A DNA stretch of 64,000 bases from a virus: positions 84,844-148,843 of IMG/VR virus record IMGVR_UViG_3300044911_002208; one strand, written 5' to 3'. A program made the position numbers and the translations under genes. A model generated the notes under the pieces. It was not told the DNA's origin. It saw only the letters and a list, made by a program, of their open reading frames with translations, and made no database searches. Position 1 is the first letter of the stretch. Each line of letters begins with the position of its first letter. Below are positions 1-64,000 of this stretch, one piece after another.

Positions 1-193
1 TTATTGATGTACTCGCACACTTATCAATATGCATGTAAATAAGATAATTTTTTACATCCATATAACAGTTAACAAAACCCTCTTTGTGTATTACTTCTCC
101 AGGTATACCTTTTTTCAATTTAAATGTAAAGGTTGAGCAGTAATTAGGATAATTTTTTACTAACTCATCTATAACGGCTCTTCTTTCATCCAT
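1..193 (-). CDS. Sulfotransferase-like protein, N-terminal part (runs off left edge)
   Basis: An open frame starts at ATG 193 and stays open to base 1, giving 64 residues of a longer protein. Residues 52-64 read IYMHIDKCASTSI. This resembles the 5'-phosphosulfate-binding P-loop of PAPS-dependent sulfotransferases (H-x-P-K-C-x-S/G-T-S), with D in place of the usual P. The start overlaps the end of the oxygenase gene by 8 bases, so the two are probably translated together. Family members transfer sulfate to sugars or other acceptors, and such genes occur in marine phage accessory clusters. The substrate cannot be judged, because the 3'-PAPS-binding region lies outside the window. The family call rests on one motif plus context. 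Confidence 0.6.
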   Translation of the reverse strand, partial: MDERRAVIDELVKNYPNYCSTFTFKLKKGIPGEVIHKEGFVNCYMDVKNYLIYMHIDKCASTSI

Positions 194-716
194 GATCAAT
201 AGTTCCAGTTATCTGCATTGTATATCTATTTTCTCTTCCAATATTAGCAGCAATGTGTGGTGTTTCTCCAGTCCACATGTAGTAATCTCCAGATTTCCAT
301 TGTATCACTGGATTATCATTCAATTCAAAATAATGCCCAGATTTCCAATCATCCAAAAATACTAATACTCTACAAATATTATTCACATCATCTATTTTAA
401 ATATTTTTTTATAATTCAAATATGCATCTTTATGTTCTGGCATTATTGTTCCTGGAGGCATACGATATAGAGAGCAAGAAATATTATAAATTTTTAATTG
501 ATTTTTTATTTCATCAAGTACTAAATTACACCAATCAGGTAGACCTCTATATTCTTCACGAATAAATCCAGTATAATTTACATACAAATGCCCAAGATTT
601 TTCCACCTCTCAACAGTTTCATCATCCCTAAATTGCCTTCTTCCAGGATAATCTATATTTTTAAAATCCCCAATTAAATTACTATCTATTTTACCAGTAA
701 TAAATTTATCTTCCAT
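186..716 (-). CDS. 2OG-Fe(II) oxygenase (prolyl/aspartyl hydroxylase-like)
   Basis: This 176-residue protein has the facial triad of a 2-oxoglutarate/Fe(II) dioxygenase. Numbered from ATG 716, His95-x-Asp97 lies in 'MPEHKD', and the distal His154 ('TPHIAANIG') is followed by arginines at about 161 and 164 that could bind 2-oxoglutarate. The jelly-roll segments 'CRVLVFLDDW', 'GHYFEL' and 'WKSGDYYMW' fit the aspartyl/asparaginyl beta-hydroxylase branch. A longer frame begins at TTG 731, but ATG 716 lies 7 bases after the previous stop and is preferred. Such oxygenases are common in T4-like cyanophages, usually with unknown substrate. Here it sits between a sulfotransferase-like gene and a possible glycosyltransferase, which suggests small-molecule or surface modification (inference). 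Confidence 0.75.
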   Translation of the reverse strand: MEDKFITGKIDSNLIGDFKNIDYPGRRQFRDDETVERWKNLGHLYVNYTGFIREEYRGLPDWCNLVLDEIKNQLKIYNISCSLYRMPPGTIMPEHKDAYLNYKKIFKIDDVNNICRVLVFLDDWKSGHYFELNDNPVIQWKSGDYYMWTGETPHIAANIGRENRYTMQITGTIDHG

Positions 717-723
717 AATATAT

Positions 724-1803
724 CTAAACAAATAACTTTAATTTTTCTTCTATATTAGATTCAAAGTTTAAAATTTTATTTTCTACCCACACATTATAAT
801 GTTTTTTATTGTATTCCAATCTCTCATCAATTTCTGGATTATCATAAAAATTATTATGTTTAAGAATATGTGAATTATTTTTTATACAAAGATCAACTTT
901 TTTTTGATAGTCCATGTGATCAATTTTATCATATTCATAATCAATTATATCATCAAACATATCAAACCCATCCATTTTAAGATTTTCAATAATATTCATA
1001 TATCCAATAATTAAAGGCAATCTTTTTGTTAAAAATGGAGTAGAAGTTTTTTCAGTATATAGTGGTCTTAATGATTCTTCTATTTTATCGTAATTAAATG
1101 ACTCCACAGTTAAAAAAATATTTCCTGGAATATTTTTATCAATATAAAGAATATTTACTAAATTTTTATCTTGATAATATTTATGACCTTCATCATAATA
1201 AAATTTATCAAAAAATTTATCTTCAAATATATGGTTTTTGACTTCACCATTTAAATCGAGAAAAAATTGTCCACATGCAGTAACATATCCCTCAGGTAAC
1301 AAATTATAATCATTTAATCTATACAATAGAAATTCTCTAACTTGATTTTTTGTACCATTCAATGAACAAAATGATACATCTTTTATTTTATCACCTACTA
1401 AAGATTTTCTTATTCTGAAAGACCCATAATAAAAATTAATAACTTCCAATAATGGTTCAAATATATAATTTTTTATTCCATACTTTTCAAAATAGTCTGC
1501 AAATATTTGTGTTTTTACAATATAAATTATATTTTTATTTTTAGCATCTATTCTTTTTATAAACTCAAAAAATACTTCAAGTTTTTCGTATTGCTGCTCA
1601 AATTTCTCATCATCAATAAAAAAGATTGTATTATTACTTATTTTTTTTCCCAAAAATAAACACATATTTTTAATATAATTATTTTTGTCACTTTCCAAAA
1701 TATTACTAATATGGGATGAATATCTCAACATATCAAAAATTTTTATACTTTTTTTATTATATTCAACTCTTTCACTTGTCAATATTTTAAATAATTTTTT
1801 CAT
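724..1803 (-). CDS. Hypothetical protein, possible glycosyltransferase
   Basis: This 359-residue AT-rich, lysine- and asparagine-rich protein begins at ATG 1803; a TTG three bases earlier is less likely. No family was recognised with certainty. The segment 'YTEKTSTPFLTKRLPLIIGY', followed by 'GFDMFDDIIDYEYDKID', resembles the E-K-T-x-x-P and 'GF-x-T-F-D' stretch found near the C-terminus of many marine phage proteins annotated as glycosyltransferase-like. That is the only basis for the suggestion. It is the first gene of the left-edge cluster with the oxygenase and the sulfotransferase-like gene. A late-type promoter lies 25-32 bases upstream. Confidence 0.45.
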   Translation of the reverse strand: MKKLFKILTSERVEYNKKSIKIFDMLRYSSHISNILESDKNNYIKNMCLFLGKKISNNTIFFIDDEKFEQQYEKLEVFFEFIKRIDAKNKNIIYIVKTQIFADYFEKYGIKNYIFEPLLEVINFYYGSFRIRKSLVGDKIKDVSFCSLNGTKNQVREFLLYRLNDYNLLPEGYVTACGQFFLDLNGEVKNHIFEDKFFDKFYYDEGHKYYQDKNLVNILYIDKNIPGNIFLTVESFNYDKIEESLRPLYTEKTSTPFLTKRLPLIIGYMNIIENLKMDGFDMFDDIIDYEYDKIDHMDYQKKVDLCIKNNSHILKHNNFYDNPEIDERLEYNKKHYNVWVENKILNFESNIEEKLKLFV

Positions 1804-1827
1804 CAATTATATTTTTATTCGTGATTT

Positions 1828-1835
1828 TATTTATA
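1828..1835 (-). promoter_or_regulatory. T4-type late promoter (TATAAATA)
   Basis: The minus strand reads CTATAAATA about 25 bases before the start of the 359-residue gene. It is a perfect match to the T4 late -10 motif used by gp55. It lies just after the terminator of the gp41 unit, so it should open a separate late unit for the left-edge accessory genes. Confidence 0.7.
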
Positions 1836-1841
1836 GGTAAT

Positions 1842-1872
1842 AAAAAAGGTAAAGAACATATAATTCTTTACC
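1842..1872 (-). terminator. Intrinsic terminator after gp41
   Basis: Read on the minus strand, GGTAAAGAA (1872-1864) pairs with TTCTTTACC (1856-1848) as a perfect 9-bp stem with a 7-base loop. A run of six T follows at 1847-1842. It begins 9 bases past the gp41 stop codon. Confidence 0.8.
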
Positions 1873-1880
1873 AAACAATA

Positions 1881-3257
1881 TTAAAATTTAAACCCATTAA
1901 ATTTTTCTTTTTTTAATGTTTTATCTTCATTAGATTCTGAATACTCAGTATTATCAACGATATCATTTTGAGCAGATTGTTCACAATCATACAATCTCAT
2001 TTTTGCCCTATCAATACCAACAATAAACCGCTTATAAATTGTTGGATCATTATAACGATTCTTCAATTGTTTAACCATAATTTGACCTAAATTCTCCAAC
2101 TCTTCAGTGCTAATAAGGGCAAACATAAGATCAGCAGTAGCAGGGAGACCAAAGGACTCACTAGTATCAGTAAGTTCAACATCAGAGTTGCCATAACCAC
2201 TGCGGGTAGTCTGGGTAGCAGAGACAATGGGAACATTGAATTCCACTGCCAAACCGCGAAGTTCTTCTGCAATTGACTTAATATACGAATAAGAATTGAC
2301 AGAGCTATTTGCCTTATGCCTAGAGGAAGCACAAATATTAAGGTAGTCAATAAAAATAATATCAGGTCTAAATGATTTCTTAAGAGCAAGTTCATTAAGA
2401 AGTGCCTTGAAGTGACCAGAATGTGCAGAAGCAGTTGGATACTCTTTAATGATTAAAGATCCTTGTGTCTTATTTGCAAGTGTATTAACTTTACTTTCAA
2501 ACATTGCTTTTGGCAATTCTGACAATTGTTGAATAGGAACATTCAATAAATTAGCATCAATTCTTTCGGCAATTTTTTCTTCTGCCATTTCAAGAGTAAT
2601 GTACAACACATTTTTACCTTGAACTAAAACCGAAGATGCCACATGACACATAAAAAGAGATTTACCAACACCAGTTCCTGCCAAAGCAATATTCAAAGTT
2701 TTATTGGGGAGTCCTCCTTTAGTAATTTTATTAAAATATTCTAAATCAAACTCTATTTTATCTTCTTTCCTATGATAATAATCATATCGTTCTTCATAAT
2801 TTAATAGATAATCATGACCAATATTATTATCAAAAGATACTGCTAAAGCGTCAGATAAAATTGAAGGAATAGCATCTCGGTTCTTCTTTTCATCTTTACC
2901 ATCAGCAATATAAATTGATTCCATCAAAGCCAAATAAATGGCACGATCTCTACACCATTTTTCAGTGATGTCAATTAACCACTTTTGATCGGATGGTTGA
3001 TAATCGAATGAATTAATTAAAGAAGTTAAAGATTTAATATCACTTTCATTTATATCTTTTCTATTAGATATTTCAATTAAAAGAGATTCTGTTGTAATTT
3101 GAGAATTATATTTTAAAATAAATTTTACAGTTTCTTCAAAAATAATTTTTTGGGAATTATCTTCAAAATATTCTAGATTTATAAAAGGTATTACTTTTCG
3201 AGAATAGTCTTCATTAAATATTAAATTTTTTAAAACTGTAAGTTCAACACTTTCCAT
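1881..3257 (-). CDS. 41: DnaB-like replicative helicase gp41
   Basis: This 458-residue protein is the helicase of the T4-type primosome, which moves 5' to 3' on the lagging strand. The RecA-type ATPase core has Walker A GTGVGKS at 194-200, the 'LYITLEMAEEKIAERID' segment typical of DnaB helicases, and Walker B IFIDYLN at 301-307. The N-terminal 150 residues are the helical region expected before the core. The length is close to T4 gp41 (475). It lies 22 bases after uvsX, as in other T4-like cyanophages, and a terminator closes the unit. Confidence 0.93.
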   Translation of the reverse strand: MESVELTVLKNLIFNEDYSRKVIPFINLEYFEDNSQKIIFEETVKFILKYNSQITTESLLIEISNRKDINESDIKSLTSLINSFDYQPSDQKWLIDITEKWCRDRAIYLALMESIYIADGKDEKKNRDAIPSILSDALAVSFDNNIGHDYLLNYEERYDYYHRKEDKIEFDLEYFNKITKGGLPNKTLNIALAGTGVGKSLFMCHVASSVLVQGKNVLYITLEMAEEKIAERIDANLLNVPIQQLSELPKAMFESKVNTLANKTQGSLIIKEYPTASAHSGHFKALLNELALKKSFRPDIIFIDYLNICASSRHKANSSVNSYSYIKSIAEELRGLAVEFNVPIVSATQTTRSGYGNSDVELTDTSESFGLPATADLMFALISTEELENLGQIMVKQLKNRYNDPTIYKRFIVGIDRAKMRLYDCEQSAQNDIVDNTEYSESNEDKTLKKEKFNGFKF

Positions 3258-3279
3258 TTATAAGAACCATAAAAAATAA

Positions 3280-4281
3280 TCAACCGTAACTAAACTCTTC
3301 CCTTGCAATCTCATCAAGTTTTTGCATTACTTCTTCAGTAAAGTATTCCTCTGGGTTTGCAAGAATTTGCTTAGCATAAATTTTCTTACCATCCATCTCA
3401 TAGCGTCCTGCTACATTCTTCCAGAGTCCACCAATCTCACCAAGTTCCAAAAGACCATAGTAACGATCAAGGCCCCGCTCATCATAATACAAACGGACTT
3501 CAACATCTTTGTTCTCCTTACTCAAACGTGATTTAGCAGTCTTAGCTTTGATAATATTGCCGACCACTTCTGTTCCATCCTTCTCTTTCTTTTTGCTGAG
3601 ATAAATGATCGTACTTGCTGCGTATTTGAGTCCAGAACCTCCACCCATTTCTTTCGTTGGTACGTAAGCTCCGATGACATCGTATGTATGATTTGTGACA
3701 ATGAGTGGAACATTTGCCTGTCCTAGTTTAAGAGTTAACATTCGGAATGCACCTTTAACAAGTTGCGATTTAGTCATGTCACGAACTTGTTTATCGTTGA
3801 GTGCATCAGTGATTTCTTTCTCAGTCGAAAGCATTCCTAAAGAGTCTAACACAAACATGCACGGTCTGCGTTCTCCTTCAGGTTTTTTTAAGTACAGGTC
3901 TACTGCTTTGAGTGCCTTTCCACGAAACTCTTCAATAGTAACAACATTGACAACCACAAGACGAGAAGTATCAATTCCACGAGATTCAATCAAAGATTTA
4001 GTAATAGCAGCCTCAGTGTCAAAGTAGAGACAGTAACCATCGGGATGAGTATCAAGAAAGTTCTTAACCACGGCGAGAGAGAAAAAAGTCTTTCCAGTAG
4101 AAGACTCTCCAGCAATAGCAGTAATCTTATTCCCAGATACACCACCAAATACACTACCTGAAACCAGTGCATTAAAAATGTATGAACCCGTATCAACATA
4201 AGTTTCAGTCTCATTAATATCAGAAGCAAGTTGTGTATACTCACCACCAATTTCTTTTACAATATCTTTAAGAAAGTCCAT
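3280..4281 (-). CDS. uvsX: UvsX RecA-like recombinase
   Basis: This 333-residue strand-exchange protein drives recombination-dependent replication and repair. Walker A is GESSTGKT at residues 58-65, 'YFDTEAA' is near 87, and Walker B is 'FVLDS' at 143-147. The start is taken as ATG 4281, which overlaps the preceding TGA as TGATG. A GTG one codon earlier would also be in frame. Its partners UvsY and UvsW are encoded at about 22-24 kb in this window. Confidence 0.93.
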   Translation of the reverse strand: MDFLKDIVKEIGGEYTQLASDINETETYVDTGSYIFNALVSGSVFGGVSGNKITAIAGESSTGKTFFSLAVVKNFLDTHPDGYCLYFDTEAAITKSLIESRGIDTSRLVVVNVVTIEEFRGKALKAVDLYLKKPEGERRPCMFVLDSLGMLSTEKEITDALNDKQVRDMTKSQLVKGAFRMLTLKLGQANVPLIVTNHTYDVIGAYVPTKEMGGGSGLKYAASTIIYLSKKKEKDGTEVVGNIIKAKTAKSRLSKENKDVEVRLYYDERGLDRYYGLLELGEIGGLWKNVAGRYEMDGKKIYAKQILANPEEYFTEEVMQKLDEIAREEFSYG

Positions 4282-4412
4282 CACTTATCTCCAATAAAAA
4301 CATAATCTGAATGTTGAGATTTAAACATCTCTACTGCCTCTTCAGTTTTAAAAAACTTAAAAAGTGTTGTGTTTGGAAACTCTTTAATATAATAATTCAG
4401 TTTAATCATCAT
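4281..4412 (-). CDS. Small hypothetical protein (43 aa)
   Basis: This frame of 43 residues begins at ATG 4412 with MMIKLNYYIKEFPNTTLF and ends in a TGA that overlaps the uvsX start (TGATG). Its own start overlaps the stop of the gene before it (ATGA). Tight coupling on both sides supports translation. No domain was recognised. The 'FKTEEAVEMFKSQ' segment is a plausible amphipathic helix. Confidence 0.65.
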   Translation of the reverse strand: MMIKLNYYIKEFPNTTLFKFFKTEEAVEMFKSQHSDYVFIGDK

Positions 4413-4573
4413 GCCACCATCCCGTATTCTTCACGAAGTATTTTTTTATAAGGAAGTCCCTGTTCTCTTAGTTCCTTCACAAGTTTAAGTTTTTGATATA
4501 AAGCAGTATCCCCACCAAGAGTCATTGCTTTAACAATAGTATTCAATTCTTCATCATTAATAGGCAAATCCAT
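4409..4573 (-). CDS. Small hypothetical protein (54 aa)
   Basis: ATG 4573 opens a 54-residue frame (MDLPINDEELNTIVKAMTLG...) that closes at 4409. The start overlaps the preceding stop as TAATG and the stop overlaps the next start as ATGA. The sequence is predicted mostly helical and charged. No family was recognised. Its place between gp43 and uvsX suggests a helper of DNA metabolism (inference from context only). Confidence 0.65.
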   Translation of the reverse strand: MDLPINDEELNTIVKAMTLGGDTALYQKLKLVKELREQGLPYKKILREEYGMVA

Positions 4574-4770
4574 TAATCATTCCACCGTAAAGTTTTTAAA
4601 TATTGTAAAATATTTTCACGAACATCCATCAATTCATGAAAACATTTTTGATCGTGAGCACACTGCCTAAGTTCGCTATCAGCTTTATATACTGATTCGA
4701 CAAATATATCTAATCCCCTGTTCCATTTATCTTTTTTAGATTCATCATCTTTATTATTTTTATTTGTCAT
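4573..4770 (-). CDS. Small hypothetical protein (65 aa)
   Basis: The start is placed at ATG 4770, which overlaps the gp43 stop as ATGA; a longer frame from 4812 would lie inside gp43. The 65-residue product begins MTNKNNKDDESKKDKWNRG. It contains 'ADSELRQCAHDQKCFHELMD', with two cysteines and two histidines close together, but too little to call a zinc site. No known domain was recognised. Confidence 0.65.
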   Translation of the reverse strand: MTNKNNKDDESKKDKWNRGLDIFVESVYKADSELRQCAHDQKCFHELMDVRENILQYLKTLRWND

Positions 4771-7262
4771 GTGAAAAAAGATTCTAAGGTATTTATTTTT
4801 TCGACTTGCCACCCAATAGCATCTAAAATAGATCTAAATGGTTCCAAAAAAGCCTTCTCAAATTGTAAGTCATAGTCAATATACTTGTCAAGACCCAATT
4901 CTTTTGGAAATTCTTGTATGAACGATATAATATTTTCTCTAATAATATTGGGTTTTTTTAAGTAAATAAATTTTACCTTTTCACCATTACCAATAAGAGA
5001 ATATTTATTAGTTAATTTTTTTTCTTTAATATAATGATTGAACAATAATGCTCCACGAATATGAACAGGTGTACCCTTTATATAAATGTCTGATGATGAT
5101 CGATATTTACGAACATCAGATGCACTTCTTGGAAATGCAATTTGTTCTGGAGGAAGAGTTTTAAATAACGTTCTACATTCATCAATATATTCAATAACAT
5201 CATCTTCTGTCCCACTCATCATTATCTTAAACCCATCTTTAAACATTTTTCTACATGGAGCTGGAGTAGAAGATTTAATTGCCTCAATACCCTTAATTTT
5301 AAGTTTAGGTTCTTCATATCGAACACCTTCACTATCCCAAACATTAAGAATATAACGTTTTTTAGCAGTCCAAATTCCACGTTCAGCAACACATTCACGC
5401 TTCATAAACATTTTTTGCTCATAAGCATTTACATATTCAGCCAATTCTTGGTAAGAACTTTCAATATATTTTTCAAATTCCACTTGACAGACCTTATCAA
5501 GGAATGAAACAATGCCTTGAGTAGTTTTTTCTCTTCCTTTGAATACATTTTCAACCAAAGGACCCATATTAATATAAAGAGAATCAGTATCTGAAGCAAT
5601 AACATAATCAACATCTCCTGTCTTAAGAATTTTGTTCAGATAGGCGTTCATCTTATTCATAATCCACTGAATAGAAACCTGTCCTGATAATGTAATAGCT
5701 TCAGCATTTGCTAATTTAAAATAACGAAAGTACTGATTGCCGATAGCACCATAAGCAGAGTTAAGTTGAATCTTCCTCGCCATTTGGATGTTATTGCATC
5801 TTGCAATCTCTTTTTCCAACTCTTTCGTATTTTTCTTTTCATATTCCTGTTCCGCAGCAAGCATTTTTTTCTTAAATACCACACGTTCAGTATAAATTTT
5901 CTCCATAAGTTCGGGAAGAAATCCACGAACGTCTTTTCGATACATTGCCCCATTTGCACATACCGCAAAATCTTTATATGAGTCAAATGATAATTCTTTA
6001 TTAAGAATTTTATCTACATTTACTGTAGGGTGGCGATTATCTAAAAGAGTTTCTGGAGAAATATTATATTGCATAATAAGGTGTGGATACAGTGAGTTAA
6101 GGTCAAAACTCACAACCCAATCATAAGCACCAGGAATTGGTTCTTTCACATAAGCACCAGCATATTTGGAATCTTTATCAGATCTTTCATTTGGAGGAAT
6201 TACAATATTTCTCTTTTTGAGATAGTTGTAAATGATAGTGTCCCACATCCTAACCTGAGAAAATACATCCTCATAGTTTACTTTGGCGTCATATGCCATA
6301 GTAAGTGCAAGTTCAATCAATTTCATCTTGTCTTCCAAACGGTCAACAAGTTCTACGTCGATGATGTTGTATTCCACAAACTTCTGCCAACCTTTGGTAT
6401 AGAAGTCCTTGAACGTATCAAACTCAGAGTGGTCCAGTTTTTTCTGGCCAAGTTCAACTTCGGCAATATAATCAAGTCTGTATGATTCCTGTGCCTTGTA
6501 AGTGAATTTTTTATAAAGGTCAAGATAGTCTAACTGAGAGATGCCTCCAATATCATAAGAAATATTTTTACGACCAGAAATATAAACTTCATCCTCAGTC
6601 ACCAGACCCCACGGCGACATACGTTTCATTAACTTTTCACCAAGAACACGATCTAAACGACGAACTAGGTATGGAATATCATAAAGTTTACTGTTCCACC
6701 CAGTCACAACTTCTGGAGTATTATCCATCCACCAATGAATAAAATCATTTAAAAGATCGTATTCGTTGTTAAATTGTCGATATGTAACTTTATTGCGATT
6801 ATGCTTAAATGGTCCCATACCCCAAGTAATAATTTCCTTGGTTGTATAATCCTGCAAAGTAATAAGTAGAACTTCTTCTGCAGCATTTTCTACATCAGGA
6901 AATCCATTTTCTGATGCAACCTCAATATCTAAGGTCATTAATTTGATTTTACTAATATCAAATTTAATTTCATCCTCAGAATAATTTTCTGAGATATATT
7001 GATAGATATACCTCTCATTTCCGTAAATTTTAAATCCCTCTACACCATCATATTTTTTTATAAACTCCCTACAATCACGAACAAAACCTGGATGAATTTT
7101 TTCTACATATTCACCATTTAAGGTTTTATAGTTAGTTTTTTTATTTGAAGGCACAAAAAGAGTCGGGGCAAATTTCTCACGGATCATGAAATGATTTCCA
7201 TTTTCATAACCACGAACAAGAAATTGATCCCCGACCATCTGAACGTTGGTGTAAAACCTCAT
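4767..7262 (-). CDS. 43: DNA polymerase gp43 (family B)
   Basis: This 831-residue replicative polymerase has a proofreading exonuclease. Exo I 'TLDIEVA' carries D112/E114 and Exo III is 'EYNIIDVEL' at about 297-305. The polymerase motifs are A 'DLNSLYP' at 387-393, B 'KIQLNSAYG' at 497-505 and C 'DTDS' at 558-561. The C-terminus is the likely sliding-clamp contact. It is somewhat shorter than T4 gp43 (898) and is a single intact frame with no intein or intron. Its holoenzyme partners gp44, gp62 and gp45 lie at 9-14 kb. Confidence 0.96.
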   Translation of the reverse strand: MRFYTNVQMVGDQFLVRGYENGNHFMIREKFAPTLFVPSNKKTNYKTLNGEYVEKIHPGFVRDCREFIKKYDGVEGFKIYGNERYIYQYISENYSEDEIKFDISKIKLMTLDIEVASENGFPDVENAAEEVLLITLQDYTTKEIITWGMGPFKHNRNKVTYRQFNNEYDLLNDFIHWWMDNTPEVVTGWNSKLYDIPYLVRRLDRVLGEKLMKRMSPWGLVTEDEVYISGRKNISYDIGGISQLDYLDLYKKFTYKAQESYRLDYIAEVELGQKKLDHSEFDTFKDFYTKGWQKFVEYNIIDVELVDRLEDKMKLIELALTMAYDAKVNYEDVFSQVRMWDTIIYNYLKKRNIVIPPNERSDKDSKYAGAYVKEPIPGAYDWVVSFDLNSLYPHLIMQYNISPETLLDNRHPTVNVDKILNKELSFDSYKDFAVCANGAMYRKDVRGFLPELMEKIYTERVVFKKKMLAAEQEYEKKNTKELEKEIARCNNIQMARKIQLNSAYGAIGNQYFRYFKLANAEAITLSGQVSIQWIMNKMNAYLNKILKTGDVDYVIASDTDSLYINMGPLVENVFKGREKTTQGIVSFLDKVCQVEFEKYIESSYQELAEYVNAYEQKMFMKRECVAERGIWTAKKRYILNVWDSEGVRYEEPKLKIKGIEAIKSSTPAPCRKMFKDGFKIMMSGTEDDVIEYIDECRTLFKTLPPEQIAFPRSASDVRKYRSSSDIYIKGTPVHIRGALLFNHYIKEKKLTNKYSLIGNGEKVKFIYLKKPNIIRENIISFIQEFPKELGLDKYIDYDLQFEKAFLEPFRSILDAIGWQVEKINTLESFFT

Positions 7263-7528
7263 TATTTCGTCAATTCTTCGTATAGTTCGATCAGTCTAGC
7301 AGTGGGATCGGCAATAGTCAAGATTTTATCCGAGTGAATCATAAATTCATTTTGTTTAGTATACCCACTTAACCAAGATTCTAAAGTTGGTGCCATTCCA
7401 TCAATTTGAGGTTTTTTAACTTCAAATGGATTACTTAGTTTACAATCTGGTTCTCCAAGTTCAGATGGAGATTCCTCAATTTTTGATATTAAAACAGTAT
7501 TATCTAAAAATACTAATAACTTAATCAT
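7262..7528 (-). CDS. Sm-like phage protein, paralogue 1
   Basis: This 88-residue protein begins at ATG 7528, which overlaps the stop of the next Sm-like gene as TAATG. It ends directly at the gp43 start. By eye it shares a layout with three other proteins here: an N-terminal beta segment (LLVFLDNTVLISKIEE), 'NPFEV', a central tryptophan ('LESWLSG') and 'ILTIADP'. Proteins of this type in marine phages are annotated as Sm-like, and I recall a reported Sm-like fold for one of putative cyanophage origin. The function is unknown. RNA or nucleic-acid binding as a ring is possible. Confidence 0.6.
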   Translation of the reverse strand: MIKLLVFLDNTVLISKIEESPSELGEPDCKLSNPFEVKKPQIDGMAPTLESWLSGYTKQNEFMIHSDKILTIADPTARLIELYEELTK

Positions 7529-7881
7529 TATTGACACTCCTCACAATTATCTTTTAAAACTATATTTTGTTCTTCGACTTCTTCAGTAGTTCTTAAAATA
7601 TCAGTTTGATACATCAATTTAAGTTCATCTACTGGTTCAGAAAGAGTAACTATCCAGTCAGTTGGAACTGGAAATCTAATTCCTTTACCTAAAGGTATCC
7701 ACGGGGAAAGTTTAATATCAAATGATGCCCCACCAGTTTCTTTATTAAGGTTTAATTCTGTAATTTTTACTACACATGGTTTTACTAAGAAATATCCAAC
7801 TACTCTATTGTCAAGGATCATTTCTTCAACTTTTGCAATAATCTGTTCACCTGTTTTTACTACTGCCAATTTAATAGACAT
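7528..7881 (-). CDS. Sm-like phage protein, paralogue 2
   Basis: The start is placed at ATG 7881 (MSIKLAVVKTGEQIIAKVEE), giving 117 residues. A longer frame from 7923 would run back over the promoter and is rejected. It shows the same order of landmarks as its paralogues: 'KTGEQIIAKV', 'KPCVV', 'LSPWIPL' and 'IVTLSEP'. It is the first gene behind a strong sigma-70 promoter at 7912-7939 and is coupled to paralogue 1 and gp43. Co-transcription with the polymerase hints at a role in early or middle gene expression or replication (inference). Confidence 0.65.
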   Translation of the reverse strand: MSIKLAVVKTGEQIIAKVEEMILDNRVVGYFLVKPCVVKITELNLNKETGGASFDIKLSPWIPLGKGIRFPVPTDWIVTLSEPVDELKLMYQTDILRTTEEVEEQNIVLKDNCEECQ

Positions 7882-7911
7882 AATTATTTTTAAATAAAAC
7901 TTTTTACTAAA

Positions 7912-7939
7912 ATTATAGCACAAATAAAAAGGGAGTCAA
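7912..7939 (-). promoter_or_regulatory. Sigma-70 promoter for the Sm-like/gp43 unit
   Basis: On the minus strand, TTGACT (7939-7934) is followed by a 16-base spacer ending in TG-C and then a perfect TATAAT (7917-7912). This is a near-consensus host-type promoter with an extended -10. It sits 30 bases upstream of ATG 7881. The -35 box lies in the 3' arm of a terminator. Confidence 0.8.
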
Positions 7940-7964
7940 TCTGGATTTTGCCAGAACTCCCTTT
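7922..7964 (-). terminator. Intrinsic terminator after the 59-aa gene
   Basis: On the minus strand, AAAGGGAGT (7964-7956) pairs with ACTCCCTTT (7936-7928). An inner TCTGG/CCAGA stem extends it, with a 3-base bulge, and a TTTTTATTT tract follows. It ends the unit containing the capsid-targeted small protein and Hsp20. Confidence 0.8.
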
Positions 7965-8000
7965 GATAGCACCGACGATATTTGGGGTAGCCAATTCTAT

Positions 8001-8180
8001 TTATTCACCATCACCACCACCATCTCCACCATCACCTCCAGCACTAGATGCAGATCTTTTTGGAACTGCCCTACCAGCACCAACATTAGTCACTCTACCC
8101 TTATTATAAATTTTATGAGGTTTTGCCATTTTAAAACTTATAGTTTTAATCTCTGCAATAAATTGCTGAAAGGTTTTCAT
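8001..8180 (-). CDS. Small protein with T4-type capsid-targeting leader (59 aa)
   Basis: ATG 8180 opens a 59-residue frame whose first ten residues are MKTFQQFIAE. This is almost the capsid-targeting sequence of T4 internal protein III (MKTYQEFIAE), which routes proteins into the prohead and is cut by gp21 after I-x-E. The rest is basic (KMAKPHKIYNKGRV) and then a Gly/Asp-rich tail from about residue 43. After cleavage about 49 residues would stay inside the head. It lies between Hsp20 and a terminator, away from the head genes. An internal ATG at 8129 could give a 42-residue form without the leader. Confidence 0.6.
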   Translation of the reverse strand: MKTFQQFIAEIKTISFKMAKPHKIYNKGRVTNVGAGRAVPKRSASSAGGDGGDGGGDGE

Positions 8181-8206
8181 TTACATCTCTAAACAATTTT
8201 AATTAT

Positions 8207-8647
8207 TTAGAGATAATCTTTACGTTTGTGATGATCTGGAATAATCTTTCTCAGATTGATAGAGAGGAGTCCATCTTCAAATGATACATCTGCAACTTCT
8301 GTATCATCCGCCATTGTCCACGCTCTTTTGAAAGATCGTTGAGCCAGTCCCTTATGGACGTAGTTGGTATTGGATTCTTTATCTTCTTTTTGTCCTTCAA
8401 CAAAAAGTTTCCCATCTTGTGTATAGACATAAACCTCTTTCTTTTTAAATCCTGCAAGTGCAAGTTCTAATCTTGATTCCACATTACTGACTTGAACTAA
8501 ATTGTATGGAGGATAGTTAGAAGTCGTTTCATGTAAATGAAATAGACGATCAAAATATTCGTCCATTCCAATACTGTTGCGAGTAATCCTATCCATCAAG
8601 GCAGGAAGATCCGCATGTGTAAACCTAGATGTTGCAAGGTTGGTCAT
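8207..8647 (-). CDS. hsp20: Hsp20 / alpha-crystallin small heat shock protein
   Basis: This 146-residue protein should be an ATP-independent holdase chaperone. The alpha-crystallin domain spans about residues 45-135, with 'PPYNLVQVSNVESRLELALAGFKKKEV' at its start and 'DGKLFVEGQ' (the usual 'L-x-V-x-G' strand) in the middle. 'FKRAWTMADDTEVADVSFEDGLLSINL' ends it, in the classic A-x-x-x-G-x-L arrangement. Hsp20 is a hallmark of T4-like cyanophages. ATG 8647 is preceded by a good ribosome-binding site (AAAGGAG) and by a promoter-like TATAAT. Confidence 0.92.
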   Translation of the reverse strand: MTNLATSRFTHADLPALMDRITRNSIGMDEYFDRLFHLHETTSNYPPYNLVQVSNVESRLELALAGFKKKEVYVYTQDGKLFVEGQKEDKESNTNYVHKGLAQRSFKRAWTMADDTEVADVSFEDGLLSINLRKIIPDHHKRKDYL

Positions 8648-8707
8648 TATAGTAGCTCCTTTTAAAGCGAGTTTGTGTTTTGTGGACCCATTATGGCATC
8701 CTCAATT

Positions 8708-8737
8708 ATTATATATCAAAAATAAAAAAAATCGGAA
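8708..8737 (-). promoter_or_regulatory. Probable sigma-70 promoter for hsp20
   Basis: The minus strand has a perfect TATAAT at 8713-8708, about 60 bases before the hsp20 start. A poor -35 candidate lies around 8732-8737, within the arm of the regA terminator. The -10 is convincing and the -35 is not. Confidence 0.5.
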
Positions 8738-8760
8738 CGGTGTAAAACCGAACCGATTTT
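8722..8760 (-). terminator. Intrinsic terminator after regA
   Basis: On the minus strand, AAAATCGG (8760-8753) pairs with CCGATTTT (8735-8728). A further CGG/CCG pair sits inside, across a 2x2 internal loop. A long T-rich tract (TTTTATTTTT) follows. It lies 30 bases after the regA stop codon. Confidence 0.8.
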
Positions 8761-8789
8761 AGGTATATTCCGAACTCTTAAAATATGTA

Positions 8790-9230
8790 TCAATCTTCCT
8801 GAGTTTTACCTTTTTTAGATCCAATATTATACTTTTGCTCTAAAATCCAATCACCTTTATCTTTGTATGAAAGAACTTTAATTTGATTGAGAGGTGCAAT
8901 ATCTAGGATTGAATCCGCATTAACAATGGTAATCAATCCCCAATCAGAGAGTAATCGAGCGATACGATTACGACGCTGAACATCATTTACAGTAAGATTT
9001 GCATGTTTACCATCAAGTGCAAACAGTTCTTTAAAGTGAGTAATATAATATCTACCTTGCTTATGCAAAATATGGCAACTTTGATAGAGTTTTTTCTCCT
9101 TTCTAGATGCCACTCCGATACGGGTTAAAGTCTCACGAACTTTCAGAAAATCATCAGGTTCATTAAGAATAACTTCCACCATCATATCAGGTGTCCAATT
9201 TACTTGGGGTTCGATAGTTTGAGTAGTCAT
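8790..9230 (-). CDS. regA: RegA translational repressor
   Basis: This protein of 146 residues matches T4 RegA closely over its core: 'LNEPDDFLKVRETLTRIGVA', 'LYQSCHILHKQGRYYITHFKELF' and 'QRRNRIARLLSDWGLI'. RegA binds the start regions of many early mRNAs and blocks their translation. It has an N-terminal extension of about 17 residues relative to T4 (122). ATG 9230 overlaps the gp62 stop (ATGA), matching the gp44-gp62-regA order of T4 apart from inserted genes. It is the last gene of its unit, before a terminator. Confidence 0.95.
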   Translation of the reverse strand: MTTQTIEPQVNWTPDMMVEVILNEPDDFLKVRETLTRIGVASRKEKKLYQSCHILHKQGRYYITHFKELFALDGKHANLTVNDVQRRNRIARLLSDWGLITIVNADSILDIAPLNQIKVLSYKDKGDWILEQKYNIGSKKGKTQED

Positions 9231-9613
9231 TTTGTTCCGCCAATATCAAGTCGTTGTTTAATAAAATCGAGTTGTGATTTTGATAAAATATTCAAAGCCT
9301 GGGATGCTTTTTCATTACTATAACCATAGTAACGTTTAACACATTCTAAATCTTTGACCTTATCCTTTCGGAGCCAAGGAGAAAATCTCTTTCGCTTCCT
9401 CAGAGTATTTATATAAAATGAATATTGCATATCTTTATCAAGATGATGTAACTTATTCATTTCATTTGCAAATAAAATAGAATCAATATGTCCAGAAAAA
9501 CACTTATTAATAATATAAGGTGCATATTCTCTTACTGATTCTGGATTTTCATCCATCAAATTAATTTTAGTTTGATTAATAGAGTTTAACCAATCTTTAA
9601 GTTCATAATTCAT
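9227..9613 (-). CDS. 62: Clamp loader small subunit gp62
   Basis: This 128-residue protein sits directly before regA and is the expected gp62, which with gp44 loads the gp45 clamp. Cyanophage gp62 proteins share the central segment 'FANEMNKLHHLDKDMQYSFYINTLRKRKRFSPWL' seen here. It is shorter than T4 gp62 (187), as is usual in cyanophages. The start overlaps the stop of a 47-residue gene (ATGA). The call relies on position plus this segment. Confidence 0.85.
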   Translation of the reverse strand: MNYELKDWLNSINQTKINLMDENPESVREYAPYIINKCFSGHIDSILFANEMNKLHHLDKDMQYSFYINTLRKRKRFSPWLRKDKVKDLECVKRYYGYSNEKASQALNILSKSQLDFIKQRLDIGGTK

Positions 9614-9753
9614 TTGAATACAGCGGTAACGCCTATAACTTTAGCATTTGGATTACGTGCAAGTGCAACTTGTCTGGCATCTTGATAATCTTTAGCAATA
9701 ACTTCTTCTTTAAAAACAGTTCCTGCTTTATACAATGTTACTTGGCATTTCAT
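9610..9753 (-). CDS. Small hypothetical protein (47 aa)
   Basis: ATG 9753 starts a 47-residue frame (MKCQVTLYKAGTVFKEEVIA...) ending in a TGA that overlaps the gp62 start. It overlaps the end of the methylase gene by 26 bases. The pattern of a short beta strand, 'AKDYQDARQVALARNPNAKVIGVT' and a final strand resembles a small alpha/beta fold. Its coupling to gp62 supports expression. No function is known. Confidence 0.6.
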   Translation of the reverse strand: MKCQVTLYKAGTVFKEEVIAKDYQDARQVALARNPNAKVIGVTAVFK

Positions 9754-10573
9754 AATTCATCAATAATAATTCTTTACGTTGTTTTTGCTCACGCATATAT
9801 TCACCTACAGAACGCATTGTATAAGTCAGATCAAACTCAGCAGCATTCCAGTTCTTAAAACGATCCTTTACGAGTTGGTCCGTATTATAACTTACCAACA
9901 TATCCATATTAGTATTAGAATTGCAATCAATAGCAAAAAGATCGTGATCAAATCCTTTGTGCATTGATCCTTTGTTCCCATAGAGATTATCCTTAATATC
10001 ATAAGGAGGATCGAGATACATAAAAGCACCTTTGTTTCCATCCATCAGATAATCATAAGAGTAATTAGTTATACGCCACTTGGAAATTAGTTTTGAATAT
10101 TCTGGCAGTTTCTCAATTCCTCGCAATGAAAAATTGCTTTGTGATGCTTGAGCAGAAAATGACGAACTTTCTGTGAGACCAGAGAATGAACATTTATTGA
10201 CAATATAGAAAGCAACAGCACGATCAAGACTTGATATCGCTTTTTCATTTACATGTTCCTTTGATTTGAGAAAAAGTTCTCTCGCAAGTTCAGGAGTATT
10301 GTAAGCAACTTTACAGTCAACCAATTCATTCTTCAGGTCATTTCCAAACATCTGGAGTTGTTGCCAGAAGTTTACAAGGGGTTCATAAAGATCATTCACC
10401 CAAATATCTAAACTAGGATACTTTTTAGTGATATAGATTGCAACACTTCCACCACCAATAAATGGTTCACGAAACTCATCATAGTTTCGTAGGTCTGGGA
10501 AGTAAGGTCCCATCTTTTCACAAGCACGAGACTTGCCACCAGGATAGCGAAGGGGAGTTTTAAGAGATTTCAT
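9728..10573 (-). CDS. dam: DNA adenine methylase (D12 class, Dam-like)
   Basis: This 281-residue protein has the D12-class N6-adenine methyltransferase motifs: 'RYPGGKS' at about 9-15, the AdoMet-binding 'EPFIGGGS' at 36-43 and the catalytic 'DPPY' at 188-191. It should methylate adenine, plausibly at GATC as T4 Dam does, though the site cannot be read from the sequence. ATG 10573 overlaps the preceding TGA as TGATG; a TTG just before is unlikely. It lies between gp44 and gp62, where T4 has no such gene. A possible nuclease sits two genes upstream. Confidence 0.9.
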   Translation of the reverse strand: MKSLKTPLRYPGGKSRACEKMGPYFPDLRNYDEFREPFIGGGSVAIYITKKYPSLDIWVNDLYEPLVNFWQQLQMFGNDLKNELVDCKVAYNTPELARELFLKSKEHVNEKAISSLDRAVAFYIVNKCSFSGLTESSSFSAQASQSNFSLRGIEKLPEYSKLISKWRITNYSYDYLMDGNKGAFMYLDPPYDIKDNLYGNKGSMHKGFDHDLFAIDCNSNTNMDMLVSYNTDQLVKDRFKNWNAAEFDLTYTMRSVGEYMREQKQRKELLLMNYEMPSNIV

Positions 10574-10860
10574 CAAAGTTGCAATTGTTTACTGGGAGTA
10601 ATAATATTACTGAACATGGAAGTATACTCCTGGACCATTCTATCAGTTGTTTCTGTAATATAAACAACAAATTTTTTATTGATATTTAATTTTTTTACAT
10701 TTTTATCAATTAAAGGTGACCATGGAGCAAATCCAATTTGACCATTTCCTGCTGGAACAGCAACAATAGGATCACAAATTGAAATTTCACTATCGGATTC
10801 TTCAATCAGGTCACAAATAATATCTTCACCAGAAGACATACGAATAAGTTTTACATTCAT
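10573..10860 (-). CDS. Sm-like phage protein, paralogue 3
   Basis: This 95-residue protein has the shared landmarks: 'KLIRMSSGEDIICDLIEE', 'DPIVAVP', 'FAPWSPL' and 'FVVYITET'. Of the four paralogues it has the clearest Sm1-like opening (x-L-x-x-G-x-x-I). It lies between gp44 and the methylase and is coupled to the latter by TGATG. A 12-base gap separates it from the gp44 stop and a purine-rich AGGAGAAAA precedes its neighbour's end. The function is unknown, with nucleic-acid or RNA binding suggested by the fold assignment. Confidence 0.65.
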   Translation of the reverse strand: MNVKLIRMSSGEDIICDLIEESDSEISICDPIVAVPAGNGQIGFAPWSPLIDKNVKKLNINKKFVVYITETTDRMVQEYTSMFSNIITPSKQLQL

Positions 10861-10872
10861 TTTAATTTTCTC

Positions 10873-11817
10873 CTATTTAAATTCACATTCACACATAATT
10901 TCAGTTAGTGCTGCTAAGAGGTTAATTTCCTGATCAGCAACGAACGCACATTGGTATTGATACTTAGCAATAATAAGAACGGCAGCAGGGATAGATTGGG
11001 ATGAAAGGCAATCATAACAGGCGTCATAAACCCTGCGAAGTAAACTAGAGGAATCGTTATCCAAGTTGGAGACCACCCACTTGCGTACTTCGGTAAAATT
11101 CTTTTCCTTAAGATTCTTGATAAGTTCATTTACAGAGATGTCAGAGAAAGATGCAAGAATTCCAGAATCAATTTTACCACTAGTAGAATACCTCTGGATT
11201 TCGTTTAAAACACGTCGAAAATCGGGAAAGTGTTTTGATACGAGTTCCGCAACGACTTTTTGATCGTACTCAATCTTTTCTTGATCGAGGATAAATTGTA
11301 ACCTTTGAAAGAAATTCCCTGCAAGTTGTACTCGTTGCTTTCCTTTGATTGTAAAGTCAATGACTGCACAACGGGAATGAAGAGGTTCAATAATTTTGTT
11401 TTTGTAATTACAGGTGAAGATGAATCGACAGTTGTTATAAAATGCCTCAATATTCGCCCGTAGTAAGAGTTGTACGTCGTTCCCTGTGTTATCAGCTTCA
11501 TCGATGATGATGACTTTGTGTTTAGAAGATCCCGTAAGTGAGACGGTCGAAGCGAAGTTCTTTGCTTGGTTCCGTACAGTATCCAGGAAACGCCCTTCGT
11601 CGGATCCGTTGATAACATAATAGTCTGCTCCCAGTTCGTTACACAATGCTTTTGCAATGGTAGTTTTACCAATACCAGGAGGTCCTGCAAGAAGAAGATT
11701 CGGAATCTCTCCTTTCTCTACAAACTCCTTAAATGTTTTTTTAGTATCATCAGGAAGAATACAATCCTCAATCACTTGAGGACGGTATTTCTCTACAAAA
11801 AGAAATTCACTTGCCAT
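10873..11817 (-). CDS. 44: Clamp loader large subunit gp44
   Basis: This 314-residue AAA+ ATPase loads the gp45 clamp together with gp62. The motifs are 'KYRPQ' at 10-14, Walker A GPPGIGKT at 45-52, Walker B 'IIIDEAD' at about 103-109, sensor 1 'FTCNYKNKI' near 134 and the 'SRC' arginine-finger motif at 148-150. The length equals the family norm (T4 gp44 is 319). Confidence 0.95.
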   Translation of the reverse strand: MASEFLFVEKYRPQVIEDCILPDDTKKTFKEFVEKGEIPNLLLAGPPGIGKTTIAKALCNELGADYYVINGSDEGRFLDTVRNQAKNFASTVSLTGSSKHKVIIIDEADNTGNDVQLLLRANIEAFYNNCRFIFTCNYKNKIIEPLHSRCAVIDFTIKGKQRVQLAGNFFQRLQFILDQEKIEYDQKVVAELVSKHFPDFRRVLNEIQRYSTSGKIDSGILASFSDISVNELIKNLKEKNFTEVRKWVVSNLDNDSSSLLRRVYDACYDCLSSQSIPAAVLIIAKYQYQCAFVADQEINLLAALTEIMCECEFK

Positions 11818-11819
11818 AA

Positions 11820-12458
11820 TTAAAAAAAGTTATCAATTGTAATTTGTTCATCTTTTAAGAAAAACTCTGGATAAGTTTTAAAGATGATAGGGTCATATTT
11901 ACTATACAATAGCATTTGATTAAAATCAATATCTGATTTTAATCTTTTCCAATTATCTCTATCAATAACTGGATCCTTTCCACTAATGAATGATCCATCT
12001 TTTCTTAAAGGAATTAAAGATGATGGGGTCTCCCAAATTAATTGTCTATATGGTGTTAGAAGAACATGATGAAAATAATCAATTTCTTTAGGTGTCCTCT
12101 GTTTTCTCATAGAAGAACATCCCCCCTGAAAACTAAATCTAAATCTACTCCTATAAATTTCTTTATTAAAATTTTTTTTGTGATTATAGTCAAGTTTGAA
12201 TTGATAAACAACTTTTTTAACTTGACTTCTAACCCAACCTTCTCCTGGTTTTTCTATGAGTAGATCTACACCATTATCAACATGTGGTTCTGCAATATTA
12301 ATTTGTTTGGAAAGAAAATATGATTTTACAATATTTTCACACGAAGATCCTCCAAAATTAGTATCTCCAATTTTTCTAGATAATGGTTTAGTTTCTTCTT
12401 CCAATAATGGAGGCATACAAGGAGTTAATCTTTGTGCATTAGGTGATCTTTTACCCAT
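11820..12458 (-). CDS. Putative PD-(D/E)XK-family nuclease
   Basis: This 212-residue protein starts at ATG 12458; a TTG start at 12473 is possible but would overlap the gene before. Residues 40-85 look like a PD-(D/E)XK core: Glu41 in 'CENIVKSYFL', Asp65 in 'DNGVDLLIE' and 'SQVKK' with Gln79-x-Lys81. In this superfamily the Q-x-K variant is typical of Holliday-junction-resolvase-like and homing nucleases. The remaining C-terminal part was not recognised. It is cotranscribed with gp44 and lies near the Dam-like gene. The nuclease call is inferred from motif spacing only. Confidence 0.5.
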   Translation of the reverse strand: MGKRSPNAQRLTPCMPPLLEEETKPLSRKIGDTNFGGSSCENIVKSYFLSKQINIAEPHVDNGVDLLIEKPGEGWVRSQVKKVVYQFKLDYNHKKNFNKEIYRSRFRFSFQGGCSSMRKQRTPKEIDYFHHVLLTPYRQLIWETPSSLIPLRKDGSFISGKDPVIDRDNWKRLKSDIDFNQMLLYSKYDPIIFKTYPEFFLKDEQITIDNFF

Positions 12459-12463
12459 AATGT

Positions 12464-12976
12464 TTATACCCAATCAGGTTTGCGTTCTGGCATACGAAGA
12501 TAATTAGATGCAACCCAAGGTTTGGACGAAATATACATCTTGTAAGCAGTAAAAGTGTCAATGCTTGTGTCAAGTTTATACTCATCTGGCATAGCACGAG
12601 CAAATGGTGTTACTTCTGTTATTTTACCCTTTGGAAACAAATAGTACGCATCAACAAGAGTTTTATAACATGAATGTGTTTTGTTATATCTCAAACAATA
12701 TTCATCAGATAAATTTAAACCCCACTTAATTAACCAGTAAGCATTGTGAATGCTTTCCATTGCCCATTTAGTACAGGGATGATTACGGAATGCTCCTTTT
12801 TCGGTCTTGTATGGGGTTCCATCTGCCTTGGGAAGAGTGCCGTATCCATGTCCCCACTTGTCAGAAGCAACGATAGAGAGCATCTGACAGCACTCTAAGG
12901 GCATTTTGACGATGTGTTTGTCAGGAAGGCAAGTAGCACTCTCAGCAGGCCAGGGAGAAGTAACAAAAATGTTCAT
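12464..12976 (-). CDS. Conserved marine phage protein of unknown function
   Basis: This 170-residue protein belongs to a family I recognise from many phages by its opening 'MNIFVTSPWPAESATCLPDKHIVKMPLECCQML', with 'H..K' and 'HPCTKWA' blocks conserved. No catalytic role is established to my knowledge. Some family members have been annotated as pyrimidine-dimer glycosylase-like, which I cannot confirm. It follows gp45 with a one-base TAATG overlap, so it is probably made with the replication proteins. Confidence 0.6.
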   Translation of the reverse strand: MNIFVTSPWPAESATCLPDKHIVKMPLECCQMLSIVASDKWGHGYGTLPKADGTPYKTEKGAFRNHPCTKWAMESIHNAYWLIKWGLNLSDEYCLRYNKTHSCYKTLVDAYYLFPKGKITEVTPFARAMPDEYKLDTSIDTFTAYKMYISSKPWVASNYLRMPERKPDWV

Positions 12977-13641
12977 TAACCAAATGTAGAATCAGGTTCC
13001 AGAGCAATATGATACGTCACATCAAACCCAGTATTTTTGAATCGTGACAAAAGTTTACGTGAAATAACTACCTCATAATTACCAGGAAGAATCTTAATGT
13101 TCTCTACTTTAAAATTAAACGAGAACTCATCTTCAGTTTCACCAACAATTACAGAGAAATCATTAGAAGTATCGTTCTTTTTATCACGAACCACTAATTT
13201 GACAACTCCTGCTTCACCGATTACAGACAGATCCTGAAGTTGATAAATTGCAGCGGCTTTTAGAAGTTTATCAAGTTCTTTAGTGTCAAGCGTAAAGGAT
13301 ACATCTTCGCTAGGAAGAACAATGTCTTTTTCTGGAGGAGTAATAATTACATTAGGATCTGCAAAGAAATACTTAGAACGTGATTTTCCTTCTTTAATAA
13401 CAACATATCCATTGTTTTGAAAATCAAGTTCTGCATTTTGATGCAAATTCATCCCATTTAAGAATTGATTCAGATCATAGATACCAAAGTCTTTGGTAAA
13501 TTCTTCCTCTATGGTTGCTTCAGCTAAAATATTCTTCATTACAGAAATTGTACGGAGAGAATTACCCTGCTTAAACAAAATAGATTGATTGATGGAAGAA
13601 AAATTCTTCAGTAGAGTCAAAGTTTTATCAGAAAGTTTCAT
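12976..13641 (-). CDS. 45: Sliding clamp gp45
   Basis: This 221-residue clamp subunit starts at ATG 13641 with MKLSDKTLTLLKNFSSIN, aligning with the T4 gp45 start (MKLSKDTTALLKNFATIN). Upstream in-frame starts at 13662 and 13677 are possible but lie further inside the previous gene. Later matches include 'IYDLNQFL' and the C-terminal 'HIALEPDSTFG' (T4 has 'ALEADSTW'). Besides processivity, T4 gp45 activates late transcription with gp55, whose gene is also in this window. Confidence 0.94.
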   Translation of the reverse strand: MKLSDKTLTLLKNFSSINQSILFKQGNSLRTISVMKNILAEATIEEEFTKDFGIYDLNQFLNGMNLHQNAELDFQNNGYVVIKEGKSRSKYFFADPNVIITPPEKDIVLPSEDVSFTLDTKELDKLLKAAAIYQLQDLSVIGEAGVVKLVVRDKKNDTSNDFSVIVGETEDEFSFNFKVENIKILPGNYEVVISRKLLSRFKNTGFDVTYHIALEPDSTFG

Positions 13642-14185
13642 AGTTTGATTTCGAAGTTTCATTATTAAATCCAGCAAAATTATAAAGAAGAATTCCGTAA
13701 TGAATAATCTTTAATGCATCAAGACGAGACATTCCATCTTTTTTGCCAAAACGAGAAGAGTATTTAATCAAGTTATCTCTACAGAATGGAACACCATCAC
13801 CAATGGCATCAATAATATCAAGAACTTGAACTTTAGAACTATCAGATGCGTAATGTGCCTTATACGTACTGACAATATAATCTTCTACTGCTTTAAGAGT
13901 TTTCCCTTCACCAAATTTCCAAAAATGATTTTGAGATTCAGTTTGTGTTTGAGATTGATTCTTAAAACTTGGTGGATTTAAGGTAATATGATCTTCACCA
14001 ATAGTAGAAGGATTACCAGTGAGACTAATTCCATCATTTTCCCAGTACGATTGATCACTCATCCCACCATAAAGTCCAGATCCAGTAAAGGAAATAGTAT
14101 CAGACGAGATATAAGATTCTCCAGTCGTTAAAAAATCACTATAGACAGAATTAAAATTTTTATTTTTGTCGGGAATTTCAGACAT
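13628..14185 (-). CDS. Hypothetical protein with DUF3310-like C-terminus
   Basis: This 185-residue protein starts at ATG 14185. The first 100 residues are Ser/Gly/Asn-rich and probably disordered. The second half contains 'VLDIIDAIGDGVPFCRDNLIKYSSRFGKKDGMSRLDALKIIHYG'. This resembles the DUF3310 pattern in phage proteins sometimes called nucleotide kinases (I-D-x-I ... N-x-I-K-Y ... R-x-G-K-K-D). The function is not established. It overlaps gp45 by 14 bases and is probably the first gene of the gp45 unit. Confidence 0.5.
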   Translation of the reverse strand: MSEIPDKNKNFNSVYSDFLTTGESYISSDTISFTGSGLYGGMSDQSYWENDGISLTGNPSTIGEDHITLNPPSFKNQSQTQTESQNHFWKFGEGKTLKAVEDYIVSTYKAHYASDSSKVQVLDIIDAIGDGVPFCRDNLIKYSSRFGKKDGMSRLDALKIIHYGILLYNFAGFNNETSKSNYETF

Positions 14186-14204
14186 AACAATTCATGGTAA
14201 AAGT

Positions 14205-14237
14205 TTAAAAAAATAAAAGGAGGTAGATTTACCTCCC
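14205..14237 (-). terminator. Intrinsic terminator after the CobS-like gene
   Basis: On the minus strand, GGAGGTA (14236-14230) and TACCTCC (14225-14219) form a perfect 7-bp stem with a 4-base loop. TTTTATTTTTTT follows. It lies about 10 bases past the CobS-like stop codon. Confidence 0.8.
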
Positions 14238-14246
14238 ACAATTATA

Positions 14247-15362
14247 TCAAAAAGGAGCCTTCTGGTCAAGATCGTAAGTTACATGCTCACCCTCAGGCAT
14301 CTTGAAATCAGCATCCACTTTATCATAAAGTTCAAGGAATGCTTGCTTGGTTTCATCATCAAAGCGGTTCACACAAACTTGGATTGCCTTTGCTTTATCT
14401 TGGAAGATGCTGTAGGCACGAATGATGTGAACCAGACGACGGGTGCTGATAATTTCCTCAATACCACCATCAAAGAAGGTCTTGCGAATGATGTCTGCCC
14501 AGTCAACCAGACGCTTACAGAAGTCGCGGTCTTCCACACCAAGATCGAGAGCGATACCTTCAAGGATCTTCTGCTCAGTCGCGGGAGAAGGATAGGACTG
14601 TTCAAAAGTTACAGGGAATCGTTCGAGGAATGCCTCATTAAGAACGTTGGTTCCGATAAAACGACCATCATCACTACCTTTGCCTTTAGTGTTAGCAGTA
14701 GCAAAAACATTAAAACCAGAAGCAGGTTTTACCCAACGACCAATCTTCTTAAGGAATACACCTTTACCTTCAAGAATAGATTGGAGGCACAGAATCTTGT
14801 TAGAAGCAAGATCGATCTCATCCAGCAGCAGAACAGCACCACGCTCAAGTGCTTCAATCACAGGTCCGTTGTGCCAAGCAGTACTACCATCAACAAGACG
14901 AAATCCACCAATCAAATCATCTTCGTCAGTCTCAATCGTAATGTTGACACGAATCAATTCACGACCCAATTGAGCACACGCTTGTTCAATAGAAAACGTT
15001 TTACCATTACCCGAAAGACCCGTAATGAACGTAGGATAAAAGAGACGGGACTGAATAATGCGTTTAATATCGTTAAAGTTACCAAACTTGACGAAGGTAT
15101 CATCTTTTTCTGGGATAAGATTTTGTTCTACAGGAGGGACCACGGCAGGTGCTTGAAAAGTGCGTTCGATTTCTTCTACTTTTTGTTGAGTCACTTCAAG
15201 ATTCCATTTGCCATGTCCAGTTTTGTATTGATAGATTTTATTACTTACGGTTTGATAGTTTGAACCATTCATACTACACCAGGCACGAACATCAGCACTA
15301 GTGATGTTATTACCATAGAGGTTTTGAAGGGAAGTGCGGATGTAGTCAGAGGAGAGAGTCAT
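14247..15362 (-). CDS. cobS: CobS-like AAA+ ATPase (MoxR type)
   Basis: This 371-residue protein carries Walker A GLSGNGKT at 115-122, Walker B 'LLLDEID' at about 178-184, and 'FNVFATANTKGKG' and 'LERFPVTF' from the MoxR/CobS clade. T4-like cyanophages commonly carry this gene, annotated cobS after the cobaltochelatase subunit. The link to cobalamin synthesis in phages is unproven. Just upstream is a VWA-domain protein with a zinc peptidase motif, the kind of partner MoxR-type ATPases work with. The first 90 residues are an N-terminal helical extension. Confidence 0.85.
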   Translation of the reverse strand: MTLSSDYIRTSLQNLYGNNITSADVRAWCSMNGSNYQTVSNKIYQYKTGHGKWNLEVTQQKVEEIERTFQAPAVVPPVEQNLIPEKDDTFVKFGNFNDIKRIIQSRLFYPTFITGLSGNGKTFSIEQACAQLGRELIRVNITIETDEDDLIGGFRLVDGSTAWHNGPVIEALERGAVLLLDEIDLASNKILCLQSILEGKGVFLKKIGRWVKPASGFNVFATANTKGKGSDDGRFIGTNVLNEAFLERFPVTFEQSYPSPATEQKILEGIALDLGVEDRDFCKRLVDWADIIRKTFFDGGIEEIISTRRLVHIIRAYSIFQDKAKAIQVCVNRFDDETKQAFLELYDKVDADFKMPEGEHVTYDLDQKAPF

Positions 15363-15388
15363 AATGAGGTGTTTGTTTCAACTGAATA

Positions 15389-15394
15389 ATTATA
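15389..15394 (-). promoter_or_regulatory. Possible -10 element before the CobS-like gene
   Basis: TATAAT lies on the minus strand 27 bases before the CobS-like start. No convincing -35 box was found 16-18 bases upstream. A 6-bp inverted repeat (TGGATC-tga-GATCCA, 15405-15419) sits in that position and could be an operator or a weak terminator. Confidence 0.3.
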
Positions 15395-15427
15395 AGGTCA
15401 AATTTGGATCTGAGATCCAGTCAGTGG

Positions 15428-15613
15428 TCAGTTTGCCAACTGGTTTTTCAGTTGACTTAAATATTGTTCGCTTGCAATGCGTCCAGTATAACCAGGATAG
15501 TATTTTTTAACTAATGCGGAAATACCTAAAGCAGTAGTTACACTATTACAAACAATCCAAACTTCTTTGGTATCGTATTTTACTACGTGATCAAAAGGAA
15601 ATTTTTGTTTCAT
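15428..15613 (-). CDS. Small hypothetical protein (61 aa)
   Basis: This 61-residue protein starts at ATG 15613, overlapping the stop of the VWA gene as ATGA. 'EVWIVCNSVTTALGISALVKKYYPGYTGRI' is one beta strand followed by a helix. No domain was recognised. Its position between the VWA protein and the CobS-like ATPase suggests it belongs to the same system (inference). Confidence 0.6.
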   Translation of the reverse strand: MKQKFPFDHVVKYDTKEVWIVCNSVTTALGISALVKKYYPGYTGRIASEQYLSQLKNQLAN

Positions 15614-17793
15614 GCTACCAAAGAGATAAATTCACCAAGAACTTTTTTATTTAGTTTTTTAGTCTTCAATGACTTAACAAATGCAGACTTGATTTGAGAT
15701 TTAGTTGCGTCTTCTTTAACTTCAAATTCACTATCTTGAGAGAGTGCAGTTGAAGACATACCAAAATATGCATCATAACCAGAGTTAGTAATAGTAAAAC
15801 TCTTCAATTTCTTCCAATCATTTTGAATCTTTGTATAATCTTCATCACAAGAATTGTGATATAGATTAATAAAACGATTTACATTGCGACCTTCAAGTAC
15901 ACGAATACCAATAAAGTTAGTGGAGGAAAATTTGTTCTTTAAATTATTAAGAAGAACATCGGTAAACTCATGATATCCAGAACCAAATTTATAAGTAGAT
16001 CCAAGTTTACGATCACGAAGAAATGTACTTTGAGGGCTAACATATCCAACACCAATAAAAGGATCTTTTTCCCAATTACGCTTTACTTCTTTATGATAAA
16101 CAAGTTGATTTGCTTCACCATCAGTCAAAACAATACATTGAACCTTTTGAAGTTTGTTTTCTTTTTGAAATTTGGGAAGAATTTGATGAAGTGCAATCAA
16201 TGATTCATTTAAAGGAGTACCAGAGAGACTCAAACGAGGAGGATATGTATATGCACAACGATAAGAATTTTTAAAGCATGAAGCAAGACGCCAAATATTC
16301 AACATTTGTCGTTCCAATTCTTTACCAGAAACTTTACTGGTAAGGATATTCATCATAGAAAAAGTTTCATCTACACAAAGCAAGCCCTCTTTTTTCTGGT
16401 AATGAGGAGTACGATCTGCGGCACTATAGCGACCAGTTTCATAATCATATTCCCCACGACGCCATTCATTTGTAAAGGCATAAACATCAAAAGGAATAGA
16501 AACTTTTTTACAAAACCACACAAGATTAAAGAGTTGTTTACATGTATCCACTATTACATCAGCCATAGAACCACTCCAATCCAGTACAAATACCAGACCA
16601 TGATTTTTACCGTCAGGAATCACAGAAACCTTCTTAAATAGATCTTCATTATACTTGTAGGTATGAAGACGAGCAGTATCGAGAATACCAGTGCGAGCAG
16701 TTGAAGCACGAGCATACTGATCCGCAGCTTTACGACACTCAAACTCTTTCACAAGATAATTGACTTCTTTTTGAGCAGAAAACTTAAACTTGTTAAACTC
16801 AATATCAACATCTCTGTAGAGATTTATGGAAGAATATCCAGATGCTTGAGCATGTTCTTGATGAATTTTTTGTTGATGACAAAAAGATTCGCTAATATCT
16901 TTATGAACATCATAATTTTTACCAATAATAGTTTCAAGATTTACTTTAGGAATTTCAACGTAAACATTATCGTATCCGTCATCATTTACAAGATCCCGAA
17001 TTTTATCTTCAAATGAATCTGCGGTACGAATTTCAGGTTCACTTTCTTCACTAGTATTATTTACTGAAGTCTGATCACCTTGGGCAGTCCCACCATTACC
17101 TTCCTTTTCTTGAGGTTGAGAATTATCACTTTCACCGTCTTGTTCAGAAGATGAGTCATTAGTCTCTACAATTTCATTAGCGGGTGACTGAGAATCTCCT
17201 TGTTGATCATGAGAATCAAAATCAGCAACTTTTTGCTGTTGTTCTTTTTCTTTTTTACAATATTTGTAAAGTTCTTCTGCAGCAATTAAGGTATCTGCAA
17301 AAGTTTCAGTTGCAGAAATCAAATCAATGATTTGCTTTTCTTCCGAGTTAAAATCAATAGTTACAAAATTACCAATTTTAAAATAAAGGTTAGAGCGATC
17401 TGCAAGATTAAAACAAGAGATATCTTCATCATCAATTTGAAAGAAATCTTCTTCATTTAGTTCTTTATACCCATTAAAGAAAGTTTTAGCAAGTCCAGCA
17501 TACTTACGTTTCATTAATTTTTCAATTCGTGCATCTTCAACAACATTCACAAACTGAGTAGGAACTTTTACAGTTTTAGTCCAGTCTTCATCTGGCGTAA
17601 AAAGAGCATGACCCACTTCATGCCCTACAAGAAGATCATATACAAGATTGCTTGCCTTTTCCCAAAGAGGAAGAGTCAAGACGCGAGTATGAACATTAAA
17701 ACAAGCAGTAGAAACTTTTTTGTGCTCGACAACGAGATCCTCAGTGGCAAGCAGTTTGGCAAGTTGAGACTTGATTTCGTGGGAGACAGGCAT
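15610..17793 (-). CDS. VWA-domain protein with HEVGH metallopeptidase motif (CobT-like)
   Basis: This 727-residue protein has an N-terminal domain with zinc motif HEVGH at 58-62 and 'VVEDARIEKLMKRKYAG' near 84-100, which could supply a third ligand. An acidic Gln/Ser/Glu-rich linker runs from about 185 to 260. A C-terminal von Willebrand A domain has the MIDAS motif DWSGS at 405-409. An HExxH-like head, acidic linker and VWA tail recall CobT and NorD-type proteins, which act with MoxR/CobS ATPases. It is coupled through a 61-residue gene to the CobS-like ATPase. Whether it cuts or remodels a protein, or helps insert a metal, cannot be told from sequence. Confidence 0.75.
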   Translation of the reverse strand: MPVSHEIKSQLAKLLATEDLVVEHKKVSTACFNVHTRVLTLPLWEKASNLVYDLLVGHEVGHALFTPDEDWTKTVKVPTQFVNVVEDARIEKLMKRKYAGLAKTFFNGYKELNEEDFFQIDDEDISCFNLADRSNLYFKIGNFVTIDFNSEEKQIIDLISATETFADTLIAAEELYKYCKKEKEQQQKVADFDSHDQQGDSQSPANEIVETNDSSSEQDGESDNSQPQEKEGNGGTAQGDQTSVNNTSEESEPEIRTADSFEDKIRDLVNDDGYDNVYVEIPKVNLETIIGKNYDVHKDISESFCHQQKIHQEHAQASGYSSINLYRDVDIEFNKFKFSAQKEVNYLVKEFECRKAADQYARASTARTGILDTARLHTYKYNEDLFKKVSVIPDGKNHGLVFVLDWSGSMADVIVDTCKQLFNLVWFCKKVSIPFDVYAFTNEWRRGEYDYETGRYSAADRTPHYQKKEGLLCVDETFSMMNILTSKVSGKELERQMLNIWRLASCFKNSYRCAYTYPPRLSLSGTPLNESLIALHQILPKFQKENKLQKVQCIVLTDGEANQLVYHKEVKRNWEKDPFIGVGYVSPQSTFLRDRKLGSTYKFGSGYHEFTDVLLNNLKNKFSSTNFIGIRVLEGRNVNRFINLYHNSCDEDYTKIQNDWKKLKSFTITNSGYDAYFGMSSTALSQDSEFEVKEDATKSQIKSAFVKSLKTKKLNKKVLGEFISLVA

Positions 17794-17822
17794 TTGATTT
17801 GTTTCGTGTGAGCATATAATAC

Positions 17823-17848
17823 AAAAAAAGATCGCCTGTTAGACGATC
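17823..17848 (-). terminator. Intrinsic terminator after gp46
   Basis: On the minus strand, GATCG (17848-17844) pairs with CGATC (17834-17830) around a 9-base loop. Seven T residues follow. The stem is short but sits 14 bases after the gp46 stop, with an ideal T tract. Confidence 0.65.
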
Positions 17849-17861
17849 ATTGTGCCACTTT

Positions 17862-19571
17862 TTAAACTGCCCTACTAAATCCTTTTATTTTTTCAAATCT
17901 AATTACGTTGTTAAATTTATCTCTCATACCTTCTTTATGAGAAATAACAAATACATTTGCATCTTTGATTACATATCTAATAATCTTTAAAAATTCATCT
18001 GTACCAAATCCATCTAAGGAAGAATCAAATGTTTCATCAAAAATTATAATATTGCAGTTTAAAGAATTTTTTATTTTAGCAATTTCTCTCCAAGTAAAAA
18101 GAAGAGCAAGATCAATTCTCATTTTTTCACCTTCACTAAAAGAAGTATATGAAAAATCTTCATGAATTGGTGATTTAATAGATTCAGAAAATTCTTGATC
18201 TAAATTAAAGTTAATATAAAAATCCATCATTTGCAAATAACGATTTACTTGCTGATTAATGAGTGGCAAATATTTTTTAATAATTTTTGTTTTAACACCA
18301 CCATCTTTTAGAAGACTGTAGATATAATCATAGTAATTAATTTTTTGTTTTATAGAATCTAAATCATTTAGTATATCAGTTAGATTGTTCCTGTATTCTT
18401 CTAACTTCTCATGTTCAGAATTTCTATTCTCAAGGTTCTTGGTAATAACTTGAATTTCATTTTCAAGATCTCGGATTTGTCTTTGGCATCCAGAGATCTT
18501 AGTATTGTTTTGAGAAATGCCATTCGTTAGTTCTGTGATTTCAGTAGATAGAGCGGTAAATTGACGCTCTCGCTCTTCTTCCTCTTTAATTGCCTGCTCT
18601 AGTTCTTGATAACCAGATTGCAACTCTTTTGCTTTATTTTGAGCGTCGTTAATTCTATTTATTCTGAAAGTCTCATCAATATCTTGAGTACAGGTAGGAC
18701 AAACCGTATTCTCTGTAAAAAACTTATGTTCTTTAGTAATGGTAGATACCTTTTGAGATATTTTACCTTTCAAATTACCTAACTTACGAAGTTTGTCTGT
18801 TGCTCCAATATAAGTTTCTAAGTGCTTTTGTATTAGTTGAATTTCTTCAGTTTTTGCCTCAGATACACCAATTAAATCTTTTTCTTCATTAAGAAGTTGA
18901 GAAATCTTTTCCTTTTTATTTTTAATACTTTCTTTACCACGATTTTCAAGTTCTTCAATAAAATTTTCTTGCATATTAACTTTATCTTGAAAAGATTCTT
19001 TTTTTAATTCAAGAACTTTAACTTCATCCTTTACAGAACGAATCTTTTCTTTAACTAAAGTATTCATTGACGAGAAAATTTTAATGTCAAGTAGATCTTC
19101 AATTACTTCTCTGCGATGGGCAGCAGAAAGTTGCATGAAAGGGACAAAACTGCTACTACCCAAAATAACAATTTGAGTAAAAGACTTATAGTTCATTTTA
19201 AGAACGTTTTGTTCCAACCATTTTTGTTGATCAGTTGATGCAGAGTCTTGATTTAAAATTTTACCATTTCTATGAATTTCAAATATAGATGGTTTAATTC
19301 CTCTAACAACTTTCCATTTATTAGATCCAATTGTAAATTCAACTTCTACAACACAATCTTTCTCATTTATAGAATTGATTAATTGTGGTTTATTTACACC
19401 CCTGAAGGATTTACCAAACAAAGAAAAAGTCAGGGCGTCCAACATGGTACTTTTACCAGCACCGTTATTTCCAATTATTAAAGTAGTTGGACTTCCTACA
19501 AAAGATACTTCTGTAAATTGATTTCCAGTACTTAAAAAGTTTTTATACTTAATTTTTTCAAATAAGATCAT
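17862..19571 (-). CDS. 46: Recombination endonuclease subunit gp46 (SbcC/Rad50-like)
   Basis: This 569-residue SMC-type ATPase has Walker A GNNGAGKS at 34-41, long coiled coils, a zinc hook CPTC at 291-294, the signature 'SEGEKMRIDLALLF' and Walker B 'NIIIFDETFDSSLDG'. With gp47 it resects DNA ends for recombination and is involved in host DNA breakdown in T4. Its start overlaps the DUF3110-like gene by 14 bases. Confidence 0.95.
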   Translation of the reverse strand: MILFEKIKYKNFLSTGNQFTEVSFVGSPTTLIIGNNGAGKSTMLDALTFSLFGKSFRGVNKPQLINSINEKDCVVEVEFTIGSNKWKVVRGIKPSIFEIHRNGKILNQDSASTDQQKWLEQNVLKMNYKSFTQIVILGSSSFVPFMQLSAAHRREVIEDLLDIKIFSSMNTLVKEKIRSVKDEVKVLELKKESFQDKVNMQENFIEELENRGKESIKNKKEKISQLLNEEKDLIGVSEAKTEEIQLIQKHLETYIGATDKLRKLGNLKGKISQKVSTITKEHKFFTENTVCPTCTQDIDETFRINRINDAQNKAKELQSGYQELEQAIKEEEERERQFTALSTEITELTNGISQNNTKISGCQRQIRDLENEIQVITKNLENRNSEHEKLEEYRNNLTDILNDLDSIKQKINYYDYIYSLLKDGGVKTKIIKKYLPLINQQVNRYLQMMDFYINFNLDQEFSESIKSPIHEDFSYTSFSEGEKMRIDLALLFTWREIAKIKNSLNCNIIIFDETFDSSLDGFGTDEFLKIIRYVIKDANVFVISHKEGMRDKFNNVIRFEKIKGFSRAV

Positions 19572-19827
19572 TTTCTTGAGGGGGAATTACAATATCGTTT
19601 TCAGTAATTATTGCATATTGATAATCGTTCATTTCACAAGTTTTTATTATGATATCGTCATCAATTTCAATAACGTGCATAGATGGATAATTCATTTCTT
19701 CTAACATCATAGCAAATCTAACTGCATCATCTTCTTGTTCAAAAAGATATAGTATTTGCTCTCCATCTTCATTTATTACAGAATAGGCACCTTCGTCTTC
19801 TTTTCCTTCTATTGTTAGAATAAACAT
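19558..19827 (-). CDS. DUF3110-like protein
   Basis: This 89-residue protein follows the DUF3110 pattern known mainly from cyanobacteria. The layout is a first strand (MFILTIEGKEDEGAYSV), 'ILYLFEQEDDAVRFAMMLEEMNYP', then 'VIEIDDDIIIKTCEMNDYQ'. It is acidic and of unknown function. It sits between gp47 (adjacent) and gp46 (14-base overlap), suggesting it acts with the nuclease complex or is a passenger taken from a host. It supports a cyanobacterial host. Confidence 0.7.
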   Translation of the reverse strand: MFILTIEGKEDEGAYSVINEDGEQILYLFEQEDDAVRFAMMLEEMNYPSMHVIEIDDDIIIKTCEMNDYQYAIITENDIVIPPQENDLI

Positions 19828-20868
19828 TTAAATCATCTCACAAGCCTCTTTGTATATATTTTGAATAATTCCTTTAAGTATGTTTTTATCTAACACTAGA
19901 TCAGAATCTTCAACGTATCTATTAAGTAAAGAAACCGTATCTTCAGATTCCAATTCATCTATTTGGATTTCTTCTTCTATTTTAAAACTTTCTACTATTT
20001 TAATTTCTGCAATATTTGCCGAATATAATTTATCTAGAAATTTATCAAACTTTTTAGGGTCAGTTTTTTTTCTAATAATCAACTTTACTATTTTATTTTC
20101 ATATTGCCTAGCATCAAATAATTGAGGATCAGTATCTTCATAAAAGATAGAATAAAACATTCTATATGGGTTATCAATAGATGTTAATTCTAAAGTATCT
20201 AAATCCAATAAATGAAATCCTCTAGTATCATTATAATCATTTAAATATAATTCATAAGGATTTCCCAAATAATATATCTTCCCGTTATTTGATCTAGTGT
20301 GATAATGACCAGAAAATACTCTAGTAAATTTATCGAATATTTGACTATCATGCCCAGATGTCATTATATGACCCTTATAGGGAGAAAATCCATTCAATTC
20401 TAAATGACCCATTGCAATTTTAGAATTACTTTTATTAATTACATCATAAGTAATTTTTTCATTTTCAGAATTTATCCATGGAATAAACAATATATTTTGT
20501 TTCCCTATTTTAATATGTTCAGATTCAGATATTACCCTCACATTCTTATATTCTCTTAGAAGCAAATCAACAGCGTTTAATTGATTGGTATTCTTATAAT
20601 AAGCTGTATGATTTCCAACTACCGTGTAAACCTGGCATCCTAAAGACTCCAATTTATCATAATAATTATCTTTTGCCCATGCTAAAGCAGCAAAGTCAAT
20701 ACCCTTTCGGCTATCAAAGGTATCCCCCATATCAATAATTGTTGTTATTCCTTCCTTTTCTATTGTAGGAAAAAATACATCATTATAAAATTTTAAAAAA
20801 TAATCATGAAATAATTTAGAGTTTTTACGAGCACCAAAATGTTGGTCTGTAATTATTGCTACACGCAT
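19828..20868 (-). CDS. 47: Recombination endonuclease subunit gp47 (SbcD/Mre11-like)
   Basis: This 346-residue metallophosphoesterase has motifs D8-x-H10, GDTFD at 48-52 and GNH at 85-87, with later 'GHLEL' and 'SGHYHTR' histidine motifs completing the two-metal site. It forms the nuclease of the gp46/gp47 complex. The start overlaps the gp55 stop (TGATG). The length matches T4 gp47 (339). Confidence 0.95.
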   Translation of the reverse strand: MRVAIITDQHFGARKNSKLFHDYFLKFYNDVFFPTIEKEGITTIIDMGDTFDSRKGIDFAALAWAKDNYYDKLESLGCQVYTVVGNHTAYYKNTNQLNAVDLLLREYKNVRVISESEHIKIGKQNILFIPWINSENEKITYDVINKSNSKIAMGHLELNGFSPYKGHIMTSGHDSQIFDKFTRVFSGHYHTRSNNGKIYYLGNPYELYLNDYNDTRGFHLLDLDTLELTSIDNPYRMFYSIFYEDTDPQLFDARQYENKIVKLIIRKKTDPKKFDKFLDKLYSANIAEIKIVESFKIEEEIQIDELESEDTVSLLNRYVEDSDLVLDKNILKGIIQNIYKEACEMI

Positions 20869-21365
20869 CAGTACCTTGTTTTAGAATGAATACTATCCTT
20901 AATACTATTATAGTCAGAATAATTCATTCCGTCAATATGATTGTCATCAAAGAAGACTTCATCATATCCAGTTCTTTCAAGAATTTTATTCTTAATCTCC
21001 AACTGCTTCTTTTCCTTTTGAATTCTTCTCAGAAATGCATAGTGAATAATCTGAGTAAAGTAAGCAAATGGATTTTGTGACTTCTCTGGATTGAAATTAT
21101 GAATGTATTGAACACAATTTTCAATACCATCAGAAATCATGTCATCTTTAAAAATATAGTTGACAAAATTAGGTTTAAAAGATAGGTGAGTTGCGATCTT
21201 TAAGAAGCATTCTCCTAAGTAATTCGTTATTCGTGGTTTTGGATCTCCTCTATCTTGAGCTGCAGCAATTTCTTTTTTATATTCAATCAATGCTGCCAAA
21301 AAATCTTTATTGTTAACATAATGAACTGACCTTTTTCTTTTAGTCATAGTATTTGTAGTTATCAT
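20868..21365 (-). CDS. 55: Late transcription sigma factor gp55
   Basis: This 165-residue protein is the T4-type sigma factor that directs host RNA polymerase to late promoters. Region 2-like sequence includes 'NPFAYFTQIIHYAFLRRIQKEKKQ', resembling the core-binding and -10 recognition helices of sigma. Residues before it ('YLGECFLKIATHLSFKPNF') match cyanophage gp55. ATG 21365 is used, with ATG 21347 as an alternative giving 159 residues. A sigma-70 promoter lies upstream, which fits production of gp55 before the NATAAATA-driven late genes. Confidence 0.92.
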   Translation of the reverse strand: MITTNTMTKRKRSVHYVNNKDFLAALIEYKKEIAAAQDRGDPKPRITNYLGECFLKIATHLSFKPNFVNYIFKDDMISDGIENCVQYIHNFNPEKSQNPFAYFTQIIHYAFLRRIQKEKKQLEIKNKILERTGYDEVFFDDNHIDGMNYSDYNSIKDSIHSKTRY

Positions 21366-21393
21366 AAGAATACCTAATTTAATATGTATATCA

Positions 21394-21422
21394 ATTATAC
21401 CATCTATGGAAAATAACTACAA
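21394..21422 (-). promoter_or_regulatory. Sigma-70 promoter for gp55-47-46
   Basis: On the minus strand, TTGTAG (21422-21417) is followed by a 17-base spacer and a perfect TATAAT (21399-21394), about 30 bases before the gp55 start. It lies in the 116-base gap between the fourth Sm-like gene and gp55, the largest non-coding gap in this part of the window. Confidence 0.7.
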
Positions 21423-21481
21423 ACTTGACACTACCTCAGAATATCGATAGAATACCTTTGTTAGGTTTGAAAATAATATAT

Positions 21482-21883
21482 CTAACTATTCTTATAGAGC
21501 TTTTCTAATATCTCTTTAGCATCATTAACATTAGAGATATATCCCATTTTTCTATTAATCTTTTTTCTACTTGGATAGTCACTCCCATAGTCTTTTGACT
21601 GTCTTACATAATTTTGATACATGATGATCATATCAATATCTTTAGATTCACTAATTGTTAGTACATCATTCATATCAATTAATAACATATCATCTTTACT
21701 TGTTTTTAACCAAGATTCTAATTTATATCCAGAAACACCAGCTCTTGTTTTTACTTCAGAAACAGTAATTGGATTTGTTACTAAAAGCATAGTTTTATGT
21801 TCTTCAAAACATGGAGATACTTTTGCGTATATTTCTTCTCCATTTTTTAATTTAATTGTTGCATAAAAATCTTCTTCCATCAT
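21482..21883 (-). CDS. Sm-like phage protein, paralogue 4
   Basis: This 133-residue protein has the shared landmarks 'IKLKNGEEIYAKV', 'NPITV', 'LESWLKT' and 'VLTISES'. A C-terminal extension of about 45 residues ('SDYPSRKKINRKMGYISNVNDAKEILEKL') is absent from the other three. Two adjacent ATGs (21883 and 21880) could start it, and the first overlaps the UvsW stop. It closes the gp3-uvsY-uvsW unit. The function is unknown. Confidence 0.6.
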   Translation of the reverse strand: MMEEDFYATIKLKNGEEIYAKVSPCFEEHKTMLLVTNPITVSEVKTRAGVSGYKLESWLKTSKDDMLLIDMNDVLTISESKDIDMIIMYQNYVRQSKDYGSDYPSRKKINRKMGYISNVNDAKEILEKLYKNS

Positions 21884-23352
21884 TGTGCTAAATTGATAGT
21901 AATTATTTCGTAGTTAAAGTTTTCTTCATTATAAATTTTAATTCTTTCTATTAAATGATTTAACGTGTAGTTTTTTCTTGACTTGTGAGTGCAATCATCG
22001 GAAATATCATAAAGCATTGCTTTTGTTTTATTTTTACCCTTCCTTAAAACTCTACCAATACTTTGAAGATTGCGAACTCTAGATTTACTTGGGGATGCAA
22101 AAATAACATTATGGAGGTTTCTAATATTTATTCCAGTAGAAAATACACCATATGAAGCAACAATAATTGCATCATCCTCTCGTTCTGTTATTTCTCTAAC
22201 TTGTTCCCTCTCTTCAGTATCAATTCCTCCATGAACAAAAAATACTTTACGATTTTCTTTTTTGTTTTTATTAATTAGTTCGTATAAAGGAAGTCCATGA
22301 CTTTCAACTCTAGAAAATAATATAAGAGTATTACCTTTTAAATCTAAAGCTAAATTTTTAATAAAATTATTTCTTTTTTCATGAGATATAATAAATTGAA
22401 CCTCATCTTCATAGGTTTCAAAAGTTTGAGGAGTATGCTTTAATACAAGACATCTAATATCTAATTTAGATACATGTCCTTTTTCCATTAATTCTGCAGT
22501 TCTTGTAACTTTATATGATGGTCCAAATAAACCTTCAAGAACCCATTTATGAGTTTGTGTTCCATCTAAAGTTCCAGTAAATCCAAATCTATATTTTGCA
22601 TGATGAAGTTTAGTCATGATTTCAATAAGTGATTTGCTCTTGAATAAATGAGCTTCATCACCTATAATTACACCATAATCTTCAAAGAATGAACGTTCCA
22701 ATTTATATACAGATTGCCAAGTAGTAATAGTAACAGGATGTTCGTTTGTCTTTTCTCTACCAGAATAAATTCGGTGACAGTATGACTCAGCATCCCAACC
22801 ATAATCCTGAAAATCCTTGTACATTTGCTCTACAAGAGATGTCGTTGGAACAACTAAAAGTATTTTTTCGTGTTTACTCACATAGTATCTTACTAGAGAA
22901 TAAATCATCAGAGATTTGCCTGATGCTGTGGGACTTATCAATAGTCTTCGATTATGCTTTAACGCATCACATACTCCATCTATTTGATAATCTCTCGGAG
23001 AATGAGAACAAATAGATTGCATATATCCTTTAACGCCTTCAAGAGTAATTTCTTCGTTTACCTCAAAAGGTAATCCATAGAATTTATTCTCTACAAATTT
23101 ATAATTATATCCATAGTTTTTACAAAAAGAAATTAATCTATCCAACAGACCTATGTAGAGCTGCTTGGTTCTCATGTCGAATAGATGAATTTCCCCATTC
23201 CAATTTCTGCCCCTATATTGGGGCATGAATTTTGCATTCGGTACTTCAAATTTAAAGTGATCACGAAGTTCATATTCAATGTGTGGTTCACATTCTATTT
23301 TTAAATAAACTTCGTTGGATTTAGAAATTATTAGATCAAATTTATCAACCAT
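21880..23352 (-). CDS. uvsW: UvsW helicase
   Basis: This 490-residue superfamily 2 helicase unwinds branched DNA and R-loops and, in T4, switches off origin-dependent replication. An N-terminal DNA-binding region of about 100 residues is followed by Walker A SPTASGKS at 140-147, motif II DEAH at 232-235, motif III 'GFTGT' and motif VI 'QSIGRVLRKGKNK'. The length is close to T4 UvsW (about 500). It overlaps UvsY by 8 bases. Confidence 0.94.
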   Translation of the reverse strand: MVDKFDLIISKSNEVYLKIECEPHIEYELRDHFKFEVPNAKFMPQYRGRNWNGEIHLFDMRTKQLYIGLLDRLISFCKNYGYNYKFVENKFYGLPFEVNEEITLEGVKGYMQSICSHSPRDYQIDGVCDALKHNRRLLISPTASGKSLMIYSLVRYYVSKHEKILLVVPTTSLVEQMYKDFQDYGWDAESYCHRIYSGREKTNEHPVTITTWQSVYKLERSFFEDYGVIIGDEAHLFKSKSLIEIMTKLHHAKYRFGFTGTLDGTQTHKWVLEGLFGPSYKVTRTAELMEKGHVSKLDIRCLVLKHTPQTFETYEDEVQFIISHEKRNNFIKNLALDLKGNTLILFSRVESHGLPLYELINKNKKENRKVFFVHGGIDTEEREQVREITEREDDAIIVASYGVFSTGINIRNLHNVIFASPSKSRVRNLQSIGRVLRKGKNKTKAMLYDISDDCTHKSRKNYTLNHLIERIKIYNEENFNYEIITINLAQ

Positions 23353-23782
23353 AACCTGCCTGGAATTTTAAAAATTCGATGGCATTCTTAATTTGGTAAG
23401 TTCTGTTCTGAATTACTTTAAGAATACTCTCTAAGTAATTTATAACAGTTTCGTAATAGTCTATTTTTAAACTAATTTGAGACAATTTCTCATCAGCATC
23501 TAGATATTTTTGTAAAGTATCTTTGTCTCTAATTTTTTTGGGGAATGGATTTTCTATATAAACATCTGGATCTGCTTTACCAGTAAAATATTCATATCTC
23601 TCATGCCTAATATTTTTTCTCTGCTGCTCTGCTTTTTTCTTTAATAGAATAATATTGTTATATAAGTCAAAGTATTTTGCATGTAAAACTGGAATGTTTG
23701 TTGATTCTGTATGTAAATTATCCATGTCAATTTTAGAATCTTCTTCCCACATTTTTTGAATCATTTCAAGGTCAATGATCAT
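23345..23782 (-). CDS. uvsY: UvsY recombination mediator
   Basis: This 145-residue helical protein loads UvsX onto SSB-coated DNA. It is recognised by the cyanophage UvsY pattern 'LEMIQKMWEEDSKIDMDNLHTES', then 'RHERYEYFTGKADP' and a long C-terminal helix. Length (T4: 137) and position between gp3 and UvsW both fit. The start overlaps the gp3 stop (ATGA). Confidence 0.9.
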   Translation of the reverse strand: MIIDLEMIQKMWEEDSKIDMDNLHTESTNIPVLHAKYFDLYNNIILLKKKAEQQRKNIRHERYEYFTGKADPDVYIENPFPKKIRDKDTLQKYLDADEKLSQISLKIDYYETVINYLESILKVIQNRTYQIKNAIEFLKFQAGYG

Positions 23783-24342
23783 AGTTTATTTCCACTAGCA
23801 TCTAATATATTGTAGATAGTATACTTGAATGATACTTCTGCTGTAAAGTATTCAACATCTGGATTTGTAGAATCAAATTCTAAAGCAGATAATGAATATG
23901 GGAACATATCTTTAAATACAACTTCAAATTGAACACGATTATTACTATTCAATGCTTGTAAAGTGCCATCTGAATAAATGTTCATTTGTTTAGTCAAAGA
24001 AGTATTCAAATTGGTTTCTTGTTTTTGTAATTTATAAATTTCGTTCAATGATTCTGGGTAACCAAGACCTCTCATCCAATTTTGAATTTGCATGTAATTT
24101 TCAAGATTTTCATCGACAATAAATCTAAGATTAAAATCTTCAAAAACCATCTTATCTCCAGGAATATCAATATCCTTTAAATATGTTGGTTGTTGAGCAA
24201 CACCAAGACTTAATCCTGGAACATTTGCAGAATTGGAGAAAAATGAAACTTTTCGTGCCCTAGTTAATGTAAACTTAAAACCTACAGAAGATAAAAAGTT
24301 TCTATTTTGTATTTGGTTACTAAAAGCGTTTCCGACTGCCAT
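23779..24342 (-). CDS. 3: Tail completion protein gp3
   Basis: This 187-residue protein lies between gp23 and uvsY, where T4-like cyanophages encode the gp3 tail-tube terminator. The sequence has a tube-like beta layout: 'KFTLTRARKVSFFSNSANVPG', 'DKMVFEDFNLRFIVDENLENY' and 'WMRGLGYPES'. It therefore also resembles gp19-family tube proteins. The gp3 name rests mainly on gene order. Confidence 0.75.
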   Translation of the reverse strand: MAVGNAFSNQIQNRNFLSSVGFKFTLTRARKVSFFSNSANVPGLSLGVAQQPTYLKDIDIPGDKMVFEDFNLRFIVDENLENYMQIQNWMRGLGYPESLNEIYKLQKQETNLNTSLTKQMNIYSDGTLQALNSNNRVQFEVVFKDMFPYSLSALEFDSTNPDVEYFTAEVSFKYTIYNILDASGNKL

Positions 24343-24363
24343 GGTTTTTTAACTATTTAGAAT

Positions 24364-24390
24364 AAAAAAGGGACCCTTTCGGGTCCCCCT
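24364..24390 (-). terminator. Strong terminator after gp23
   Basis: On the minus strand, GGGACCC (24387-24381), a GAAA tetraloop, GGGTCCC (24376-24370) and then six T form a textbook intrinsic terminator. It sits 20 bases past the major capsid stop codon and probably limits read-through into gp3. Confidence 0.9.
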
Positions 24391-24409
24391 TGATAAATGT
24401 GACCAGTGA

Positions 24410-25819
24410 TCACATAAGGTTCTTGATTTGAACTCTTCTGTAGTAACGGTTTGCGTTAACTTGAAGTCTGCCGAGACCTTGAGTGGTTCCTTCAGCAAAT
24501 GGGTTAGCAACAAGACCGTATCTGGTCTTAAAGCCAATCTTAGGCTGGAAGGTGTTCTCACCAACGGCACGAACCATTTGGAGAGGAACGTAAGGGCAAT
24601 AGAACAGACCTGCATCATAAGGGGAAGAACCCTTATAACCAACAACGTAGTACTGGTTAGCAGATACGTTTGCTGAATATGGATCGATATATACGCGGAA
24701 CTTACCGAGAAGAACACCAGCGAAGGTGTTACCAGTGTCGTCAACGTTGAGGTTTGCATTCAGAGCAGGGGTGTAATCTAGTACACCAGCCATGCTGAGA
24801 GCAGAAGCAACGTCAGCAGAACACATGATAACGTTACCCTTACCTCTACGAGTTCTTTGTGCGATTGCGTTAGCATCACGCTCGATCTGGAAGAGGAGAC
24901 CCTTGAACTTCTCAACTGACCAACGACCGTTGGAGTCAACGTCAAGGTCAAATACACCAGCGGTAGCAGTGTTAACAGCAGCACCTTGCTCAGCAACCTT
25001 ATAGATGGTTCTGATAACTTCTCTGTTGATCTCAGCGAGGATCTCAGTAGAGAGAATGTTAGCAAGTTCTGCTTCTGCGTTTAGACCGTGGATTGCCTTG
25101 AGGTCTTGTGCGAGTTCTAAGGAGTACTCAGCTTTGAGTGCTCTTGACTTTGCTTCAACGAGGACTTTCTCGATTGAGAATGCCATTTCGTTAAACTGGT
25201 TCTCAGCACCGTTACCGAGATTCTCAGAATCTCCAGTGAACATACCCTGACCAACGTTATAACCAGCAGAACCAGTGGATGCACCAGTACCAACAGGGTT
25301 AAGAAGACCTGGGTTTGAACCATACTGGGTAGTAGTACCCATACCAGCAGTAACGTCAGATGCTGCGGTTAGACCGATACCAGAATTCTGACCAGAGAAT
25401 GCAGTATCTGCTTCGTTGAACAGGGATTCGGTGCCAGACTGATCGTTGTAGCGTGAACGCATTGCAAAGATGAGTCCAGTAGGACCGCTCATTGGCTGAA
25501 CACCAGCAAGATCATATGCAACTAAGTTAGGCATTGCACGTCTGATCAGAGAGATCAGAACGGGGTCAAAACCTGCTACAGGACCACCTGCAGTTGCGGA
25601 ACCTGAAAAACCACCAGATGCACCAGCAGCATTACCTGCATTGGTTGGGGTTTCGGTTAATAGACCATTTGAGAAAGCAGATTGCTCTCTTAAGAATTTT
25701 TCTTGGTTTTCGAGCAGGACAGCGGTTACAGCTCTTCTATGTGAATCTTTGATAGGATCAAGACCATCATAGTCGAGAAGTGGTGCCCACTTTTCCTGCA
25801 GATGCTCGGATTGGAACAT
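24410..25819 (-). CDS. 23: Major capsid protein gp23
   Basis: This 469-residue protein is the hexameric shell subunit of T4-like heads. It is recognised by 'LISLIRRAMPNLVAYDLAGVQPMSGPTGLIFAMRSRY' near residues 87-124 and 'KAEYSLELAQDLKAIHGLNAEAELANILSTEI' further on. A likely gp21 cleavage site is after Glu56 in 'GLLTE', matching the L/I-x-E rule and close to T4's cut after residue 65. Higher GC and regular codon use set it apart from its neighbours, as expected for a very highly expressed gene. The start has an AAAAAGG ribosome-binding site. Confidence 0.97.
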   Translation of the reverse strand: MFQSEHLQEKWAPLLDYDGLDPIKDSHRRAVTAVLLENQEKFLREQSAFSNGLLTETPTNAGNAAGASGGFSGSATAGGPVAGFDPVLISLIRRAMPNLVAYDLAGVQPMSGPTGLIFAMRSRYNDQSGTESLFNEADTAFSGQNSGIGLTAASDVTAGMGTTTQYGSNPGLLNPVGTGASTGSAGYNVGQGMFTGDSENLGNGAENQFNEMAFSIEKVLVEAKSRALKAEYSLELAQDLKAIHGLNAEAELANILSTEILAEINREVIRTIYKVAEQGAAVNTATAGVFDLDVDSNGRWSVEKFKGLLFQIERDANAIAQRTRRGKGNVIMCSADVASALSMAGVLDYTPALNANLNVDDTGNTFAGVLLGKFRVYIDPYSANVSANQYYVVGYKGSSPYDAGLFYCPYVPLQMVRAVGENTFQPKIGFKTRYGLVANPFAEGTTQGLGRLQVNANRYYRRVQIKNLM

Positions 25820-25873
25820 TTGCTTTTTACCTTTTTCTAAGTGTAATTGTGTTTTATTTGAATAATATTAAAT

Positions 25874-27100
25874 TCACTTTTTAGCAACTGCTGAAAGAGT
25901 TCTCAGGTAAGCATTCATCGAATCTGAGTGATACTCAGTTGCAACGTCTACTCCTTCAGAAAGTGTTTCAGTTTTTGCCTGTGGAGATGTAGATCTTGAA
26001 GGGAAGTATGATTCCTTCAAAGTCTCCAATTTCTCACGATATTCTGCGTCACCTTCAAACTCAACACTTTCGGCAAGTGAAGCGAGCTTCTCTTTCTGAG
26101 ATAGTGCTAGACCTTCAGAAATTTCATCAAAGATTCCATTTGCAACCGACTCTGCGAGACGATTGTTTAGATGGATATTTTTCTCAATTTGCTCGTTGAG
26201 TTTTGTCTCCATGTCATCAAGTTTTTCTACCATGCTCTCTAACACATCATATTTATCTTCAGGGATTGATACATAATGTTCTTCAAAAAGACCTCTCATT
26301 CCTTGAAGGAATGATTCGGTCATTTCGGTCTTGAGACCGTGCTCAATTGCTAATTCGTTTTCTGAAATCCACTCTTCAGAAACATACTCAAGGTAAGAAT
26401 CAATTCTTTCCTCAAGTGATGCCTTAATAGCATCTACTTCTTCAATAAGTCTCTGCTCATATTGAACTTCAAGTTCTTCCTTGATTTCAGAGACTTTTGA
26501 TCTGAGTGCAGATTCAAAAACTACTTTTGCTTTTTCTTTAAACTCTTCGGAGAGTTCTTCTTCATCGCCAGTATTTAAAAGAGCATTGACATCTTCTTCG
26601 ATGTCAAACTCTTCTTTCTTCATTTTCTTGTCTTCCTCTTCCTCTTCCTCATCATCTTCCTCTTCTTCCTCTTCCTCTTCTTCGTCTTCTTCTTCTTTAG
26701 AAGCTTCAGAAACTACTTCTTCTTCAATTTCTTCATCAAATTCATTATCTTCTTCAATTTCTTCTTCAATTAGATCTTCGTCTTCTAGATCCTCATCTTC
26801 CTTTACTGCTTCACTTTTTTTAAGACCCTTCATTGGATCAGCAGCCTTAGCACCTTTATTTACAATATTTTTTACTTGTTGTAAAGTTTTTCCTGGAGTC
26901 TTTAACTCTGCAGAGCTATCGTCAGAACGATAGTTTTCTGGAGTAGGACCACCAAGATCTTCCCAGCTGCCAGTTTGGCCAGCAACTGCTCCAGGTGCTA
27001 GCTTCTGCATTGCATCCCCTGCCTTTGCACCAGCATTGACAGCGGTTCTGGATTGCTTAGTGCCTGCTTCCATTTCTTGTAAATTTTTACCACGAGACAT
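25874..27100 (-). CDS. 22: Prohead scaffold core protein gp22
   Basis: This 408-residue protein is encoded between protease gp21 and capsid gp23, the gp22 position. It is highly acidic and helical, as scaffolds are. Residues about 110-165 include an almost pure Glu/Asp tract, longer than in T4 gp22 (269 residues in total). The second half ('EEDVNALLNTGDEEELSEEF', 'ESMVEKLDDMETKLNEQIEK') is coiled-coil-like. The first 100 residues contain two repeated 'K-x-L-Q-x-x-x-x-x-x-x-x-G-A-K-A-x-D-x-M' units. It is expected to be digested by gp21 during maturation. Confidence 0.88.
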   Translation of the reverse strand: MSRGKNLQEMEAGTKQSRTAVNAGAKAGDAMQKLAPGAVAGQTGSWEDLGGPTPENYRSDDSSAELKTPGKTLQQVKNIVNKGAKAADPMKGLKKSEAVKEDEDLEDEDLIEEEIEEDNEFDEEIEEEVVSEASKEEEDEEEEEEEEEDDEEEEEEDKKMKKEEFDIEEDVNALLNTGDEEELSEEFKEKAKVVFESALRSKVSEIKEELEVQYEQRLIEEVDAIKASLEERIDSYLEYVSEEWISENELAIEHGLKTEMTESFLQGMRGLFEEHYVSIPEDKYDVLESMVEKLDDMETKLNEQIEKNIHLNNRLAESVANGIFDEISEGLALSQKEKLASLAESVEFEGDAEYREKLETLKESYFPSRSTSPQAKTETLSEGVDVATEYHSDSMNAYLRTLSAVAKK

Positions 27101-27136
27101 TTGAACTCTCCGATTAACCTTTATTAATTTAATCTA

Positions 27137-27148
27137 TATTTATTTATT
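27137..27148 (-). promoter_or_regulatory. Tandem late promoter motif before gp22
   Basis: The minus strand reads AATAAATAAATA, which contains two overlapping matches to NATAAATA. They lie 37-48 bases before the gp22 start, in the gap after gp21. Confidence 0.65.
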
Positions 27149-27167
27149 AAAATCTAAATTTAAGATA

Positions 27168-27818
27168 TTATAATGAATTTAAAAATTCATTAAATAACTC
27201 AATTTTATTCTCTTCTAGTCTTCTTTGTTCAACCAAATTATTAATTTTTCTTCTGGTGTTTTCTGCGAGTTTTTCGCGGAGAATTCCACCATCCCAAATC
27301 CATTCTTTGCCTTCCATAATGCCTTGAACAAAAGCATCAGGTGCAGAAGGATCAGCAACAATATCAGCTGCAGTTGCAAGCATGAAGTCTTCACCAACTT
27401 CTTTATATCCTTTATTGTTTTCTCTTAGAGAACCAATACCACGGGATGAAACACCAAGAGTTACCCCATCCTTAAGAAGAGATGCTGCAATTTTTCCCAT
27501 TGGAGTTGATAAGATTTGTGCCTTACCTACAAAATTATTACCACTTTGCTTTAATTCAGTAATTTTATGAGAAACTCTATCGAGATTTACTGTAGGACCA
27601 TCTGGATGACCAAGTTCTCCTAATGCCCTACCTTTTTTAACATAATTTTCATTATAACGATTTACTTCTCTTTCCATAATCGAAAAAGGATACATTCTAC
27701 CATTACGATTAACTGTTTCGCTTTGGAGGAATACACCTTGGATATACATTTGTTTTTTACCACCAACATCTTCGGTGATAAGTTCTACCTTTTCGATTTC
27801 TTCTCTGATAAGTTTCAT
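27168..27818 (-). CDS. 21: Prohead protease gp21
   Basis: This 216-residue serine protease cleaves scaffold and capsid proteins during head maturation. The catalytic His is in 'GELGHP' (His71) and the Ser in 'GVSSRG' (about 124-125), the standard pair for the T4 gp21/herpes assemblin clan. The start 'MKLIREEIEKVELITED' and the length (T4: 212) match. Its cutting rule (after I/L-x-E) is used to interpret the leaders of two small proteins in this window. Confidence 0.94.
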   Translation of the reverse strand: MKLIREEIEKVELITEDVGGKKQMYIQGVFLQSETVNRNGRMYPFSIMEREVNRYNENYVKKGRALGELGHPDGPTVNLDRVSHKITELKQSGNNFVGKAQILSTPMGKIAASLLKDGVTLGVSSRGIGSLRENNKGYKEVGEDFMLATAADIVADPSAPDAFVQGIMEGKEWIWDGGILREKLAENTRRKINNLVEQRRLEENKIELFNEFLNSL

Positions 27819-27823
27819 TTTTC

Positions 27824-28093
27824 TTAGTTAGTAAATCCTACTTTTGTTACTTTTATAGATGATGCTGAAGCCCAGATAATATCAGTGGGTAATTTTTGTA
27901 TAAATTCAACAGCACCAGATGGTAAAGTAAATGAATAAGATGCACTCGCCCCAACAGATGCTGAAATTGCAATTGTAGTTGCTGCACCAGCTCCATTATA
28001 TAATCTTACGCATGTTGCAGAAAGTATACTTGTTCCAGCACCAGAAGAAGTTGCTAAATCAGTTTCTATAGAAAGTGGTTTTGTTACTTGCAT
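27824..28093 (-). CDS. Small structural protein, probably head-associated
   Basis: This 89-residue Ala/Ser/Thr-rich all-beta protein (SILSATCVRLYNGAGAATTIAIS..., 'LPSGAVEFIQKLPTDII') lies between gp21 and a 516-residue structural protein. No named family was recognised. The pattern of a short strand, 'VRLYN' and 'TLPSGAVEFIQK' resembles small decoration or accessory proteins in other marine phages. A late promoter motif precedes it. Confidence 0.5.
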   Translation of the reverse strand: MQVTKPLSIETDLATSSGAGTSILSATCVRLYNGAGAATTIAISASVGASASYSFTLPSGAVEFIQKLPTDIIWASASSIKVTKVGFTN

Positions 28094-28119
28094 TATTATA
28101 TAATAAAGACTTTATTAGT

Positions 28120-28127
28120 TATTTATT
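28120..28127 (-). promoter_or_regulatory. Late promoter motif (AATAAATA)
   Basis: The NATAAATA match on the minus strand is 27 bases upstream of the 89-residue structural gene and would also serve gp21. It sits in the gap immediately before the end of the 516-residue gene. Confidence 0.6.
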
Positions 28128-28129
28128 AA

Positions 28130-29680
28130 TTATCTCTGTTCAATCCAGTTCAATACTGCAAGTGCTTTTTTGTTAGTATTAGGACTTGCACAAACAAGAG
28201 TGTAAATGTCACTGATTGTCCCAATACCAGACCTTCCAAGTTGTAAGTCTGCAAGTCTATCAATATCTGTTAAAGAAGAACCACCAGAAATAGTAAATCC
28301 AGAAAGAATATCTCTACCGTTAGAATATGAAGTTGCAGAAATATCATACTGAGCAAATGAATCTGGATTTGCGTGATTTATCCAGTTTGCACCAGTTAAT
28401 GTTGCATTCTCTAAAAGTTTCCAATACACATTAGTATTATCATTCGTTACTGCTTGTAAAGATCTCAAAAGTAATACTGCTTGTAATGCGGTTGGTTTAA
28501 GTCGCAAACTTATGATGGGATAAAATGTATCTGCAAGTGTCATCGTAGTTCCCGTGATGGTATTAGACTGACTTACAAGTGCTCCAAGTTTTTCTGGCTC
28601 TCCCTCTTGAATAAGTGAATTAGAACCCTGATAAAGGTAATGAGTTCCTGCAACACCAGTAATATTCTCAATCTCAAGACGAATTGGGAGGAATGGTGTA
28701 GAACACCAAACAAAATTATTGGTGTTTGAATTAATAAAGGAATGACTCCTAACAGTCTTACCACCCATTAACCAATCGAAATTTACAGTTCCTGCACCAT
28801 ACCACTCATAAGCAATAGAAATCATCTGTTGTTTGATTGGATCTGCAATTACACCAGATGGTCCATTACCATCAAACTTATCACCATTCCAACCTTCTCT
28901 ACCAATTCTTATTTCTGTGGTGATACCTGTTGTAGTGGTGCGAATTACATACGAATATGTTCCTCCATTATCCTCAAAATAAGCACCATTATTATCATCA
29001 AACAATCCAAATCTTCTACGAATACCTACCTGTGGATTATCAAGACGAACTGCAAATGCAAGTGTCGATCCTCTGCCAGGGATGTATCTCATTACATTCT
29101 TGGTTTGTCTGATAACTTTACTTCCAGTAGTAACACCTACTTGCATAACCACATTACTGGAATATTGGTTCCAGGTTGCGGTTCCAACTCCAACTATTCT
29201 TTCATCCCAAACATCAGTCTCTTTACCATACTGGAAAGTATTAAAGAAAACTGTTTGGAAAGGAGAAACTTTTAATCTATTACTATCTGTTTGATTTCCA
29301 AAAGTTGCTGTTACTGGAAATGGATTTGTGGTGCTGACTGGTGAATTATTGAGGTTGATTGATACTTGCCCAGTAGTTCCAATACTTACAGTATTCAGTA
29401 ATGTTGAAATACCGACTGGGAGATATGGAACTGTTAATGTGCTACTGGTTCCTACTTCTACTAGATGAGAATGAATTGGATTTTCTGGTGTACTTGTAAC
29501 AGTTACTATTCCAGGAATACTAATATCACCATTAATTGTAATGCTAGAACTTCCAAGAGATACTGGAAATGGATTGTCAACACTAACTGGTTGACCATCT
29601 TTAGTTGCAATATTATTAACTTCAAATAAAGATCTCTCTTGATTTAGATAATCTTGATTTTGTATATTCCACTGAGCCAT
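28130..29680 (-). CDS. Structural protein, head or fibre-like (516 aa)
   Basis: ATG 29680 (MAQWNIQNQDYLNQERSLFEV) is preferred to a TTG two codons earlier. The N-terminal 140 residues are repetitive beta ('DNPFPVSLGSSSITINGDIS', 'TTNPFPVTATFG') as in fibre shafts. The middle has a lectin-like sandwich pattern ('FAVRLDNPQVGIRRRFGLFDDNNGAYF', 'ISIAYEWYGAGTVNF'). No exact family was recognised. Its position among head genes suggests an outer head fibre or decoration that could contact carbohydrate (inference). Confidence 0.5.
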   Translation of the reverse strand: MAQWNIQNQDYLNQERSLFEVNNIATKDGQPVSVDNPFPVSLGSSSITINGDISIPGIVTVTSTPENPIHSHLVEVGTSSTLTVPYLPVGISTLLNTVSIGTTGQVSINLNNSPVSTTNPFPVTATFGNQTDSNRLKVSPFQTVFFNTFQYGKETDVWDERIVGVGTATWNQYSSNVVMQVGVTTGSKVIRQTKNVMRYIPGRGSTLAFAVRLDNPQVGIRRRFGLFDDNNGAYFEDNGGTYSYVIRTTTTGITTEIRIGREGWNGDKFDGNGPSGVIADPIKQQMISIAYEWYGAGTVNFDWLMGGKTVRSHSFINSNTNNFVWCSTPFLPIRLEIENITGVAGTHYLYQGSNSLIQEGEPEKLGALVSQSNTITGTTMTLADTFYPIISLRLKPTALQAVLLLRSLQAVTNDNTNVYWKLLENATLTGANWINHANPDSFAQYDISATSYSNGRDILSGFTISGGSSLTDIDRLADLQLGRSGIGTISDIYTLVCASPNTNKKALAVLNWIEQR

Positions 29681-29682
29681 TA

Positions 29683-30003
29683 TCAATCAATCCATTCTAA
29701 TTTTGAGGGGTGATATCTTTGTACGTTTTTAATGTTAAAGTTCTTTTCTTCTGCTGGATAAATCTGATGAACAATTGCTCCAGGATATTGTCTTTGAAGT
29801 TGCTCACCTAAATCCTGTTTTGAGGGCAATCCAGATTTGGTTACTAATTCCAATCTATACAAGTTTCCTTGCCACATAACATCAGCAACATAGTTTTCTC
29901 CTACTTGCTGAGGTTGTTCTGTTTCGGAATTAATATAAAGATTTCCAGTAAAATCACCAGCAATATTAACTGATTCAGATATAAATTGCTTGAATGATTT
30001 CAT
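29683..30003 (-). CDS. Small head protein with capsid-targeting leader (106 aa)
   Basis: This 106-residue protein begins MKSFKQFISE, a close match to the T4 capsid-targeting sequence MKTYQEFIAE, with a gp21-type I-S-E cut expected after residue 10. Residues about 40-85 ('VADVMWQGNLYRLELV', 'LPSKQDLGEQLQRQYPGAIV') form a small domain that also occurs near residue 430 of the 585-residue protein at 40634-42391. It is encoded in the head cluster. A packaged internal protein or core component is the best guess. Confidence 0.6.
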   Translation of the reverse strand: MKSFKQFISESVNIAGDFTGNLYINSETEQPQQVGENYVADVMWQGNLYRLELVTKSGLPSKQDLGEQLQRQYPGAIVHQIYPAEEKNFNIKNVQRYHPSKLEWID

Positions 30004-30004
30004 A

Positions 30005-30163
30005 TCATCCTACCTCTTCTTGATTCCCAAATAATGAATTTCCTGCTGTAGGTCTTAATGCCTCAATTCTTTCTGCAGATTTGGCAAAAAGAAGTTCTTT
30101 AATTTTATCGCTGACTTGTGATGGCGATTCATCAGAGATAATCATATCTAAAAGTTCGTCCAT
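30005..30163 (-). CDS. Putative prohead core protein gp67/gp68-like (52 aa)
   Basis: ATG 30163 opens a 52-residue frame (MDELLDMIISDESPSQVSDKIKELLFAKSAERI...). Short proteins with this 'DESPS-x-x-S-D-K-I-K' pattern lie between gp20 and gp21 in T4-like cyanophages, where T4 has core genes 67 and 68. A late promoter motif ends 24 bases upstream. The gene is too short for a firm homology call. Confidence 0.55.
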   Translation of the reverse strand: MDELLDMIISDESPSQVSDKIKELLFAKSAERIEALRPTAGNSLFGNQEEVG

Positions 30164-30186
30164 TTTTTAATCATTTAATTCTGTTA

Positions 30187-30201
30187 TATTTATGATAAAT
30201 A
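30187..30201. promoter_or_regulatory. Palindromic two-way late promoter
   Basis: The sequence TATTTATGATAAATA is symmetric about its central G. It gives CATAAATA on the minus strand (30194-30187), in front of the 52-residue core gene. It gives GATAAATA on the plus strand (30194-30201), 24 bases before the first radical SAM start. Both fit NATAAATA. Confidence 0.65.
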
Positions 30202-30224
30202 CAACATACATAAAGTTCAATGAA

Positions 30225-32033
30225 ATGAAAAACATATATTTATTTCAACCACAATATTCTGTAGAAGTTAGAAAACAAGAAAATTATTGGATACCATATA
30301 GTGTTGGATGTATTTGGAGTTATTGTAATCAATTTGATGAAGTAAAAAATAATTTTATTTTAAAGGATATAATTTTTAAAAGAGAACATCCAGATAAAAT
30401 ATTAGAAAGATTGGATAATCCTGTTTTATGTGGATTTAGTTGTTATATTTGGAATGAACAGTATTGTCTAGGAATAGCTAAACTAGTAAAAGAAAAATTT
30501 CCAAATTGCATTATTGAATTTGGTGGACCTCAAGCATCTAAAAAAATGCAAGAGGAGAATGATTTTATTGATACTGTAATAATTTCTGAGGGGGAAGAAA
30601 ACTTTTTAGATATACTTAAATCTATTACAGAAAACAAAGAAATAAAAAAATATTACGAAAGAACTAGATTATCTACACTGGATTATCCTAGTCCATATCA
30701 ATCTAATATTTTTAGTAAAATAATCGAGGAAAATCCAAATGTAATTTGGGCTGCAACTATAGAAACAAATCGAGGTTGCCCTCATAGATGTACTTTTTGT
30801 GATTGGGGTGGAACTACTATGAGTAAAGTAGATCACTTTGATATAAAAAGAGTTGAAGATGATATTACTTGGATAAAAAATAATAATATTGGATACTTAT
30901 TTGTTGCTGATGCTAATTTTGGAATGTATAAGGAGCGAGATATACTTATAGCAGAGATAATCAGAGACAAATTAAAAGAAACCAATGTTGGTGACGTTGT
31001 TTTACAATTTGCTAAGAATTCAACAGAAGCAGTATTTAAAATTGCAAAAATACTTGAAGAACATTGTCTTAGGGGAATAACAATTAGCGTTCAAAGTATG
31101 AATCAACCAACTTTGAAGGCTATTAAGAGAAAGAATCTTCATATAAATGATTTGACTAATCATATGAGAATGAGTCAAGAATATGGAGTTAAAACATATA
31201 CTGAACTGATTTTGCCATTACCCGAGGAAACTTTAGAAACTTGGAAAGACGGATTATCTAAAGTTTTGGAGTGTGGTCAACACGAATCGATTGATGTTTG
31301 GTTCTGCCAATTATTTGGTAATAGTGAATTGGGAAGTGAATTCTCTAGAAAGATGCACGGAATTGAAACAGTAAAGGCGTATGACTATATTTCATTCACT
31401 AATCCTAAGGAATATCATGGATTCAAAGAAATTGTTGAGATAGTTAATAAAACTAATTCAATGGCAACTTCGGAATTAATTGAAAGTTATTTGTATGCTT
31501 GGACAGTAATACAATTCCATATAAATGGATATGCTCAACTAATAGCAAAATATCTTTTTTACAATAAAAATATAACTTATAGGATGTTTTATGATGAAAT
31601 ATTTGAAAAGGTTCAAACTGACAACGGAATAATTGGTAAATATTTTCAAAAATTAAAGTTCGATGTAAAAAATTACTTAACAGAGGGAATTTTACCAGAT
31701 AATAAAAGTGGACATTCATTAGAATTTAATTCTCCTAATGATTTTTCATTTTTTATGAATAATAGGAATGAAGTATTTGCCTTAATTGATAAATCTCTGG
31801 TAAAATTTGGTGGTATAACTAATGAATTTTGGGATCTTCAAAAAAACTTTGTTTATGACTCTGAGGTAGATTATCCTATTACTATTCCTTCTTCTGTTGA
31901 TACAACAACATGGGAAGATAAACCAACAAGTTTAATGGTTTCAAATAAAAGAGATGAGTCAATACGAAATGATTTTTGGGTTTTAAGAAGAAAGGGATTA
32001 CTAAAAAATACTGTATCTAAAATTGATGAATGA
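30225..32033 (+). CDS. B12-binding-type radical SAM protein 1
   Basis: This 602-residue enzyme-like protein is on the strand opposite to its neighbours. Residues 1-140 resemble a cobalamin-binding Rossmann domain of class B radical SAM enzymes ('CIIEFGGPQAS', 'IDTVIISEGEENF'), without the DxHxxG motif. The radical SAM core has C185-x3-C189-x2-C192 for the 4Fe-4S cluster, in 'NRGCPHRCTFCDWGG', and 'TYTELILPLPEETLETW' downstream. The start is ATG 30225 because it aligns with the MKNIYLFQPQYSVE start of the paralogue; an earlier ATG at 30192 lies on the promoter. The substrate is unknown. The stop overlaps the next start (ATGA). Confidence 0.85.
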   Translation: MKNIYLFQPQYSVEVRKQENYWIPYSVGCIWSYCNQFDEVKNNFILKDIIFKREHPDKILERLDNPVLCGFSCYIWNEQYCLGIAKLVKEKFPNCIIEFGGPQASKKMQEENDFIDTVIISEGEENFLDILKSITENKEIKKYYERTRLSTLDYPSPYQSNIFSKIIEENPNVIWAATIETNRGCPHRCTFCDWGGTTMSKVDHFDIKRVEDDITWIKNNNIGYLFVADANFGMYKERDILIAEIIRDKLKETNVGDVVLQFAKNSTEAVFKIAKILEEHCLRGITISVQSMNQPTLKAIKRKNLHINDLTNHMRMSQEYGVKTYTELILPLPEETLETWKDGLSKVLECGQHESIDVWFCQLFGNSELGSEFSRKMHGIETVKAYDYISFTNPKEYHGFKEIVEIVNKTNSMATSELIESYLYAWTVIQFHINGYAQLIAKYLFYNKNITYRMFYDEIFEKVQTDNGIIGKYFQKLKFDVKNYLTEGILPDNKSGHSLEFNSPNDFSFFMNNRNEVFALIDKSLVKFGGITNEFWDLQKNFVYDSEVDYPITIPSSVDTTTWEDKPTSLMVSNKRDESIRNDFWVLRRKGLLKNTVSKIDE

Positions 32034-33823
32034 AAAATATATATTTATTTCAACCGCAATATTCTGTAGAAATTAGAAATGAAGACACATATTGGCTTCC
32101 CTACAGTGTTGGTTGTTTATGGAGTTATTGTAATCAATTTGATGAAGTAAAAAACAATTTTGTATTAAAAGATATTATCTTTAAAAGAGAGCATCCAGAT
32201 AAAATACTGGAAAGATTGGACAATCCAACAGTGTGCAGTTTTAGTTGTTACGTTTGGAATGAGCAATATTGTCTATTTTTATCAAAACTAATAAAAGAAA
32301 AATTTCCAGACTGTATTATTCAATTTGGTGGACCACAAGCAACTTTGAAAATTCTTGATAATGAATTTATAGATTGTGTAATAATTGGTGAAGGTGAAGA
32401 AAGTTACTTAGATTTATTAACTAGTATTATTCAAAATAAAACGATAGAAAAAATATATCAAAAAAGTAGAATAGAGCAATTAGACTTTCCAAGTCCATAT
32501 GAATCTAAAGTATTTGATCAAATTGTAAAAGACAATCCAAATACTCTTTGGGCTTCTACTATTGAAACTAATCGAGGGTGCCCCCATTCATGTACTTTTT
32601 GTGATTGGGGTGGATTAACCTATAGTAAAGTTAAAATGTTTAATCTAGATCGTGTAAAAAATGATCTTGAATGGATTAAAAATAATAATGTTGCATTTAT
32701 ATTTTGTGCAGATGCAAATTTTGGAATGTATAAAGAAAGAGATTTAGAAATAGCAAAATTAATAAGAGAAGTTGCTGATAATAGCAAATTAGAATCTGTT
32801 AATTTGCAATATTCTAAAAATTCTACAGAAGTAGTTTTTGAAATAGCAAAAATACTTGGAGATATTAGTAGAGGTGTAACTATAAGTGTTCAAAGTATGA
32901 ATGAACCAACACTTAAAGCAATTAAAAGAAAAAATATGAGTATTAATAACATTACATCTCATATTGAAAAAAGTAAAGAGCATGATGTAAAAACTTATAC
33001 CGAGTTAATTTTAGGATTACCAAACGAAACTATAGATTCTTGGAAGGAAGGATTCTCTAAAATATTAGAATTTGGGCAACATGAATCTATTGATGTTTGG
33101 TTTTGTCAAGTTTTTGGTAACAGTGAATTGAACAGTGAATTATCTAGAAAAATATATGGTATTGAAACTATCAAAGCAGAGGATTACGTTTCATTCACTA
33201 ATGAAAAAGATTACTCAGAAGTAAAAGAAAGTATAGAATTAATTAATAAAACCGATACTTTAACCACAGATGAATTAATTGAATGTTATATGTACGGATG
33301 GTTGATTGTTCAATTGCATATAGCAGGATATACTCAAGTGCTATCGAAGTATTGCTTTAATATTTTAAATATAAGTTATAGAAAATTTTATGATAATTTA
33401 TTTGACTGTATAAAAAATGATGATGGATTCATTGGAGTTCATTATCAAGAAATATATAATATTGTCTCTACTTATATCAAGACTGGGAAGATAACACAGG
33501 GTGCCAAAACTGGACATTCTTTACATGCTAGTAGTTTTGAATTCTTATTTAAAAATAAATCAAAACTATTTGAATTTATTGAGTTATATTGCTCAAATAT
33601 TGTACAAATTGACTCAGAAATTATTGATATTCAGAAAAAATTTATTTTTAATGAAAATCAAAAATATCCATTAACTTTAAACTCAAAATATAATATAGAA
33701 ACTTGGGAGAAAAATAAAATATCCTATAAAATCGATAATGACTTTATAGGATATGATAAAAATAATCTTTTTATCTTAAGAAGAAAGGGTCTTTTAAAAA
33801 ATAAATTTATTAAAATTACTTAA
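32030..33823 (+). CDS. B12-binding-type radical SAM protein 2
   Basis: This 597-residue paralogue of the previous gene has only 19 differences in the first 105 aligned residues by eye, with more divergence later. The cluster cysteines are at 184, 188 and 191 ('NRGCPHSCTFCDWGG'). Both proteins end with 'LRRKGLLKN' near the C-terminus. It starts within the stop of copy 1, so the two are coupled. Its 3' end overlaps the end of the convergent portal gene by 8 bases. A tandem duplication is the simplest origin. The two may differ in substrate or form a pair. Confidence 0.85.
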   Translation: MKNIYLFQPQYSVEIRNEDTYWLPYSVGCLWSYCNQFDEVKNNFVLKDIIFKREHPDKILERLDNPTVCSFSCYVWNEQYCLFLSKLIKEKFPDCIIQFGGPQATLKILDNEFIDCVIIGEGEESYLDLLTSIIQNKTIEKIYQKSRIEQLDFPSPYESKVFDQIVKDNPNTLWASTIETNRGCPHSCTFCDWGGLTYSKVKMFNLDRVKNDLEWIKNNNVAFIFCADANFGMYKERDLEIAKLIREVADNSKLESVNLQYSKNSTEVVFEIAKILGDISRGVTISVQSMNEPTLKAIKRKNMSINNITSHIEKSKEHDVKTYTELILGLPNETIDSWKEGFSKILEFGQHESIDVWFCQVFGNSELNSELSRKIYGIETIKAEDYVSFTNEKDYSEVKESIELINKTDTLTTDELIECYMYGWLIVQLHIAGYTQVLSKYCFNILNISYRKFYDNLFDCIKNDDGFIGVHYQEIYNIVSTYIKTGKITQGAKTGHSLHASSFEFLFKNKSKLFEFIELYCSNIVQIDSEIIDIQKKFIFNENQKYPLTLNSKYNIETWEKNKISYKIDNDFIGYDKNNLFILRRKGLLKNKFIKIT

Positions 33824-35477
33824 CTTCTGTATCTGATGCGTTTATTCCTGGTTCTATTGGAACTTTTCCAGATGCACCATCGATATTATTTTGACTTGCA
33901 TCCATAGGCATACCAGTATTTGGATCTATTGGTGCATTTGGATCTGGAATAATACCAGATTTAATTTCTTTTTTAATAAGTTGATCTTGTTCAATAATTT
34001 CTTCATCAGTTTGGCGTAAAATTTTACGTCTTACATAATCTTGAGAATAATATTTACCAATATAAGGTTCAGCAGTAGCCGCAATATTTAACCTTTCAGT
34101 CATTAATTCTGCTTCTTTTAATTCTGAGAAGTGATTGTCATAAAGGAAATCATATTGAATATGCTCACTCATTTGCTCCCAATCTTCTGGAGTTACGATA
34201 TTTTTTAGTATTAATTGAGTTTTTAACATGTCATTAAACATGTTAGAAAAACGTCTTCTTAATCTACCAACAAATTTGGTAAATTTAAGTTCATCTCGTA
34301 AAATTTCAGATGATCTTCCAAGATTAAATCCACCTTCACCTTCTATTCTTGATGGGGGAACATTCAAAGATTTATATAATTTACTTTGGAAATATTTAAT
34401 ATCTGTAATTTCACCAAGGTTTTGACCACCTGGAAGAGTTGTAATTTCAGTTCCTCTACCACCTTCACGGCGAGGTAACCAGAAGTCCTCAAGCATACTC
34501 ATGAACTTCTTATCATCTCTAATCTCACCAGTGCTAGCATCATAAACAAGTTTATTACGATAACGCATCATAACGTCACGTAAATATTGCTCTGCTTTAA
34601 TTTTTGGTAAATTACCTACGTCGATATAAAAAATTCTACGTTCTGGGGCACGAGATAACCTGTAGATAACAAGACTATCTTCAATCATGCGAAGTTGATT
34701 GAGAGATTTGATTGCTTTATGTAAGTAAGATAAACAAGTTCCTTTATTTCTGTCTACTAATCCAGAAGTACAATAAGTTATTGCATCCCTTGCAATTTTT
34801 ATACCAGAATTTGCTTGACTGGAATTTCTTCCATTCATAGACCCAATTGGAGATTGTGCAGTGGGATTATACACAAAATATTCTTCAATTTCTGGAAAAT
34901 CATAATCCATTGGATTTTCATCGTTAGAATTTTTTATCCTAACTCCACCATTATTTTTCTTTTTACTAACAGATTGTCTAATGTAACGCATTTTTAATGC
35001 GTCAATATATCTTAATTCTTGGATACCTTTGTGAGGATTTTTTAGATCAATTACTTTATGATAATAAAGTCTTCCATCAACGTACCAATTCCTATAAATT
35101 TCATGAGATTTTTTATCAAAATCTAATAAATCTAAAATTGTTTTAAATTCTTCTCTTATTTTCTTTTTTAATCCATCACTGGCATTTAAATTAGATAATT
35201 CAATTTGTACTGGAGTATCGTTACTATCACTAACAATAGCTTCATTAACAATATCTTCAATGGCACTATCAACTTCTGGGTGAAGTGACATTTCTCTATA
35301 TCTTTTAATTAAATCATATTCTGTTCTATAAACACCTTCTATATCTACATAAGATCCAAAAAAACCACTTGTTAAATAATGATCAACCCCGTCCTCATTG
35401 TTTTGAGGGACGGGGGATACTACAGAAGGTGAGATAGATTCCTTATTCTCTATAGAAAATCCAAATAATTTTGCCAT
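33816..35477 (-). CDS. 20: Portal vertex protein gp20
   Basis: This 553-residue portal subunit forms the dodecameric DNA channel of the head. It is recognised by 'YRTEYDLIKRYREMSLHPEVDSAIEDIVNEAIV' near residues 50-85, 'RAPERRIFYIDVGNLPKIKAEQYL' and 'KFMSMLEDFWLPRREGGRGTEI'. All three are marker segments of cyanophage g20. The length is near T4's (524). A late promoter motif lies 29 bases upstream. The last 8 bases overlap the convergent radical SAM gene. Confidence 0.96.
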   Translation of the reverse strand: MAKLFGFSIENKESISPSVVSPVPQNNEDGVDHYLTSGFFGSYVDIEGVYRTEYDLIKRYREMSLHPEVDSAIEDIVNEAIVSDSNDTPVQIELSNLNASDGLKKKIREEFKTILDLLDFDKKSHEIYRNWYVDGRLYYHKVIDLKNPHKGIQELRYIDALKMRYIRQSVSKKKNNGGVRIKNSNDENPMDYDFPEIEEYFVYNPTAQSPIGSMNGRNSSQANSGIKIARDAITYCTSGLVDRNKGTCLSYLHKAIKSLNQLRMIEDSLVIYRLSRAPERRIFYIDVGNLPKIKAEQYLRDVMMRYRNKLVYDASTGEIRDDKKFMSMLEDFWLPRREGGRGTEITTLPGGQNLGEITDIKYFQSKLYKSLNVPPSRIEGEGGFNLGRSSEILRDELKFTKFVGRLRRRFSNMFNDMLKTQLILKNIVTPEDWEQMSEHIQYDFLYDNHFSELKEAELMTERLNIAATAEPYIGKYYSQDYVRRKILRQTDEEIIEQDQLIKKEIKSGIIPDPNAPIDPNTGMPMDASQNNIDGASGKVPIEPGINASDTEVK

Positions 35478-35505
35478 TACTAAAATAAACTTCTAAATCT
35501 GTTAC

Positions 35506-35513
35506 TATTTATT
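35506..35513 (-). promoter_or_regulatory. Late promoter motif before gp20
   Basis: AATAAATA on the minus strand lies 29 bases before the portal start and overlaps the stop of gp19. Confidence 0.65.
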
Positions 35514-36114
35514 ATCTAATTTCAGTATTGGTTTGATCAGTACCTTCCGCTTGCCACCATTGAACTTGGAATTCTACGGTGTATTCTTCAATTGTATCTG
35601 AAGTATCATAAGAAAGATCAATTTGAGATACATTAGTTGGGAAGATATCATAGAACTTATATGTTCTTAATGCAGTATTAGTCAAATTGTCGGTATTTCC
35701 ATCCGAAAATCTTGATGCACCTCTACCTAATTGATAGACAAATGCATTTACCATATATGATGTTGGGCTCGTAGCACCAGTAGCATTATCTAATTTACTA
35801 ATTTGATTCATCCACTGCTCAAATGCAGTTCTTAGTTTAAAGTCTTCATCATTAATGATAGTCACGGTCCAAGTATCAAATGTTCTGTCTCCAGCAACTT
35901 TTAAAATACGACCTCTAAATGGAACATCGATAGGTGCTACGTTAGAAGCTGGTAGAGCAGCAGATTTGCACATAAATTGGAATGTTTCATCATCCCATCC
36001 AGTTACTGAGGCTGGAAAAGTTGGGATAGATACTTCAAATAGATTTGGTCTGGCTGCTCCACCTTGTAGTTTTGATTTAAAATCAGTGATTGTTCTGATG
36101 TTTCTAGTTGACAT
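35512..36114 (-). CDS. 19: Tail tube protein gp19
   Basis: This 200-residue tail tube subunit stacks as hexamers inside the sheath. It matches gp19 by 'RTITDFKSKLQGGAARPNLFEVSIPTFP', 'PFRGRILKVAGDRTFDTWTVTIINDEDF' and the C-terminal 'EYTVEFQVQWWQAEG'. The start is preceded by a strong GAAGGAGG ribosome-binding site. It lies between gp18 and gp20. Confidence 0.95.
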   Translation of the reverse strand: MSTRNIRTITDFKSKLQGGAARPNLFEVSIPTFPASVTGWDDETFQFMCKSAALPASNVAPIDVPFRGRILKVAGDRTFDTWTVTIINDEDFKLRTAFEQWMNQISKLDNATGATSPTSYMVNAFVYQLGRGASRFSDGNTDNLTNTALRTYKFYDIFPTNVSQIDLSYDTSDTIEEYTVEFQVQWWQAEGTDQTNTEIR

Positions 36115-36149
36115 TGTAGGATCCTCCTTCGTTAATTAAATAATATAGA

Positions 36150-38918
36150 TCAAACTCTACCAGCCACTTCTTCAAAACTTACCCCTGTTCTAGTAGCAAC
36201 AAAGGTTAGTGTAATGTAGTTGATAGATTTAGCTGGTTTCAGGAAGATGTCAGCTCTGAATTCATTATTATCAATAATATCAGGTGTGTTGTTAGTTTCA
36301 TCACAAATTACTAGGAAGTCATAAACACCTCTCTTTGCCTGAATATCACGTAAGTATGGTTCAACGATGTTGACAAAGTTTGCTCTTGTAATCTGATCGT
36401 TAAACTCGAAGAGTTGTGCCTGAGCAGCTTTTTCCAATGCCTGTTCAACTGTTAAAAATAGTCTGCGAACATTAATTCTATCAAAGGCAGATGCATAAGA
36501 TAATGCTGTTTTATCACCGAACAAGATAATGCCAACTCCAGGTTGATTAATAACTGGATTAATTCTTGCAGAATAAAGGGCGTCTCTTTGTGATTTATTT
36601 GGATTGAATGAAAGTTTAATTGCATTCTTAATAACACCTCTTTGCTGTCCAGCAGGAGAATACCAAGGATATGCAACTATATTTGTTCTGCACATCAGAC
36701 CAGCTACATCACCATTGCATGGTATATATCTAAACACATTATTGAATCTATCATACATGTACTTATATCCACTATCAAAAATAGCATATGATGAGGAAGA
36801 TAATGGACCAAAGAATTCTATAATGTTATTTGTTTGTTCGTTTGGATTCAACAATCCAACTACACCAGCTCTGTGTGGTGATATTACCGCAACACAATCT
36901 TTTCTTGAATCTGCAATAGATATTAATCTATTTGCTTTTGATTGTGATTCAGAAATTGATTCTCCACCTGGACCCATGATTAAGTAATCTACTGCAATAT
37001 CATCTCTATTTTCAAATAGATTGTAAGATTCCATAATATATGGGAGACTTGATCTTAATCCACCACCAGCACTGTAGTCACCACCATTTGCTAATGTATA
37101 AGTAACTTGACCAATTGTACTAAAGATTGCATCTTGTGCTGGTCTATCCCAAACAGTTTCACCTAGGGTATAGAGATCAAAATCAGTTTCAAAATTGTCT
37201 GAGGTGTAATTAGCACCATAAGTAAATATTGTAGCTTGTGGATCTGTTAACCAATATCCATCATAAGCATTTGATGGGTTAGTTCCAGCATAGATGTATC
37301 TTGAGAAGTTTGCAAGATAATTCTTATACCAAATTTTAGTTGGAGAATTTGAAGAAGAAATTGCATCAACTGCTTTTGATAAGAATAGATGCTTTTCTAA
37401 GATATTACCTTTAACACCACTTATAGATCCAGAATCGTCTACAACGACAACGTGCATCTCATCTGATCTACTATTTCTCTCCAATGCATATTGTGATGTT
37501 CCTGGTTTAGGAGCAATAGTATTCCAAAATACAATGCCATTATCTAATTTTAATACTTGCTGGCTATACCAATCAACGGTAAGACCAGCAACTATACTAG
37601 AAGCTACCTCAGATACTTGTAAAACAATTTTGTCATCTCTAAGGGCAGTAACTGATAGTGTTAGGTTATCAGTTGGTGCAACTCCACCGACAGAAGTTCC
37701 AGGAATAGTAATTACAGTTCCAACTTGATATCCTGATCCTTGATTGGCAACAAATACTGTCCCAATTCCACCACTACCATTTCTATAAATTGTGAAGGAT
37801 ACGCCTGTTCCTACTGTACTTACTCCAGCAACTCCAGTGTAAGTTGCGTTTGAAGCTGCTACAACTGTAGTTGATGATGTTAATCCGACAGTTCTTATAA
37901 CACCATTAGTTAGATTAAATCCACCAACATCACTTCCAGCAATGGTTACTGAATCTCCAGTTGAATATCCAACACCAGGATTTACAACTGCAGCTGAAAG
38001 AACACCACCATCACTACTGTTTCTAGTAATGGTAAATGTTGCTTGAGTTCCAGATCCTGAAGAGGTAGCACCTACTCCAGTATAAACTTCATCCTGTTGT
38101 CCATTAATTGATGTAAACGTGGTTATACCAACCTCACCTATAGAGTCTTTATCTGATACAACCGCACCGTTGTTGTCCACAATGGACAATTTACTTCCTT
38201 CTACGATAGAATTCAATACATTATTTTCTGCATAACTAATTGGATATTCAGTTCCGCCTGTAGAGACTCTAGAAATAATTTTAACGTAAATTACTGATCC
38301 ACCCCTAATATTATCAACGGTGTCAGTAATAATACCTTTTAGATATCCTTGGAATACTGAAGTTGTTCCAATTCCTGGAAGAACTTCTCCACTAAGATCT
38401 ACTGTAACACCATAACCAACTTGAATATTAACATTTGCTAATACTGTAGTTGCAATACCAACAATTTGGTCTGCTTTATCGTCTACTACACAAACTTTTA
38501 ATCCATTTGCCCATGAACCTGGATTTTTTGCTGCAAAATAAAAATTATTTGCAGCATCTAAAAAGTTTGAATTATAGTCGTCGAAATTCTTAATTTTTGT
38601 AGTTGTAACTGATGCCGCAACTCCAGCATTAGCGTTACTTAAAGTAGATCCATCGGTTCTTACTACTTTTAAAACACCACCATAGGATAAAAATGATGAT
38701 GCGGACAACCAATACTCATATTGGTTATCAGAACTAGATGGTTTACCAAAAGTATTAAGTAACTCTTGCTCTGTAGTGATATTGATTGGTTCATTAACTG
38801 GGCCAATTTCGAAAGGACCAGCTAAAGCACCAATATTATCTAATACATTTTCAGCTCTCCCGACAGTTAAATCAACTTCCCTGACTAATATACCAGGAGA
38901 TAATTGAGGAGTCGCCAT
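36150..38918 (-). CDS. 18: Tail sheath protein gp18
   Basis: This 922-residue contractile sheath subunit is much longer than T4 gp18 (659). The N-terminal 'SPGILVREVDLTVGRAENVLDNIGALAGPFEIGPVNEP' and the C-terminal 'INPVINQPGVGIILFGDKTAL', 'IEPYLRDI'-like and 'FDRINVRRLFLTVEQAL' parts are standard. Extra length near residues 265-430 holds two beta repeats with 'NPGVGYSTGDSVTI' and 'NQGSGYQVGTVITI', a module also seen in other structural proteins here. These likely form a domain on the outside of the tail (inference). Confidence 0.94.
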   Translation of the reverse strand: MATPQLSPGILVREVDLTVGRAENVLDNIGALAGPFEIGPVNEPINITTEQELLNTFGKPSSSDNQYEYWLSASSFLSYGGVLKVVRTDGSTLSNANAGVAASVTTTKIKNFDDYNSNFLDAANNFYFAAKNPGSWANGLKVCVVDDKADQIVGIATTVLANVNIQVGYGVTVDLSGEVLPGIGTTSVFQGYLKGIITDTVDNIRGGSVIYVKIISRVSTGGTEYPISYAENNVLNSIVEGSKLSIVDNNGAVVSDKDSIGEVGITTFTSINGQQDEVYTGVGATSSGSGTQATFTITRNSSDGGVLSAAVVNPGVGYSTGDSVTIAGSDVGGFNLTNGVIRTVGLTSSTTVVAASNATYTGVAGVSTVGTGVSFTIYRNGSGGIGTVFVANQGSGYQVGTVITIPGTSVGGVAPTDNLTLSVTALRDDKIVLQVSEVASSIVAGLTVDWYSQQVLKLDNGIVFWNTIAPKPGTSQYALERNSRSDEMHVVVVDDSGSISGVKGNILEKHLFLSKAVDAISSSNSPTKIWYKNYLANFSRYIYAGTNPSNAYDGYWLTDPQATIFTYGANYTSDNFETDFDLYTLGETVWDRPAQDAIFSTIGQVTYTLANGGDYSAGGGLRSSLPYIMESYNLFENRDDIAVDYLIMGPGGESISESQSKANRLISIADSRKDCVAVISPHRAGVVGLLNPNEQTNNIIEFFGPLSSSSYAIFDSGYKYMYDRFNNVFRYIPCNGDVAGLMCRTNIVAYPWYSPAGQQRGVIKNAIKLSFNPNKSQRDALYSARINPVINQPGVGIILFGDKTALSYASAFDRINVRRLFLTVEQALEKAAQAQLFEFNDQITRANFVNIVEPYLRDIQAKRGVYDFLVICDETNNTPDIIDNNEFRADIFLKPAKSINYITLTFVATRTGVSFEEVAGRV

Positions 38919-38953
38919 GTTTTTCTCCGTAATCTCAGTTTTGCTCTACAAAA

Positions 38954-38961
38954 TATTTATT
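38954..38961 (-). promoter_or_regulatory. Late promoter motif before gp18
   Basis: AATAAATA on the minus strand lies 36 bases before the sheath start, in the 54-base gap after the gp17 stop. An ACGGAGAAA ribosome-binding site precedes the sheath ATG. Confidence 0.65.
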
Positions 38962-38972
38962 AAATTGTTACT

Positions 38973-40619
38973 TTACATATAGTCCCACATATGTGACATA
39001 TCACCATATTCATCGGTATACCATCTATCTCCAGTATTATCTACAAATGATGATTGATCATTTATACCATCAACTATAAACCCAAAGGGTGCCATATCTT
39101 GTTCTATTTGATTTTTTTGCTCATCGTATAATTTTTTTCTTACATCCTGATCTGTTAATTCTTTAAAGTAGTCTTGTACAACTAACCATGCATAAATTAC
39201 AAGACACATTGCCAAATCATCGTTACATCCATCTTCCGCTTCAAACGAATTTGATTTTTGAATGAAAGTAGTCAATTCACTAATAATGTCATAGTCATTA
39301 AAGAATAGTTTATCTTCCTCTACCAGTGTTTTTAAGTTAAGACACCCAACTTTTTTAACAGTTTTAGACATTTTAACGCCTAGTTGAGTTTTCTTCCCAG
39401 AAAATCCTTGTCCAACAATTTGACCTGCCCTACCTCTCATAGAGCACATTAAAACATTTTGATACTCTAAATCATAATGAAGAATTGATGCTACTTGATC
39501 TCCAACATCATTAACTTCACATAAAACATACGCATCATTATAACTCTTTGCCACTTCATGAACTATACTTGGAAATATCATTGGTTTTATTTGATTGTCT
39601 CTATATTTTGCTACTACCTTATGTGGAAATTGTGTTATGTCTATAACAACAAAAGCAGAATAGTCACTACCAACACCTCTGGCAACGTCAACAGAAATTA
39701 CATAATTGTGTTCATCTTTACAATCTTCAAAAACATCCAAACCACCACTTCTTAATCTTGGTGCTTCATAAACTAAATTACGAAGTTTATTTGGTGAAAT
39801 TAACGTATCAACAGATCCTAAAAATTCACATTCAAATTCGACCTTAAACTGTTGTTCACTAGTGTTCGCAATAGTTTGCTCTTTCCATTTTTCATCTCTA
39901 CCAGGAACTTCACTCCAATGAACTTCTGTTGGAATATATTCATTCTTTTTACGTTCAGCATCATGCCAAATTTTATAAAAATGATTCATCCCGTGAGGGG
40001 TGGAAACAATAATTACCTTGGTATTTTTACCAGAAGAAATAGTAGGATAAACTGAACTGAAAAACTGATCAGCAATATGGTTGGGAATAAAAGCAAATTC
40101 GTCGAGGAAGATGATGTTGTATGATCCACCACGAACTGCTGATGCTGATGTAGAAGCAGCAATAATTTTTGATCCATTTTCTAACTCCAAAGATGCTTTA
40201 TTCCATGTCATTACTCCCTGCTGTAACCACTTTGGGAGGTTCTCATAAGCAGTTTGTAAACGATCTAAAAGATCTTTAGCAGTAGATGCTTTGTTAGCAA
40301 GAATTGCTATATTTACGTTATCATTAAAAATTGCATAATGTAAAAGATAAGATACAACAATTGTAGATTTTCCAGACTGTCTTGGTAGTTTACATACATT
40401 AAATCTATGATTATGAAATCTTTCAATCATTGTTTCTTGAAATAGATATGGTTTGAACGGTTGCAAACCATAATCCAAAGTAACAATTTGAATATAATTT
40501 TTTGCAAAATAAATTGGATCGTCTTGACAACGAGCAAATTCTATAATTTGATCTTGAGTAAATTCGAGGGCAGTATTCGCTTTTTTTAAAAGCGGATTAC
40601 CAAGATAATGATCAGCCAT
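38973..40619 (-). CDS. 17: Terminase large subunit gp17
   Basis: This 548-residue packaging motor ATPase and headful nuclease has Walker A RQSGKST at 80-86 and Walker B 'FLDEFAF' at about 171-177. The RNase H-like nuclease begins with 'VISVDVARGVGSDYSAFVVID' near residue 303, with later acidic residues such as 'EDGCNDDLAMCLVIYAW'. The length is close to T4 gp17 (610). No intein was seen. It is separated from gp16 by a 585-residue gene. Confidence 0.96.
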   Translation of the reverse strand: MADHYLGNPLLKKANTALEFTQDQIIEFARCQDDPIYFAKNYIQIVTLDYGLQPFKPYLFQETMIERFHNHRFNVCKLPRQSGKSTIVVSYLLHYAIFNDNVNIAILANKASTAKDLLDRLQTAYENLPKWLQQGVMTWNKASLELENGSKIIAASTSASAVRGGSYNIIFLDEFAFIPNHIADQFFSSVYPTISSGKNTKVIIVSTPHGMNHFYKIWHDAERKKNEYIPTEVHWSEVPGRDEKWKEQTIANTSEQQFKVEFECEFLGSVDTLISPNKLRNLVYEAPRLRSGGLDVFEDCKDEHNYVISVDVARGVGSDYSAFVVIDITQFPHKVVAKYRDNQIKPMIFPSIVHEVAKSYNDAYVLCEVNDVGDQVASILHYDLEYQNVLMCSMRGRAGQIVGQGFSGKKTQLGVKMSKTVKKVGCLNLKTLVEEDKLFFNDYDIISELTTFIQKSNSFEAEDGCNDDLAMCLVIYAWLVVQDYFKELTDQDVRKKLYDEQKNQIEQDMAPFGFIVDGINDQSSFVDNTGDRWYTDEYGDMSHMWDYM

Positions 40620-40633
40620 AATAAAACCTATTT

Positions 40634-42391
40634 TTAATTACAATTCCAACGTCTTAATGCTTTGTTTATTCTGCTATCTGGATCTCTTGAAGTTTCGGCA
40701 GAAGTCAATTTTGATTTCATACCTTTCATTCTGCGGCAAAAGGACTTACGGCGATCAGCCCTTTTGCCCTCAGGCTTTTTTTCAGTTACTGCAGTTTGTA
40801 ACTTTGAACCTGGATTTTCTTTGCGATATGCATCAACTGCTTTTTGACTTAATCCATCAGTCTTATCTTTACGATTTACTGACTGCCAATCTTCTTCTAA
40901 TTCTTCACCAATAGTCTTGTTATTTAATAGATAATTTTTTGATGGTGAATTTTGAACTTGAACAATAGGATCTCCACCAGGTCTCAAATCTGTTATTTGA
41001 GCGTGTAGAACTTTTGCTTCTGGGTAAACTTTTTGCAATTCATATTCAACCTCCTTTCTTGAAGGTACTTTTATTTGAGGGAAGAACATTCTTAACGAAT
41101 AAGATTTACCTCTCCAAGTAAACATAATTACCATTAACTGACCATTTTGTGATGGAATTCTGACTGCTTCTTCAATATCCTCTTTTTGCATCAATTGTTT
41201 AGCAAGATCATTTGCCCTTCTCTGCTGTCTACGATATAATTCTTGTCTTGCATCAGAACCTGCTTGTGCAGCATCTCTATCAGCAACTGTTTTTGCAGTT
41301 TTGCGAATTTTATTTGCTCTCTGGCGGTCTTTAGGATTTTGTGAATTGCTTAATCTATTTGCTTTGTTTAATGCTTTTTCTTCACCAGTTTTTTTTACAC
41401 CATCTAATCTTCCAGCAGCACGACGAGTAAATTGAAGTTTTGCTTCATCTATAACATCTTGGGGTGTAATTAAATCAATGAATTCAACGAATGTGTTACC
41501 GAACATATCTTCAATTGTAACACTTTCATTTGTATTAGATTTCTTTTCAACTTTTTTAAGTTTAGTGTAGTAATCTGGAACCTCATCTAAATGTTGTAAT
41601 GCGGTAATTCTTGCTGATGTTTTATTTGATGTGTGCTCACCTTCTACTTTAATTCCAATCTTAAGTTGTTTTTGTATTGTTTCAAGTGAAACCCCATGCT
41701 TTTTAGCAATTTCTTCTGGTGATTTGTATGATTTAACTGGACCTTTTGGATCTATTTCTTCCTTCATTGCACAGTCATCTTTTCCATGAACTGGACATGA
41801 TTTTCCTTTTTTGGTGTGATTACAACCCATTGCCTCAGCAACTGGTTTACCAATACCAACCTCTGTTGGTTTTTTCTTTTGACCGTTTACTTTAAACCCG
41901 TCTGGTAGGGGTTTACATACTTTATCAGTGTTACACCAATACATCCCGTTACCACATTTTTCTTCACCAAGAATTTTTTGTACTAGAGAAATTTCTTCTT
42001 TTTTAAAACTTGGCAAAGATACGGAAGCAGAAGGTCTTAATTTTGATTTTGCAACTTGTGCTTCATTTGGATTGGAACTTTTTGCCAAACCACGAATTTT
42101 TTCTTGCTTTCTTGCTTCTTTATGTTTTTGTGTATTAATTGTTGCACTTACTTCTTCATCCACACTTTCATCACTTTGGAGATATTCTGCAGCAGTATCA
42201 ATATAATCTGCCGCTTTAGTAATTTTAGATTGAACCCAAGCTGGAAGTTGAGTATCGCTTTTTTTTATAACCTTTCTTAATTTATTAATGGATCTCTCAA
42301 TAGCATCCATTTCATTGCGAGCCATATATCCTTCATCATCTTTTCTTTTACCACTTGCAATTTCTTTGTGGTCTTCAGACAACTTTTTCAT
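40634..42391 (-). CDS. DUF5661-like structural/packaged protein (585 aa)
   Basis: This 585-residue Lys/Arg/Glu-rich protein sits between gp16 and gp17. Cysteine-rich stretches ('CGNGMYWCNTDKVC', 'CNHTKKGKSCPVHGKDDC') occur near residues 148-210. A DUF5661-like segment ('IAKKHGVSLETIQKQLKIGI' then 'HTSNKTSARITALQHLDEVPDYYTKL') follows. Near 430-475 is a domain shared with the 106-residue head protein. The basic C-terminus ('SFCRRMKGMK...DPDSRINKALRRWNC') recurs in marine phage structural proteins. The role is unknown; several modules may be separated by gp21-type sites. A perfect late promoter precedes it. Confidence 0.55.
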   Translation of the reverse strand: MKKLSEDHKEIASGKRKDDEGYMARNEMDAIERSINKLRKVIKKSDTQLPAWVQSKITKAADYIDTAAEYLQSDESVDEEVSATINTQKHKEARKQEKIRGLAKSSNPNEAQVAKSKLRPSASVSLPSFKKEEISLVQKILGEEKCGNGMYWCNTDKVCKPLPDGFKVNGQKKKPTEVGIGKPVAEAMGCNHTKKGKSCPVHGKDDCAMKEEIDPKGPVKSYKSPEEIAKKHGVSLETIQKQLKIGIKVEGEHTSNKTSARITALQHLDEVPDYYTKLKKVEKKSNTNESVTIEDMFGNTFVEFIDLITPQDVIDEAKLQFTRRAAGRLDGVKKTGEEKALNKANRLSNSQNPKDRQRANKIRKTAKTVADRDAAQAGSDARQELYRRQQRRANDLAKQLMQKEDIEEAVRIPSQNGQLMVIMFTWRGKSYSLRMFFPQIKVPSRKEVEYELQKVYPEAKVLHAQITDLRPGGDPIVQVQNSPSKNYLLNNKTIGEELEEDWQSVNRKDKTDGLSQKAVDAYRKENPGSKLQTAVTEKKPEGKRADRRKSFCRRMKGMKSKLTSAETSRDPDSRINKALRRWNCN

Positions 42392-42411
42392 TTTTTGATG
42401 ATACTTTTCTT

Positions 42412-42419
42412 TATTTATA
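42412..42419 (-). promoter_or_regulatory. Late promoter (TATAAATA)
   Basis: A perfect T4 late motif lies on the minus strand 21 bases before the 585-residue gene, in the gap after gp16. It would drive that gene and gp17. Confidence 0.7.
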
Positions 42420-42424
42420 AAATA

Positions 42425-42862
42425 TTAAGTATTTTCGTTGTTTTTATTAGATTTTAAGAATTTAGATAACTCTGCAGTAGATCCAATAAAAAGTGCATTA
42501 TTAGTCACATTAGTTTGTGATTTTATTTGGCTATTATCTTCAATATCTTTTAATTTTTTTTGCAAATCCAATAATTTATCTGTGGCATCCGATACATTTT
42601 TTATTAGTTGCCCAACAACTTCATATGCTCTAGGTTGCCCACCATCTTGAGCTAATTCTAAAGCACTATTCAATGCTTCTTGACCCTTTTCAATTATTGA
42701 ATAAAGATTTCCTCTTGTATATTCATAATCTTTTCTGACATCGTTATTTAATTCTGCAACTTCTTTTGCAATATTTTTTATTTCCTTTAACGTATTTTCT
42801 GTGTGAATAATCTCAGTCTCTACATCAAAAGCACTTTCTAAGTCGGTAAATTTTTCTGCCAT
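42425..42862 (-). CDS. 16: Terminase small subunit gp16
   Basis: This 145-residue helical protein matches cyanophage gp16. It has 'VAELNNDVRKDYEYTRGNLYSIIEKGQEALNSALELAQDGGQPRAYEVVGQLIKNVSDATDKLLDLQKKLKDIE', the coiled-coil oligomerisation region, and 'NNALFIGSTAELSKFL' at the end. It recognises or regulates DNA for packaging with gp17. The length is near T4's (164). Confidence 0.9.
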   Translation of the reverse strand: MAEKFTDLESAFDVETEIIHTENTLKEIKNIAKEVAELNNDVRKDYEYTRGNLYSIIEKGQEALNSALELAQDGGQPRAYEVVGQLIKNVSDATDKLLDLQKKLKDIEDNSQIKSQTNVTNNALFIGSTAELSKFLKSNKNNENT

Positions 42863-42870
42863 TTTTAAAT

Positions 42871-43878
42871 TTAATCAATAGAACCATCAAATCCAAAATT
42901 ATCATTCTTATTTACTAATGAATTATCTTCAGATGTTATCAACTTGACAGCACTTCCAGATACATGTTCAGTTGAAATAGTATTATAAGATCCTCTAACA
43001 ACAATTAAAGTGTTATTGGAATTTGATTTTACAAATAATGTTTCATTATTTATTGTTATATAAGAATTGACTGGAATTTCAGAACTATCTTGAACATTTA
43101 TAATAGTATCTTCTTCATTAATATTATCGACAATATTTGTTGCAATGTCACCTGTATAATTTTTAGTTGCCTTTGGTTCAACGGTATAAACAACATTTCT
43201 TCTTGGAGTGTCTCCATATTCTCCAGATGAAAGACCAAGAGAAACTTTTTTGATAATATCTTTTGCCGATTCTGACCCAGAAATTGGACCAAAAAGGTAA
43301 GTCTTTGCTGTAAACTTTAAAGTATAAATTAAAGATCTTCTCACAGAATAATCACCTTCATAATTATCCTGCATAGAAATATTTTCTAATGTTATAGGAA
43401 TATCTCTTTTTTCTCCAATACTTGATACTAAATCTATAGATAAATTGTATGAAGGTTGAAAATATGGCAATATTTGCTCTACAATTTGAAGCATATCATC
43501 ATTCAATAATGTCATAATAGATAGCTCAAAATCCATATTATATGGAACTGGCATATATGCCTTTCTTAAATCAGTATTATCTGTTCTTATTGTTGCTACA
43601 AATGATTGTGTTGGTGCTAATTTTCTTGCAGTATCATAACGCAATCCAACAAATTCAAAAGACATTCTTGGTAATGTTATTTGAACTGGTTTGTTCAAAT
43701 TTGGTTCTTGTTCTAAGCGAGCCAAAAACTTTTGAGTTGGACCATAAGCTAAAGGAACTTCTATTACCGAATCGACAGTGTTATTATTATCCTTTCTTTC
43801 TACAGTTATACCATTAAATAGCGTACCAAATGCTACAATAGTCTTTCTAAGAATTTCGTGGTAAAAGTGATCAAACAT
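42871..43878 (-). CDS. 15: Tail terminator / sheath completion protein gp15
   Basis: This 335-residue protein matches gp15 by 'FDHFYHEILRKTIVAFGTLFNGITVER', 'LPRMSFEFVGLRYD' and 'YNMDFELSIMTLLNDDMLQIVEQILPYFQPSYN'. It caps the tail for joining to the neck. A C-terminal addition of about 80 residues ('DTIINVQDSSEIPVNSYI', 'TLIVVRGSYNTISTEHVSGSAV') is not in T4 gp15 (272). It matches a small module found in the two largest proteins of this window. Confidence 0.92.
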   Translation of the reverse strand: MFDHFYHEILRKTIVAFGTLFNGITVERKDNNNTVDSVIEVPLAYGPTQKFLARLEQEPNLNKPVQITLPRMSFEFVGLRYDTARKLAPTQSFVATIRTDNTDLRKAYMPVPYNMDFELSIMTLLNDDMLQIVEQILPYFQPSYNLSIDLVSSIGEKRDIPITLENISMQDNYEGDYSVRRSLIYTLKFTAKTYLFGPISGSESAKDIIKKVSLGLSSGEYGDTPRRNVVYTVEPKATKNYTGDIATNIVDNINEEDTIINVQDSSEIPVNSYITINNETLFVKSNSNNTLIVVRGSYNTISTEHVSGSAVKLITSEDNSLVNKNDNFGFDGSID

Positions 43879-43899
43879 ATTGGAAATTTAAAAATTTTA

Positions 43900-45285
43900 T
43901 TATGGGGTTCCAAATGGATTTGATTCACTAAAATCTATTATTTGATTTGCTTCGTCTTGAATAACTTGATTTTGAGCAAATCCATCATTGCTATTATCAG
44001 TATTTAGTGACTTAATTCTGTATGTTGCACCAGATTCTTGCCCAACTAAATTTTCACCAGAATTAAATGATCCAGTAATTTTAGATAATTCTAAAATTTT
44101 AGTTATACCATTCCAAGATTTTACTCTGGCAGTAATACTACTAGAACTTCCAACTACAATCTCATTAAATATATATGTTCCGTATCCAACTATACTTTCT
44201 GGGGATGAAATTGTAATTGTTGGTGTTGATTGATATCCTAAACCACCATTGGTTATTAGAATTTGTGTTACTGTTCCACTAGAATTTATAACTGCTTTTG
44301 CTGATGCTTGTATTGTAGAAATTCCAGTAAAAGTAACAGTTGGTGGGTTTAAATATCCAGATCCACCATTCATTATGGTAATTATTCCAACTACACCATT
44401 TCCAATTACTGATGTTGCTCTAGCACCAGATCCACCACCACCAATAAATGAGACTTGAGGAGCAACTGTATATCCATATCCAGGATTTACAATATTAACT
44501 GCTTGTACTCTAGATAAATCTGGATTTGGTTCACAAAAATCTATAATACCAGAAATCATAGATGCAATTCCAACAGCAGTTAACCCATTATTTGGTGCTG
44601 ATGAAAATCCTACTGAAGGTACATTAGTATATCCAGATCCTCTATTTAATAAATTAACTCTTGTAACTCCACCATTAATTGTAGAAGTTATAGCGGATGC
44701 AGTAGATCCAAATCCAACCATTTGATAAAATAAATTATAACCTTCTGATTCAACATTATCATCAATAAAATCTATATTGGTATCTACCAATTCATTATTA
44801 TATGCAAATAGTTCACAACGCAATTCGTAAGTATAACTGCCTTGAAGTTGATAAAATGGTTTTTCGTGTTCAACATATTTTATTTCAAATAATCTATCAC
44901 CAAGAGGAAAATAAATTAAATCACCTTCTTTTGGTCTATCCGTCAACTTCATACTTTCTTTATCATGAATTAATGGTTTTACTGCCAATTCATATCTTTC
45001 TTTTGATATTGTTAACGTAAGATCATCTAATTCTTGAACTCCGAATTTTGAAAGTAATGTTCCAGCTCCACTATATCCTTCATAAGTTTCCACATATGCT
45101 TCTAATGGAACTGCATATTTAAACTCAGATTTTGAAACTTCTTCTATAATAGTTTTTTCATTAATATAACTTCTCGGTATATAATAAATTTCAACACCGT
45201 ACATTCTTAATTGTTCATTTACCAAATCTTGAATAAGATTTTTTTCACCTATAGAACCATGGAGAAAGAATGGATTTAATGCCAT
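43900..45285 (-). CDS. 14: Neck protein gp14
   Basis: This 461-residue neck subunit (T4 gp14 is 256) begins with the conserved region 'VNEQLRMYGVEIYYIPRSYI' and 'YEGYSGAGTLLSKFGVQELDDLTLTISKERYE'. It continues to 'KEGDLIYFPLGDRLFEIKYVEHEKPFYQLQG' as in T4. An insertion of roughly 200 residues from about 200 holds at least four G-x-G-Y beta repeats. The very end ('DFSESNPFGTP') resembles the T4 end. Such repeats probably project from the neck. Confidence 0.93.
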   Translation of the reverse strand: MALNPFFLHGSIGEKNLIQDLVNEQLRMYGVEIYYIPRSYINEKTIIEEVSKSEFKYAVPLEAYVETYEGYSGAGTLLSKFGVQELDDLTLTISKERYELAVKPLIHDKESMKLTDRPKEGDLIYFPLGDRLFEIKYVEHEKPFYQLQGSYTYELRCELFAYNNELVDTNIDFIDDNVESEGYNLFYQMVGFGSTASAITSTINGGVTRVNLLNRGSGYTNVPSVGFSSAPNNGLTAVGIASMISGIIDFCEPNPDLSRVQAVNIVNPGYGYTVAPQVSFIGGGGSGARATSVIGNGVVGIITIMNGGSGYLNPPTVTFTGISTIQASAKAVINSSGTVTQILITNGGLGYQSTPTITISSPESIVGYGTYIFNEIVVGSSSSITARVKSWNGITKILELSKITGSFNSGENLVGQESGATYRIKSLNTDNSNDGFAQNQVIQDEANQIIDFSESNPFGTP

Positions 45286-45291
45286 TTTGGT

Positions 45292-46131
45292 TTACCCGAT
45301 CATGTCTAGTGGTGGTAATTCATATGTAGATGACATCTTATTCATAATCTCATCAATCTCTCTTTGAGCGTCATCATACATTTGTCTTCCATTTAATTCT
45401 ATTCCACCTGGTAATTTTACACCTTGGAATTTAATTAAATTTTGACCCCATTGCTTTTTGATAAGTGATGTTAAATATGGTTTTAAGAACGAATCATTCC
45501 ATACTCTACTATAATCATTGGGATCTAATGCCCTATAACAATCAATTATTATAAATTCTCCTGCTTTTAAACTTGCCCAATCAATGTCTAGATATAATCT
45601 ATCCATTCTTTGATTAAATCTTATTTGCTTTTGAGTTGTCAATAAAAAGTCAATGTCTTCAAGATATCTTTTAACCATTGAATATGTTAAAAGTTCTGTA
45701 GACCCCCAATAGTAAATATCATTTAAAAATAATTGATATTTTATACTAAACATTCCACTAGAAATACTATTAGATCCTTCAAAGTGGAAAATTTTATTAA
45801 TTCCAATTATTGATGGTGGAACTTGTAAATAATTACTGCTTTCAAAGTAATTAAATGTTGTTGGAGTCCCCGCAATATTTGTAGTTGCTGAAGTTGTTGC
45901 AATACCAACTCCACCCATTTTTGCTCTACCTCTATCAATGTCTCCCTGGGTTACTTGATATTTTAAATACATTTGAGAGACACCATCAAAATGTCTCTCT
46001 TGAAAAAATTGTATAGCATCATCAACAAGATCATCAATTTGCTCATCTGCAACATTAATTTCTAAAACTGGGTAACCAAGTTTTCTCTTGCAATAATCTA
46101 TTAATTGTTGTCGTGATGCTGGTTGTGCCAT
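45292..46131 (-). CDS. 13: Neck protein gp13
   Basis: This 279-residue protein matches gp13: 'LIDYCKRKLGYPVLEINVADEQIDDLVDDAIQFFQERHFDG' at the start, and 'LKAGEFIIIDCYRALDP' and 'FLKPYLTSLIKKQWGQNLIKFQGVKLPGGIELNG' later. With gp14 it forms the neck that seals the packaged head. The length is near T4's (309). Confidence 0.94.
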   Translation of the reverse strand: MAQPASRQQLIDYCKRKLGYPVLEINVADEQIDDLVDDAIQFFQERHFDGVSQMYLKYQVTQGDIDRGRAKMGGVGIATTSATTNIAGTPTTFNYFESSNYLQVPPSIIGINKIFHFEGSNSISSGMFSIKYQLFLNDIYYWGSTELLTYSMVKRYLEDIDFLLTTQKQIRFNQRMDRLYLDIDWASLKAGEFIIIDCYRALDPNDYSRVWNDSFLKPYLTSLIKKQWGQNLIKFQGVKLPGGIELNGRQMYDDAQREIDEIMNKMSSTYELPPLDMIG

Positions 46132-46132
46132 T

Positions 46133-46306
46133 TTACAACTGCCCCAAATTTACTATAACTTCTTGTTGTTGAAAGTATAATTTAATATATGATTTTGCAA
46201 GTTTTTTTAAATACTCAATATCATCTATATTATCTATATCTCTAGATATTTTCTCATATTCAAAAGATTTGTTAAAATCTGTTAAAAAAATTTTGTCAGG
46301 ATCCAT
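46133..46306 (-). CDS. Small conserved protein (57 aa)
   Basis: ATG 46306 opens a 57-residue frame (MDPDKIFLTDFNKSFEYEKISRDID...) that ends 2 bases before the gp13 start. It overlaps the preceding gene by 11 bases. Similar small helical proteins ('DFNKSFEYEK', 'K-x-Y-x-K-L-Y-x-Q-Q-Q-E') sit next to gp13 in other T4-like cyanophages, from memory. The function is unknown. Confidence 0.65.
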   Translation of the reverse strand: MDPDKIFLTDFNKSFEYEKISRDIDNIDDIEYLKKLAKSYIKLYFQQQEVIVNLGQL

Positions 46307-46526
46307 TTGCAATTGCCCTCAATAATGATTTAATTTCATCTAAATCTGACTTTAGACTATTTAAATCATTTTCAATGTTATCAATCCTACATTTCTCACG
46401 TTCTTTTGAATTTTTTAAAGACTTGTAGGATTGATAACCTTCTTTATTTGTGTTTATTATGGCATTTGATTGCACATCTCTAACTAAATGATTATGACCT
46501 TCAACTTTTAAATAGTGATTGTTCAT
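46296..46526 (-). CDS. Small hypothetical coiled-coil protein (76 aa)
   Basis: This 76-residue protein starts at ATG 46526, immediately after the stop of the 2502-residue gene. 'CRIDNIENDLNSLKSDLDEIKSLLRAIAN' is a heptad-type coiled coil at the C-terminus. The N-terminus ('HYLKVEGHNHLVRDVQSNAIINTN') is a short beta hairpin seen in other phage structural genes. It may be a small tail or fibre connector (inference). Confidence 0.6.
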   Translation of the reverse strand: MNNHYLKVEGHNHLVRDVQSNAIINTNKEGYQSYKSLKNSKEREKCRIDNIENDLNSLKSDLDEIKSLLRAIANGS

Positions 46527-46527
46527 T

Positions 46528-49500
46528 TTAAGCTAAAGCAATTACACGTAAGTCTTTTATTCTTGGAGGATGTGCCTGATTAGTAGACGTTCCTATTAAC
46601 TTTATACCAAAATATCTAAATTCTGGTAAATCATCAATAAAGAATTCATAATCTTTAAAGACTATTTCACGACTACCAAATCCAAGTACATCTGTTTTAG
46701 GTACTAATTTATTAGGTAATCCATCACTGTTAAAGATATCAATTACGTTTCCATTTACGTCCAAATTATTATATCCTGGGAAAGGATAGTAAATTGGATT
46801 GGATTGTAATGTATTTGAAATAGTGTAGAATGCTCTAATTTCACTAAAGACATTTACATAACCAGATAATAAAATTTTAATAGAGGATGCAGAATTTTCA
46901 AGACCAATTAGTTTATTGGTGTAAATAAATGCCGTTGGATCTTCTAATATTGAAGAAGTTCTACTATCATTAATATAATCATCAATGGCATTATTTACTC
47001 TATTTGTTGTTAAAATTAATCCAACTCTATCTAAATCGATTACTGGTGAAACAGTATTATTTAAAGTTGATAGGTTGAAAGTTACACTTAATGATTTATT
47101 TCCTGGTAAACTATTTAATTTATCCAGTTCATTGACCTTCGATGCTACTATTCGTGGAGTATCAAAATAAGTATTTTCTGATATATTTAATGGAAGTATT
47201 TCGGATTCAATAAATGATACTTCACCACCATCAATACTAGTTCCAGTTGTAGTTTTAATGGAAGAACGAATGTTAGTTTCAGATAAAACTAATGTTTGAA
47301 CTATTGGTCTTGCTATTTCATATTGTATATTTTGGGAAGCACTTATAGAGTTACCTCCTGTTGATTTGGTGTCATTAATATATAATTTTTCAAATCCAGA
47401 ACCACTATTTCTATCAGTTCCATTTGAAGACATGTCGAGTTTAATATAATAATAATCTAATCCTACTGGTCTTTGAACAAGAGCATCTTGTAAATCATGA
47501 GTTTTGTTGACTCTTCTTAATGAAACTCCATTTAATTCATATTTTTTAACTATTGAACCTGATGAATAATTATAAGATCTTGTCTGATCAATACCTCTAG
47601 TTATTCCTATTAATTGACCATTACCAACACCAGTGTAAGAAATTACTTCATTATCGATTAAAACATATCCAGGATTTGTTGATGCAACAGAAACATTCTC
47701 AAAAGTAGTAAATGATACTGTGCTTGCAATACTAATACTACCAGTTTCTGAATTTGTATAGTCTGTAGTTAATGTTGTTGGGATTATATCTGTATCAATA
47801 TTACTAATTTGAACCCTATTAATTTCAGAATGCATACCATGATTTTTATGATTCACTTTAATATGCAGTCCATCAGTCTCTAGAGAATACAATTCAACAT
47901 CAGTTATTAATGCATTTGAACTAGAAGTTGTTAATATAGTTGTAATTCCAGCAACACTATCAACATACTGAATTGGCATGGCACCATTAACTTTAAACTC
48001 TCCTTGGACTTGATCCAGAATTAATTCATTTATTCCTGAAATATTTGTCAGTGATAATTGTAAATTTCTACCAAGAGATTGTGTTCCAATTTGCTCTGCA
48101 GTTAAGATGTCACCAATTTGATATCCAGATCCTCCATTTGAAATAGTTGCAGCAATTGCAACACCACTAAGACCACTAACAGTTCCAATTGTAATATTTG
48201 CCGTAGCATTTTTTCCAGTTCCAGTAGAAGAAACTAATGGAACATTTGTAAATGTAAATGATGATCCATTTGATGGGGTATATCCTATACCAGCATTGAC
48301 AATTTTAAGATTTCCAGAAGCAGAACCACCAGCACCAACATAATTTGCTGTAGCGGTGTTGTTCAATTGTATTACAGTATTTCCTAAATCTACTGCAGAA
48401 ACATCTACAGTATCATTTAAAGTTACAATTATTTTTCTAGAATTAAATTCTAAAGAATCTTTTAAAAGTTTTGCAATTTGTGCATTACCCTCTGACAAGT
48501 CTGGATTATAAAATGTTATAGATCCATTTTGTCCTTTAAATCTTGCAGAGTATAAATTAAATTTCAAGTCTTCATATTGGCTTGGTGTCCAAGTAGATCC
48601 GTTTTGAGACTTGAATAGAGATCCAAGCATTGGTTGAGCAGAAACTAAAACTTGTCTAGATTCTGGTTGAGATAATGTTCCGATATCAATTTCACCCATT
48701 CTGGAAATCCATGCAGTATATTCATAAGATTGTGACAATAATACAATAGCATTTTCTGAATTAGGATTTAAATAAATCGGTGATGGGAATATTACTTTAG
48801 TTGGTAATGATGCATCTGAAGATGTAATAACATCTTTAGCTTCAATAACAACTTCACTAAAAGGATATATGTCTGTAGAAGGAACTCCATTAACAACAGG
48901 TCTAAGTTGAACTGTTACTGGAAGAGTATCGTCTTTAGTATTGAAGAATACATCTAGTGCTGTTACAAAAACTCCTGTACTATTAGTAATAAAGAATGAT
49001 TGCCCCAGTGGGTCTCCTCCCCATGGTGGGGCGGGTGGAGGAGGTGGAGGTAGTGTTATAGTAGTAACAGTTGTAAATGTGGATACAGCAGTGCTAGTTT
49101 GAACATCTGTAGCACCCCTAGATTCACTTACTGTTTCTTCATCAAATCTGGGTTTTCTAGTTGTTCTAATAGTTTCTTGTTGATTATTAATCGTACCTTG
49201 AGCAAAATACTGCTCTTCTCCATCAGTTCTAACTACTCCACCAACAGAACTGTTTGTGGAACTACTTGTTAGTTTAAATAACTTAATTCCAGTTTCAAAA
49301 GATGGATTTGATATGATATTTGGGTTTGGAATAAAGAATGAACCAATAATTGTACCTACATTATCAGTAAACAAACGAACATTTGTTACAATAGCTTCAC
49401 CTTGTTCTCCCCTTAATCTCATACCTGTTTGTATAAATCCTCTATACAAACCTTGCGTCATATCTGATAATGAAGCAGTATCAACATTAAGTAAAATTGA

Positions 49501-52500
49501 AGAACTAGAATATTCTTCTGGAATTGTATATGATTGATTATATGGACTTACTGTAAAGGTATCTAATGGATTTGCAATAGGACCATACTTATGATTTGAT
49601 TTTGCAACTCTAAATGTAATAAATGGAGTAGAACTATTGATTTCAGTTTCAGATCCAGTTGACATTCTACCAGTTATAAGTTCACCGACATTAAATTTGC
49701 CAGTCACCATTTGAATTTCAATAAGTTTTGGTAAAACAAACTTATTTACATCTACACCATCAAAAAATGTGTATATTCTTGTAAAAGGTTTAAATGATTT
49801 ACCAGTAAATTCAATGTTTCTTGACCTCATGAATGGGATAACTGAGGTGCTAACAACTCTATCACCTTCATTAACAACATCAACTTGTTCTGATAACTTT
49901 AATTGTGTTCCAGATCTAGTCTCAGTACCTGTTCTTGTTACAGTAGTTGTTTGAACATTTTGGAATGTATTTGTTGTAGTTATTGTTCTTCCAATTTGTT
50001 GGGATGATGATCCTACAAAGTTTGCGGCGTTTTGAATAGTTGATGTACTGCCAGTCCAAGTAGCTTCCCAAGCATCCCAAGTTACTGGGGTTAAACCTGT
50101 TTGTGGGTCAAATCCAGAATGTATTAATTCTTCTCTAGATTCTGTATACAGATCCAGTTCTAATCTTTGTGGTTCTAATCTTACCTGGTCTATCCAAATA
50201 TCTGATGATGGGAATAATTCAATAGTTCCTCTATAAGAAGTCACCAAATAAGGCACTACATTTTCAACTCTTGTTGCAAAAGGTTGTTTTATTTCTACAA
50301 CTTCGTCATAATCAATTGTGAGTAATTGACCTGTTCTTCTTACATTATTACCAACTAAATCATTTACAAATTTTGTATCTGCAATTGGAGATGCTGTAGT
50401 TCCAATTCCAATTAACGACTTAGACCCTAATTGTAAATCAATTTCTGTAGTAAAAGGTGATGGTCTTAACTCTAAATTTTCTGGGTCTATACTATTTTTT
50501 ACTGGTCCTATTTTTACCTGAGAATTTCTAGTAGAGAAATTATCTACAAAAATTCCAGACTTAAATCTAGACAATCCATTTCTATCTGGAACAAATAAGT
50601 TTTCAGTATTTGTTTCTAATAATGATAGTGCAGTATAATATTCTAGATTTCTAATTCTATCTTCAAGTTGAGCAACATCTTGCATTCTATAACGCTTATG
50701 CTGCTTTAATGATATATCTAGAGAGTTGGCATTGCAGATATATGGTGGTAGATTTATGGTAGCAACTTCTAATGAATCATCAATTGGAATTGGAGGTAAT
50801 GGATTTTCTGAAGGAATTCCATTAATCAATTGAAACTTTCTATTTTTGTTTAGATAAATTTTATCTATTCTTGGTAGATAGAATGAATATGTTAATGTAA
50901 TTGATTCATCTGATGCTATTATATTTTTAGATGAATTATTTGCTTCCGAAAAAGTTCTACCAAAAAATTCAAATGGTGAAGTACTAGAAGAAGGATTAAA
51001 AGGTAATACTCTTGGACGAATATCTAAAATATCAGTCAGTCTAGTATTATTATTAATAAGAGGCAAGTCGCAATAATTAATTTGATCATATGAAGATACT
51101 GTGGTTAAATCTCCACTGTCAGAAGAAGAATATTGTGAAGATTCGAATATAATTCTTATTTTTTTCTTTGGTTCTTTATTATCAGCAAGTCTAATTAGTT
51201 TTGAATAATCACAAATAGTTTCTTTTTGTCCACTATCTAATAGATAACGGTTTGTAATATTTGAGTCTCCATCAAAAAATGCATTAATAACACCACTAAT
51301 TTTGGTTTCTTTAAACTCTACTGATTCATTTAATTTAAATCTTAATTCATTTAAATAAATGAATTCTAAGTTTAAACTATCAAACTTACTTACAAAAATA
51401 CCAATAGCACCACTTTCCTTTCCAATAAATTCTTCACCAACTATTAAGTCATCAACTCTTCCAGTTGGACCATTTAGATTGAATAATGATATTCTTGGTA
51501 ACTTTGGATTTGTAGTATCAGATGATTCAAAAATACCATAAACTTTAGTTACATCTGGAACTAAAAGGCACAATTCTTTATCTTGTACACGTAGACCATA
51601 TCCATAACTTCCATATGATAAACCATCATTTAAAGTAGTGGATCCAATTCCAGATTGTGCAAATTTAGATTTATCAATAATTATAGAGTTTACTCTATTT
51701 ACATTTTTTACTTTATTTTTGATGTTTATTTTTTCTAATGTTGCTATTAGTCTTGCTGATCCAACACCATTTAATCCAAAAATTCTAATTTCTCTATTTC
51801 CATTAGTGTATCTGAATTTATCTGGAGTCAATGGCTCAATATATCCAGAAGAATTAACTAAAACATATCTTTCTTCATCAAATGGTAAGAAGAATTCGTC
51901 CTCATCTGCTTGAATAGTATTAGTTGTATTTGCTGTAATAGTTACATTAAATTCTTTTCTAATTGTTAAATTAGAATTTGTGAGACTAACATTAGATATC
52001 CACTTTTTTGGTAATGGTGTATATAATGTATTATCAGATGATGATTGGAATTTGGATTTTAAAATAGAAAAATCTACAGGAGTAATTTGGGATGTTGGTA
52101 ATCCACCATCACAAATATTGGATACTGTAGTAATTCCAGAGATTATTATATTATAATCATCAATTACACTTTCAATTCTAGCAAAAGTTTTTAATTGTGA
52201 ATTATTAATTCCTGGGTTTGTAAATGAAACCAAGTCTCCAGGTTTCACGACATTTAAAAATACCAAGTCATTTGATGTTACTGTACAAATTCCTGGTGCA
52301 GTACCAGATTTTGGTGTTATTATAACTTGACCATATGAAGCTTTTAATTGTGGTTTAACATCAGAATTAAAAGTTACACCAGAACCAACCAAAGAATATA
52401 AAGATTTTACATCATCAATACTATACGCAGTAATTGCGGTTGCAACTCTATTACCCTCTAATCCATTAAATACTAATTTTTCACCAAAAATGAAGTTACC

Positions 52501-54036
52501 TTGTCCATTATATGCAGTTACAATTCCAGTAGTGGTGTTATATCTTAAATATGCGGTAGCACCACTAGATTTTCCTTCAATGAAAGTTGGTGTTGATAAT
52601 GTTATTGGTTCATTTAATGTAATTTCAGTATAAGTTTGTATATCATAAAGTGCAATATCCCATTCATTTAAATTTTGATCAATTGAAGAATATGAACCAG
52701 ATTCTAAAGCATAATCATATACTCTAGCAACTCCAATCTCTTTACCTGAAGAGATTGAATGTGCAGCACCTATCCTTCTATCTCTTAAACTAATTGTAGT
52801 ATCAGTTCCAAAACCAATCTTTGGTGCTCCAAAAACTCTATTTAAAGTTAAAGTTGGTCCAGTAATAAAGTTTATTTTTTGATTTTCTAAAGTTTTTGTA
52901 GTTCTTGTTTTTTCAAAGTCTAAAAAAGTAACTCCTTTTACGTTTACTTCGTAACCTTTAATAAATGCTTTTCCTGGTGATATTTTATAAACACCTAAAT
53001 TCGAACTAGGTGTTAAACTTCCATAAGTTAATTGATTGGAATTAAAAATACCATTATTACCTTTTCCATCATTTAAAGATTCTCTAGAAACTATTGAAAA
53101 TGGTTTTACATAAAAATCCCCAGACTGATCAAATGTTCTTCTTGCAAGTTCATCTACTATTACATTATATTCTGGTGTTTCATTAATATGAGAAACAAAT
53201 CCGTTTCTTACTATTAAAATTTCTATGAAATTTTCGTTTTTCTCTGAATCTAAAGGTTTTTTTGCTAAAGTTGCCGTTATCTTTAATCTATCTGCTCCTG
53301 GTGCAGCATAGTTATTAAATCCTTTAGCATTATCATTCAGCGATTGATCTTGTGAAGAGGTTACTACTTCTTCTAAGATTTCAAATCCAACTCTATATGA
53401 AGGATTGTTTGCATGGGGATCTAATACTAATACTTGTTCATTAACTTTAACGAAAGAACCTCTAAGAAAATAAATTCCTTCTGACAAAAATACAGCAGAT
53501 CCAGTGCTAGTACAATCTGTAGGTGCAGCAATAGCAAATCCTTGACCAGATTGGAAATTTAAATTATTTAATACTAAATTTTCTTGTAGTAATAATGTTT
53601 CTCCATTATCAAATGACTGCTTTTCATCAGTTCCAGCACTGAGATAATTTATGTAAATTGTATGATAACCTCTATCTGAAAATTCTGGTCCTAATATTAA
53701 AATTATTTTTGCGTTTACGTTAGAATTTTCACCCTTTATTATTTTTCCTAGTAATTGCTGTGCATAACTAGCAAAAGGAATACCAAGATATTCCGACTCA
53801 ACTTCTACCGCAAAGAGAGTATTATTATAGTTAATTTGACCAGGTATTACAACAGACCCTTCTTTAAATAAATGATTACCTACCTGTTCAATCTGATTTT
53901 GTAATACTGATTGTAAAGATGTTAATTCTCTTGCCTGTACAGGTAATCCTGGTTTAAAAAGAACTTGATAATATTGTTTTTCTAAATCAAAATCATCAAA
54001 ATATGGAGATACATTTAAATTAGTTTCTTTTGGCAT
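46528..54036 (-). CDS. Giant baseplate/fibre protein with DUF4815-like N-terminus (2502 aa)
   Basis: This intact 2502-residue protein begins with the DUF4815-type region 'SPYFDDFDLEKQYYQVLFKPGLPVQARELTSLQSVLQNQIEQ'. That family is known from very large marine myovirus tail proteins. The middle is long beta sequence, with a proline run 'TLPPPPPPAPPWGGDP' near residue 1670. The region after it includes G-x-G-Y repeats ('NAGIGYTPSNG', 'NGGSGYQIGD') and a 'VLIDNEVISY...ITRGIDQT' module. The C-terminus is a discoidin-like beta segment ('FRYFGIKLIGTS...PPRIKDLRVIALA'). It probably forms a long baseplate-attached fibre for host contact. Confidence 0.7.
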   Translation of the reverse strand: MPKETNLNVSPYFDDFDLEKQYYQVLFKPGLPVQARELTSLQSVLQNQIEQVGNHLFKEGSVVIPGQINYNNTLFAVEVESEYLGIPFASYAQQLLGKIIKGENSNVNAKIILILGPEFSDRGYHTIYINYLSAGTDEKQSFDNGETLLLQENLVLNNLNFQSGQGFAIAAPTDCTSTGSAVFLSEGIYFLRGSFVKVNEQVLVLDPHANNPSYRVGFEILEEVVTSSQDQSLNDNAKGFNNYAAPGADRLKITATLAKKPLDSEKNENFIEILIVRNGFVSHINETPEYNVIVDELARRTFDQSGDFYVKPFSIVSRESLNDGKGNNGIFNSNQLTYGSLTPSSNLGVYKISPGKAFIKGYEVNVKGVTFLDFEKTRTTKTLENQKINFITGPTLTLNRVFGAPKIGFGTDTTISLRDRRIGAAHSISSGKEIGVARVYDYALESGSYSSIDQNLNEWDIALYDIQTYTEITLNEPITLSTPTFIEGKSSGATAYLRYNTTTGIVTAYNGQGNFIFGEKLVFNGLEGNRVATAITAYSIDDVKSLYSLVGSGVTFNSDVKPQLKASYGQVIITPKSGTAPGICTVTSNDLVFLNVVKPGDLVSFTNPGINNSQLKTFARIESVIDDYNIIISGITTVSNICDGGLPTSQITPVDFSILKSKFQSSSDNTLYTPLPKKWISNVSLTNSNLTIRKEFNVTITANTTNTIQADEDEFFLPFDEERYVLVNSSGYIEPLTPDKFRYTNGNREIRIFGLNGVGSARLIATLEKINIKNKVKNVNRVNSIIIDKSKFAQSGIGSTTLNDGLSYGSYGYGLRVQDKELCLLVPDVTKVYGIFESSDTTNPKLPRISLFNLNGPTGRVDDLIVGEEFIGKESGAIGIFVSKFDSLNLEFIYLNELRFKLNESVEFKETKISGVINAFFDGDSNITNRYLLDSGQKETICDYSKLIRLADNKEPKKKIRIIFESSQYSSSDSGDLTTVSSYDQINYCDLPLINNNTRLTDILDIRPRVLPFNPSSSTSPFEFFGRTFSEANNSSKNIIASDESITLTYSFYLPRIDKIYLNKNRKFQLINGIPSENPLPPIPIDDSLEVATINLPPYICNANSLDISLKQHKRYRMQDVAQLEDRIRNLEYYTALSLLETNTENLFVPDRNGLSRFKSGIFVDNFSTRNSQVKIGPVKNSIDPENLELRPSPFTTEIDLQLGSKSLIGIGTTASPIADTKFVNDLVGNNVRRTGQLLTIDYDEVVEIKQPFATRVENVVPYLVTSYRGTIELFPSSDIWIDQVRLEPQRLELDLYTESREELIHSGFDPQTGLTPVTWDAWEATWTGSTSTIQNAANFVGSSSQQIGRTITTTNTFQNVQTTTVTRTGTETRSGTQLKLSEQVDVVNEGDRVVSTSVIPFMRSRNIEFTGKSFKPFTRIYTFFDGVDVNKFVLPKLIEIQMVTGKFNVGELITGRMSTGSETEINSSTPFITFRVAKSNHKYGPIANPLDTFTVSPYNQSYTIPEEYSSSSILLNVDTASLSDMTQGLYRGFIQTGMRLRGEQGEAIVTNVRLFTDNVGTIIGSFFIPNPNIISNPSFETGIKLFKLTSSSTNSSVGGVVRTDGEEQYFAQGTINNQQETIRTTRKPRFDEETVSESRGATDVQTSTAVSTFTTVTTITLPPPPPPAPPWGGDPLGQSFFITNSTGVFVTALDVFFNTKDDTLPVTVQLRPVVNGVPSTDIYPFSEVVIEAKDVITSSDASLPTKVIFPSPIYLNPNSENAIVLLSQSYEYTAWISRMGEIDIGTLSQPESRQVLVSAQPMLGSLFKSQNGSTWTPSQYEDLKFNLYSARFKGQNGSITFYNPDLSEGNAQIAKLLKDSLEFNSRKIIVTLNDTVDVSAVDLGNTVIQLNNTATANYVGAGGSASGNLKIVNAGIGYTPSNGSSFTFTNVPLVSSTGTGKNATANITIGTVSGLSGVAIAATISNGGSGYQIGDILTAEQIGTQSLGRNLQLSLTNISGINELILDQVQGEFKVNGAMPIQYVDSVAGITTILTTSSSNALITDVELYSLETDGLHIKVNHKNHGMHSEINRVQISNIDTDIIPTTLTTDYTNSETGSISIASTVSFTTFENVSVASTNPGYVLIDNEVISYTGVGNGQLIGITRGIDQTRSYNYSSGSIVKKYELNGVSLRRVNKTHDLQDALVQRPVGLDYYYIKLDMSSNGTDRNSGSGFEKLYINDTKSTGGNSISASQNIQYEIARPIVQTLVLSETNIRSSIKTTTGTSIDGGEVSFIESEILPLNISENTYFDTPRIVASKVNELDKLNSLPGNKSLSVTFNLSTLNNTVSPVIDLDRVGLILTTNRVNNAIDDYINDSRTSSILEDPTAFIYTNKLIGLENSASSIKILLSGYVNVFSEIRAFYTISNTLQSNPIYYPFPGYNNLDVNGNVIDIFNSDGLPNKLVPKTDVLGFGSREIVFKDYEFFIDDLPEFRYFGIKLIGTSTNQAHPPRIKDLRVIALA

Positions 54037-54042
54037 GGTCTG

Positions 54043-55626
54043 TTAGAATTGCAACACTACTTTAATATCTTCTCTTTGGTTTATAGATCTTGTTATGGAA
54101 GGTCTATTGTCAACATAAAGAATATTTCCAGAATATTTTTGAACCTCTGGATTTGATATCCCATCAATAAAAGTTTGACCCAAATAATATGTTTTATTAT
54201 TTATGACAGTACTTATACCAGGATTGTTTTCTGATCCAAATCCAGAATCTATATACAAATCTTTATTGCCACCAACAATTCTTAATGACCCAGAACCAGA
54301 AACATTTGCAGTAAAACGATTTATTTGAAATCCATATCTTGGAGACTGATTTTGGGTTCCATCAGTATTAAATCCAACCATAGATCTATCTTGCCAATAT
54401 CTCAAAACACCAGTTGCTTGGTCGTAAGATATAACTTTTCCAACAGCAGTTACACCAGTTCCAATTGTTTGAGTTATAACAGCGTTAGGTTGAAAAGTTG
54501 TTATTTTATAGTCATCAGTGTTTGGACTTAATCCCTTTAACATTAAAGCATAAACACTACTGGCTCTATCGTCAGATAAAATAGTATTTGATTCAAATGA
54601 ATTTGGATTTTCTACTATACCAATTCTAGCAATTTTAGTTCCAGTAACAAAATCTGGATTTTGATCATTATTTTCTATTCTAGAATAGATTAAAACATTT
54701 GTAGATCCAAGTTCTTTATAAACATCATAACCATGGCCATTATTCGGTGGAATAATGACATCAAATGTTGGAGTAGTATTGCCTAATGGAACATTGCCAC
54801 CAATTAAATCAACTGATCCATAAGTATATCCAGTTCCACCATTAGTAATAGTAATTGATTCTACCTTAGAATCATTATTTACTACTATTGTTGCTTCTGC
54901 ACCAAATCCATCTCCCTTTATAGGAACTCTAGAATATGTAGTATTTGGGGGTCCAACTAAAAATCCTCTATTAGTAATAGTAGCAATTTTTATTTGACCA
55001 CTACTTAAAGCATTATTTCTTACTGAAGCATAATCGCTATTTGATTCCCAGTCTACTGGTAATGGTATAAAATTAATAGAATCAAATTTAATTACATCAC
55101 TTGGACTAATTGTAAATAAGTATTTCCAAATATAACCATCACCACTAATACCAGCAGATCTTGGTTCCAAATCTGTAAATTTTGGCTCATCCAATGAAGG
55201 TCTTCCATTTGGATTTTCTGGATCTACTCCGTTATTTAAACAAATATAAACTCTATATTCACTATTAACTACATAAAAATTTGAAGAATATAAACTAGTT
55301 TTATTCGATGGTCTAGAAAGATTAGTTCTTGTTATATCGTGACGATACATATCATAAATTGTAGCAGAAACCCAAGGGATTCTTCTAACAACGGGCCTTA
55401 CATCATCGACCCCAATTTTTTTTAATGCTATGACACTATCCCAATAGTCATTTTGTTCATTAAAACTATCTTTTGGTGGTGGTGGATATGAATCCCAAGT
55501 AGAACTTATTTCCGACGCATTAGGTAGACCAATAAATGTATAATATGAATTATCACTAGATCTAATTTCATTTATAAATGATCTAGCATTTTTAATTCTC
55601 AATTGATCAGTTATAATTGCAGACAT
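54043..55626 (-). CDS. 8: Baseplate wedge protein gp8
   Basis: This 527-residue protein aligns with T4 gp8 at several places. 'ISGDGYIWKYLFTISPSD' corresponds to T4 'EPGDGYVWEYLFEIPPD', and 'NILYVDNRPSITRSINQREDIKVVLQF' corresponds to T4 'MIYMENRPPIIMAMDQTEEINILFTF' at the C-terminus. 'YRVYICLNNGVDPENPNGRPS' matches the conserved 'VYRCLD' part. It is longer than T4 gp8 (334), partly from a G-x-G-Y repeat ('NGGTGYTYGSVDLIG'). It flanks the two giant fibre genes. Confidence 0.88.
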   Translation of the reverse strand: MSAIITDQLRIKNARSFINEIRSSDNSYYTFIGLPNASEISSTWDSYPPPPKDSFNEQNDYWDSVIALKKIGVDDVRPVVRRIPWVSATIYDMYRHDITRTNLSRPSNKTSLYSSNFYVVNSEYRVYICLNNGVDPENPNGRPSLDEPKFTDLEPRSAGISGDGYIWKYLFTISPSDVIKFDSINFIPLPVDWESNSDYASVRNNALSSGQIKIATITNRGFLVGPPNTTYSRVPIKGDGFGAEATIVVNNDSKVESITITNGGTGYTYGSVDLIGGNVPLGNTTPTFDVIIPPNNGHGYDVYKELGSTNVLIYSRIENNDQNPDFVTGTKIARIGIVENPNSFESNTILSDDRASSVYALMLKGLSPNTDDYKITTFQPNAVITQTIGTGVTAVGKVISYDQATGVLRYWQDRSMVGFNTDGTQNQSPRYGFQINRFTANVSGSGSLRIVGGNKDLYIDSGFGSENNPGISTVINNKTYYLGQTFIDGISNPEVQKYSGNILYVDNRPSITRSINQREDIKVVLQF

Positions 55627-55648
55627 TGCCTATTAGCTTATTTTGTTC

Positions 55649-55656
55649 TATTTATT
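55649..55656 (-). promoter_or_regulatory. Late promoter motif before gp8
   Basis: AATAAATA on the minus strand lies 23 bases before the gp8 start and overlaps the stop of the giant YHYH gene. It would drive gp8 and the 2502-residue gene. Confidence 0.65.
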
Positions 55657-58600
55657 AAACAATGTACCCAAGATATTTTAATGGGAATGCTCTTCTTACT
55701 ATTGGATTTGATGATAATCCAACAAATTGATTTGTTTGAGTATTAAATTCAATTGGTCTTGTTCTAATTGGAGTATCTATTCTACCCCAACTATAATTTC
55801 CATAGAATGCTGTAGAAGCTATTCCAGTAAGACCATTATAATTGGAAATTTTTGTTACTACTCTAACAACACTGGTGGTTATTCCATCAGAAGGAATGTA
55901 TCTATTAACTAAAGATGTTGATATAACTTCATATACATTATCTAAACATGTTGAACCAATTCCCAATATATTATTTGAAGATGTTAGAGATACAGATGAA
56001 TTCCCTATAGATGAATCTGTAACAACAAAATATTGTCCTGTTTGAATACCAGAAGTAAATATAGAATAATCTCTTCTTAAAACTGAATTTAGTGGAATAT
56101 AAAAATCAAATTGTACTCCTGTAGTAATACCAACATTTGTTGTTCCAATACCAACTATATTTCCATAGTCTCCAGAATAAGTAACTGAGAATATAGATTC
56201 ATTTTTTCTAGCTGGAGGTGATATTAAAACAACTGGAGGTTTAATAGCAGACACCGTAAATTCCATAGGATTGGTCAAAGCATATTTTCTTTGTGTTGAT
56301 GCCAATCCAACATTATCAAAGGTATCTATAAATAATTGATCTCCAAGCTGATAATTATATCCACCATCAGTTATTTCTAGTGTCGTAATATTATAAGTAA
56401 ATGGATTTAAAGTGATGGTAGCAGTAGCATTAACACCAATTCCAGTTTTTGATTTTAATTTAGCTTTAATAAACTTGTTAGTTAAAGCATCAATTCTTGG
56501 GAATCCTAGACCTTGTGCTGAAATTGATAATGCTTCTACTGGACCATAAACATATCCAGTTCCAGCAAAACTAACTTGAATTGATGTAACTATTCCACTA
56601 GGAGAAATTGATGCAATTCCAGTAGCAGGCGAAGATACTGATGTAGCATATCCAGGAGACTGTATAGTTACTGTTGGTGCAATAGTATATCCAAATCCAG
56701 GATTTGTTACTGATATTGAAGATACAGTTCCTCCTACAGAAATTATAGATTCTGCAGTAGCAGTAATCAAATCTTCTTGAGAGACTAACTCTATTGTAGT
56801 TTTCTCATCAATTGCTATACCTTCTAGAGGATAATCAAAAAATGGTCTTAGTGAAGATACAAAAATTGCAGTTGATCCTAATCCAACATTATGTAAAATA
56901 TTTGTTGTTGGTATAATTGCAGGTTCATAATAAATTCTATCTTTTGCTACTTCATTTTCGTCAATTATTTTATCTACTGTTTGTTTACACCAACTGATTG
57001 GTCTTTCATATAATTCATCAGATACAACACCTTGACCAGCATAGTTGTTAGTAATAATTGTATCTGCTGCACTTATATCAATTACTAATCTTTCATCTTG
57101 ATTTAAAGTTTCATCTGTATCATTATAAAGTTGAACTTCATCACCAATTTTAACTGTAGGTAAAACGTCTACCTGTTTAACGTCAATAGTTTGTGTTCCA
57201 GTATAAATTAATAATTTACATCTATCACCTCTCGTTGAAATTCCAGAAACTCCCCCTCTAGGTGCTTCACTAAATCTTAAAACGCTACCCCCAGTGAAGG
57301 TATATCCTTCTCCAGGAGTTTGTAAAATATCATTTACAAATACTAAAAGATTAGACTGTAGATCGATGCCAGAGTTTTGTCTTGCGAAGAATGATATTCT
57401 TTCACCATTAATACTTAATGGGAATAATCTTCTTCTTCCATTAAAGAATTGGTCAATATTATCTAATACTAGGAAATCACCAACATTCCATCCAGAAAAC
57501 TTAGATCTATATGTAGAATCTACCAATACTTTAAACTGATTAAATGGTAATCCAGGAGATGATGGTATTCCCGTTAAACCACCTACAGGGATTGTTAAAA
57601 TATCTCCTTGCCCATAAGCATATCCATAATTCTTAAATTCAAAATTAATTACACTAGATCCCTGTCCAACTACAACATCGACAACAGCACCAGTTCCAAT
57701 TCCATTTGGTGGAGAATCTGAAGAATAAATTAATGGTATATTAGAATAACTTAATGGATCATCAAAAATAACCTCTGGTGGGTTTGATGAAGTAAATCCA
57801 CTTCCTGGATTTGTAATTACAACAGGACCAATAACATTACCATTAAATACTGTTGCGTATCCAACAAAAGTTATATTTGGTATTCCAGAACTATAAGTTT
57901 GAACTCCGATGTTTACTAATGTTTGAATTCCAACTCTATATCCAGATCCAGAATTTCCTATGGATATTGATTGAATAGTACCAGCAACTGAAACTGTAGC
58001 AGTTCCGCCAGCAGATACTAATGGTTGGTATCCAAATCCATTACTAGATCCAACTGAAACAATTACACCACCTTTTGGAACTCTATTAACATTAATATCA
58101 CTAGTTAAATCATAATCAGCAATATTTCCAGTGAAACCAAGAGTTGAGACTCCTGCAGATTCTTCAATCTTATAATCTCCGAGAATATTAGTTAAAACAT
58201 TACCAAGTCTTTGTGGTCCTTGGAATATATCGTCAATGAGTATGATTGCATTACCAGCAGTCAATCCATCAACATCTAATTTATTTTGCTTTAAAGTGAA
58301 TTGTGTAGTAATTCCATTAAATTGGTCCGATAAATCATCAAAAATATAATTGGTTTCATATGCTCTTACAAAGCTTGTTGTAAATGCTTGATTTAATGCA
58401 GATCTGATAAATACTCTTCCACTAAATCTACTACTTGTTGTTAATCCAGCATAGTCCACCTCACCAGAAGATGATGCAGTAGTGCCAAATCCAATTGGAA
58501 GATTACCCCACATTGGTTCAATAAAATTAATTGTGTTATCAATAATATTGTAAGTTCCAGATAATTTTACTATCTGATCATTAGAATTATGTGAAGACTC

Positions 58601-61600
58601 TACAGTTCCCATCCATGATCTAAATACCGTAAATGTAGTTGATGCTGAACTCACTGCAGAAATTTTCATAATCTCATCATTCACTTGAATTAGATCACCA
58701 CCAAAGAAGGATGAAATTCCAGAAACATTGATAATAGTTGAACCTATACCCACAGAACTTGCTAAGGAAGAAGTTACTGCGGTAGATACTATTGGTGTTT
58801 GTATAGTACCATTAATCGTAATTAATGCCTTTGTATTTTGAATCTTAGATTTGAATATATGAGTACTTCCAATACCAACAGAAGTTAAATTAATAGATTC
58901 TGGGTTGAATAGTAGGGCATTTTCAGGAGAAGATGCAAATCTAATTCTTTGATTATCTACTTTAATTACATAAATTGAAGGTGGTAATTTAGTAGTAGTT
59001 CCAATACCAGTTATTACAGTTGGTACTATTTCTATTGCATTATTAAAATCATTATCTGGTGGAATATATTCAATCTCTTCTCCAGAGACAAAGTAATGAT
59101 TAATTAAATTAATGCTAGCATCTGCTAGATCTACAATATTTGGATCACTACCATTAAATTCTACTTTGAATATTGGATAATTATTACTGTATAGATTAAA
59201 ACTACGCTGGTCATTATTAAATTGACTACTAATATCATCAATTTTTAATACTCTATTACCAATAAATTCTTGATATCTCTGTAAGAATGGTAGTCTAAAT
59301 ATAATCTCATTTGAGACTAAAGTTTCATCTATCAAAATACTCTTTTCTCTAGCAACGTCAAAATCTTTAACACAATTTAGGTCAACGACTTCAACTAAAT
59401 CCGAAATCGCAATCAAAGCACCAAAGTCTTGAGATGTGCTTATTCCAACTTCATCAACATTAAATGATTCTATTGACAACTCACCAAATTTTTTGAATCC
59501 TGCTGTATGATTTAGATTACTTACTAAAGGATTCCATACTTCATAACTAACTGGACTCTTTAATGCATAAGAGAAATATTGGTAGTAATCATTATCATGA
59601 ATTCTTTGTAATCCATTGCTTAAATAACCAGTTTCTTTTTGCCATCCCTTTCTGGTAATACTATTTGATTTAACATCAAATATTCCTTCAGCACCTTCTA
59701 CAGATGATATAACTCCTTTATTTCCAGATGAAGATCCCACAATCAAATCATTTACTTTAAAAGTATATTTTGTTCTAACTTTTAAATATTCATTTGCTTG
59801 ATCATAATTTTGAACAATGCCAATAGCACCAGAATCTGTAGTAACAATTTCTCCAGATCTAAAAGAATCTTTCTCTAATTTAATATCAAAACTTGGGAAA
59901 TATCTTTCTGGGGTAACAGCACCAAATGATTCAAAAGAATCATATATTCCAGGACTTTGGTTTGGTCCTAGTAAATTCTGTAAACTATAAACAATATATG
60001 GATCTTCTTCAACTCCAATATTTGCATCAGCCGCTATTATTTCAAATAATACATATCCATAATTTGCCGAATTAAATCCTCTTCCACCTTCTACCAAATC
60101 AATATTAGTATTTTCAACAATAACCTTTTCACCAACAATAAATGGGAATTGATCTTCTGAAGTGTAACTAATACCTAATCCAACAGTAACTTGTTTGTTA
60201 GTACTATTATATGTAATATTACTTATTCTTGTTCCATTTGGATTATTGATTGGGATAATTACTGGTTTTACGTTATATAAACCTGTGGTATTTCTAACAA
60301 TAGTTACTTCAATATCACCAATATCATATCTCAAATCTACTTCATCATTAACTCTTCCAGTAAATCCGTCTAAAACTAATAGTTGAGGAGGAACAAAATA
60401 ATTTACACCTGGAGAAATTATTTTTATTTCTTTAAATTTCGATAAAGGTTCAATTTTAAATACATTTGGGAATTTTGCATATGGTCTTAAAGTATAGTCA
60501 ACTGGATAATCAAATCCAATGTCTCTTATCTCAACATCCGATACTTTACCTAGAGTTTTACTTGCTGGTAAGAAGATAGCATTTGTACCCAATCCACTAC
60601 TAATGTTTGCAACACTTGGTAATTTTCTATATCCTCTTCCTTTAGAACTGAGGTTCGTTGTATATACTGGACCTATAGCAGATGAAGAATTTGTAGAATA
60701 TGTCGTAATACCTTCAGAAACAGTATATCCAGATTTTTCTGGTGTGTTTATTAATGAATATCTAAATGTATTAGTGGTTACTCCAGTAATAGTGGTCCTC
60801 TTACTGAATTCACTATTTACAATACTAAATTTATTATTATTTTTTATATTAAAATTATCTGCAAGATATTCTAATTTTGCTGCAGATGCTCCGTCATAGT
60901 TAATTGGGGTTAAGTTATAATATAAATTTTTTGGAGTATTTTCATCTATAATTAATGTTACTCTTCCCCCTTCAATTCCAATAGTTCCTGATTTGGAGAC
61001 ATTAAATTGCCCTAAATTGCTTAAAGTACTGAAAAACTTATTTTTAAATTGACTGTCAGTGTAAAGATTGAAATCAAAAGAAGACACACCATTAATTGAT
61101 AATGATTGATCAGATAGATCAAATATAACAGTCGAATTTGCTATTGCTTTTATTTCTGGATTAATCGGAGTTAATGTTCCAAATGATGCCGAAGTGATAT
61201 TTACAAATTCAACTTCAGATGAAGATGATATTGTTGAATAATAATTATTTGATAATTTTAAAGAATTTTCGCTAATGGGAATCACATAATATATTTGAGC
61301 GTTATTTAATCCACCAGATGGAGTCTGTGAATTGTGAATTACTTTAGATCCCAATTCAAATCCATGATTTGCTATAGTTATTAAGTTTTCTACAGAGTCA
61401 ACATTTAATGCTGTAAATGATCTTGGATTTACCAACATTCTTCTGTTTAAATCATCATAACTGATATAAACAGTAGTTTGAATTCCTGAAATTATATTAA
61501 TGTCAACTATATCAGATACCCTTAATCCATGTTCCCTATCTGTAGTTACTACGGCATCTTTTTTGTAAATATCTCCAGAAATAGTATCTTGGTAATTTGT

Positions 61601-64000
61601 AACAAAACTGTGATCTAAACCAGTACCATATCCAGAAAATGTTAAAATATTTCCTAGTGCAGTAGTTCCAATTCCAACATAAGATCCAGTAGTACCTAGA
61701 CCAACTTTTATAGTGGATATTCCAATAAAGGTATCCGAATATCTTACTGCATACACTTCACTATTATTTGGAAGCGGGAATGTTGTAGTAGCAAATGAAA
61801 CCTGGATGGAACTATTTCCGTTATTTTTATAAGTTAAAGTATCACCAGTATTCAAATTATGCCCAGGTAAGTAAATTGAATTTTGTGGAATGATTACTTC
61901 TTTAATACCAAATCCTGGATTTGAAAAATAAGTTGTTCCAACTTCATTCGCGGATCTTAATACAATAGACGATTCAGTTTTGATATGAGGAGTTAATACT
62001 GTTCCCGATTCTATCTGTGCCCCCCAAACATAAAATGTAGACTCTGGTATTGTATACCCTTCTGGTCCCCAACCACCAACAAAGAAATTATGTGGTCCTG
62101 CATTTGCTGAACCAGATACTGAATATCTTTTCCATGAACTACTTAATACTATTTGTTGTGCGATAAAATTAGATCCATCTTCAACAATCAAATAAACTAT
62201 TTCTCCACCAAATTGTCCCTTTAAAAATGCTGATATTGTATAATTATTTGTAGCTAAAGTTACAGGTCCATTTAATATACCAGATATTTCTGTTGCAGTT
62301 ACAATACCAACTTGAACTTTTGCTGCAGAAAAAGTATTATTTGGTGCTTGTTGATCATAATAATTTACTGTGATTGTAGTTCCAGATCCTACTACATATG
62401 TTGACCAAGCAGAAAAATCTACTGGATTTGAATATGTTAAAATGTTTTCACTTGGAATTGAAATAGATTCTGCTGGATAAAAATAAATTTCTTTATTTAA
62501 TTTGTAATTTGTTATATTAGTGAGACCAACATTAACAAAAAACTTTCTTGGGAATTCTTTAACAACTATTCCTTGAGAATGTGCTACCCCAATTGTTGAA
62601 TTATATGCTCTTCTAATTTTTATTCTAGAACTATTAGTATCAACTGATAATACTTTAACCTGCTCAGTGCCAATTCCCAATATGTCATTTATATTGAGAT
62701 CAGGAATAGTTAATGATCCAATAACATTGATATAAGTAACTATTCCAGTTATTGAGGAATCTGCAATATTTTCAGTTAATGTTAATTGATTTGTGGATAT
62801 ACCAACCTTATAAACTCCATCAAATTGACTATTTAAATTTGAAAGATTCTGTATTTTGATTAAATCCGATGCCGTTAAATTGTGTGGTGCTGTTGCAAAT
62901 CCAATAAAAGTTCCACTATTATTGTATGGAATAAGTTCAACGTTATCAACTTTAGAAGATGTGTATACTATATTACGAACAGATCTTCCAGAAATTTCTT
63001 TGATGGATGCATATGCACCAGAACCACTGGTTCCCTGATTGTTGAAGAAAATATTATCATTAATGGAATAATTATCACCAAAATTAACAACCTTTAATTC
63101 ATTAACAAATCCAGGAACCGCAGAAGAAACTATAGGATAACTTTGTACAAATTTATCTGGTTGAATTACACCATCATAGTAACTATTATTTAAAAGTATT
63201 GAATATGGAGTTGTATTTCTTAACCATTTTGTTTGATTTATATCAATAATATCTTGATTTGATAATTGATCAAAATTAAATCTTACTGGAGTTGATTTGT
63301 AATAATTTCCAATAAAATATGGAAATACTGGTTTTAAAAATCCATTAAAAATACCAGAAGAATCTTTTTGTGCATTTATAGTTGAAAAATATGCATATAC
63401 ACCGTTAGGAAACTCTGGGGTCTTACAATATCTTCCATTATAGATGTCTAGATCTCCTTCTCCAGAAAATTCATAGTCTTCAACAAATAAACCAACTGGA
63501 TAAGATGCTGGTCTGTCTGGCTTTGGTCTAAGTACATATCCAGATACCATCCTCTTTACTATACCACCTTCTCTATCACTATAACCATAGGGACCATAAA
63601 TTGGATTACCATCATATGCCCATCCTATAATTGGGGAATGATATTTTAATGTTAGATCATCATTTAGCAAGTCATTTCTATAAATTACTGTTCCGTCTTC
63701 ACCTAAAGATGTTGATAAACTCTTTCTTCTTAACTCTCTAGGAACATATGAATGGCAATATTGCAATCCATATCTCTCATTTTTTCCAAGAGAAAGAAGT
63801 CCATCATCAAATCTTATTTGATTTGTGTCTATTAGTCTTTCTACTAAGTTTATTCTCCAGTTTTTTATCTGGGTTTCAAATTTTGCCCCAGATCCAGCAG
63901 ATAAAACTCTGATGAAAGTATTATTTTTATTATAACCAAAACCAGTATTAATTATTTTTACTTCAATTATTTTACCATCTTTTATAACTGGTGTTAAAAT
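55655..64000 (-). CDS. Giant YHYH-containing structural protein (partial, over 2780 aa)
   Basis: The frame is open from 64000 to its stop at 55655, so the N-terminus lies beyond the window; a TTG at 63766 is not a true start. The first visible part has a G-x-G-Y repeat ('NTGFGYNKNNTF') and a YHYH-type segment ('GWAYDGNPIYGPYG'). A carbohydrate-binding-like sandwich ('WSTYVVGSGTTITVNY...GAQIESGTVLTPHI') lies near 62.0-62.4 kb. Many further beta repeats follow. Proteins of this size and type are tail or baseplate fibres in marine myoviruses. It probably takes part in host binding. No protease or lysozyme motif was noticed. Confidence 0.7.
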   Translation of the reverse strand: MLTPVIKDGKIIEVKIINTGFGYNKNNTFIRVLSAGSGAKFETQIKNWRINLVERLIDTNQIRFDDGLLSLGKNERYGLQYCHSYVPRELRRKSLSTSLGEDGTVIYRNDLLNDDLTLKYHSPIIGWAYDGNPIYGPYGYSDREGGIVKRMVSGYVLRPKPDRPASYPVGLFVEDYEFSGEGDLDIYNGRYCKTPEFPNGVYAYFSTINAQKDSSGIFNGFLKPVFPYFIGNYYKSTPVRFNFDQLSNQDIIDINQTKWLRNTTPYSILLNNSYYDGVIQPDKFVQSYPIVSSAVPGFVNELKVVNFGDNYSINDNIFFNNQGTSGSGAYASIKEISGRSVRNIVYTSSKVDNVELIPYNNSGTFIGFATAPHNLTASDLIKIQNLSNLNSQFDGVYKVGISTNQLTLTENIADSSITGIVTYINVIGSLTIPDLNINDILGIGTEQVKVLSVDTNSSRIKIRRAYNSTIGVAHSQGIVVKEFPRKFFVNVGLTNITNYKLNKEIYFYPAESISIPSENILTYSNPVDFSAWSTYVVGSGTTITVNYYDQQAPNNTFSAAKVQVGIVTATEISGILNGPVTLATNNYTISAFLKGQFGGEIVYLIVEDGSNFIAQQIVLSSSWKRYSVSGSANAGPHNFFVGGWGPEGYTIPESTFYVWGAQIESGTVLTPHIKTESSIVLRSANEVGTTYFSNPGFGIKEVIIPQNSIYLPGHNLNTGDTLTYKNNGNSSIQVSFATTTFPLPNNSEVYAVRYSDTFIGISTIKVGLGTTGSYVGIGTTALGNILTFSGYGTGLDHSFVTNYQDTISGDIYKKDAVVTTDREHGLRVSDIVDINIISGIQTTVYISYDDLNRRMLVNPRSFTALNVDSVENLITIANHGFELGSKVIHNSQTPSGGLNNAQIYYVIPISENSLKLSNNYYSTISSSSEVEFVNITSASFGTLTPINPEIKAIANSTVIFDLSDQSLSINGVSSFDFNLYTDSQFKNKFFSTLSNLGQFNVSKSGTIGIEGGRVTLIIDENTPKNLYYNLTPINYDGASAAKLEYLADNFNIKNNNKFSIVNSEFSKRTTITGVTTNTFRYSLINTPEKSGYTVSEGITTYSTNSSSAIGPVYTTNLSSKGRGYRKLPSVANISSGLGTNAIFLPASKTLGKVSDVEIRDIGFDYPVDYTLRPYAKFPNVFKIEPLSKFKEIKIISPGVNYFVPPQLLVLDGFTGRVNDEVDLRYDIGDIEVTIVRNTTGLYNVKPVIIPINNPNGTRISNITYNSTNKQVTVGLGISYTSEDQFPFIVGEKVIVENTNIDLVEGGRGFNSANYGYVLFEIIAADANIGVEEDPYIVYSLQNLLGPNQSPGIYDSFESFGAVTPERYFPSFDIKLEKDSFRSGEIVTTDSGAIGIVQNYDQANEYLKVRTKYTFKVNDLIVGSSSGNKGVISSVEGAEGIFDVKSNSITRKGWQKETGYLSNGLQRIHDNDYYQYFSYALKSPVSYEVWNPLVSNLNHTAGFKKFGELSIESFNVDEVGISTSQDFGALIAISDLVEVVDLNCVKDFDVAREKSILIDETLVSNEIIFRLPFLQRYQEFIGNRVLKIDDISSQFNNDQRSFNLYSNNYPIFKVEFNGSDPNIVDLADASINLINHYFVSGEEIEYIPPDNDFNNAIEIVPTVITGIGTTTKLPPSIYVIKVDNQRIRFASSPENALLFNPESINLTSVGIGSTHIFKSKIQNTKALITINGTIQTPIVSTAVTSSLASSVGIGSTIINVSGISSFFGGDLIQVNDEIMKISAVSSASTTFTVFRSWMGTVESSHNSNDQIVKLSGTYNIIDNTINFIEPMWGNLPIGFGTTASSSGEVDYAGLTTSSRFSGRVFIRSALNQAFTTSFVRAYETNYIFDDLSDQFNGITTQFTLKQNKLDVDGLTAGNAIILIDDIFQGPQRLGNVLTNILGDYKIEESAGVSTLGFTGNIADYDLTSDINVNRVPKGGVIVSVGSSNGFGYQPLVSAGGTATVSVAGTIQSISIGNSGSGYRVGIQTLVNIGVQTYSSGIPNITFVGYATVFNGNVIGPVVITNPGSGFTSSNPPEVIFDDPLSYSNIPLIYSSDSPPNGIGTGAVVDVVVGQGSSVINFEFKNYGYAYGQGDILTIPVGGLTGIPSSPGLPFNQFKVLVDSTYRSKFSGWNVGDFLVLDNIDQFFNGRRRLFPLSINGERISFFARQNSGIDLQSNLLVFVNDILQTPGEGYTFTGGSVLRFSEAPRGGVSGISTRGDRCKLLIYTGTQTIDVKQVDVLPTVKIGDEVQLYNDTDETLNQDERLVIDISAADTIITNNYAGQGVVSDELYERPISWCKQTVDKIIDENEVAKDRIYYEPAIIPTTNILHNVGLGSTAIFVSSLRPFFDYPLEGIAIDEKTTIELVSQEDLITATAESIISVGGTVSSISVTNPGFGYTIAPTVTIQSPGYATSVSSPATGIASISPSGIVTSIQVSFAGTGYVYGPVEALSISAQGLGFPRIDALTNKFIKAKLKSKTGIGVNATATITLNPFTYNITTLEITDGGYNYQLGDQLFIDTFDNVGLASTQRKYALTNPMEFTVSAIKPPVVLISPPARKNESIFSVTYSGDYGNIVGIGTTNVGITTGVQFDFYIPLNSVLRRDYSIFTSGIQTGQYFVVTDSSIGNSSVSLTSSNNILGIGSTCLDNVYEVISTSLVNRYIPSDGITTSVVRVVTKISNYNGLTGIASTAFYGNYSWGRIDTPIRTRPIEFNTQTNQFVGLSSNPIVRRAFPLKYLGYIV

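Follow-up and report, generated by a model that had tools for sequence, protein, structure and literature searches.

A candidate T4-type internal head protein encoded behind hsp20 in a freshwater T4-like cyanophage

Does the short open reading frame (ORF) directly behind the hsp20 gene of a freshwater T4-like cyanophage encode an internal head protein, i.e., one that is targeted to the prohead by its N-terminal leader, processed there and carried in the virion? The question was raised by an initial annotation, in which the ORF, described as lying beside Hsp20 and away from the head genes, was read in this manner from its first ten residues. The DNA analysed here, referred to as the window, is a 64-kb stretch of a 148,843-bp IMG/VR contig that encodes T4-like gp21, gp22 and gp23 in addition to Hsp20; coordinates are those of the window unless another record is named. 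The features of immediate concern are the following.

8001..8180, minus strand: 59-aa ORF, putative internal head protein precursor (supported by the reading frame, 61 relatives, purifying selection and its place immediately downstream of hsp20)
8151..8180, minus strand: leader MKTFQQFIAE, a predicted capsid-targeting sequence (CTS) by its match to T4 IPII/IPIII, with a gp21-type I-A-E at residues 8-10
8004..8150, minus strand: predicted mature part, 49 aa, a basic segment followed by a Gly/Asp tail (from the sequence)
8207..8647, minus strand: hsp20, the fixed upstream neighbour (Pfam HSP20, E 8e-14; phrog_432)

The 59-aa ORF and its leader

The ORF, read from 8180 to 8001 on the minus strand, opens with ATG, closes with TAA and translates to MKTFQQFIAEIKTISFKMAKPHKIYNKGRVTNVGAGRAVPKRSASSAGGDGGDGGGDGE, a product of 59 amino acids. 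The leader had been claimed to depart at two positions from MKTYQEFIAE of T4, and comparison with the T4 record (NC_000866) indeed placed the only differences from IPII and IPIII at F4/Y and Q6/E. Mutagenesis in T4 has assigned residues 4 and 7 to targeting and residues 8 and 10 to processing, an Asp10 mutant being still targeted (PMC9026906). Both targeting positions, F4 and F7, are present in the 59-aa protein, and I8-A9-E10 has the form of a gp21-type site. The translation also confirmed that the 49 residues after the leader are basic and Gly/Asp-rich, and the description of the surroundings was accurate, as hsp20 lies directly upstream and the head genes are found at 24-42 kb.

An AlphaFold model of the protein was of low confidence except for the leader helix (pLDDT 61.5, pTM 0.25). 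The leader, with a helix at residues 4-13 and a mean pLDDT of 86 for residues 1-10, was the best-predicted part, and the mature part was given a low-confidence beta hairpin (residues 22-33) and a disordered tail. The protein had no match in Pfam and just weak matches in PHROGs, these being to the leader; by inspection of the sequences, its mature part is unlike T4 IPI, IPII and IPIII. Rfam returned nothing in the 64-kb window at gathering thresholds.

To place the leader among all possible starts in the window, a rule was taken from the published T4 mutagenesis, namely, F/Y at positions 4 and 7, I/L/V/M at 8, and E at 10. When all 6,482 start codons of the window were screened with it, two ORFs of at least 50 aa were retained, the 59-aa ORF and one at 30003-29683 in the head cluster, where the presumed partners of the leader are also encoded.

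25874..27100, minus strand: gp22-like scaffold, presumed core binding partner of the leader (Pfam T4_CASP, E 9e-76)
27168..27818, minus strand: gp21-like prohead protease, the presumed cleaving enzyme (Pfam Peptidase_S77, E 2.6e-40)
29683..30003, minus strand: 106-aa head-cluster protein with the leader MKSFKQFISE (phrog_1742)

The gene for the 106-aa protein overlaps a virion structural protein gene at the latter's start, and the protein is very widespread among T4-like contigs; in phage S-SCSM1, the 106-aa leader protein SSCSM1_30 carries no virion-protein flag, though its neighbours are flagged. Two other features of the head region may be recorded here. Within the head gene cluster, two radical-SAM proteins with B12-binding-like regions by Pfam are encoded in tandem on the other strand (30192-33823, plus strand), and beside the terminase (40634-42391, minus strand) lies a 585-aa protein with DUF5661 and DUF6321, both of which also occur as leader cargo in other phages.

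Relatives, promoter and cassette at the hsp20 locus

A tblastn search of IMG/VR with the 59-aa protein retrieved 61 relatives. The same search of INPHARED phages gave chance matches alone, and none was obtained there with a type-C relative; relatives were found in IMG/VR alone, plus a distant ORF of type E in phage S-SRM01. Nearly all extracted relatives lie behind a recognisable hsp20 end; in two variant groups, L031 and L052, the upstream end is another one. When codons were counted pairwise across 21 distinct members, dN/dS came to 0.07 in the leader, about 0.24 both overall and in the cargo columns, and 0.42 in the tail. The 59-aa ORF is, therefore, a real gene under purifying selection. 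That the frame arose by chance could be entertained in view of its short length and the missing Pfam match, but the 61 relatives, the dN/dS of 0.24 and the fixed synteny rule this out, and we attach practically no weight to it. Translation from the internal ATG at 8129, which would yield a leaderless 42-aa peptide, had been named in the initial annotation as a scenario that would undo its reading, and finds some precedent in the S-SRM01 relative, which is annotated in GenBank from an internal Met and without a leader. However, the corresponding M18 is Ala or Gly in the relatives, and the leader is the most constrained part of the protein; the scenario of a leaderless start is thereby removed, and such a start is very improbable. 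In the S-SRM01 record itself (MW015081.1, 157606-157785; L147:5001-5180), an upstream in-frame ATG adds MKTFQQF to the annotated QPX48211.1, and the start sites of such small leader ORFs may often be mis-called.

A second collection was assembled from IMG/VR by Hsp20 alone, which gave 77 usable loci, and a locus was called filled when an ORF of at least 45 codons began no more than 66 nt from the hsp20 stop. Such an ORF was found right behind hsp20 in 36 of the 77 loci, specifying 32 distinct products, and was absent in the other 41. Every one of the 32 products in this Hsp20-selected set starts with MK[ST][FY]xx[FY]; positions 4 and 7 are invariant as F/Y, while position 5 and the cargo vary. 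An [ILVM]xE site occurs by residue 20 in 20 of the 32 and is lacking in 12. In one group of products the site is shifted to residue 13, and its middle residue is variable (LKE, INE, IRE, VQE); in the T4 record, the site of IPI (...TITE) is also later than residue 10. This pattern, with positions 4 and 7 fixed and the cleavage site variable, agrees with the T4 mutagenesis (PMC9026906). The cargo behind the leader is of several types: RVTNVGAGRAVPKRS; HTVYSGG..KGKAVPVRSRSS; KGDFGADAKPPKAKC..KFKRKR; KMAKPHLGLPKGKAYAKRS; and a His/Gly-rich type.

The DNA on the two sides of the ORF carries the following elements, all on the minus strand.

8204..8211, minus strand: TCTAAATA, a T4-type late promoter core that overlaps the stop codon of hsp20 (core search)
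8184..8215, minus strand: RNA hairpin that spans the late promoter and the stretch preceding the start codon (-13.3 kcal/mol, z = -7.7)
7998..8005, minus strand: second late-promoter-like core AATAAATA in the stop codon of the ORF, the downstream cassette border (junction comparison across loci)
7912..7983, minus strand: PeSL-like region with a conserved AATATCGTCGG element, a terminator-like stem-loop and, overlapping it, a sigma-70 promoter (TTGACT-16-TATAAT)

The upstream core, at -31 of the ORF, is one base off NATAAATA, the late promoter of S-PM2 and a cyanophage consensus (PMC2984593). In the window, late cores occur within 60 nt upstream of 7 of 18 structural genes, while the 17 other genes in the replication block have none; the 59-aa ORF lies among replication genes, yet it has such a core. 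Late expression together with the head proteins may be predicted from the position of this core. The hairpin, with 14 bp, extends from the end of hsp20 to the start codon, and is also found in the near relative L065 (z = -5.7), but is absent from most family members. A similar arrangement is known from T4 gene e, where the late promoter lies in the 5' arm of a start-region hairpin and early read-through RNA is poorly translated (PMC3014915). The cyanophage hairpin likewise covers the start region and holds the promoter in its 5' arm, and may act as it does in gene e; it differs in being seen just in the window phage and the near relative.

Filled and empty loci were compared at their borders. 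In all 41 empty loci the hsp20 stop lies within TAAATA, and a AATATCGTCGG-type element comes next in 35 of them, usually followed by a stem-loop containing a sigma-70 promoter. In filled loci, TAAATA is present at the hsp20 stop in 35 of 36 and at the stop of the ORF in 34 of 36, the other two having TGATAAATA, and the downstream junction and element are the same as in empty loci. A mere coding constraint of hsp20 was considered as the origin of TAAATA and rejected, since the sequence is also kept at the stop of the small ORF. The two TAAATA cores and the common element downstream thus mark out the ORF together with its promoter as one unit, which a locus either has in full or lacks altogether, and this cassette presumably moves by recombination between the cores. 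The downstream element has a sigma-70 promoter with 11 of 12 promoter bases and a stem-loop with z = -3.2; neither the AATATCGTCGG element nor the stem-loop had a match in Rfam. The AATATCGTCGG element and its terminator lie immediately behind a late-promoter-like core, an arrangement from which a small late RNA could arise. By the secondary description in PMC4503421, PeSL elements of T4-like phages are similar in that they combine a stem-loop terminator with an overlapping early sigma-70 promoter, next to an ORF that can be exchanged, whereas the cyanophage element is single-copy and tied to one locus. A multi-copy mobile nature of the PeSL-like motif was in fact dismissed, as the stem-loop/-35 motif was found a single time in the genome and was absent from nine other cyanophages.

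The leader on other proteins and in virions

The search for other frames with this leader, advised in the initial annotation, was productive, returning the family behind hsp20 and many other proteins, a large number of which are not encoded near hsp20. The pattern MKSFxQF[hydrophobic]xE was found in at least 120 IMG/VR stretches, against one for a permuted residue order; the count for the T version of the leader is likewise a lower bound. Only 2 of 230 complete leader ORFs among the matches listed were shorter than 30 codons, and a T4-like core gene was present on the available fragment in 163 of 239 sampled leader stretches. In eleven whole phage records, the seven-residue leader pattern occurred 43 times, compared to 11 times for the reversed control, and its matches in T4 include ipI, ipII, ipIII and gene 61.1. 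Ninety representatives of different leader clusters contained, among others, Pfam domains of cytidylyltransferase, SAM lyase, zeta-type kinase, ADP-ribosyltransferase, glucosaminidase, DPBB, GH19, lysozyme, GNAT and NT5C.

Two individual cases are worth describing. Outside the window, a 196-aa protein with the start MKSFSQFLNE and the motif DGHGGFYD is encoded at G000:C1:73871 on the minus strand (L143), and matches a portion of the virion cytidylyltransferase family, but it apparently does not contain the complete catalytic domain. A 151-aa ORF (L033:925-1377) begins with MKTFQEFIAE, one residue from T4, continuing into an ADP-ribosyltransferase-like start (YHGTSAS...), and its contig also holds a relative of the 59-aa ORF.

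Several leader-bearing proteins, non-structural enzymes among them, have been detected in cyanophage virions. The NMNAT of S-SCSM1, detected in CsCl-purified virions (PMC9602691), starts with MKSFLQFLKE (QFG06348.1). Virions of S-CREM2 contained a SAM hydrolase, an APH-like kinase and a cytidylyltransferase (PMC10665884, Table 3), the respective starts of which are MKDFDSFLEE, VKRFDAFLTE and MKNFSSFLTE. The cytidylyltransferase T4-GC190 of S-SM1, also detected in the virion (PMC3037559), starts with MKKFSAFLNE, and S-SZBM1_140, detected as well (PMC9146016), with the one-residue-shorter MRFRQFIIEA. In S-CREM2, all three genes fitting the T4-derived rule were detected, compared to 22 of 151 overall (P = 0.003), the test covering 85 kb with 151 annotated genes outside the main structural block at 44-114 kb. 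A widened rule (4/4, P = 0.0004) was set aside since it had been partly fitted after seeing the N-termini, and reliance is therefore placed on the T4-derived rule. It is to be noted that the authors of the mass spectrometry papers considered that the virion enzymes might be co-purified contaminants.

Leader-like sequences at other positions were also encountered. In S-CREM2, gp12 (OR473000, 7704-10313, minus strand) is a Cas9-like nuclease that has been reported from virions. It contains the leader-like segment LRFASFMAE internally, at residues 17-25, together with the motif DGHGSYMD, and KTFRDFLN stands at its C-terminus; its N-terminus may be mis-annotated. The 69-aa virion protein SSCSM1_93 of S-SCSM1 (MK867354, 91626-91835) has a C-terminal leader-like RTFKEFLEYIE.

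Interpretation and significance

From these observations, the product of the 59-aa gene is best explained as a T4-type internal head protein, which would enter the prohead through its leader, be cleaved by gp21 behind Glu10 and end up in the virion; to this we assign a probability of about 0.78. The proposal of the initial annotation is thus supported in part, as the leader residues, the encoded gp21 and gp22, the late promoter core and the leader on virion enzymes are all in its favour. It needs to be amended in that the leader is not confined to one ORF, and in that some relatives have the targeting residues without a recognisable gp21 site. We infer targeting, cleavage, packaging and injection of the protein to proceed as follows. 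Late in infection, RNA polymerase with gp55 would start at the TCTAAATA core at the hsp20 stop; earlier transcripts from hsp20 would fold the hairpin over the start region and be poorly translated. The helical ten-residue leader, by way of Phe4 and Phe7, would bind the gp22/gp21 scaffolding core, so that the protein is built into the prohead, and gp21 would cleave on the C-terminal side of Glu10 in I-A-E, so that a basic peptide of 49 residues with a Gly/Asp tail remains in the DNA-filled head. This peptide would then most likely enter the cyanobacterium with the DNA. Comparison lends good support to the first of these steps; cleavage and injection are extrapolated from T4. On the other side stand the 12 of 32 leaders that lack an [ILVM]xE site, the missing virion flag of SSCSM1_30, the possible co-purification of the virion enzymes and the one-base deviation of the promoter from NATAAATA; moreover, we know of no virion peptide of the hsp20-adjacent 59-aa protein, nor of a proteome of S-SRM01, the only cultured relative found.

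The likeness to T4 IPI, IPII and IPIII lies in the leader (MK-T-[FY]-x-x-F-I-A-E, in which the residues for targeting and cleavage agree), in the small basic cargo, and in a cargo that varies between phages behind a constant leader. The cyanophage ORF differs in that it lies behind hsp20, its cargo is unrelated and shorter, and some of its relatives are without the cleavage site. The 54-aa product of T4 gene 61.1, annotated as hypothetical, is likewise a short ORF outside the head cluster with a comparable start (MKTFKEFIKE), but with other cargo. The NMNAT/cytidylyltransferase-like proteins of T4-like Kyanoviridae (T4-GC190, S-SCSM1 ORF91, S-CREM2 gp154) share an N-terminal MKxFxxFLxE and detection in the virion, but are enzymes of 300-400 residues and not small basic peptides.

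Two other fates of the product were weighed. It may be a minor component of the prohead core and nothing else, its fragment staying in the head or being lost without a role in the next host. T4 IPIII does affect head assembly (PMC9026906), a function in capsid maturation has been proposed for Hsp20 (PMC3037559), and the cargo is tiny, partly disordered and Gly/Asp-rich, all in agreement with such a part; nonetheless, the cargo is unrelated between phages and the gene is absent at 41 of 77 loci, as for variable host-interaction genes, and we regard this restricted role as unlikely. Alternatively, the N-terminal motif may be kept for another reason, such as binding Hsp20 or RegA, in a small factor that stays in the cytoplasm and is never taken into the head. 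That the gene adjoins hsp20 at the loci examined and that about one-third of the family leaders have no cleavage site would fit such a factor, but the leader is also found away from hsp20, on T4 IPI, IPII and IPIII and on virion enzymes detected by mass spectrometry, and the promoter is of the late type, which together make a purely cytoplasmic function quite improbable.

Returning to the internal head protein, the presence of the leader on many unrelated proteins, several of them in virions, suggests that the tag probably marks head contents. The packing of diverse proteins by the CTS in T4-like phages has already been proposed (PMC9026906; PMC3012670), and the newer part is the breadth of leader cargo in cyanophages and the hsp20 cassette. 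The available portions of the source papers do not ascribe the packaging of the NMNAT/cytidylyltransferase-like virion enzymes to the leader, and in the open-access literature 'capsid targeting sequence' and 'cyanophage' co-occur in a single paper, through a reference title. On balance, we lean slightly towards the view that the leader is a general address tag in T4-like cyanophages and their relatives, which loads a large set of exchangeable, unrelated proteins, and that the hsp20 site is among those at which small cargo cassettes bounded by TAAATA are gained and lost; within the same view, the tagged cargo would comprise SAM lyase, ADP-ribosyltransferase-like proteins, zeta-type kinase, peptidoglycan hydrolases, acetyltransferases, nucleotidyltransferases and small basic peptides. 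The sequence of the cargo points to no particular function in the host. Among the T4 internal proteins, IPI inhibits the restriction enzyme GmrSD (PMC4437046) and IPIII is required on strain ECOR17 (PMC9391042), which makes an anti-defence role of the cargo reasonable; that the cargo acts as an early anti-defence or takeover factor is put forward as a tentative suggestion.

If the leader is indeed such a tag, it would predict, from sequence alone, what T4-like phages pack in their heads and deliver, including puzzling virion proteins of abundant cyanophages, such as NMNAT, SAM hydrolase and kinases. The internal-protein system of T4 would then extend to the phages of cyanobacteria, and the tagged proteins would be a source of candidate first-response anti-defence and takeover factors.
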